Positions 1 through 32,038 of a DNA stretch of 32,038 bases are shown here, one piece after another (position 1 is the stretch's first letter; each line of letters begins with the position of its first letter). The notes under the pieces were generated by a model that did no database searches, had not been told where the DNA came from, and saw only the letters and a list, made by a program, of their open reading frames with translations. The translations under genes were made by a program, and so were the position numbers. Origin of the DNA: Fidelibacterota bacterium (GTDB lineage: Bacteria; Fidelibacterota; Marinisomatia; Marinisomatales; TCS55); contig JAPYOT010000016.1 of assembly GCA_029938045.1 (NCBI GenBank), positions 1-32,038 on the forward strand, read 5' to 3'.

Positions 1-60
1 GCCTTCCATTGGCCCGGCGCTACCCGAAATTCATTCGTCAATATTTCATATACATTTTAA
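1..60 (+). CDS. C-terminal end of a probable outer-membrane beta-barrel protein (partial)
   Basis: Frame 1 is open from the window edge and ends at a TAA at 58-60, giving 19 residues. The last residues read WPGATRNSFVNISYTF. An alternating hydrophobic strand ending in Y-x-F directly before the stop is the usual C-terminal signature of outer-membrane barrels, and a PG-x-R-N-x-F motif just before the last strand is common in TonB-dependent receptors. This rests on a very short peptide. A competing frame (starting at base 3 and ending at TAG 66-68) is also open and more basic, so the call is tentative. It converges on the minus-strand hydrolase that ends at 181. Confidence 0.4.
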   Translation, partial: AFHWPGATRNSFVNISYTF

Positions 61-180
61 AATATTAGTGTGGAACGAAAATCCATCTAATCTTTCAAAC
101 GATGGATGAATTCCTTTCTTGCATTATCCACGATCAAAGATGCTCGTGGCACTCAAAAAATTATGGCTGACCAATAGTCC

Positions 181-1257
181 TTATTTCATAAAACGCCGGG
201 CGATCCGTTTGGCTAATTTATTCAAATTTCCACCGGAACCAGAATTGACCAGAATCGCCACAGTCACATCCTTTTCGGGGTAGTGAATCAACATGGCTCG
301 CCCACCAGTAGAGCCACCACTGTGTCCTACAATTTTATTTCGCCAAAAATCTTTTTGAGTCACCCATCCCAATCCATATTTTGTTGATTTTCCATTTTTT
401 AGTCGTAATGGTTTCTGAAGTTCATTCAATGTTTTTTTAGTTAAAAACTTTGTCTGATTTAATCCATGAATGAAATTAACCATATCAATTGTGGTCCCGA
501 CAAAACCACCACCGGCCCATTTATAACTGTTATCCACAAATGGTGCGATGGAGATTTCTCCATTCTTAACTGAATAGAATGATGCGATTGGCGTCAACGT
601 TGAATCCCGATGTTCTGCCATGAGTGTTTCCATCCCCAGTGCTATAAATACCGTATCCTCCATATAGGCCAGGAAATCAATCCCGGAAGCACCTTCCACC
701 ACAGCGCTCACCAAATTCCACCCATAACTGCTGTAGCGGAATTTTGTCCCCGGTTCATGGAGTAATGTATCCTGATCAAATATAGACAAGCCACTGGCAA
801 TATTCGGATAAAAGGTATTACTGAGCATTTCTTTGCCCCGATAATGTCGGATACCGGCCAAATGTCCCATGGTTTGTCGAGTGGTAATGGGCCATCGTTT
901 TTCTGGAAAGGAGGCCACGTATTGTTGAATGGGTGCATTGAGATCCAGTTTATCCTGATCGATAAGTCGCCCGATGGCAGCAGAGGTGACTGTTTTTGAA
1001 ACGCTACCAATTCGGAAACGCGTTTGGGGTGTTACTGAAATATTTTTGTCAACATCTGCAAAGCCAAACCCTTCGCTCCAAATAATTTCACCCTCTTTTC
1101 CAACAGTTATGGATAGACCGGGCATTTTATGGGTTTTCATGAATTTTTCTATGATTCGTGATGCCCGAGCTTCCGGACCACTTCCTGATGAACTTAACCC
1201 GGCAACGGAAAAAATAAAAAGGAGGATTAGGATGTAAATATGCTTCAATTGATTCAT
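181..1257 (-). CDS. LACTB-like serine hydrolase (beta-lactamase / class C fold), secreted
   Basis: The 358-residue protein has a Sec-type signal peptide (hydrophobic residues 8-20). It carries the penicillin-binding-protein-like catalytic set: SVSK at 85-88 (nucleophile Ser85, Lys88), YSS at 175-177 in place of YxN, and HSG at 312-314 in place of KTG. The surroundings (SGIRHY-like AGIRHY at 134-139, EPGTKFRYSSYGW) resemble the LACTB peptidase-like branch more than true AmpC enzymes, so a peptide or amide hydrolase or esterase role is likelier than antibiotic resistance. The start has an AAGGA ribosome site five bases upstream. Its ATG overlaps the stop of the upstream flavoprotein gene by 4 bases, so the two are probably translationally coupled. 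Substrate is unknown. Confidence 0.88.
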   Translation of the reverse strand: MNQLKHIYILILLFIFSVAGLSSSGSGPEARASRIIEKFMKTHKMPGLSITVGKEGEIIWSEGFGFADVDKNISVTPQTRFRIGSVSKTVTSAAIGRLIDQDKLDLNAPIQQYVASFPEKRWPITTRQTMGHLAGIRHYRGKEMLSNTFYPNIASGLSIFDQDTLLHEPGTKFRYSSYGWNLVSAVVEGASGIDFLAYMEDTVFIALGMETLMAEHRDSTLTPIASFYSVKNGEISIAPFVDNSYKWAGGGFVGTTIDMVNFIHGLNQTKFLTKKTLNELQKPLRLKNGKSTKYGLGWVTQKDFWRNKIVGHSGGSTGGRAMLIHYPEKDVTVAILVNSGSGGNLNKLAKRIARRFMK

Positions 1258-1898
1258 AGTGATCCTTTTTTAAGATAATCCGGGATACCAATACTTTCGG
1301 GTAAAACTGGATCGGGTATAAGTGTACCTTTTTTTAGTTCGGTAGGCAGAACACCTGCCCAAATTGGGAGGGCATAGTCTGCATCATCGTCCCCGGGCGG
1401 GCCGGATCTTATTTTGGCCGATGCTTCTTTTAATGAAATTGAGATGACCGTTGTGGCATCCAATTCTTTTTGATTCGGCTCTCTCACATCATCCCATCGA
1501 TTGGGAACTAAATGGTCACTTACCACTTTGAGTGCATCCCATTTTTCCTGTGGGTCCTCAACGATTTCACCTTTGCCGAATATAACAACTGAACGATAAT
1601 TCAATGAATGGTGAAATGCAGAACGAGCCAGAACAATACCGTCTACCAAAGTGATGGTGACACAAATATTATTTTTACCGGGTATGGATTTGAGTAAACG
1701 GCTGGCGGCGGATCCATGGATGTATAATGTATCATTGGTGCGTGCATGAATTGTGGGAATGACCACGGGACTACCATTATGATTGATGCCCACATGGCAA
1801 TAAATCGCTTCGTCAATAATCGGATAAATAATTTCTTTATCATAATGACCTCGTTCTGGGATGCGCCGTACCCGGGTTCGTTCTGTTTTCAGTGTCAT
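1254..1898 (-). CDS. Pyridoxamine 5'-phosphate oxidase family (FMN-binding split barrel) protein
   Basis: The 214-residue cytoplasmic protein looks like the NimA / Pyridox_ox_2 group: an N-terminal arginine-rich segment (TERTRVRRIPERG), a core with GSPVVIPTIHAR and LYIHGSAASRLL, and a middle VDGIVLARSAFHHSLNYRSV segment typical of the flavin-binding split barrel. Relatives bind FMN or heme and act as reductases of small substrates; the substrate here cannot be read. An AGGA ribosome site sits about seven bases before the ATG. It lies 13 bases after the M20 hydrolase gene and overlaps the serine hydrolase gene by 4 bases, so all three are likely one transcript. Confidence 0.85.
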   Translation of the reverse strand: MTLKTERTRVRRIPERGHYDKEIIYPIIDEAIYCHVGINHNGSPVVIPTIHARTNDTLYIHGSAASRLLKSIPGKNNICVTITLVDGIVLARSAFHHSLNYRSVVIFGKGEIVEDPQEKWDALKVVSDHLVPNRWDDVREPNQKELDATTVISISLKEASAKIRSGPPGDDDADYALPIWAGVLPTELKKGTLIPDPVLPESIGIPDYLKKGSL

Positions 1899-1911
1899 AA
1901 AGGATTCCTAT

Positions 1912-3216
1912 TTATAATTGTTTATCAATAATTAGAACGGTATTCAATAATACGTTTGCTCCATTGGTAATATCTTCTGGAGAAGAATATTCAGTTGGGG
2001 AGTGGCTGATACCTTCTTTACTTGGAATAAATATCATCCCAATTGGACAAATTTGAGTCATTTCTTGAGCATCATGTCCGGCACCGCTTGGTAAATATTT
2101 ATTAGATAGTTTCAGTTCATCAACTGCTAGATTGATATACCGGCTAATACGACGATCAGCTGGCTGAGGCACAATTGAGATGGTTGGTTCAAATTTAAAT
2201 GTTGTTTGTGTTTGGCGGGCTATCTTTGCAGAGGCTGTTTTAATCTTCTGGAATATGGAATTGATTTTCTTTCCATCCAGATCACGAATTTCTAAACTGG
2301 TTTTCACCAAACCGGGCACCACATTAGGAGCACCGGGGTAGGATTGAATTTTACCCACGGTCGCTACTTGTCGCCCCGGCGTATTTTTGCCTATTTCATG
2401 AACAACCTGTACATACTGGGCTGCGGCATATAAGGCATCCTTTCTTTTATCCATGGGGGTGGTTCCTGCATGGTTAGAAAATCCGGTCACAGTTACATCC
2501 CATTGCTTGATACCCACAATGCCCTGAACAATTCCAATATCAATATTTTCATCATCTAGAATACCGCCTTGTTCAATGTGGAGTTCCACATAAGCAGCCC
2601 AATCACCCTTTGATAATTTGGCAGATTGGATATTGTCTACATTACCGCCGATCTTGTTTATGCCGTCTCGAATGGATAATCCACTGCTTGAGATCAGTTC
2701 CAAATCTTTGGATGTAAGTCCGGTAGTCATGACCTTACTTCCGAATAATCCTCCTTCTTCATTTTGAAAAATAATTATAATCAAGGATCGATTCAGGGAT
2801 ACACCTTTTTCAAGGATGGTTTGTGCCACCTCAATGGCAGAGATGGACCCCACATTTCCATCATAATTTCCCCCCTCGGGAACCGAATCGATGTGAGAGC
2901 CAATGGCAATGGGAGGGAGGGAATTATTTCCCCCTTTTAAGGTTGCAATGATATTTCCACCCGGATCGATATTGACTTCAAGACCGGCCTTTTTCATTAA
3001 TTGAATCACATATTTGCGACCACTCAAATCTGCAAGGCTATAGGCAACACGACTGATGCCGCCAAAATCATTTTTTCCATAAATTGATAATTCATCCATA
3101 TGTGCATTGAGGCGTTCCCCATTCACACGGATTGGATTTTGAGCAATTAAAATTGAAAATAAACTTAGAAACCAAATCGTGACTATTTTACATTGTTGAA
3201 TCAAAATTCCTCCCAT
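1912..3216 (-). CDS. M20-family amidase, hydantoinase/carbamoylase type, exported
   Basis: The 434-residue protein matches the N-carbamoyl-L-amino-acid hydrolase / allantoate amidohydrolase branch of M20 metallohydrolases. The di-metal ligands are in place: His108 and Asp119 (GSHIDSVPEGGNYDG), Glu153/Glu154 (NEEGG), His213 (ELHIEQG) and His405 (SHSP); the GAGHDAQ motif with His381 is also kept. The dimerisation lid segment (FSNHAGTTPMDKRKDA) is present. A hydrophobic N terminus (residues 11-25, ending IAQN) suggests Sec export, unusual for this mostly cytoplasmic group. Start choice is open: ATG at 3216 has no ribosome site, while a TTG at 3204 (fifth codon) has GGGAGGA four bases before it and still leaves a full signal peptide. 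It is first in a three-gene operon and divergent from polA. Confidence 0.87.
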   Translation of the reverse strand: MGGILIQQCKIVTIWFLSLFSILIAQNPIRVNGERLNAHMDELSIYGKNDFGGISRVAYSLADLSGRKYVIQLMKKAGLEVNIDPGGNIIATLKGGNNSLPPIAIGSHIDSVPEGGNYDGNVGSISAIEVAQTILEKGVSLNRSLIIIIFQNEEGGLFGSKVMTTGLTSKDLELISSSGLSIRDGINKIGGNVDNIQSAKLSKGDWAAYVELHIEQGGILDDENIDIGIVQGIVGIKQWDVTVTGFSNHAGTTPMDKRKDALYAAAQYVQVVHEIGKNTPGRQVATVGKIQSYPGAPNVVPGLVKTSLEIRDLDGKKINSIFQKIKTASAKIARQTQTTFKFEPTISIVPQPADRRISRYINLAVDELKLSNKYLPSGAGHDAQEMTQICPIGMIFIPSKEGISHSPTEYSSPEDITNGANVLLNTVLIIDKQL

Positions 3217-3224
3217 GGATTATA
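3202..3224 (-). promoter_or_regulatory. Start region of the M20 gene: -10-like TATAAT plus internal ribosome site
   Basis: On the minus strand a perfect TATAAT (3224-3219) lies two bases before the ATG at 3216. The sequence GGGAGGAA (3214-3207) follows, then a TTG codon at 3204. The -35 at 17 bases is poor. If this -10 is used, the ATG lies upstream of the transcript start and TTG 3204 becomes the probable initiator. This is inference from spacing only. Confidence 0.25.
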
Positions 3225-3331
3225 TAAGAAGTTAATAGAATTTACACCCTATTTCATGCTTTGATATTTTTCAAAATGGGAAATCTTTTCCAATATTCCA
3301 ATTCACTAAAATCCATTAACTTCAACGCTTC

Positions 3332-6049
3332 ATGTCAGACAATAAATCTAATAGAAAACGCCTTTTCCTTATAGATGGCTATGCCATGCTGTACCGTGCC
3401 CATTTTGCCATGATTCGAAATCCGTTAATTAACAGCAAAGGTATGCACACATCTGCTTTGTTTGGTTTCACTAATCAGGTGTTAAAATTATTACGTAAAG
3501 AAAAACCGGATTATCTCATGGCTGCATTTGATTCTGCAGAAAAAACATTTCGCCATAAACGCTATCCTGAGTACAAAGCAACACGTGAAAAGATGCCGGA
3601 AGAAATGCAGGATCAACTTCCCTATCTATGGAAATTAATGGAAGCCATGCGTATTCCTACTTTGGTACGACCAGGATTTGAAGCAGATGACATCATCGGC
3701 ACGTTGGCGAAGCGCGGAGATGAAAATGGGTTTGATGTTTATATCGTCAGTGGTGATAAAGATTTTATGCAGTTGATTAATGACCATATTTTTCTCTATA
3801 GACCTTCGGGCCGGCAAATGGATACCAAAATTTATGATCGGGAAGGTGTCATTGAAAAATGGGGACTACCGCCAGAAAAAATAATAGACTTGCTGGGACT
3901 CATGGGTGATGCATCCGACAATGTCCCCGGCGTCATGGGTGTGGGTAAAAAAACAGCGGTAAAATTATTGAATGAATATGGCACTCTGGAAAATGCTTTG
4001 GATCATGCGGATGAAGTGAAAAATAAACGTGCACGAGAGGGGCTTCAAAATTGCCGTGAAAAAGCACTCCTAAGCCAAGAATTGGTCACGATTGATATCC
4101 AAATGGACATTGATGAAGATTTTGAAGCCATGGCTACCAACGGGTTTGATGTGAATGCCATGGATTCTCTATTCCTCGAATTAGAATTTCAAGCATTGCA
4201 AACTCAATTAAATGCATTCCATGGAGAAGTACCCACCCAGGAGGATCGGCCGGAAAAGGATTACAAAGCATTATTAACACTCGATGAATTAAGATCATTT
4301 ATCAATGGATTGAAAAAAGGGAAATGGTTGTCCTTTGACTTAGAGACCACTTCTGTTTATCCAATGCAATGTGATATCGTTGGGTTTTCATTTTCAACAA
4401 AAGCGGATACGGGCGTTTACATACCCATTCAATATAAAGAAAAAGAAGCAGAGCTTTTTGATGATGTACTCAATTCTGTTTTATCCATCATTAAACCCAT
4501 GTTAGAAGATCCATCCATCCCAAAAACGGGGCAGAATGTAAAATTTGATGCACTGATTCTGAAACGACATGGAATTGACGTGAAGGGCATTCAGTTCGAT
4601 ACCTTGGTGGCTGCCCATTTATTGAAACCGGAATCCAGATCATTAAAGTTGGATAACCTCAGTATGGAAAAGTTGAACTATCGTATGGTTCCCATAGAGG
4701 ATTTGATTGGCAAGGGACGGAATCAAATTACCATGGCAGAAGTTGAATTAGATAAATGCACATTTTACGCAGCAGAAGATGCGGATGTTGCACTTCAGCT
4801 TACCTATATCTACGAAAAAGAAATGAAAGAAAAAGGGATTGATCAATTCTTTTACGATGTTGAATTGCCATTGCTGCCAGTACTCCTGGAAATGGAATTT
4901 ATGGGAATGTTTGTTGACGGTGAAATGTTGGCATCCATGTCTGAAGAATTGGGGAAGAAGATTGACAGTCTTGTGGCTGATATTAAAAAGGAAGCTGGGA
5001 CTGAATTCAATGTGAATTCAACGCAACAGCTAGCAAACATTTTATTTGATATAAAAGGATTGCCGGAAATTAAAAAAAGATCTACGGCTGAAAATATTCT
5101 CCAAAGATTAAAAAGCGAGAATCCAATTCCCGGGCTCGTTCTTGAATATCGAAAATTAAATAAACTCAAAAACACCTATGTAGATGCTTTACCAGCATTA
5201 ATCCATCCCGAGACCAAACGGATACATTCTACGTTTAATCAAACGATCGCATCCACGGGCCGATTATCCTCCAGTAATCCAAATTTCCAGAATATTCCCA
5301 TTCGCACCGAGGAAGGAAGAGAAATTCGGAAAGCATTTCGAACCGAAAATAATGGATGGCAAATATTTTCAGCCGATTATTCTCAAATTGAGCTTCGAAT
5401 AATGGCACACCTTTCAAAAGATAAAGCATTGGTGGATGCATTTAACAAAGGCGAAGATATCCACACACGAACAGCAGCGGACGTGTTTAATATATCCATG
5501 GAAGATGTTATCCCGGAAATGCGCCGGACGGCAAAAATTGTTAATTTTGGATTACTGTATGGTGCGGGACCATTCCGGATGAGCCAGGAATTGGGCATTC
5601 CTCAAAAAGAAGCCAAAGCCATTATTGAAGCATATTTTGAACGATATTCCGGTATTAAGAATTATATTGAATCCACAGTAGAAAAAGCCAGGGAATTCCA
5701 ATATGTAGAAACCATGCTGGGTCGCCGCCGCCCAGTTTGGGATATTGACAGTACCAATCATCTTCATCGGGAGGCAGCTAAGCGCATGGCAATCAATATG
5801 CCGATTCAGGGAACCAATGCAGAAATGATAAAAATAGCCATGGTTGCCATCCAGAAAAAAATTGAATATGAACATATGGAATCCAAAATGGTGCTTCAAG
5901 TTCATGATGAATTGGTATTTGAAGTACCAGAAGCTGAATTGGACCCTTTAAAATCACTGGTCATTGTTGAAATGGAAAGCGCTTTACCATTATCCGTTCC
6001 CATTGTGGTGGATTGCGGCCATGGAAAATCCTGGTTTGAGGCCCATTAA
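3332..6049 (+). CDS. polA: DNA polymerase I with 5'-3' and 3'-5' exonuclease domains
   Basis: The 905-residue protein has the complete three-domain layout. The 5' nuclease spans about 10-295 (FLIDGYAMLYR, FEADDIIG, GDKDF, GDASDNVPGV). The proofreading exonuclease, about 315-500, keeps its acidic residues: Asp336/Glu338 (FDLETT), Asn402/Asp406 and Tyr479/Asp483 (YAAED), so it should be active. The polymerase domain has motif A DYSQIELR (Asp682), O-helix R731, K735, F739 and Y743, and motif C HDE at 858-860. Phe739 matches E. coli Phe762, the residue that favours deoxy over dideoxy nucleotides. It fills gaps in lagging-strand synthesis and repair. No ribosome site is visible. Its stop overlaps the next start by one base (TAATG). 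Confidence 0.98.
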   Translation: MSDNKSNRKRLFLIDGYAMLYRAHFAMIRNPLINSKGMHTSALFGFTNQVLKLLRKEKPDYLMAAFDSAEKTFRHKRYPEYKATREKMPEEMQDQLPYLWKLMEAMRIPTLVRPGFEADDIIGTLAKRGDENGFDVYIVSGDKDFMQLINDHIFLYRPSGRQMDTKIYDREGVIEKWGLPPEKIIDLLGLMGDASDNVPGVMGVGKKTAVKLLNEYGTLENALDHADEVKNKRAREGLQNCREKALLSQELVTIDIQMDIDEDFEAMATNGFDVNAMDSLFLELEFQALQTQLNAFHGEVPTQEDRPEKDYKALLTLDELRSFINGLKKGKWLSFDLETTSVYPMQCDIVGFSFSTKADTGVYIPIQYKEKEAELFDDVLNSVLSIIKPMLEDPSIPKTGQNVKFDALILKRHGIDVKGIQFDTLVAAHLLKPESRSLKLDNLSMEKLNYRMVPIEDLIGKGRNQITMAEVELDKCTFYAAEDADVALQLTYIYEKEMKEKGIDQFFYDVELPLLPVLLEMEFMGMFVDGEMLASMSEELGKKIDSLVADIKKEAGTEFNVNSTQQLANILFDIKGLPEIKKRSTAENILQRLKSENPIPGLVLEYRKLNKLKNTYVDALPALIHPETKRIHSTFNQTIASTGRLSSSNPNFQNIPIRTEEGREIRKAFRTENNGWQIFSADYSQIELRIMAHLSKDKALVDAFNKGEDIHTRTAADVFNISMEDVIPEMRRTAKIVNFGLLYGAGPFRMSQELGIPQKEAKAIIEAYFERYSGIKNYIESTVEKAREFQYVETMLGRRRPVWDIDSTNHLHREAAKRMAINMPIQGTNAEMIKIAMVAIQKKIEYEHMESKMVLQVHDELVFEVPEAELDPLKSLVIVEMESALPLSVPIVVDCGHGKSWFEAH

Positions 6050-6975
6050 TGGAAGCAAGCATCACACTTAAAAAGGTCGGAAAATTAATCGGAGATAAAA
6101 CCATTTTGGCCAGCTTAACGTTTGGAATAGAACGGGGATCGCTGGTAGCCATTATTGGTGACAACGAAGCGGGAAAATCCATGCTGTTAAAAGTGATTTC
6201 CGGCGTTGAAAATCAGGAGTTTGGCAATGTTTATATCAATGGATTGGATTTAAGGAAACGCCGATTATCAGTCATTTCATCCATAGGGTTTGTCCCTCAT
6301 GAAATTGATCTTGATCCCTGGCTAACGCTGGAACAAAACGTTCGATTTATGGGACTTATGTATGGGGTGGATATTGAAACATTAAATACACGGATGATCC
6401 AATTGGCTCGAGATTTTCATATAATTCCCCATCTTAAAAGGATGGTGCAGGATATTTCTCCGGGGATCATAAAAAAAGGAATGATTCTTCGGGCTCTGAT
6501 TCATGATCCTGATATTTTAATTATGGATGAACCGACGGCATTTATGGATGCAGAATCTTATCGACAGACATGGGATTTTCTGCTCCGATTAAAAGGCAAA
6601 AAAACCATGTTGTATGTGAGCCAAACACTCTCTGAGGTAGAGGAAGCTCATGATCGTATTCTGGTATTGGAAGATGGAAAAATAACATTGGATGGAAGTT
6701 TGGACAAACTATTAGGGAGTACCTTTGATTATCATCAATTTCAAATTGAATTTGAAGAACTGTCTGATGATTTATTTGAAAAATTATCTAATGTCCCCAA
6801 AGTGAAAAATCCATCTCGCATTGGGAACAGTATCCATTTTTATGGTCGTGAAAGAAATGTATTCTTTGCCGTATTAAATGCAGCGGCCTCATCGGTGATG
6901 AAGGATATCAGCGTTAATAAACTGGGACTTCAAGATTTAATGGATGCTAAATTTGCAAGGGATGGTATTCATTGA
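6049..6975 (+). CDS. ABC transporter ATP-binding protein with altered catalytic motifs
   Basis: The 308-residue protein has one nucleotide-binding domain (about 5-225) and a C-terminal extension of about 80 residues like those of ABC-2 / GldA-type ATPases. Walker A is intact (GDNEAGKS, 37-44) and Walker B with the catalytic acid is intact (ILIMDEPT, Glu161). Three other motifs differ from consensus: the Q-loop position is His84 (FVPHE), the signature reads ISPGI (136-140) instead of LSGGQ, and the H-loop position is Gln192 (VSQTLSEVEE) instead of His. It is coupled by one-base overlap to polA and by TTGA overlap to a permease, which should be its membrane partner. Substrate is unknown. A CcmA-type heme exporter role is possible but nothing specific supports it. 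Confidence 0.88.
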   Translation: MEASITLKKVGKLIGDKTILASLTFGIERGSLVAIIGDNEAGKSMLLKVISGVENQEFGNVYINGLDLRKRRLSVISSIGFVPHEIDLDPWLTLEQNVRFMGLMYGVDIETLNTRMIQLARDFHIIPHLKRMVQDISPGIIKKGMILRALIHDPDILIMDEPTAFMDAESYRQTWDFLLRLKGKKTMLYVSQTLSEVEEAHDRILVLEDGKITLDGSLDKLLGSTFDYHQFQIEFEELSDDLFEKLSNVPKVKNPSRIGNSIHFYGRERNVFFAVLNAAASSVMKDISVNKLGLQDLMDAKFARDGIH

Positions 6976-7721
6976 TTAAGGCATTATTTTTCCGAAGATT
7001 ATGGCTCATGGGTCACCGTCCAATGATGACATTTTCATTTATGGTCATTTTACCGTTATTGCTGCATATATCCATTACGATGGTCATGAAAAATATTTTG
7101 GTTCGTTCTTTGGATCAAATTCCTTATGAATTATGGATTTTTCCGGGCATCATTTTAATCATTGCATCCATGTCAACATTTTCCATGATTTACAGAGATT
7201 TATTTGATTTACGTATTCATAAGAAATCATTTTTACCCATGACGTTGGCACCCTATTCAAAGACACAGCTCATTTTGGGTTTTCTCATTACATCAATTGT
7301 TGAAACAACTGTATATGTCATTGTTGCTATGGCCGTTCTTACCGTTTTTCTTCCGACACCATTCCATATTTCCACTTATTTTATTATTTTGATTTTTACA
7401 TTTTTTTATACATTTATTATTGGAAATATAATCATTACCTTTTCGGTGGTAACGGATAGAATTTCAATTTATTTATCCATTTTATTAACCATGTTTCTCA
7501 TTATTTTATTTGGAACAGGGATCCTGGTCGAATTTGAATTTTATCCCAAGACGATTGGAATCATTTTATCAAATTTTCCCCTCAGCATGTTTTTATCCAG
7601 TTTAAGAGAATTAATTTTTTTCAATCGAATTGATTGGCTTCAAATATTCATTCCCATTATGGTGGCAATAGGTTGGACATGGGTGAATGGCTATTTGCTC
7701 AAAAGGAAATTAAAACAATGA
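6972..7721 (+). CDS. ABC-2-type membrane permease, six predicted helices
   Basis: The 249-residue, strongly hydrophobic protein has about six membrane segments (around 18-40, 52-72, 96-125, 130-155, 160-185, 222-243), the usual size and topology of an ABC-2 or CcmB-like permease. The reading frame needs a TTG start overlapping the ATPase stop (TTGA); the first internal ATG at 7008 is an alternative but would break the overlap pattern. The end overlaps the next gene by 4 bases (ATGA). With the upstream ATPase it should form a 2+2 transporter in the inner membrane. Direction and substrate cannot be inferred. Confidence 0.85.
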   Translation: MIKALFFRRLWLMGHRPMMTFSFMVILPLLLHISITMVMKNILVRSLDQIPYELWIFPGIILIIASMSTFSMIYRDLFDLRIHKKSFLPMTLAPYSKTQLILGFLITSIVETTVYVIVAMAVLTVFLPTPFHISTYFIILIFTFFYTFIIGNIIITFSVVTDRISIYLSILLTMFLIILFGTGILVEFEFYPKTIGIILSNFPLSMFLSSLRELIFFNRIDWLQIFIPIMVAIGWTWVNGYLLKRKLKQ

Positions 7722-8191
7722 AAGCGTATTTGTCAGGTGCCATGGAATTTTCCAAGGATGAGGGTGCGGCCTGGCGGGTGACAATGACACAGTGGTTAGA
7801 TAAACACTTGGGACATACAGTCTATAATCCAGTAATAGAATCTGAGGATTTGGTAAAAGAATATGGTGCTGAATCTTATCGCGAATGGAAAAAAAACGAT
7901 ATCCATAAATATTCAGATTTTATGCGTGTATGTGTGGATAGAGATATTGATATTGTACGGAATAAAATGGATTATCTTATTTGTCTATGGGATGAAAGTG
8001 TTCTCAAAGGTGCGGGAACCCATGCGGAGGTGACTATCGCATATGAATGTGGTAAACCGGTTTATCTTATTAATAAACTTCCCACGATAGATTTAAGTGG
8101 ATGGATTATGGCTTGTAGTACAGAAATATTTTCTGATTTTGACGCATTAAAAATATGTTTAAACAATCAATATTCTTCTGACAAGATTTGA
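7718..8191 (+). CDS. Nucleoside 2-deoxyribosyltransferase-like protein (DUF4406-like)
   Basis: The 157-residue protein starts at ATG 7718, overlapping the permease stop; a longer frame opening at 7634 would lie inside the permease gene and is less likely. The N terminus KAYLSGAMEF resembles the phosphate/nucleoside-binding strand of this Rossmann-like family. The middle RDIDIVRNKMDYLICLWDES and the GAGTHAEVTIAYECGKPVYLI segment match its catalytic region, with Glu104 as the probable nucleophile. Relatives exchange bases on deoxynucleosides or hydrolyse nucleotides. Downstream of polA it could serve nucleotide salvage or pool cleaning, but this is inference. Confidence 0.75.
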   Translation: MKAYLSGAMEFSKDEGAAWRVTMTQWLDKHLGHTVYNPVIESEDLVKEYGAESYREWKKNDIHKYSDFMRVCVDRDIDIVRNKMDYLICLWDESVLKGAGTHAEVTIAYECGKPVYLINKLPTIDLSGWIMACSTEIFSDFDALKICLNNQYSSDKI

Positions 8192-8200
8192 GTATTAATC

Positions 8201-9307
8201 ATGGTGGGTCCAAAAGCAATCATTCATCTTGATCGACTCAAATCGAACCTTGATTTGATCAGAAAACAGGTTAATGATAAACCAATCATGGCAGTGGTGA
8301 AAGCGAACGGATATGGTCACGGTGGCGTTGCCTGTGCCAAAGCGTTAGAAACACAAGGATGTGAGTTTTTTGCCGTTTTTACTATGGATGAAGGAATTGA
8401 ACTTCGCCAGGCAGGTGTTGAGTCAAATGTACTGGTTTTTAGCCGAATAGATGCTTCCAGACTTCAGGAAGCTGTTGATCATCAGTTAACTTTAAATTTA
8501 TGTAATGAGTTAGATATATCTACCTTAACTCATTTTTTCAACGGAAAGGGTGTTTGTCCAAAAGTACATCTAAAAGTGGATACAGGAATGACACGACTGG
8601 GGATTGATGTTGATGATGCAGAAAAAATAATTACCCAATTAATAGCCCATCCTGAAATTCCATGCGAAGGAATTTATTCACATTTTGCCACTGCTGATGA
8701 AGGGGATTTATCTTTCGCCCGTGAACAGGAATTGAAGTTTAAATTGGTTTTGGAAACGGCAAATAAAATTGGCTTTACATTTAAATATATTCATTTTTCA
8801 AATAGTGGTGCTGCAATAAATTTAGATCAAAGTATATTTAACATGGTTCGGATTGGGATGATGCTTTACGGTGCATTTCCTTCTCTGGAGGTCCCGATGG
8901 ATATTCCCCTCAAGCCCGTCATGGAATTTAGAGCCTCCATCGTCAATGTTCGGAATGTACCTACGGGAACACCGGTGAGTTATGGTGGCGTATTTACCAC
9001 AAAATCTGAATCAAATATTGGCGTCATTCAATGTGGTTTTGCTGATGGCATTCCCCGCCCATGGTACCAGAATGGGCATATTATGTTTAACGGAAATAAA
9101 TATAACATCGCCGGACGCATTTGCATGGACCAGTTTATGGTTGATTTTAAAGAAGTTGAACCCAATGTTGGTGAAGAGGTGCTTATCATGGGCGATGGAG
9201 ACGGTGGAAGTATCCGAATGGAAGAAATAGCCGAAACCATTGATTCAACTCCCTATGTAATTGCTACAGGAATTGGTGGCAGAACTCAGCGAATCTATCA
9301 AAATTAA
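8201..9307 (+). CDS. alr: Alanine racemase
   Basis: The 368-residue protein has the PLP-lysine motif AVVKANGYGHG (Lys34), the barrel motif VHLKVDTGMTRLG (122-134), the HFSNSGA phosphate-binding region (197-203), the second catalytic base Tyr260 (PVSYGGVF) and RICMDQFMVD (305-314). It interconverts L- and D-alanine for peptidoglycan in the cytoplasm. The motif usually written GYADG is GFADG here (278-282), a mild change. The gene starts nine bases after the deoxyribosyltransferase-like gene and is followed 31 bases later by a DUF1343 protein, so wall precursor synthesis and wall turnover sit together in the polA run. Confidence 0.97.
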   Translation: MVGPKAIIHLDRLKSNLDLIRKQVNDKPIMAVVKANGYGHGGVACAKALETQGCEFFAVFTMDEGIELRQAGVESNVLVFSRIDASRLQEAVDHQLTLNLCNELDISTLTHFFNGKGVCPKVHLKVDTGMTRLGIDVDDAEKIITQLIAHPEIPCEGIYSHFATADEGDLSFAREQELKFKLVLETANKIGFTFKYIHFSNSGAAINLDQSIFNMVRIGMMLYGAFPSLEVPMDIPLKPVMEFRASIVNVRNVPTGTPVSYGGVFTTKSESNIGVIQCGFADGIPRPWYQNGHIMFNGNKYNIAGRICMDQFMVDFKEVEPNVGEEVLIMGDGDGGSIRMEEIAETIDSTPYVIATGIGGRTQRIYQN

Positions 9308-9338
9308 TTCACATAAATCGTATTAGATTTCACAGGCA

Positions 9339-10643
9339 ATGATCCGAGAAAACCATATCAGTCCACAACTAATAAAAGCTTTTTTATGGCTTTCATTACT
9401 TACAGGACAGCAATTTAATCATAGCGTTGTCATGCCTGTTCCTGATTTATCATTTCATCCTTCTATCTTTTACGGCCTGGATATTTTAGAACAAATGGAT
9501 TTCAAACCACTCTATGGGAAAACCATTGGCGTATTTACCAATCAAACAGCGGTGAATCGTCAGGGAACACATCTCCTTGATCTATTAAAAGCACATCCCA
9601 AGATTGATGTGGAAATTATTTTTCTTCCCCAATATGGTCTATTCGCAAACCAAAATGAACGATTTAAAATGCAGGGGAATCAGAAATATGATCCCATATA
9701 CAACGCACGGATTGTTGAAGTATTTGGACGGAATGTGAAACCGCCTGAATGGTCCATGCGCGGGTTGGATTTAATTCTAATTGATATTCAGGATACGGGT
9801 GTTCGCTATTCAACCTATGTGGCGACCATGACGAAAATATTAGAAGTAGCCAGTGAATGGAATATGCCAGTGATGGTGTTAGATCGTCCAAATCCTTTGA
9901 GAGGGGATCGATTAGACGGGCCAGTAGTTCGTCCTCAATTTCAATCATTGGAGGGATACCATTTGATCCCAATCCGTCATGGAATGACTCTGGGGGAACT
10001 GGCGATTATGGCCAATGAAATGGGATGGATCAAAGATTTAAAGCGCGCCAATTTAACCGTAATTCCCATGGCAAACTGGAAGCGCTCCTACTGGCTGGAT
10101 AAATCTGGGCATCCTTGGATCATCCCCCAACCAAAAATTAAAACGATTCGAACCAATTTGGCCTATGTGGGATTTGGATTACTGGAAGGAACAAATTTAA
10201 ATGACGGCAGCGGCACCGATCGTCCCTATATGCGTGCCGGCGCCCCGTGGCTATCCGGATATCATTTAGCTGAAAAATTAATTTCATTGAAATTACCCGG
10301 AGTTGAATTTCGTGTCGTTGAATATATTCCACGCAAAAAAGATGAAGATAAAACAATTCCCTTGCACGTAAATAAAGTCTGCAATGGCGTGGATATTATT
10401 ATTACCGATCCAAACCGATTTGATCCATTAGCCACGGCTACGGCCATAATTATTTTGGTAAATCAATTATACCCCCGAGAGTTCCGATGGGATGAATTGA
10501 ACCGAATTGATATGTTGTTTGGCCACAGCCAACTACGTATTTTTTCGGCCCAGGGGAAACCAGCCAATTATTTGCCGCCACTCTGGCTGAAGGATATATT
10601 GAAATTCAATGAGTTCCGCCAAGCTTTTCTGCTCTATCAATAA
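9339..10643 (+). CDS. DUF1343 / NamZ-like (exo-beta-N-acetylmuramidase family) protein with altered active-site motif
   Basis: The 434-residue protein has a hydrophobic N terminus (11-22), suggesting export. Family landmarks are clear: GVFTNQTAV (64-72), DIQDTGVRYSTY (149-160), LDRPNPLRGD (181-190), IPIRHGMTLGELA (210-222) and NLNDGSGTDRPY with GAPW (286-304). The founding member NamZ removes terminal MurNAc from peptidoglycan fragments. The usual PEHG motif, whose Glu I recall as the proposed catalytic residue, reads PQYG (97-100) here and the following glycine/arginine-rich turn is also changed. This copy may be a non-catalytic binder or use another acid. It follows alr and is three bases from the outer-membrane protein gene. 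Confidence 0.82.
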   Translation: MIRENHISPQLIKAFLWLSLLTGQQFNHSVVMPVPDLSFHPSIFYGLDILEQMDFKPLYGKTIGVFTNQTAVNRQGTHLLDLLKAHPKIDVEIIFLPQYGLFANQNERFKMQGNQKYDPIYNARIVEVFGRNVKPPEWSMRGLDLILIDIQDTGVRYSTYVATMTKILEVASEWNMPVMVLDRPNPLRGDRLDGPVVRPQFQSLEGYHLIPIRHGMTLGELAIMANEMGWIKDLKRANLTVIPMANWKRSYWLDKSGHPWIIPQPKIKTIRTNLAYVGFGLLEGTNLNDGSGTDRPYMRAGAPWLSGYHLAEKLISLKLPGVEFRVVEYIPRKKDEDKTIPLHVNKVCNGVDIIITDPNRFDPLATATAIIILVNQLYPREFRWDELNRIDMLFGHSQLRIFSAQGKPANYLPPLWLKDILKFNEFRQAFLLYQ

Positions 10644-10646
10644 ATA

Positions 10647-11789
10647 ATGATCCGAATCGTTCTTTCTCTTTTTTTATTACAATATACTTTTTCCGTTTCC
10701 CAAACACATTTTACTATACCTCAAAATGTATGGCGAATCAGCATTCAAAATGAAAATTCTACTGGAAATTGGAAGGGACATGATGGTCAAAATGGTTGGC
10801 AGGATTATACATATAGTGTGGAAAATTTAGACTATGTTATATCTCAAGAATGGAAAAGAAATATTACATCTCAAACTTTGTTAATTGAATACGGGTTTAC
10901 GGATAAGGCCACTTTTATTCTAACCATTCCCAAACTGAAAAAATTTAAACAGACCCATTCCTGGTCTATAGCAGATGATACGACCCAATCTCCTATGGAC
11001 CAGCTTATGACCCAATATTTCCCAGCGACAAAATCGAATACAGGAATGAGTGATGTCGCTATGGGGATGAATATATTATTTTTAGGTAATCCAGCATGGC
11101 GTGGTGGACAGAATAAATATTCGGTATATGGCGGGATTGATATAACTCTGCCATTTGGTGAACGGCTGAAAAAATATAATGTAAAAGATGTGGATGATAA
11201 TGGAATACCACATCAATTTAAACAACTGCCCATTGGGAATGGGCTCACCCAGTGGCGAATCAAAGCATTTGGGGAATTGTATCGAAAGGTCAGGGGAAGA
11301 TTGATTAATATCAATTGGTCCGTGCATATGTCATCATTTAGTCGAGAAATTATTAATCCACCTATTTCATTTTTATGGATTGAAAATGCCGATACTGATT
11401 CCATTTCCCGTGCCATCGGGGAGTCAGTGCTGTATGAACAAGGTGGACAGGTCTTTGGTGCGATCCAGGGTCAATTAGAAATTTGGCCAAAACGATTGTT
11501 TTTTTCCGCCGGGATGGATTGGATGTTTTCAGGGCGTGATCAATATGTTTCTAACAGCGATGTGTGGAATGAATGGATGGTTAAACGAAACAATTTTGAT
11601 ACGCAAAAAATAATGGCGACTCAAGTGTTGAAAATAAATTTATTAAATGTGGATCCATTTAATCAGATGGGCCCCATTCCTTTTGAGCTGGAAGTAGGCG
11701 TCCGTTGGTTCGTTCCGCTCTTAACCTACCATAGCTACGGGAATACATCTTCTTGGATTCGAATCAGTTCATATTTTCAAGCATGGTAG
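10647..11789 (+). CDS. Predicted outer-membrane beta-barrel protein, function unknown
   Basis: I do not recognise a specific family. The 380-residue protein has a signal peptide (hydrophobic 3-18, FSVSQ cleavage-like). The rest is rich in alternating amphipathic strands with aromatic girdles (for example LLIEYGFTDKATFILTIPKL, YSVYGGIDITLPFGE, FELEVGVRWFVPLL). It resembles the transporter-like or MetA-pathway barrel proteins that bacteria often annotate as hypothetical. The C terminus (SSWIRISSYFQAW) ends in Trp, consistent with an outer-membrane sorting signal. Only three bases separate it from the DUF1343 gene, so co-translation and shared envelope function are likely. Confidence 0.65.
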   Translation: MIRIVLSLFLLQYTFSVSQTHFTIPQNVWRISIQNENSTGNWKGHDGQNGWQDYTYSVENLDYVISQEWKRNITSQTLLIEYGFTDKATFILTIPKLKKFKQTHSWSIADDTTQSPMDQLMTQYFPATKSNTGMSDVAMGMNILFLGNPAWRGGQNKYSVYGGIDITLPFGERLKKYNVKDVDDNGIPHQFKQLPIGNGLTQWRIKAFGELYRKVRGRLININWSVHMSSFSREIINPPISFLWIENADTDSISRAIGESVLYEQGGQVFGAIQGQLEIWPKRLFFSAGMDWMFSGRDQYVSNSDVWNEWMVKRNNFDTQKIMATQVLKINLLNVDPFNQMGPIPFELEVGVRWFVPLLTYHSYGNTSSWIRISSYFQAW

Positions 11790-11818
11790 GTATATTCATT
11801 ATCATATGAGGAAGCCAA

Positions 11819-13099
11819 TTGATTGATTCAAGAAAATCTATATGGGCCTGGTCGTTCTACGATTGGGCTAATAGTGCTTTTGCAACAACTGTCATGGCAG
11901 GATTTTTCCCTGTTTTCTTTAAGGAATATTGGTCCAACACTGATAGCGTAACCTTAAGCACATGGTATCTTGGACTTGCAAACTCCGTTGCGTCCATTAT
12001 TGTGGCTGTTTTAGCTCCTTTCCTTGGAGCCATTGCCGATAGAGGTACAGCAAAAAAGAAATTTTTAATTACCTTTGCTTTTTTAGGAATACTAGGCACT
12101 GGCGCTCTATGGATGGTGAAACAAGGTGATTGGCAATTAGCTATATTATTATATGTGATTGGCTCCATTGGTTATGCTGGGGGAAATATTTTTTATGATT
12201 CACTCCTACCGGGTGTGGCATCAAAGAAAAAGATCGATTATGCTTCTTCACTGGGATTTTCCATTGGTTATATAGGGGGTGGAATACTTTTTTTGGTGAA
12301 TGTACTCATGTACCAATATCCTGAAATGTTCGGAATTGCCAACGGTGCAATTGCCATACGATTATCTTTTATTTCTGTGGCGGTTTGGTGGGCAATATTT
12401 TCCATTCCAATCATCTTTTTTGTGGAAGAGCCCAAAATTCATGAACCCATTGGAATTGGTTCGGCAATCGGTGCGGGATGGCGCCAGTTAATCAATACAA
12501 TCTATGATATTAAACATTTACATGTGGTTGGCACCTTCTTACTGGCCTATTGGTTATATATTGATGGGGTAGATACAATTATTAAAATGGCCGTGGATTA
12601 TGGCAGTAGTCTTGGGTTTTCATCCAGTTCACTCATTACTGCTTTATTATTGGTCCAGTTTATCGCATTCCCTGCCACACTGGGTTATTATTGGTTTGCA
12701 TCAAAAATTGGTATTAAAAAGGCTATTCATGTGGCCATTATAGCATATATGATTATCACTATTTTTGGCGTATTTATGACAGAGCAATGGCATTTTTATA
12801 CATTGGCAATTATGATTGCGTGTTTTCAAGGAGGAATTCAGGCGCTCAGTAGATCCATGTATTCTCGTATTATTCCGAAGGAAAAATCAGCGGAATTTTT
12901 TGGATTCTATAATATGCTTGGAAAATTTGCAGCTATCATTGGTCCACCCTTAATGGGATTTATAGGATTAATGACTGGGAATCCAAGAATGGGAATTTTA
13001 TCCCTGGTCATACTCTTTTTATTCGGTGGTTTTATCTTAACAAAAGTGGATATTGATGACGGTGAACGTATGGCAAAGGAATATTTATCAAAGAAATAA
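11819..13099 (+). CDS. MFS transporter, UMF1 / Atg22-like family
   Basis: The 426-residue protein has about twelve membrane segments. The N-terminal WAWSFYDWANSAFATTV is the hallmark of the UMF1 family, and the MFS loop GAIADRGTAKKK follows the second helix. QGGIQALSRSMYSRIIP in the second half is also family-typical. Yeast Atg22 exports amino acids from the vacuole; bacterial substrates are largely unknown. The start is a TTG at 11819 backed by GAGGA (11808-11812) six bases upstream; no ATG offers an equal start. It lies 29 bases after the outer-membrane protein gene and is the last gene of the polA run, ending before the structured element at 13134. Confidence 0.9.
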   Translation: MIDSRKSIWAWSFYDWANSAFATTVMAGFFPVFFKEYWSNTDSVTLSTWYLGLANSVASIIVAVLAPFLGAIADRGTAKKKFLITFAFLGILGTGALWMVKQGDWQLAILLYVIGSIGYAGGNIFYDSLLPGVASKKKIDYASSLGFSIGYIGGGILFLVNVLMYQYPEMFGIANGAIAIRLSFISVAVWWAIFSIPIIFFVEEPKIHEPIGIGSAIGAGWRQLINTIYDIKHLHVVGTFLLAYWLYIDGVDTIIKMAVDYGSSLGFSSSSLITALLLVQFIAFPATLGYYWFASKIGIKKAIHVAIIAYMIITIFGVFMTEQWHFYTLAIMIACFQGGIQALSRSMYSRIIPKEKSAEFFGFYNMLGKFAAIIGPPLMGFIGLMTGNPRMGILSLVILFLFGGFILTKVDIDDGERMAKEYLSKK

Positions 13100-13108
13100 A
13101 AAAAATGC

Positions 13109-13136
13109 TTGAAATAAATAACAACTTAAGGATAAA
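13109..13136 (+). promoter_or_regulatory. Candidate sigma-70-type promoter in front of the structured element
   Basis: TTGAAA (13109-13114) and GATAAA (13131-13136) are separated by 16 bases. They match the -35 and -10 consensus at five and four positions. A transcript from here would begin near 13143 and reach the terminator-like stem ending near 13218, giving an RNA of about 75 bases. The AT-rich context makes a chance match possible. Confidence 0.25.
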
Positions 13137-13147
13137 CTTTTTCCATG

Positions 13148-13218
13148 AAGCCCCGCAGGTGTGGCGTGCTCTTCAGGGAAAAAAGTTTTTTCTCGAGGGT
13201 GTATTTGCGGGGCTTTTT
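13148..13218 (+). terminator. Terminator-like hairpin with long structured loop; possible small RNA
   Basis: A perfect ten-base stem pairs AAGCCCCGCA (13148-13157) with TGCGGGGCTT (13206-13215), followed by more T residues. The 48-base loop contains a second hairpin (GGGAAAAA pairing with TTTTTCTC around 13176-13194). Simple terminators have short loops, so this is unusual. A competing stem uses 13134-13150 with 13171-13188. It terminates transcription only in the plus direction, since the reverse strand lacks a U tract. It may end the polA/UMF1 transcript, be an attenuator, or be the 3' end of a small RNA. Confidence 0.55.
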
Positions 13219-13263
13219 ATTTATGGTGTCTTGAACTTTGTATAATTGAAAGGAATAAGTAAA

Positions 13264-13659
13264 ATGCCGACAGTTTCAGCTAAATATTCACAATTTGTTA
13301 TGCCTGACCATATTAACGTGGTGGGCACTCTTTTTGGTGGCCAAATGATCGCTTGGGTTGATTTGGCTGCGGCGAAGGTTTCCCACCGGTTTTTAAAAGG
13401 TGCCGATGTAGATGGTGCCGTAACACGCACAATTGATAAAGTTGAATTCAAGCAACCGGTCTATTTGGGAGATTGGGTGAATTTTACTGCAACTATCATC
13501 GGGGCAGGTAAAACATCTTTCAAAATTAAAGTGGATGCCTATGCAGAAGGAAGAAATTCTGAACCACGATTGGCATGTATTGCAACTATAGTTATGGTTT
13601 CGGTAAAAAAAGATGAAGATGGGAATTATAAGAAAACACCTCATGGAAAATCCTGCTAA
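13264..13659 (+). CDS. Acyl-CoA thioesterase, hotdog fold (YciA/BFIT-like)
   Basis: The 131-residue protein begins MPTVSAKYSQFVMP and contains NVVGTLFGGQMIAWVDLAAA (18-37), the central helix motif of hexameric acyl-CoA thioesterases, with Asp33 as probable catalytic acid. VEFKQPVYLGDWV (60-72) is the second family strand. It should hydrolyse acyl-CoA to free acid and CoA in the cytoplasm. I chose ATG 13264 because AAAGGA lies nine bases before it; a TTG at 13246 in the same frame would place that ribosome site inside the gene. An exact TATAAT sits at 13241-13246 but no good -35 accompanies it. The 3' end overlaps the next gene. Confidence 0.88.
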   Translation: MPTVSAKYSQFVMPDHINVVGTLFGGQMIAWVDLAAAKVSHRFLKGADVDGAVTRTIDKVEFKQPVYLGDWVNFTATIIGAGKTSFKIKVDAYAEGRNSEPRLACIATIVMVSVKKDEDGNYKKTPHGKSC

Positions 13660-14560
13660 ACTTTTTCTACCTATTTATTTAATAATATGTCTTTCATTTG
13701 GATTTTCTCAAGAAGATTCAACGGCGGTTGATTCAAATATATCAGTAAAAAAAGCTCAGGAATCAGAAACAGTGAACATCATTGCAACTGTCAATCCGAT
13801 TGAAGTAACACCTACGGCCTTTCGTTTTAGCATTTATCCTCGGAACCACCCGGCAGAACCTTTTATGCGGAAATTATTTTTCCCCGGTGAACCTATCCAG
13901 ATTATTCTTCCAGTAAATATATTAAATACGGATACACTTGGGAATATTGCAAAAATGGAACCACTTGGGGATGCCTATGATATTCAATACCGAATGTTCA
14001 ATAAAGAAGGTAGTGGTGAAATCAAATTAGCCCAATTTGATATTCTCGTTCCGGCAGATATAATGAAACTCAACGTTGTGGATAAAACATCTGGCAATCC
14101 TATCCCCAATTGCCATATACGTGTTTCCCAATATGGTGAAACTCTTTCTATGGCTGAAGCAGACACTAGTGGGTATACTTCCGTTAGAGTTCCCATAAAG
14201 CGGAATAAGGAGGAACCGGTTTTACTATCCATCAATACGGATGGTCAGTTTCCAACATGGAAAGGTAGTATTGTCGTGCCGGAGGGTGATTCTGAAAGGA
14301 CAGTCAAAATATCGCCAATAAAACTGGATACAGGTGAATCAATTTATGAAGTTATTGATGAACTGGTTCCATTTAGAGAAGGGCCTGAAAATGGATCAAC
14401 TGTATTATTTCTGCTGAATGAAGGCGACCAATTGGTGATATCTAAGGTGGCAGGGGATCGGTTATTCGGCCGTGCTCGGATCTATTTGGACAATCAAAGT
14501 AAATATCAGAATGTGAATGGTTGGATTTTGGGAAAACATGTTTGCCTGAAGGATAATTAG
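13643..14560 (+). CDS. Secreted protein with Ig-like and C-terminal bacterial SH3-like domains
   Basis: The 305-residue protein (ATG 13643) starts with a signal peptide (MENPAKLFLPIYLIICLSFG, then FSQ). A middle segment (LNVVDKTSGNPIPNCHIRVS through a DTSGYTSVRVP turn) resembles carboxypeptidase-regulatory or PEGA-type Ig folds. The last 70 residues (VPFREGPENGSTVLFLLNEG, later NGWILGKHVCL) look like an SH3b domain, which often binds cell wall or metals. Longer starts at 13613 or 13619 are possible; I prefer 13643 because it limits overlap with the thioesterase gene to 17 bases and gives a compact signal peptide. No ribosome site is clear. Function is unknown; a periplasmic or wall-associated role is inferred. 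Confidence 0.7.
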   Translation: MENPAKLFLPIYLIICLSFGFSQEDSTAVDSNISVKKAQESETVNIIATVNPIEVTPTAFRFSIYPRNHPAEPFMRKLFFPGEPIQIILPVNILNTDTLGNIAKMEPLGDAYDIQYRMFNKEGSGEIKLAQFDILVPADIMKLNVVDKTSGNPIPNCHIRVSQYGETLSMAEADTSGYTSVRVPIKRNKEEPVLLSINTDGQFPTWKGSIVVPEGDSERTVKISPIKLDTGESIYEVIDELVPFREGPENGSTVLFLLNEGDQLVISKVAGDRLFGRARIYLDNQSKYQNVNGWILGKHVCLKDN

Positions 14561-14599
14561 GCTTTAATCTTTTACCCATTTTAAAACCTAAACTGCATA

Positions 14600-14643
14600 T
14601 ATAATCTCATTAATAAATTCAAAATGTATCCCAAGGAGGATTC
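14600..14643 (+). promoter_or_regulatory. acs upstream region: TATAAT and strong ribosome site for a GTG start
   Basis: The gap between 14560 and 14644 holds an exact TATAAT at 14600-14605, without a convincing -35, and AAGGAGGA at 14633-14640 placed four bases before the GTG at 14644. The ribosome site is among the strongest in the window and decides the GTG start, since the nearby ATG (14648) is out of frame and closes at once. Confidence 0.45.
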
Positions 14644-16581
14644 GTGAATGTAAAAGTTTTTAACCCGCCGTCAACATTTTCAACCAATGCCCATGTGAAA
14701 AGCATGGATCAATATCAAAGAAAATATGATAAATCCATTGGGGATCGGAATGCATTCTGGGCAGAAGAAGCTGAACGAATTTCATGGTATAAAAAATGGG
14801 ATTCTGTAGGTGAATTCGATTATGTGAATGCAAATATCAAATGGTTTGAAGGTGGCAAATTAAATGTGAGTTATAATTGCTTGGACCGTCATGTAGAAGC
14901 TGGGAACGGCAACAGGACAGCATTAATTTGGGAAGGAAACAACCCGGAAGAGGATAGCCATTTCACATATGCAGAATTACTGAAGAGGGTCCAGCGGTTT
15001 GCCAATGTGCTCAAAGGATTGGGTGTAGAAAAGGGTGATCGCGTTTGTATGTACATGCAGATGGTGCCCCAACTACCCGTGGCCATGCTGGCCTGCGCGC
15101 GGATAGGCGCAGTGCATTCAATTGTTTTTGGCGCATTCAGTCCCGATTCCCTGAGAGATCGGATTAACGATTCTGCATGTAAAATTTTAATTACTCAGGA
15201 CACGGGTGTCCGCGGGACGAAACAGAATATTCCCATGAAATCCAATGCGGATAAAGCGGTAGCCCAAACGCCATCAATTGAACATGTTCTTGTGGTTCAA
15301 AGAACCGGAGAACCGGTGGATATGGTTGAAGAACGGGATGTGTGGTGGCAGGAAGCAATGTCCAAAGCTGATCCAGAATGTGCCCCGGTTGAAATGGATT
15401 CGGAAGATCCATTATTTATATTATATACGTCCGGTTCTACGGGGAAACCCAAGGGTGTGCTTCATACCACTGGGGGGTATTTGGTTTATGCCAATTACAC
15501 ATTTGAACAGATATTTGACTATAAAAAAGACGATATTTATTGGTGTACAGCAGATATTGGCTGGATTACAGGCCATTCGTACATCGTCTATGGTCCCATG
15601 TCTTGTGGTGCCACCTCCATCATGTTTGAGGGGGTGCCAAATTTCCCCGATTTCGGCCGATTCTGGGAAGTGGTTGACAAACATCAGGTCACGCTTTTTT
15701 ATACGGCCCCAACCGCCCTTCGGGCCTTAATGAAAGAAGGAAATTCCTGGGTTGAAAAACATGATTTATCTTCTCTTCGACTTTTAGGTACAGTGGGCGA
15801 AACTATTAAAGAACCGGAATGGATGTGGTATCATTCTATCGTCGGAAATGAAAAATGTCCCATTATTGATACATGGTGGCAAACAGAAACAGGCGGTATA
15901 ATGATGACGCCACTTCCCGGAGCTACCCCAACAAAACCCGGATCAGCTACATTTCCATTTTATGGAATTGAACCTGTTTTGCTTACAGAATCTGGAGAAG
16001 AAATTCAAGGAAACGATGTATCCGGATTATTGGCAATGAAGGCATCCTGGCCGGGGCAAATGCGCTCAATTTATGGCGATCATGATCGTTTTGTAGAAAC
16101 GTACTTTTCCCAATTTCCGGGGTACTATTTTACGGGGGACGGTGCCCGTCGGGATGAAGATGGATATTATTGGATTACGGGACGGGTGGACGATGTACTC
16201 AACGTGTCCGGACATAGAATTGGTTCAGCAGAAGTAGAAGGTGGTATCGGTAAAGCAAATGGAGTAGCAGAGGCGGCTGTTGTTGGATATCCTCATGATA
16301 TTAAAGGGGTGGGGATTTATGCTTTTGTGACCCTTATGACCGGGGTCGAGCCTTCTGATTTAATCATTAATGATATTCGGGAAACCGTTTCCACTGAAAT
16401 AGGTCCTCACGCGAAGCCTGATAAAATTCAGTTTACACCTGCTTTACCCAAAACGCGTTCGGGAAAGATCATGCGGCGCATATTAAGAAAGATCGCTGAA
16501 GGTGATCTGGATAATATGGGAGATACTTCCACATTAGCAGATCCGTCCGTGGTAGAAAACCTCGTATCCGGCGCAGTTTAA
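14644..16581 (+). CDS. acs: Acetyl-CoA synthetase (AMP-forming)
   Basis: The 645-residue enzyme is close to the usual length of about 650. It carries the AMP-binding motif YTSGSTGKPKGVLHTTGGYL, the acetate-pocket DTWWQTETGG, the hinge region GRVDDVLNVSGHRIGSAEVE and the C-terminal SGKIMRR with Lys608, the residue acetylated in Salmonella Acs (Lys609) to switch activity off. It converts acetate, ATP and CoA to acetyl-CoA, AMP and pyrophosphate. Initiation is at GTG with a strong ribosome site. It runs into the convergent cupin gene with four bases between stops and no visible terminator. No deacetylase or acetyltransferase gene is nearby. Confidence 0.97.
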   Translation: MNVKVFNPPSTFSTNAHVKSMDQYQRKYDKSIGDRNAFWAEEAERISWYKKWDSVGEFDYVNANIKWFEGGKLNVSYNCLDRHVEAGNGNRTALIWEGNNPEEDSHFTYAELLKRVQRFANVLKGLGVEKGDRVCMYMQMVPQLPVAMLACARIGAVHSIVFGAFSPDSLRDRINDSACKILITQDTGVRGTKQNIPMKSNADKAVAQTPSIEHVLVVQRTGEPVDMVEERDVWWQEAMSKADPECAPVEMDSEDPLFILYTSGSTGKPKGVLHTTGGYLVYANYTFEQIFDYKKDDIYWCTADIGWITGHSYIVYGPMSCGATSIMFEGVPNFPDFGRFWEVVDKHQVTLFYTAPTALRALMKEGNSWVEKHDLSSLRLLGTVGETIKEPEWMWYHSIVGNEKCPIIDTWWQTETGGIMMTPLPGATPTKPGSATFPFYGIEPVLLTESGEEIQGNDVSGLLAMKASWPGQMRSIYGDHDRFVETYFSQFPGYYFTGDGARRDEDGYYWITGRVDDVLNVSGHRIGSAEVEGGIGKANGVAEAAVVGYPHDIKGVGIYAFVTLMTGVEPSDLIINDIRETVSTEIGPHAKPDKIQFTPALPKTRSGKIMRRILRKIAEGDLDNMGDTSTLADPSVVENLVSGAV

Positions 16582-16585
16582 GAGT

Positions 16586-16951
16586 TTAAATCCATACGTC
16601 ATTTTCTGCGGTGAGTTCACCGCCAGAATCACCGGTATTCACAACATCTTTTGGTTCAAGGAGCATTATTTTGCATTCATTTTCTGCGGACGGTTTATGT
16701 TCAACGCCCCTGGGAACGACAACCATTTCGCCCTTTTTTAAAACCACATGCCTATCTCGGAATTCAATCGTGAGTTCTCCATCAATCACGATGAATGTTT
16801 CGTCCGTATCGTCATGGGAATGCCAAACGAATTCACCCTCAACTTTAGCCAATTTAAATTGGTAATCATTCATTTCAGCGATCACTTTTGGGGACCAGTG
16901 GTCAGAGAAGAGGTTAAACTTTTCAGTAATATTTATGGAATGGGCTGCCAT
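16586..16951 (-). CDS. Single-domain cupin protein
   Basis: The 121-residue protein is a small cupin. Metal ligands are visible in motif 1 ([10 protein letters not shown]: His44, His46, Glu51) and motif 2 (PRGVEHKP: His85). [13 protein letters not shown] and [10 protein letters not shown] are typical barrel strands. Small cupins of this kind bind metals and act as isomerases, dioxygenases or sensors; no substrate can be assigned. Its ATG overlaps the stop of the OsmC-like gene by one base, so both are probably made together, possibly as part of an oxidant or metal response. Confidence 0.85.
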
Positions 16952-17472
16952 TAGCTAACCTTTGTGGCAGCTGTTGTAAACGGAACTGGGTTCTGCATGG
17001 CCCAAATGGCAGGGCAGCGTTCATCGGTTAATTCTTTTACCCTTTGAATATCTACATCCGATGCATCACTTTTAATCTTTACATTAAATTCAAACCCGGT
17101 CATGGGAGGGAAATCTCCTACACCTAAAGCTGTCCGGAAATCCACACCAAGTTTCAATGAAATGGTCATTGCATCCAATGTGACACCGGCCATAGCTGCC
17201 TGTGTGGCAAAGGTGGATCCGTAGCAGGACATGGCACCATAGAAGCAGTAGGTAAGGGCAGAGGGGGCCCGGCCCTCACCGCCAAGAAAGGGTGGAAAGT
17301 CAGCATTAAGGGTCAACTCCCCCTGGGGGAATTGTACATCACCTGAAAATTGAACCTGGTCTGAATTGGTGTGCCAGGTGCCCTCAAAATTAAAATCCAA
17401 TTGGGCTGCCGAAGCATCATCTTGGCATTGCTCTACCATGGTATTGATTTGTTTAATTCTTACGTTATGCAT
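16951..17472 (-). CDS. OsmC/Ohr-family protein
   Basis: The 173-residue protein has the OsmC fold signs: a [20 protein letters not shown] segment followed by C83 (AMSCYGSTF), the position of the peroxide-reactive cysteine, and C153 in DERCPAIW, the resolving cysteine position. Family members reduce organic hydroperoxides with thiol cofactors. Some of the long N-terminal versions have other or unknown activity. An AAGGA ribosome site precedes the ATG by six bases. It is divergent from leucyl aminopeptidase with a 203-base gap holding a perfect palindrome at 17544-17559, and is followed by a one-base-overlapping cupin gene. Confidence 0.85.
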
Positions 17473-17543
17473 GAGATTTCCTTTTTCAGTTGGGTGAAAA
17501 CTAAGTGAAAAAGATCACCGAAACAAAGGCACCAAGGCTTGAT

Positions 17544-17559
17544 TTTGAATTAATTCAAA
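17544..17559. promoter_or_regulatory. Perfect 16-bp palindrome in the OsmC / pepA divergent promoter region
   Basis: TTTGAATTAATTCAAA is a perfect inverted repeat 72 bases upstream of the OsmC-like start and 117 bases upstream of the aminopeptidase start. Its form resembles operators of MarR/OhrR-type dimers, which often control osmC/ohr genes. No such regulator is encoded in this window, and AT-rich palindromes do arise by chance. Confidence 0.3.
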
Positions 17560-17582
17560 TTGAAACTCCCGAATATTTATTC

Positions 17583-17611
17583 TTGTATTTATTGTTTCCA
17601 TATTTGATAAT
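17583..17611 (+). promoter_or_regulatory. Weak candidate promoter for the pepA operon
   Basis: TTGTAT (17583-17588) and GATAAT (17606-17611) are separated by 17 bases. The -10 matches consensus at five of six positions and the -35 at three. It lies 65 bases before the aminopeptidase ATG, which has GAGGA (17666-17670) as ribosome site. Confidence 0.25.
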
Positions 17612-17675
17612 GGGAATGGATAAGCTAATTTTATTGATACTTAAAGTGTAATTCATTCAAAATTCGAGGATAACG

Positions 17676-19145
17676 ATGGCACATCTTTCAAAAATAAAGC
17701 ACAGTTCAGGCGATTGGCAGAAAATAAAGTCCCATGCGGTTGCGGTGGGTATTTATGATGATTTAAAAATCTCTCGACAATTTCAAGGCGTTAATCGAGA
17801 ACTGGGAAGGGGACTGTCTAATATGCTTGTGGCCAATCTCATCAAAGGAAAATCGGGCGAAGTCAAAACAGTCGTGGGTAAAAAGGGTGCCATTGCTTTT
17901 ATATTTGGTCTCGGTCATAGGGGGGAGCTCAATGCAGAAACTTTGCGCAAAGCCGGCGGCGGTGTATCCAAAGCCTGTAATACGAATAAAATAAAGTCAG
18001 TTTCTTTCCTCGTGCCCGTAGATGCCAAAGATGATTACATGTCTCAGGCAACGGCAGAAGGCCTTGTGCTGGGCAGTTACCAATTTAATGAATTCAAAAC
18101 CACCGATCACGATCCATTTGAAATGAAAGATGCCACGATAGTTGGTGGGAATAAAAAATCGGTGGAAAAAGGGACTATAATCGCCAATGGGGTTTGCCTT
18201 GCCAGAAATGTTGAAAACAGACCTGGAAATATCGCAACACCATCCCATTTGGCAGAAAATGCCAAGGCCATTGGGAAGGCCGGCGGTATGAAAGTGACTG
18301 TATTTGATCGAGAAAAGTTTACCAAAATGGGGATGGGCGCTTTAGCCGGTGTTGCCTCCGGTACAGACGTTCCACCTAAATTCATTATTATGGAATATAT
18401 GGGTGGGCCAAAGAAACAAAAACCGAAATTATTGGTAGGAAAAGGACTCACATTTGATAGCGGTGGTATCTCAATCAAACCATCGGCCAAAATGGATGAA
18501 ATGAAATATGATATGTGTGGTTCCGGTGTGGTTTTGGGTGTGATGAAAGCGGTTGCGGAACTGAAACCCAAAATGAATATTATAGGGATTATTCCATCTA
18601 CAGAAAATATGAGTGGAGATAAGGCCTACCGTCCAGGAGATGTACTCACAGCCTATAATGGAAAAACCATCGAAGTATTAAATACGGATGCAGAAGGCCG
18701 GCTTATTCTCGCTGATGCATTGTCTTACGCATCCAAACATTACGATCCGGAATATATGATTGATTTTGCCACACTTACTGGCGCCGTGGTGGTGGCCCTG
18801 GGTCATGTAGCCACGGGAATCATGGGCACGGATAAAGCGCTGGTGGGTGCCATCAAATCATCTTCAAAAACCACTGCAGAAAAAGTGTGGGAATTCCCCC
18901 TTTGGGATGAATATTTGGAACAGGTGAAATCCAAGATAGCTGATGTAAAAAATGTGGGCGCACCCATGCAGGCCGGCTCCATTGCCGGCGGCGCATTCTT
19001 GAAAGCATTTGTAGGCGAAGATATTCCCTGGTGCCACTTTGATATAGCGGGCACGGCTTGGGGAGATAAGGATCTGCCTTACCAAAATAAAGGGACGGCC
19101 ACGGGAGAGGTGATTCGCCTGGTTATAGATTTATTGGGTATCTAA
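17676..19145 (+). CDS. pepA: Leucyl aminopeptidase (M17)
   Basis: The 489-residue protein has an N-terminal macro-like domain and a C-terminal catalytic domain. All metal ligands and catalytic residues align with E. coli PepA at a constant offset of 14: Lys256 and Asp261 (VGKGLTFDSGG), Lys268, Asp279 (KYDMCGSG), Asp338 and Glu340 with Arg342 (NTDAEGR). It removes N-terminal residues from peptides in the cytoplasm. In some bacteria PepA also binds DNA, but nothing here speaks to that. It heads a four-gene run; its stop overlaps the HD-protein start by one base. Confidence 0.96.
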   Translation: MAHLSKIKHSSGDWQKIKSHAVAVGIYDDLKISRQFQGVNRELGRGLSNMLVANLIKGKSGEVKTVVGKKGAIAFIFGLGHRGELNAETLRKAGGGVSKACNTNKIKSVSFLVPVDAKDDYMSQATAEGLVLGSYQFNEFKTTDHDPFEMKDATIVGGNKKSVEKGTIIANGVCLARNVENRPGNIATPSHLAENAKAIGKAGGMKVTVFDREKFTKMGMGALAGVASGTDVPPKFIIMEYMGGPKKQKPKLLVGKGLTFDSGGISIKPSAKMDEMKYDMCGSGVVLGVMKAVAELKPKMNIIGIIPSTENMSGDKAYRPGDVLTAYNGKTIEVLNTDAEGRLILADALSYASKHYDPEYMIDFATLTGAVVVALGHVATGIMGTDKALVGAIKSSSKTTAEKVWEFPLWDEYLEQVKSKIADVKNVGAPMQAGSIAGGAFLKAFVGEDIPWCHFDIAGTAWGDKDLPYQNKGTATGEVIRLVIDLLGI

Positions 19146-19729
19146 TGGCCGGTTGTCCATCCAGAGAGGAAGCGCTTGAACTGCTTCACGAATACACCAA
19201 AACCGATAGTTTGAGACGGCATGCATTGGGTGTGGAACAGGCAATGCGAAAAATGGCTGAAAAATATAATGGTGACCCGGATGAATGGGGATTAGCAGGA
19301 CTCATGCATGATTTTGATTATGAGAAATATCCATCTATGGAAGAGCATCCCTTTCGCGGGAATGAAATCCTGAAAGAAAAAGGATACCCTGAATCCATCA
19401 CCCGCGCTATTATGGGCCATGCGACCTATTCTGGAATTCCCAGGGACACAGATATGGCCAAAGCCCTTTTTGCGGTGGATGAATTGACCGGATTCATTTT
19501 TGCCGTAACTTATGTACGTCCGTCTAAGTCTATTTTTGAAGTGAAGCCTAAATCCGTGAAAAAGAAACTAAAACAAAAGTCTTTCGCCGCGTCCGTTTTA
19601 AGGGAAGATATTTTTCAAAGTATCGAAGAACTTGAGGTTGACATGACAGAACACATCCAATTCGTGATTGATGCTTTAAAAGAAAAAGCGGACGTTTTAG
19701 GATTGAAGGGAAGTATAGAAACAGCATGA
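19145..19729 (+). CDS. HD-domain phosphohydrolase-like protein
   Basis: The 194-residue protein has the HD metal-site pattern: His26 (LRRHALGVE), His55-Asp56 (GLMHDFDYE), His92 (IMGHATYSG) and Asp112 (AVDELTGF). This is the small HDIG-type family of stand-alone hydrolases. The spacing and the EHPFRGNEIL segment are typical of a group usually annotated as HDIG-domain proteins of unknown substrate. The gene overlaps pepA by one base and rmuC by four, suggesting obligate co-expression. The C-terminal part (from about 130) is helical and lysine-rich. Confidence 0.86.
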   Translation: MAGCPSREEALELLHEYTKTDSLRRHALGVEQAMRKMAEKYNGDPDEWGLAGLMHDFDYEKYPSMEEHPFRGNEILKEKGYPESITRAIMGHATYSGIPRDTDMAKALFAVDELTGFIFAVTYVRPSKSIFEVKPKSVKKKLKQKSFAASVLREDIFQSIEELEVDMTEHIQFVIDALKEKADVLGLKGSIETA

Positions 19730-20823
19730 CATTTATATCTGGCATTATTTTATTTTTGGTTGGTTTTGCAGCGGGCGCAGGTATTGTTTGGTTTTTGCGC
19801 CAAAAAGAAATTGATGCAGCACAATCCAGCAGAGATCAGCTTAAAGCAGAATTTGGTGATTTATCTAAAAAGGCATTGGATCAGAATCTGGATACATTTT
19901 TAAAATTGGCCGAAAACAAATTTGGAGAATTACTCAAATCATCTGACTCCCAAATGGATGAAAAGAAAAAGTTAATTGATTCAAGTTTGGATGGAATGAA
20001 AAAACAATTGGAAGGGTTGAATAAGCAAACGGCAGAACTCACCGGGCAAATGGTTGAGTCTAAAAAAGGTATCACTGAACTGTCTGATACAACCTCTCAA
20101 TTACGGCAAATTCTTTCCAGTTCCCAAGCAAGGGGGCAATGGGGCGAACGTATGGTAGAAGATATTCTTGCGTTCATCGGATTGACGGAAGGGATTAATT
20201 ACGAGAAACAAACCCAGGAAGGATCAGATCGTCCAGATTTCAAGTTTAATCTTCCCGACGGAAAACATGTTAATATGGATGTGAAGTTTCCCCTAAGTCA
20301 TTATGAAAGATTTCTTGCTTCAGATAATGAATCTGAACAGGAAAATGAAAAGAAAGCATTTTTGAAAGATGTTAGAGACCACGTAAAGGCAATTTCAAAA
20401 CGCTCATACATTGATCCCAATGCCGGTACAGTGGATTATGTACTTATGTTTATCCCGAATGAAAGTATTTATTCATTTTTGAACCAGGAGGATCACGAAC
20501 TTATCGATTTTTCCTTGGGTAAAAAAATATTGCTGTGCTCTCCGGTCACATTATATGCAATCTTGTCCCTCATCCGTCAAGCAGTTTCAAATTTTCATAT
20601 GGAGCAACGGGCAGGGGAGATTCAGAAACTGGTGGTAACATTCAAGGAGCAATGGGAAAAATTCATTGAGAAACTGGATGCATTGGGAAAAACGTTAGGA
20701 ACGGTTTCTAATCATTACGAGGAACTGGCTGGGAAGCGTCGCCGGGGATTGGAAAAGCCCATGGATAAGATTGACGAACTCCAACTTGGGCAGGGAGATC
20801 AACCTAAGGAATTAGAAGAATGA
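19726..20823 (+). CDS. rmuC: RmuC-family DNA recombination-limiting protein
   Basis: The 365-residue protein has an N-terminal membrane anchor (residues 4-24), a coiled-coil stretch (about 27-130) and the RmuC nuclease-like domain (about 130-340). The PD-(D/E)xK-type residues are visible: Glu141 (RGQWGERMVEDIL), Asp171 (RPDFKF), Asp185 and Lys187 (MDVKFPL). E. coli RmuC limits recombination at inverted repeats, and the fold suggests a nuclease. It overlaps its upstream neighbour by four bases and its downstream lipoprotein gene by four. Confidence 0.92.
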   Translation: MTFISGIILFLVGFAAGAGIVWFLRQKEIDAAQSSRDQLKAEFGDLSKKALDQNLDTFLKLAENKFGELLKSSDSQMDEKKKLIDSSLDGMKKQLEGLNKQTAELTGQMVESKKGITELSDTTSQLRQILSSSQARGQWGERMVEDILAFIGLTEGINYEKQTQEGSDRPDFKFNLPDGKHVNMDVKFPLSHYERFLASDNESEQENEKKAFLKDVRDHVKAISKRSYIDPNAGTVDYVLMFIPNESIYSFLNQEDHELIDFSLGKKILLCSPVTLYAILSLIRQAVSNFHMEQRAGEIQKLVVTFKEQWEKFIEKLDALGKTLGTVSNHYEELAGKRRRGLEKPMDKIDELQLGQGDQPKELEE

Positions 20824-21230
20824 AGAAATTTTTATCTTTTATCCTTTTATCTTATATCTTGTCTTCCTGTGTGGGGCCACCTGACCCGGATCATGGATTG
20901 GTGGAGAATCTTCCTGTTGTAATCAATACGCCATCTGCATTTTCGTTCAGTGTACGCGGCGATAATTTCACATTAGATGAAGCCATTGATCTTTCATTCA
21001 ATTTGCAGGCAGGGAAATCAGTGGCATCTACATTGATAGTTACTGATTGGAAAGGAAAGGATACCACCTATGTCAACCTTGAAGATGTAAATGGTAGTCT
21101 AATATATAAATATACAGTGACAGGTAATGGAACAGCCATTGATCAATCGGCTACAACTGCGCCTAAAAAAGCGCTCATAAAAGGGAGTAAATTCACAGGA
21201 ATAATCGCCTGGACTGTCACGGCTAATTAA
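20820..21230 (+). CDS. Small predicted lipoprotein, function unknown
   Basis: The 136-residue protein has a lipoprotein signal: KK, a hydrophobic core, and LSSC with the acylated cysteine at residue 17. The mature part is mostly beta-strand (FSFSVRGDNFTL, STLIVTDWKGKDTTYV) and rich in Thr and Ser. I recognise no family. It overlaps rmuC by four bases, and its stop overlaps that of the convergent glycosylasparaginase gene (four shared bases), so it is the last gene of the pepA run. Confidence 0.75.
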   Translation: MKKFLSFILLSYILSSCVGPPDPDHGLVENLPVVINTPSAFSFSVRGDNFTLDEAIDLSFNLQAGKSVASTLIVTDWKGKDTTYVNLEDVNGSLIYKYTVTGNGTAIDQSATTAPKKALIKGSKFTGIIAWTVTAN

Positions 21231-22261
21231 TTTTCGATGATGTAAGTTCCTTTTAAGACTTTAAATCCTTTATTGGACCAATAGGCCAGTTTGGGTTCTC
21301 TCCCTTTTCCACCTAATATTGAAGCACAGCCAACGTCGCCATTTTTATTTACAGCGATAATTTTGTCATTGAAATTGACTTTGTCTCTACCACCGTTGAT
21401 ATAAATAATTCGTTCGCACAAGGCTTCACAGGCTTCCTGGGGGGATTTACCTGCACGCATTTGTTCAACCACAAAAAAGGAGCCGCAGGTACGAAGAATT
21501 TCTTCTCCACGACCTGTGGCACCGACCGCTCCGACCTCATTATCCAGATACAACCCGGCACCAATAATAGGCGAATCACCGATCCTGCCGGGAATTTTCC
21601 ATGCCATTCCACTGGTAGTGGTGATACCTGCAATGTCACCTGCACTGTCTATGGCTAATACATTGATGGTTCCGGTGGATCGCTCTGAATCGTAATTACC
21701 ATCAGTAGGGGGAAACCAATCATCTTTATCCGATAAATTCTCTTTCCATCGCAGCCAACTTTTTCTTGACCGTTCCGTTAAAAGATTTTCAACTTTAAAA
21801 CCATGGGCCTTGGCAAAATTCTGGGCACCCTTACCCACAATATGGATATGATCGGTTCGTTCCATGACAAGGCGCGCAACAGATGATGGCGTTTTGATAC
21901 CCTCAATGGCTGCAACAGATCCACAATTATGGGTAGGCCCATACATAATGGAAGCATCCAGTTGCACCACACAATTTTCATTTGGTAGTCCCCCAAATCC
22001 AACGGATCCATCTTCCGGATCTAATTCGGTTACATTCGCTGATCGCTCAACTGCATCTAAAAGGGATCCATTTTTCTTAAGAATTGACCAACCGGGCTTG
22101 AGAACTTTTTTGCCCCATTTTTCACCACGGCTGCATACAATAATTGGATTGTGTTTTACAAGTGAGCTACTTTCTGATTTTTTGGAAACCGATTTCGCCA
22201 TTGCCGGTATACTGAGGCCCAGCATTGACATTGTTTTGATGAATTTTCTTCTATTAATCAT
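21227..22261 (-). CDS. N4-(beta-N-acetylglucosaminyl)-L-asparaginase (glycosylasparaginase), Tat-exported
   Basis: The 344-residue protein is an Ntn-hydrolase. Family marks: GSVGFGG (85-91), LDASIMYG (101-108), VGKGAQNFAKAHGF (142-155), the nucleophile Thr198 in STGTINVLA, and GRIGDSPIIGAG (225-236) whose Arg and Asp bind the substrate carboxyl and amino groups. It should self-cleave before Thr198 and release aspartate from GlcNAc-Asn, the last step of N-glycoprotein breakdown. The residue before the nucleophile is Gly, not the Asp of human and Flavobacterium enzymes. NRRKFIKTMSMLGLSIPAMA is a twin-arginine signal, so the folded enzyme goes to the periplasm. It lies 16 bases after the propeller gene. 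Confidence 0.9.
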   Translation of the reverse strand: MINRRKFIKTMSMLGLSIPAMAKSVSKKSESSSLVKHNPIIVCSRGEKWGKKVLKPGWSILKKNGSLLDAVERSANVTELDPEDGSVGFGGLPNENCVVQLDASIMYGPTHNCGSVAAIEGIKTPSSVARLVMERTDHIHIVGKGAQNFAKAHGFKVENLLTERSRKSWLRWKENLSDKDDWFPPTDGNYDSERSTGTINVLAIDSAGDIAGITTTSGMAWKIPGRIGDSPIIGAGLYLDNEVGAVGATGRGEEILRTCGSFFVVEQMRAGKSPQEACEALCERIIYINGGRDKVNFNDKIIAVNKNGDVGCASILGGKGREPKLAYWSNKGFKVLKGTYIIEN

Positions 22262-22277
22262 TATTTATTCAAAGCCT

Positions 22278-25200
22278 CTAATCTATTTTGATTGGTGTAA
22301 ATTCCTTAAACAGGGAAAGATTCGCATCCTCAACGGCGGTCTGATATTTCGGCCATTCTTCTTTATAGAACTGATTGACTTGGTCGAGGACCTTTTCCGT
22401 TTCTGCTTCAGAATAATCAAGCAGGTAATCGTGACTTTTATTAGGTCCGGTCAAGTTACTGTATAAATACCTGTTGAGGGCGCTAATCTTGCCACTGAGT
22501 ATTTGGGGACTTCTCACGATACCCTGGAGTCCTTTTTTGTTCACGATCAGTTCTTCCAAAACCTTTAAACTGTCCGTCATGGATTTCCCATTTTTTTGGA
22601 GTGTCTTATGGGATTTATTCTTTTTTACATCCAGCATTTTATTCACAGATTCAACGATCTTTTTGGATTTCCGAATGCGATCCATGGCTTTTGTAACTAA
22701 CGCTGTAATTTCCATTTGCCGTTCATAGATGGGCTGGAGTTGTTCCAGATTACGCGTATTAATACCCACCCGCGGATCTAAAATAACATTCACAACTTGG
22801 GTGGTTGTATCCGTCCCATGGGATAAACGGATGGTGTATTCACCGGGTAAAACGGGAGGACCACCCGGTTCTTTCGCATCTGGCTTGGTTGGTTTAGGTG
22901 CATTGGGAGATCGAACACCTTTGCGCCGTAATCCCCAATAAACGCGGTTTATGCCCGCCTCCACATTGTGTTTCACTGTACGAATCACTTTCCCGTCTTC
23001 ATCAAGGACTTCCATGGTTACCTTCTCTTTTTTGTCTTCTGGTTTCCCATTTTTATCCCCTTTATCTTTTTTTGGTTTTTCTTTCTTTTTCTTATCTGAA
23101 TTAAATACAAAAGTCAGCATGGCGCCACGACCACGGTTTTTCCCTGTAAAAATGGCGTTGGCTTCAAACCGTGTACCCGACGCTTGGCGATTAATTGCCA
23201 GAACTGCAGTGGGTGGTTCGAAAAAATGGAGCCGTTTTTTCATCAAATCTTTTTTGGTAGAAGCCATTTCCCGCAACGGGCGAATATCATCCAGGATGTA
23301 AGCTGCCCGTCCGAATGTGCCAATTACAAGGTCATGTTCTCTTGGATGAATTTTTAAATCCATGGTAGAAACTGTGGGATAGCCACTGGTCCATTTTGTC
23401 CAGGTTTTGGCATTATTCAGGGTGACGTAAAGACCATACTCTGTTCCTAAGAATTGGAGATTTGGCTCAATTGGATCTTGAACAAAACTCAATGCGTGAC
23501 CCCATACCTTTTCTTCGTCTGCAATGGACTTCCATGATTTCCCATAATTATTTGTTTTGAAAACATAGGGTTTCCAATCATTACGGCGGTAATTGTTTAT
23601 GACTATTACAGCCTCAGCTGGATCATATTTGGATGCATTAATTTGCGTTACCCAACTGCCCACAGGTGCACCATGGATTTTCTTTGCGACATTTTTCCAA
23701 GTTTTTCCGCGATCAGTAGTGAGTTGCACATTACCATCATCCGTACCCACCCAGATTACGTTGCGATCCAATGAACTCGGTTCAATGGCAAGAATGGTGG
23801 TATAGTTTTCTGCGCCGGTAGCATCAAAAGTTAATCCGCCACTTTCGTGCTGTTTTTGCTTTTCCGGATCATTGGTGGTGAGGTCCGGAGAAAGAATATC
23901 CCAATTGTTTCCGCGATCGGTACTGTAATGAACATATTGACTGCCAAAGAATATGGCATCTTCATCAAATGGATCCTGAGCAATAGCCGCATTCCAATTA
24001 AAACGGAGATATTCTCCATTGGGGTGTACGGGACGAATCATTTGTTGATGTCCTGTAACCAAGTCGTATCTGCTCACATTTCCCTGTTGACTCATGGCAT
24101 AACCAAAACGGGAATTCCCGGGGTGAGGCACTACATCAAATCCATCGCCAAACGCCAACTCATCCCAATATGAATTTCGGATACCGCCAGAGCGCCAGAT
24201 ATAAGCAGGGCCGCGCCAGGAGCCATTATCCTGCATGCCGCCATAGACGTTGTAAGGCCAATTCATGTCATAATTAATATGGTAAAACTGGGCCACAGGG
24301 AGGTTTTCCACAAACCGCCACGTTTTACCCCGATCCATTGAAAAATTCAATCCACCGTCATTCCCTTCAATTATGAAATTGGGATTGGTGGGATGACCCC
24401 AGAATGCATGGTGGTCCGGATGAACCCCATTTGCTCCGTAAGCCGTCATGAGGGAACCAAACGTTTTACCCCCATCATTGGAAACAGTCACATAGGTATG
24501 GAGATTATAAATGCGATTTTCATTCACCGGATCTACATAGATTTCCGCATAGTAAAAAGGGCGGCCGCCAATATTTTTATCGGATACTTTTTTCCACTTA
24601 AAACCGCCATCCTCTGATTTATATAGTGCATTTTTTTTGGATTCAATCAGGGCATAAATCAGTTTCGGATTGCTCGGTGCAATAGCAATGCCCATGCGGC
24701 CAAAATCACCTTTGGGCAGGCCATCTTTATCCGTTCGTTTTTTCCATGTTTTACCCCCATCAAATGTGATGTGCATCCCTGAACTTGGACCACCGGATTT
24801 AAAGAACCATGGCCACCGTCTAAACTGCCACATATTGGCAATCAGTTTGTCTGGGTTACGGGGATCCATGACCAATTCACCAATCCCGGTTTTTTCGTCA
24901 ATGTAGAGAATCTTTTCCCAAGAGTCGCCACCATCAGATGTTTTATACACACCTCGGTGTTCACTCTCGCCCCATGCAGCACCTTGGGCACCCACATATA
25001 CTTCATCGGGATTGTGGGGATTAATCAAAACACGGTGAATATTCCGCGTTTCACCCAACCCTTTGAAATCCCAAGAGTTACCGCCATCAATACTTTTATA
25101 CACACCAAAACCAGCCGATTGACTGTTCCGCGGATTGCCTTCGCCAGTACCCACCCAGATCACGTCTGGATTGGTGGGATCAACCGTTACGTCCCCAATG

Positions 25201-25457
25201 GAAGCGGCTTTTTGATCATCAAAAATGGGTTCCCATTTGATGCCGCCACTTTCGGATTTCCAAAGGCCGCCAGAGGCGGTACCGACATAAATGACATCCG
25301 TATTGGAAAGGACAACATCAATGGCTGTTACACGGCCGCTCATACCGGCGGGACCAATACTCCGGGCTTTCATTCCTTTAAATTTTTTCATATCCAGTCC
25401 ATCGGCAGAAAGGATGGCAGATATCATTACTAGGATAAATAGGATATTGCGTTTCAT
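22278..25457 (-). CDS. Large secreted BNR / VPS10-like beta-propeller protein
   Basis: The 1059-residue protein (ATG 25457) has a signal peptide (MKRNILFILVMISAILS). About ten BNR/Asp-box repeats of the form S-x-D-x-G-x-x-W are seen, such as SIDGGNSW, TSDGGDSW, TFDGGKTW, SEDGGFKW, SMDRGKTW, STDRGNNW and TTDRGKTW, which build one or two propellers like those of sialidase-like and VPS10/sortilin proteins. No sialidase catalytic arginine triad could be identified. A lysine-rich linker (about residues 790-815) separates the propellers from an Ig-like segment (PGEYTIRLSHGTDTTTQVVN) and a C-terminal helical tail. Relatives in Bacteroidetes are called glycosyl hydrolases without firm proof. An upstream ATG at 25502 would overlap the protease gene by 32 bases; the chosen start leaves 13 bases. 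Confidence 0.85.
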   Translation of the reverse strand: MKRNILFILVMISAILSADGLDMKKFKGMKARSIGPAGMSGRVTAIDVVLSNTDVIYVGTASGGLWKSESGGIKWEPIFDDQKAASIGDVTVDPTNPDVIWVGTGEGNPRNSQSAGFGVYKSIDGGNSWDFKGLGETRNIHRVLINPHNPDEVYVGAQGAAWGESEHRGVYKTSDGGDSWEKILYIDEKTGIGELVMDPRNPDKLIANMWQFRRWPWFFKSGGPSSGMHITFDGGKTWKKRTDKDGLPKGDFGRMGIAIAPSNPKLIYALIESKKNALYKSEDGGFKWKKVSDKNIGGRPFYYAEIYVDPVNENRIYNLHTYVTVSNDGGKTFGSLMTAYGANGVHPDHHAFWGHPTNPNFIIEGNDGGLNFSMDRGKTWRFVENLPVAQFYHINYDMNWPYNVYGGMQDNGSWRGPAYIWRSGGIRNSYWDELAFGDGFDVVPHPGNSRFGYAMSQQGNVSRYDLVTGHQQMIRPVHPNGEYLRFNWNAAIAQDPFDEDAIFFGSQYVHYSTDRGNNWDILSPDLTTNDPEKQKQHESGGLTFDATGAENYTTILAIEPSSLDRNVIWVGTDDGNVQLTTDRGKTWKNVAKKIHGAPVGSWVTQINASKYDPAEAVIVINNYRRNDWKPYVFKTNNYGKSWKSIADEEKVWGHALSFVQDPIEPNLQFLGTEYGLYVTLNNAKTWTKWTSGYPTVSTMDLKIHPREHDLVIGTFGRAAYILDDIRPLREMASTKKDLMKKRLHFFEPPTAVLAINRQASGTRFEANAIFTGKNRGRGAMLTFVFNSDKKKKEKPKKDKGDKNGKPEDKKEKVTMEVLDEDGKVIRTVKHNVEAGINRVYWGLRRKGVRSPNAPKPTKPDAKEPGGPPVLPGEYTIRLSHGTDTTTQVVNVILDPRVGINTRNLEQLQPIYERQMEITALVTKAMDRIRKSKKIVESVNKMLDVKKNKSHKTLQKNGKSMTDSLKVLEELIVNKKGLQGIVRSPQILSGKISALNRYLYSNLTGPNKSHDYLLDYSEAETEKVLDQVNQFYKEEWPKYQTAVEDANLSLFKEFTPIKID

Positions 25458-25470
25458 TTTTACTCGCTTA

Positions 25471-27915
25471 TTAATTAGATTTATTGTTGAATGGGTTTTC
25501 AAATGTACATCCGAATGTGGTGCCGATTGGCGATCCTGGCGGTGCTTTTGGTACCTTTATGGGTTCAAATTCTTCTGGTTCATCCAGGAAGGTTTTGATT
25601 CGATGTTGAAGCATATTGAAATGGGCTTTATCTCGGGATGATTTTCCACGGTTACGGGACAATTTAATTGATAATGAATTCACTTGCGCCATGGCGATCG
25701 ATTGGGCAGCGGGGGATGTATTTTTATTTATAGTCAAACTCATGAGATGATCGAGGATGACAAAATCAACATTCCGTTTTATTTCACCCTCAAGTCCTGC
25801 AGGGGCCGATTGTAATATTGTTTCTTTAAGTATTTCGTTTAAAACTTTTTCCAATCCCGGTTGTTTGGTATTTCGAGCGTTGTATTCAACCAAACGTGTT
25901 GCCCGGGCAGGATGAAAGATCATTCGACAAGTCAGGTTGGCGGCAGTTTCCGCAAGGCTGACGCCATCAAATGTAACACTGGTTCTGGAATTAAAAGATT
26001 CACGGGTTCGGCCTCGTCCAGAAGCACGGGGAGGAATAAGTTGAAGAAGTTCCTCTCTTAAAGTTAATGCATCCGGTTGTAGTGTACCGATGAGCCCATC
26101 CAAGGCTTCCATTTGGAATTTTGGGTCGAGGAATTCTGTTACCATTTGGCCGTCACCTCGAAGGGCATAAGTGAAATTCAATCCACCCACCACTTTGGCT
26201 GCACCTTCAATTTGAAACCGATGGAGAAAATATATAGGAACCAGTACATCCTCTATATCACTATAGGGTTGACCCATTCTAATATTATTCTCACCAAAAT
26301 TATCCAGTGCTACTTTACGGACTGCCATTAAATTTTGTAACTCGGATACTGGATCTTTTCCATTATCCCAAAGGTGAGCAGTGGGATGGGCAGAACCCAG
26401 TGGCCTTGCATCCTGATCTGTAATAAATGTGTATCCGCGACGGATACCATCTTGAATGATTTCTTCTAATGCTTCCTTTTCGTTGGTTCCTTTTGGGAAA
26501 TCCTGATAGCCGTAGGCGACAGATATTTTATCCCACTCCCCGATGCCCACACCATAGGCATCCTGCCATTCAATTTCCCCCTTTTGATTAACAGTAACTT
26601 TTGGGTGAGGGTAATCCATTACGGACGCACGATCAACCGTACTGGCGATATAGTTATGAGCCAATCCAATGGTATGTCCAATTTCATGTGCCACGAGTTG
26701 GCGGACTCTTGCCAAAGCTAATTCACGCATATAATCGGGGACTGCAGTGCCATTATCATAAGGTGCCAATAATCCGGTGGCAATGAGGTAATCCTGGCGC
26801 AATCTGAGTGAACCAAGAGATACGTTTCCCTTCAAAATTTCTCCTGTACGCGGATCGTCAACGGAACTGCCATAGGACCATCCTCGAGTGGCACGATGGA
26901 CCCAGTGAACCATATTGTATCGGACGTCCATGGGGTGCGCATCTTTCGGCAGTACTTTCATCTGGAAAGCATTTTTATATCCTGCCGCTTCAAAGGCTTG
27001 ATTCCACCAACCACCGCTTTCCAGCATGGCTGATTTCACCGGTTCCGGGACGCCGGGATCTATATAATAAATAATAGGTTCAACCGCTTCACTCGTTCTG
27101 GCATTGGGGTTTTTCTTGTGTAATCGATGACGCGTTATCACCCGTTTGTAGATGGATTCGTCCAATGGTGCAGCATAATCTTGAAAGGACATGGGGTAAT
27201 ATCCCGCTCGGGGATCATGATTTCTTGGCGTATAATTGTCATCTGGAAGTTCAACAAATGAATGATGGAGTCTCATCGTTATGGCGATTGCCGTCGGTGT
27301 GGTTTGTCTAACATATTTTCCCGGATTCGACCCTGTGTAGGTCATGAGAGCTTCCACTTCTGTATTGTTCGGAAAATTCATGGTAGCCGGGAGGTGAATG
27401 GCTGATCGACTTTTATCCACCTTGTAATTCCCCATGTTTTGATTTTTTAATCGAGAAACAATACCATGGGCATCATTCAGAAAAAAGTCTGTGGCATCAA
27501 CTAAAACACGGTTGTCCTCTTCTGCTTCTACTGTAAACCCCCAAAGGGTAGATTTTGCAAACCCATCCTCAACCGACTTTTTTTCACGGGGATCATCAGT
27601 CACAGCCCGGTAATAATAATTGGGCTGAATCATTAACACTTTCGGGCCGACTCGATGAAAATATACAATTCTTCCATTGCCCAACTGACCCCGGTCCAGG
27701 CCCACATCATTGGAACCCATCCCTGCCATGAGTGAATTCACATATAGGAATTCTTCATTAAAATCGGAAATTTCCAGCCATAGTTTTCCCGTTTCATTTT
27801 CCCAATAAAGATTTAAATATCCATCCATTTTATCCATGGATTTTGTTTTATCAGCGATTGATTCAGCGAAACCAAGTCCGATCAACATTAGAAAAAGGAT
27901 ATATTTTTTCACCAT
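25471..27915 (-). CDS. Secreted zinc metalloprotease, metzincin type (DUF5117/DUF4953 family)
   Basis: The 814-residue protein has a signal peptide (residues 4-17). The catalytic motif HEIGHTIGLAHN (His410, Glu411, His414, His420) is the metzincin HExxHxxGxxH, followed by a Met-turn SVMDYP (Met433). The long N-terminal region with GLDRGQLGN and RVGPKVLMIQPNY and the helical C terminus match the DUF5117/DUF4953 family common in Bacteroidetes relatives. It should degrade proteins in the periplasm or outside the cell. GAGGAGG (27918-27924) lies only two bases before the ATG but five before a GTG second codon at 27912-27910, so either may initiate. It is 67 bases downstream of the helicase gene and directly upstream of the propeller gene. 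Confidence 0.92.
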   Translation of the reverse strand: MVKKYILFLMLIGLGFAESIADKTKSMDKMDGYLNLYWENETGKLWLEISDFNEEFLYVNSLMAGMGSNDVGLDRGQLGNGRIVYFHRVGPKVLMIQPNYYYRAVTDDPREKKSVEDGFAKSTLWGFTVEAEEDNRVLVDATDFFLNDAHGIVSRLKNQNMGNYKVDKSRSAIHLPATMNFPNNTEVEALMTYTGSNPGKYVRQTTPTAIAITMRLHHSFVELPDDNYTPRNHDPRAGYYPMSFQDYAAPLDESIYKRVITRHRLHKKNPNARTSEAVEPIIYYIDPGVPEPVKSAMLESGGWWNQAFEAAGYKNAFQMKVLPKDAHPMDVRYNMVHWVHRATRGWSYGSSVDDPRTGEILKGNVSLGSLRLRQDYLIATGLLAPYDNGTAVPDYMRELALARVRQLVAHEIGHTIGLAHNYIASTVDRASVMDYPHPKVTVNQKGEIEWQDAYGVGIGEWDKISVAYGYQDFPKGTNEKEALEEIIQDGIRRGYTFITDQDARPLGSAHPTAHLWDNGKDPVSELQNLMAVRKVALDNFGENNIRMGQPYSDIEDVLVPIYFLHRFQIEGAAKVVGGLNFTYALRGDGQMVTEFLDPKFQMEALDGLIGTLQPDALTLREELLQLIPPRASGRGRTRESFNSRTSVTFDGVSLAETAANLTCRMIFHPARATRLVEYNARNTKQPGLEKVLNEILKETILQSAPAGLEGEIKRNVDFVILDHLMSLTINKNTSPAAQSIAMAQVNSLSIKLSRNRGKSSRDKAHFNMLQHRIKTFLDEPEEFEPIKVPKAPPGSPIGTTFGCTFENPFNNKSN

Positions 27916-27982
27916 TACCTCCTCATTATGGAATCAAAGTCCACTAATTTAGATGCTATTCGTTATTTGTAACAGAAAAAAA

Positions 27983-30900
27983 TCAATCTTCCCAAGCCGG
28001 GCAGATGAAATCTTTATAGTCGCAGTACTGGCAATTATAATCACTCTTTTTTGTTTCAAAGGATCCTGTTCGAATGCCATTTGCAACTTCACGAATTTTT
28101 TCCCGACTTATTTCTAAATCATCCTCAGAGAAATTGTGTGATGACAAGGGATCATCCCCATACCGTAAAAAGTGTAAACTTGCATTTCCAGGATTACCAT
28201 TGATCCCGGGGACGGCATCACGTAAAATGGCTTCCGAATACAATGCCATTTGCAAATTATTTTCGGATTTTTCCTTCTTTTTACTTGTTTTATAATCTAC
28301 AATACCAAGCAAATCACCATCTTGATCAATACGATCAATCTTCCCTGAAATCTTTACATTAATATTATTCATGGTATAGGAAAAGGATTTTTCCCGTCCC
28401 AAAACATTAGGGGGGTTTTCTTGTATAAACCGAAAATAATCGGATAATAATTCTTCACCTTGCTTGCGAAATTCTTCCCCGCGCTGGCGGTATTCGAAAG
28501 AATCTTCACGCCAGTGTTTTTCAAGAAGATCAAATAACACTTTCTCAGTTTGGTCTGCAACTTCAAGTCCGTGAAATTCTTCCAATATGCTGTGCATAAT
28601 AGAACCAAACTCTCCAGTAGCACGCGTTTTTCTTTCAGGGATTTTATCAATGTATTTTAGCCTGTATTTCAACGGACAGGAATTGTAGGTATCAATTTTG
28701 GTAGAGGACAGATGAAGTATACCAGAGACATCCTTCGGTTGACCTGAATCGGTTAAATCTTTGGGGAGATCATCTCGTTCCATCTCTTCCAAAATTATTC
28801 GCGCGTTTTCCAATTGATTGGCAGCGATTTCCCGGTTCAAATCTGCCAAAAGTCTTTGGCGTCTTTCACTTAGTGAAACTGTTTTTTCTTCATGTTCATT
28901 CATGGTCTTAATCTCCATGGGCTGTGGTTTCAGGTTTTCTAATTCTTTTGTAAAAAGAGATTGTCTTTTCGTAGGTCCGTATAAATATAAATATGTTTCT
29001 GCGCGGGTGATACCTACATAAAATACGCGCCGTTCTTCCCGTTCGTGGAGGATTCGAAATGGGGTATCTGCATTCTGCTCCCAAGCCATCCAGGAGGTCG
29101 GTAATCGATTAATGGTTGGGTGTTTCTTTAGACTTGAAGGAAAACTTCCACTGTAGAGAAAAGGCATTATCACAACGGGGAACTGGAGTCCTTTGCTCTG
29201 GTGGATGGTCATTACTTGCACAGCGAGATTATCCTTTTCGAGTTCCGGCTGAGCAGCGTTCTGGTTCGAAGCCAAAGACATAACTTCCATAAAATCGAGC
29301 CAATTGCTGAAGGATGCATTGGGGTCTTTGTTGACAAATTGTTCAGCAAGATTTAAAATTTCACCTGCATTCGCAAGGTTAAGCCTTTGGGAATATCTAT
29401 ATGCCATCCGCATTGAAGTCATTAAATGAGTTTTTTTCAAAGCAGTCAATATTTCCCAAACCATTTCGTCTGCTTTTAACTTTTTTCTTAATGATTCCTG
29501 AAGTGTTTCGAATGAATGCATAACGAAAGTGATCTCTTTTGATTCTTTCCCTTGTGACTTTAGTTGGTCGAGTTTTTCTTCAATAGTGGTTTTATCCATG
29601 GATTGAAAAAATGTATTTGCCCATGTTTCGCCCAAATGTTCTCTCAGTATCCGGTATAATGCAAAGTGGGCATGATCATCTTTAGACAGTAAGTGTCCCC
29701 AAGCAAGGACATTTTTTACGATTGGTACATCAAAAAATTTCTCTATATGTATATCAACAGGAATGGCGGATCTTTGCAAGGCATCGGCCATATCTCTAAC
29801 ATTTGCCCACCCACGGCAAATGACGGCTATACCACCATAAAGTGCTTTTCCATTCTGGATTAAAGAATGCACTAAATCCGGCAAAGCTTCTAATGTTTCT
29901 TTTTTATTCATTTGAATCCATTGTGGTTTCGGTCCTGTCTTAGCATCGGGGAGGCAATTTAGATTCTTGGGTGTTCGATCTGGATTTTGGCTGATTGTAG
30001 CATTGGCAAGGTCAAGAATTTTCTGAGTTGACCTTCGGTTTTCCACCAGGGGAATTTCTGCATAATTCGGATGGGATTTATACCGATTTCGGAAATCTGA
30101 AATATTGTAATAATTCGCACCGCGAAACGAATAGATGCATTGATCCTCGTCTCCAACTACCGTAATGCTGGGATTGTTTTCTGCAATGAGATTCACAACT
30201 TTATTTAGAGCGTAATTGTTATCCTGATATTCATCGATAAAAATATGCCGGAATTCATTTCTAACTTGAGTAAGAACGGAAGGGTTGTTTTTTAGAACTT
30301 CGTAACACCCGAAAATCATATCGCCAAAATCTAAGGCATTATTTTTTGCCTTACCTTTTTGAAAAAACGCATGTGCTTTCACTAAATCATTTAACTGGGA
30401 ACTTACATCATTGAACCGTGTGCTCTCCGGGTGTATACCGGGAAAATTTTCTTCAAACCAATCCTGGGTATCTTCCATATTCTGAATTTTATTTTCCAGG
30501 TCAGCGGGTGAAAGCAGTTCATCACTAACCCTGTTGAAAAAAGGAATGAATGAGTCCTGAATGGCTTTAACGGGATTATCGGAGAAAACACGCGACTGTA
30601 TAAAATCCATTTCATCAAAGTGATGGATGAGATAGTAGAGAATATCGCTTTCCTGCCATAGCACATCATCCATACGGTTTTCAGGACCATACCGACGCAT
30701 AATGGAGTGGCAAAAACTGTGGAATGTGCCCACAAAAATTGATTCAGCCTCATTTCCAAGAATATGGTGAATGGTATGATTAGCCTCTGCAGTGGCTTTT
30801 TCTGTAAAGGTAAGTAAAAGAACATGTTTTGAATCAACTATTTTTGAATTAACCAGATAACGGATGCGATGCAATAAGGTAGATGTTTTTCCCGTTCCTG

Positions 30901-30991
30901 CTCCGGCTAAAATCATAAGTGGAGCCGGGGGATGGGTAATGGCTGAATCCTGGCTGGGGTTGGCATTGAAGTTTCTATTGGAATAGAGCAT
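27983..30991 (-). CDS. UvrD-type DNA helicase fused to a C-terminal PD-(D/E)xK nuclease with Fe-S cysteines
   Basis: The 1002-residue protein has all SF1A helicase motifs: Q motif Gln14, Walker A LAGAGTGKTS (28-37), Walker B FIDEYQDN, motif III GDEDQCIYSFRGA, motif IV ENRRSTQ, motif V TIHQSKGLQFPVV and motif VI FYVGITRAE. The last 230 residues form a Cas4/AddB-like nuclease: His800, Asp886 (GKIDRID), Asp899 and Lys901 (IVDYKT), framed by Cys772 and Cys987, Cys990 and Cys997, the four-cysteine pattern for a 4Fe-4S cluster. It likely resects double-strand breaks, as AddAB or AdnAB do. No partner subunit is in the window. No ribosome site is clear; the start is ATG at 30991. Confidence 0.92.
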   Translation of the reverse strand: MLYSNRNFNANPSQDSAITHPPAPLMILAGAGTGKTSTLLHRIRYLVNSKIVDSKHVLLLTFTEKATAEANHTIHHILGNEAESIFVGTFHSFCHSIMRRYGPENRMDDVLWQESDILYYLIHHFDEMDFIQSRVFSDNPVKAIQDSFIPFFNRVSDELLSPADLENKIQNMEDTQDWFEENFPGIHPESTRFNDVSSQLNDLVKAHAFFQKGKAKNNALDFGDMIFGCYEVLKNNPSVLTQVRNEFRHIFIDEYQDNNYALNKVVNLIAENNPSITVVGDEDQCIYSFRGANYYNISDFRNRYKSHPNYAEIPLVENRRSTQKILDLANATISQNPDRTPKNLNCLPDAKTGPKPQWIQMNKKETLEALPDLVHSLIQNGKALYGGIAVICRGWANVRDMADALQRSAIPVDIHIEKFFDVPIVKNVLAWGHLLSKDDHAHFALYRILREHLGETWANTFFQSMDKTTIEEKLDQLKSQGKESKEITFVMHSFETLQESLRKKLKADEMVWEILTALKKTHLMTSMRMAYRYSQRLNLANAGEILNLAEQFVNKDPNASFSNWLDFMEVMSLASNQNAAQPELEKDNLAVQVMTIHQSKGLQFPVVIMPFLYSGSFPSSLKKHPTINRLPTSWMAWEQNADTPFRILHEREERRVFYVGITRAETYLYLYGPTKRQSLFTKELENLKPQPMEIKTMNEHEEKTVSLSERRQRLLADLNREIAANQLENARIILEEMERDDLPKDLTDSGQPKDVSGILHLSSTKIDTYNSCPLKYRLKYIDKIPERKTRATGEFGSIMHSILEEFHGLEVADQTEKVLFDLLEKHWREDSFEYRQRGEEFRKQGEELLSDYFRFIQENPPNVLGREKSFSYTMNNINVKISGKIDRIDQDGDLLGIVDYKTSKKKEKSENNLQMALYSEAILRDAVPGINGNPGNASLHFLRYGDDPLSSHNFSEDDLEISREKIREVANGIRTGSFETKKSDYNCQYCDYKDFICPAWED

Positions 30992-31060
30992 ATGAAAAAT
31001 TAGTGAAACAATAATCGTATAAAAAACTATAAGTTTGTCCTAATGCAGTATTTAAAAAAT

Positions 31061-31078
31061 AAATATTGATCAATATTT
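31061..31078. promoter_or_regulatory. Perfect 18-bp palindrome between the helicase-nuclease and lipoprotein genes
   Basis: AAATATTGATCAATATTT is a perfect inverted repeat with a TTGATCAA core, roughly midway in the 161-base divergent gap (69 bases from the helicase start and 74 from the lipoprotein start). This position suits an operator for a dimeric regulator acting on one or both genes. No matching regulator is encoded here. Confidence 0.35.
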
Positions 31079-31152
31079 TAACTAATACATAGCTTAGTGC
31101 ATCTAATAGAGCAAATGAAACATTCGAAAATAACAAAAAAGGGGATAAGAAA

Positions 31153-32038
31153 ATGAAAAAAATAATCTTACCCATTTCAACATTTTTATTTTTGGCCATT
31201 GGATGTGATAATCCATTGCTGGATAATGCTGTTGATTTGGATAGTCAGGAACTTCAAGGCTTTTCGTCTGAATTGGCTTCAGACTTAGGTCTCAGTAAGT
31301 CATCCACAAAGAGTTTAAACGATGTTCTAAATCGCCATGGACGCGGGGGGAAACATCGTGAACCAGGCTTCTTATGGAAAATCGCTGGCGAACTGGCTGT
31401 TACGTTAACCGATGAAGAAAAAGCACGTCTGTTTGAAAAGATGGACGAAAAAGATATTCCATTATTTGGTGATAACAAAAAACGGGGCGCCAAATCCAAA
31501 GGTGGTAAAAAAGGAAAAAATGACTTTGGCGGTATCGTCCGGGTATTAACCGATGACCAAAAAGTAACCTTTAAAGCGATCATGGTCGCATATAAAGAAA
31601 AATTCAAAGTAATTCATGAACAGGTAAAAGATGGCTCTCTTTCTAAAGAAGATGCCGGTGTCGAAATGAAAGCTCTTCGTGAAGCAATGGAAGCAGAAAT
31701 TGATGCCTTGCTCACTGATGAACAAAAAGCACAACTTGAACAGAATAAAGCGGATCGGAAAGCGGATCGGGAAGCTTACCATGACTCTTCTAAAGCGGTT
31801 ATGGTTGAGGTATTAGGTTTAAGTGCGGATCAAGTCTCATTGTTTGACGCGATTAATTCTGAAGCGCGAGATGCCGCTAAAGCTTTATTCGAGCAAGCAA
31901 AGAATGGTGACTTGGATCGTGAATCACTCCGTGCGGCCCTAAAGAATTTATTCACTGAAAAGAACGATGAAATGGAAGCGCTCTTTAATGATGACCAACT
32001 TGAAATCATTAAAATCCATAAAGCTCTTGAATTACGGA
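31153..32038 (+). CDS. Lipoprotein with tandem LTxxQ (Spy/CpxP-like) helical repeats, partial at right edge
   Basis: An ORF opens at ATG 31153 and stays open to the window end (295 codons, no stop). AGGGG lies eight to ten bases before the start. The N terminus is a lipoprotein signal (MKKIILPISTFLFLAIGC, Cys18). The mature part is highly charged and helical. A half repeat starts at Leu85 (LTDEEKARLFEKM), then a basic GGKKGK linker. Two full units start at Leu132 (LTDDQKVTF) and Leu223 (LSADQVSLF), 91 residues apart. They align without gaps over about 70 residues with 22 identities, both ending in a second LTDEQ/FNDDQ motif. LTxxQ pairs mark periplasmic chaperone/sensor proteins such as Spy and CpxP. 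The function here is inferred from this likeness only. Confidence 0.85.
   Translation, partial: MKKIILPISTFLFLAIGCDNPLLDNAVDLDSQELQGFSSELASDLGLSKSSTKSLNDVLNRHGRGGKHREPGFLWKIAGELAVTLTDEEKARLFEKMDEKDIPLFGDNKKRGAKSKGGKKGKNDFGGIVRVLTDDQKVTFKAIMVAYKEKFKVIHEQVKDGSLSKEDAGVEMKALREAMEAEIDALLTDEQKAQLEQNKADRKADREAYHDSSKAVMVEVLGLSADQVSLFDAINSEARDAAKALFEQAKNGDLDRESLRAALKNLFTEKNDEMEALFNDDQLEIIKIHKALELR

Follow-up and report, generated by a model that had tools for sequence, protein, structure and literature searches.

The last gene of the window (the whole stretch of DNA analysed, 32038 bp) runs off the end of the sequence while still open, and it raises two questions: how many Spy/CpxP-like units does the encoded lipoprotein contain, and what would a lipid-anchored chain of such units do? 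Spy and CpxP are single-unit, ATP-independent periplasmic chaperones, and Spy is soluble and homodimeric. The features of the gene and of the DNA just upstream are as follows.

31077..31106, + strand: ECF-type promoter-like site TTTAACT-N17-ATCTAA, 46 bases before the ATG; common to the lipoprotein 2 and sigma genes in relatives
31141..31144, + strand: probable ribosome-binding stretch (gggg, in aaaaggggataag), judged from the sequence
31153..32037, + strand: lipoprotein ORF; ATG start, 295 aa present, open at the right edge
31153..31206, + strand: signal peptide and lipobox LAIGC; lipidated Cys18, acidic +2 residue Asp19
31264..31467, + strand: unit 1, shorter and degenerate (residues 38-105); LSKSS at 47, LTDEE at 85, invariant Trp75; model helices between 32 and 99
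31468..31524, + strand: Lys/Gly-rich linker (residues 106-124); pLDDT under 50 at 109-123
31525..31797, + strand: unit 2 (residues 125-215); LTDDQ 132-136, LTDEQ 187-191; four helices like those of CpxP/Spy
31798..32037, + strand: unit 3 (residues 216-295); LSADQ 223-227, FNDDQ 278-282

From residue 125 on, the protein repeats itself at an offset of 91 residues, where 23/80 residues are identical; among the offsets scanned (60-129) this was the sole one above the 17% reporting line. Smith-Waterman alignment of unit 2 with unit 3 scored 85 with no gap, against a mean of 31.2 (sd 5.6, max 62) for 5000 shuffles, and profile comparison with hhalign joined them over 65 ungapped columns (E 1.9e-14, probability 98.3), against a best E of 0.011 among 100 column-shuffled controls. 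The two ungapped 91-residue units proposed in the initial annotation are thus borne out. Each contains two L-T-x-x-Q motifs (starting at 132 and 187, and at 223 and 278), the last of which starts with Phe and the second residues of which vary; the pairing of motifs had been noticed earlier and stands, and their spacing, earlier put at about 56 residues, measures 55 in both units. Five [LF][TSN]xx[QE] motifs are present in the protein, a number equalled in 2/5000 shuffles, and the motif Gln is invariant among the homologues having the position (Q136 46/46, Q191 45/45, Q227 44/44 and Q282 44/44). The half unit described ahead of the full ones is real, yet degenerate: its second motif region matched the unit 2 profile with a probability of 47 over 18 columns, its first motif gave no convincing profile match to unit 3 (probability 1.6), and the places corresponding to the motif Gln are occupied by Ser in 40/46 and by Glu in 39/46 homologues, with Gln in 6/46 at each.

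The lipid anchor, likewise claimed from the start, is well founded. Signal peptide, lipobox and Cys, the marks of a bacterial lipoprotein, are all present; Cys is found at the lipobox position in 45/45 homologues having that position, and Asp or Glu follows at +2 in 44/44. In E. coli, an acidic +2 residue favours retention at the inner membrane; in Bacteroidetes-type bacteria it possibly favours export to the surface. The lipoprotein may be tethered to the inner membrane or exported to the surface, either being compatible with its acidic +2 residue.

The right edge of the window is the end of the assembly and not a cut, as contig C5 is 32038 bp long and the window covers all of it. The frame is indeed open to that edge, as first reported, and its extension to a stop codon, which had been suggested as a check, stops with the contig. 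A homologue search of 61 genomes (the window's own and 60 relatives) gave matches in 27, own genome included, and 46 homologous ORFs, the window ORF among them, were gathered from the fetched stretches. The relatives carrying them are mostly Candidatus Neomarinimicrobiota or Marinimicrobia, two of them named TCS55, and the more distant ones are Rhodothermia, Rhodothermales or Bacteroidetes. Forty-three homologues are complete, all of 310-369 aa, and the remaining 3/46 are the window ORF and two contig-end fragments; the closest relative, of 324 aa, is 86% identical in an alignment covering residues 1-295. The number of units is constant throughout the homologue alignment, and length differences are confined to linker and tail. 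Because the 43 complete relatives span only 310-369 aa, the number of units is settled as three, and about 15-30 C-terminal residues of a Lys/Gly-rich tail are predicted to be missing from the window ORF. A long array of units is ruled out on the same grounds (43/43 complete relatives), and the earlier suggestion of an array whose full length had been cut off does not hold, the relatives having one degenerate and two full units followed by a short tail.

The Pfam LTXXQ model (PF07813) scored the whole ORF at 24.8 bits, marginally above its cut-off of 24.3, and unit 2 alone at 23.8 bits, under the cut-off; when the own genome was searched with this model at E<=0.001, the window ORF was not reported (0/1). 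At E<=0.01, LTXXQ matched 15/27 full-length relatives and 30/39 unit-2 sequences. Against the PDB, the full-length profile ranked Spy first, weakly (E 0.036). The profile search with one unit that had been proposed gave a firmer answer: Spy provided the four best hits of unit 2 (E 2.3e-5, 1.2e-4, 1.3e-4 and 4.9e-4), followed by CpxP, fifth at 0.17 and again at 0.3 further down the list, a VirG-like protein (7.2) and ZraP (7.3), and both motifs lie in register with those of Spy in two printed unit-2 profile alignments. The Spy equivalog model (NCBIfam NF007769) scored 12.8 bits, where 174 are required. Together with a structural alignment that lists CpxP, CnrX and Spy, the Pfam and PDB profile matches uphold the assignment to Spy/CpxP-like LTXXQ units. 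Judged by its sequence, the protein is a lipobox-bearing chain in which one degenerate helical unit of the LTXXQ (Spy/CpxP/CnrX) type is followed by two full ones.

Structure prediction, the remaining check that had been suggested, was run with an alignment of 39 rows, from which nine ORFs (fragments, frameshifted ORFs and single- or two-unit relatives) and rows containing unread bases were excluded. AlphaFold modelled the window protein (39 sequences; pLDDT 84.1, pTM 0.72) as hinged helices that start at the motifs, one continuous helix (189-221) running from unit 2 into unit 3, and unit 2 alone as four helices (pLDDT 83.3). VIA-align placed CpxP first for the unit 2 model (Z 8.5, 86 residues, rmsd 2.9), with a second CpxP at 8.0, CnrX at 7.7 and Spy at 7.5 (74 residues, 24% identity). 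The Z-scores are tied with those of unrelated helical hairpins (mostly 55-60 residues covered), which reach 7-8 against unit 2 and place the CpxP and Spy scores within the chance range for helical models; for this reason the structural alignment supports a Spy/CpxP fold for unit 2 and is no proof of it. Foldseek gave no match against the PDB at E<=0.001 for the full-length or the unit 2 model, its best for unit 2 being the VirG-like protein 5io8 (E 0.36, probability 0.92), and fold search with the full-length model returned no significant match, only ABC-transporter and coiled-coil noise, with Spy and CpxP absent among the matches listed.

The gene order around homologues suggests how such a protein might be controlled. 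In Candidatus Neomarinimicrobiota relatives, the lipoprotein gene is followed on its 3' side by a paralogue (lipoprotein 2), an ECF sigma factor, a protein with one transmembrane (TM) stretch and a single-unit Spy/CnrX-like secreted protein. Among the 18 window-type loci counted (L058-L074 and L078), the paralogue is present in 18, the sigma factor in 17, the one-TM protein in 16 and the Spy/CnrX-like protein in 15, and every shortfall falls at a contig end (L059, L071, L072). The sigma factor matches TIGR02937 at 104 bits, against a cut-off of 42.9 (E 6.3e-30). The one-TM protein, of about 126 aa, has a single hydrophobic stretch from residue 39-42 in 16/16 and a CnrY-like plan; Pfam offered no useful family for it and so lends no support to its identity, which is likely that of an anti-sigma factor. 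The secreted protein (about 165-169 aa; for L070, simple ORF calling gave 116 aa) matched Metal_resist in 11/16 and LTXXQ in 5/16 cases at E<=0.05, all weakly, and has invariant L49/Q53 and L126/Q130. Identification of this protein through the PDB was tried and discarded, the best hits (E 0.25) being unrelated and a VirG-like protein following at 0.3. Genomes G015, G043 and G055, which belong to other lineages, have the sigma/one-TM/secreted trio beside a helicase of the kind that neighbours the window gene, but apart from the lipoprotein gene.

In the own genome, 2.7 kb of DNA of a relative's downstream cluster was not found (0/1), and the Spy/CnrX-like protein was found in 7/8 genomes searched, the sole miss being the own genome (G000). 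The absence of the cluster from the own genome's contigs is likely due to the contig break (the genome is 91% complete), and we infer the downstream cluster of the window gene from its relatives. On the 5' side, the divergent neighbour of the lipoprotein gene encodes a UvrD helicase with a PD-(D/E)XK domain, and a Met-zincin is encoded further out. This Met-zincin (DUF4953/DUF5117) adjoins a large BNR-like repeat protein, by likeness seen by eye (window 25471-27915 and 22278-25502, both on the - strand), and in many relatives, too, genes for the two kinds of protein are found next to the lipoprotein cluster. The cluster itself varies in places: lipoprotein 2 of L074 (7336-8442) has an extra C-terminal tail like a Kazal-type protease inhibitor (Pfam Kazal_1, 1.4e-5), and that of L078 (7069-8175) ends in a similar tail; one subgroup has a small ORF of 85-95 aa between the two lipoprotein genes (L068:1431-1718, L070:7107-7391, L073:7083-7340 and L074:7079-7336); and L061 (8257-8643) has an additional ORF, belonging to the one-TM cluster, with a start like that of the secreted protein, a partial duplicate lying between both genes. 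A literature search on the phylum together with sigma factors or envelope stress, which was not exhaustive, showed no study of such a regulon among the first 10 of 1251 papers.

A promoter-like motif joins these genes. Typical features of ECF sigma factors, in the part of PMC8103513 available to us, are AAC at -35, CGT at -10, a co-transcribed anti-sigma factor and autoregulation. The pattern TTAAC-N17..23-TC[TGA]AA, read off the same regions in which it was first tested and sought within 200 bases upstream, is present before 16/16 lipoprotein-1 genes (window included), 9/15 lipoprotein-2 genes (one of the nine sites, in L066, being doubtful by position) and 14/14 sigma genes. The total, 39/45 regions, compares with a mean of 0.64 and a maximum of 4 in shuffles (300 rounds) and with 1/128 for other genes of the same loci. 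Because the pattern came from the regions first tested, the lipoprotein genes of distant relatives served as a further test: a slightly relaxed pattern was found before 11/12 of them, including 10/11 that do not adjoin a sigma gene, several of these being closely related, so that perhaps five lineages are represented. Sigma genes of four other genomes had it in 4/4 cases, lipoprotein genes of Rhodothermia/Bacteroidetes in 0/3, and control genes of the distant loci in 3/117, or 1/115 once one lipoprotein and one sigma gene are set aside. For the sigma gene of L145 the start used is a few bases off, with no effect on the motif. The window gene thus shares with the sigma genes a promoter of the AAC/-35, CGT/-10 type at the level of sequence, with a -10 that reads ATCTAA and not CGTC, and the sigma factor would be the one to recognise it.

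As proof of a regulon, a genome-wide scan was rejected, since the reversed control pattern is nearly as common as the pattern itself (15 against 19 sites in five genomes). The only other exact site in the own genome (contig C34, 20399-20427) precedes a gene for a single-unit LTxxQ-type secreted protein (L146:1966 onward), which adjoins an MsrB-like gene and has orthologous promoter sites in G011 and G004. The pattern also lies upstream of TonB-receptor-like outer-membrane proteins (L148:5040-7469 and L149:1228-3747), possible further regulon members. It was the pattern itself that led to the sites upstream of this single-unit LTxxQ gene and of the outer-membrane genes, and they do not count as independent support.

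We favour a role in envelope stress because of the conserved ECF-sigma cluster and the shared promoter, and we think it fairly probable that the protein is an ECF sigma-controlled, membrane-tethered, multi-unit periplasmic holdase. The lipoprotein and the neighbouring paralogue would belong to the regulon of the ECF sigma factor encoded just downstream in the lineage. Misfolded envelope protein would be sensed by the one-TM protein, the presumed anti-sigma factor, with or without the Spy/CnrX-like secreted protein; the released sigma factor would use AAC...GTC promoters to transcribe the two lipoprotein genes and the operon in which it is itself encoded; the membrane-tethered lipoproteins would hold unfolded clients on the Spy-like units that they carry in tandem; and signalling would be damped again once the stress subsides. 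More tentatively, units 2 and 3 might form an intramolecular equivalent of the Spy homodimer, tethered to a membrane by lipid and flexible linker, and the lineage might run an ECF-sigma stress loop of its own whose sensor partner and effectors all consist of the same Spy-type unit, namely three cluster proteins and the single-unit LTxxQ protein encoded elsewhere behind the same promoter.

The same units could instead act as a sensor or adaptor and not as a holdase, binding the one-TM or the Spy/CnrX-like protein and reporting the state of the envelope, like CpxP on CpxA or NlpE feeding Cpx. The gene lies beside the sigma gene in 17/18 window-type loci, and in the part of PMC6737893 available to us CpxP damps, and the lipoprotein NlpE feeds, Cpx signalling. 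Yet other families of the phylum have the lipoprotein gene at a distance from the trio, so the trio seems functional with no lipoprotein nearby, and a regulon member outside the core operon would look more effector-like; we regard a sensor as rather unlikely. A tandem protein that senses or scavenges metal in the manner of CnrX or ZraP would fit the Metal_resist matches (4/27 full sequences and 6/39 unit-2 sequences), the place of CnrX among the structural matches of unit 2 and a nearest gene plan that is CnrX-CnrY-CnrH (available part of PMC4598750), but His, Met and Cys are scarce in units 2 and 3 and form no conserved cluster in the alignments inspected, and the residues that are invariant are the motif Gln and Leu. 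This makes a metal-binding role very improbable.

Very improbable, in our judgement, is a structural coiled-coil lipoprotein, a spacer or tether in which the LTxxQ likeness would reflect only convergence at helix N-caps. Structural matches tied with unrelated hairpins and a full-length model with no significant fold match are what such a protein might give, but the unit-2 profile puts Spy above all other PDB sequences with the motifs in register, the four motif Gln are invariant, and the straight coiled coil that the initial annotation had named as the outcome that would count against it is not what the model predicts, which is hinged helices broken at the motifs and not one long coil. A lipidated chain with this fixed set of three units, paired with a paralogue and apparently under an ECF sigma factor of its own, would show how envelope protein quality control is laid out in a largely uncultured marine phylum. 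It also provides a naturally occurring, covalently linked counterpart of the Spy dimer in which to test whether the cradle needs two chains and, in its promoter motif, a testable regulon.

Our data place the lipoprotein near several known systems. It shares with Spy of E. coli (PDB 3o39, 3oeo) the paired LTxxQ motifs, and Spy is the best PDB profile match of unit 2 (Z 7.5 in the structural alignment); unlike Spy, which is single-unit and Cpx-regulated, the window protein joins three units in one lipidated chain behind an ECF-type promoter. CpxP (PDB 3qzc, 3itf), the top structural match of unit 2, is one soluble unit that damps a histidine kinase, whereas no CpxA/CpxR is encoded beside the window-type gene. 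According to the part of PMC6737893 at hand, both Spy and CpxP are chaperones under Cpx control, and CpxP is a damper as well, acting on the histidine kinase.

Tandem LTXXQ units are not unique to the window-type lipoproteins, since two-unit LTXXQ proteins with similar motifs occur in L089 (a Gemmatimonas phototrophica record) and L090 (a Latescibacterota record); these differ in having about 250 aa, no lipobox that we could see and no unit 1. The two genes (L089:5866-6627 and L090:5866-6636) are very alike by eye despite the differing record names, which suggests misbinning or transfer.

In CnrYXH of Cupriavidus metallidurans, an ECF sigma factor, a small anti-sigma factor and a Spy-like periplasmic protein are encoded together. 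CnrX, which binds Ni/Co, switches the anti-sigma factor CnrY and thereby frees CnrH (PMC4598750, available part). This plan matches the downstream trio of the relatives, for which it serves as the model, with the differences that the trio has no shown metal site and that two tandem-unit lipoproteins precede it. A literature search that covered few subscription journals gave no description of tandem Spy lipoproteins among the papers listed. The units and the control logic are thus of known kinds; what is new is the lipidated three-unit chain, its pairing with a paralogue and its ECF-type promoter.
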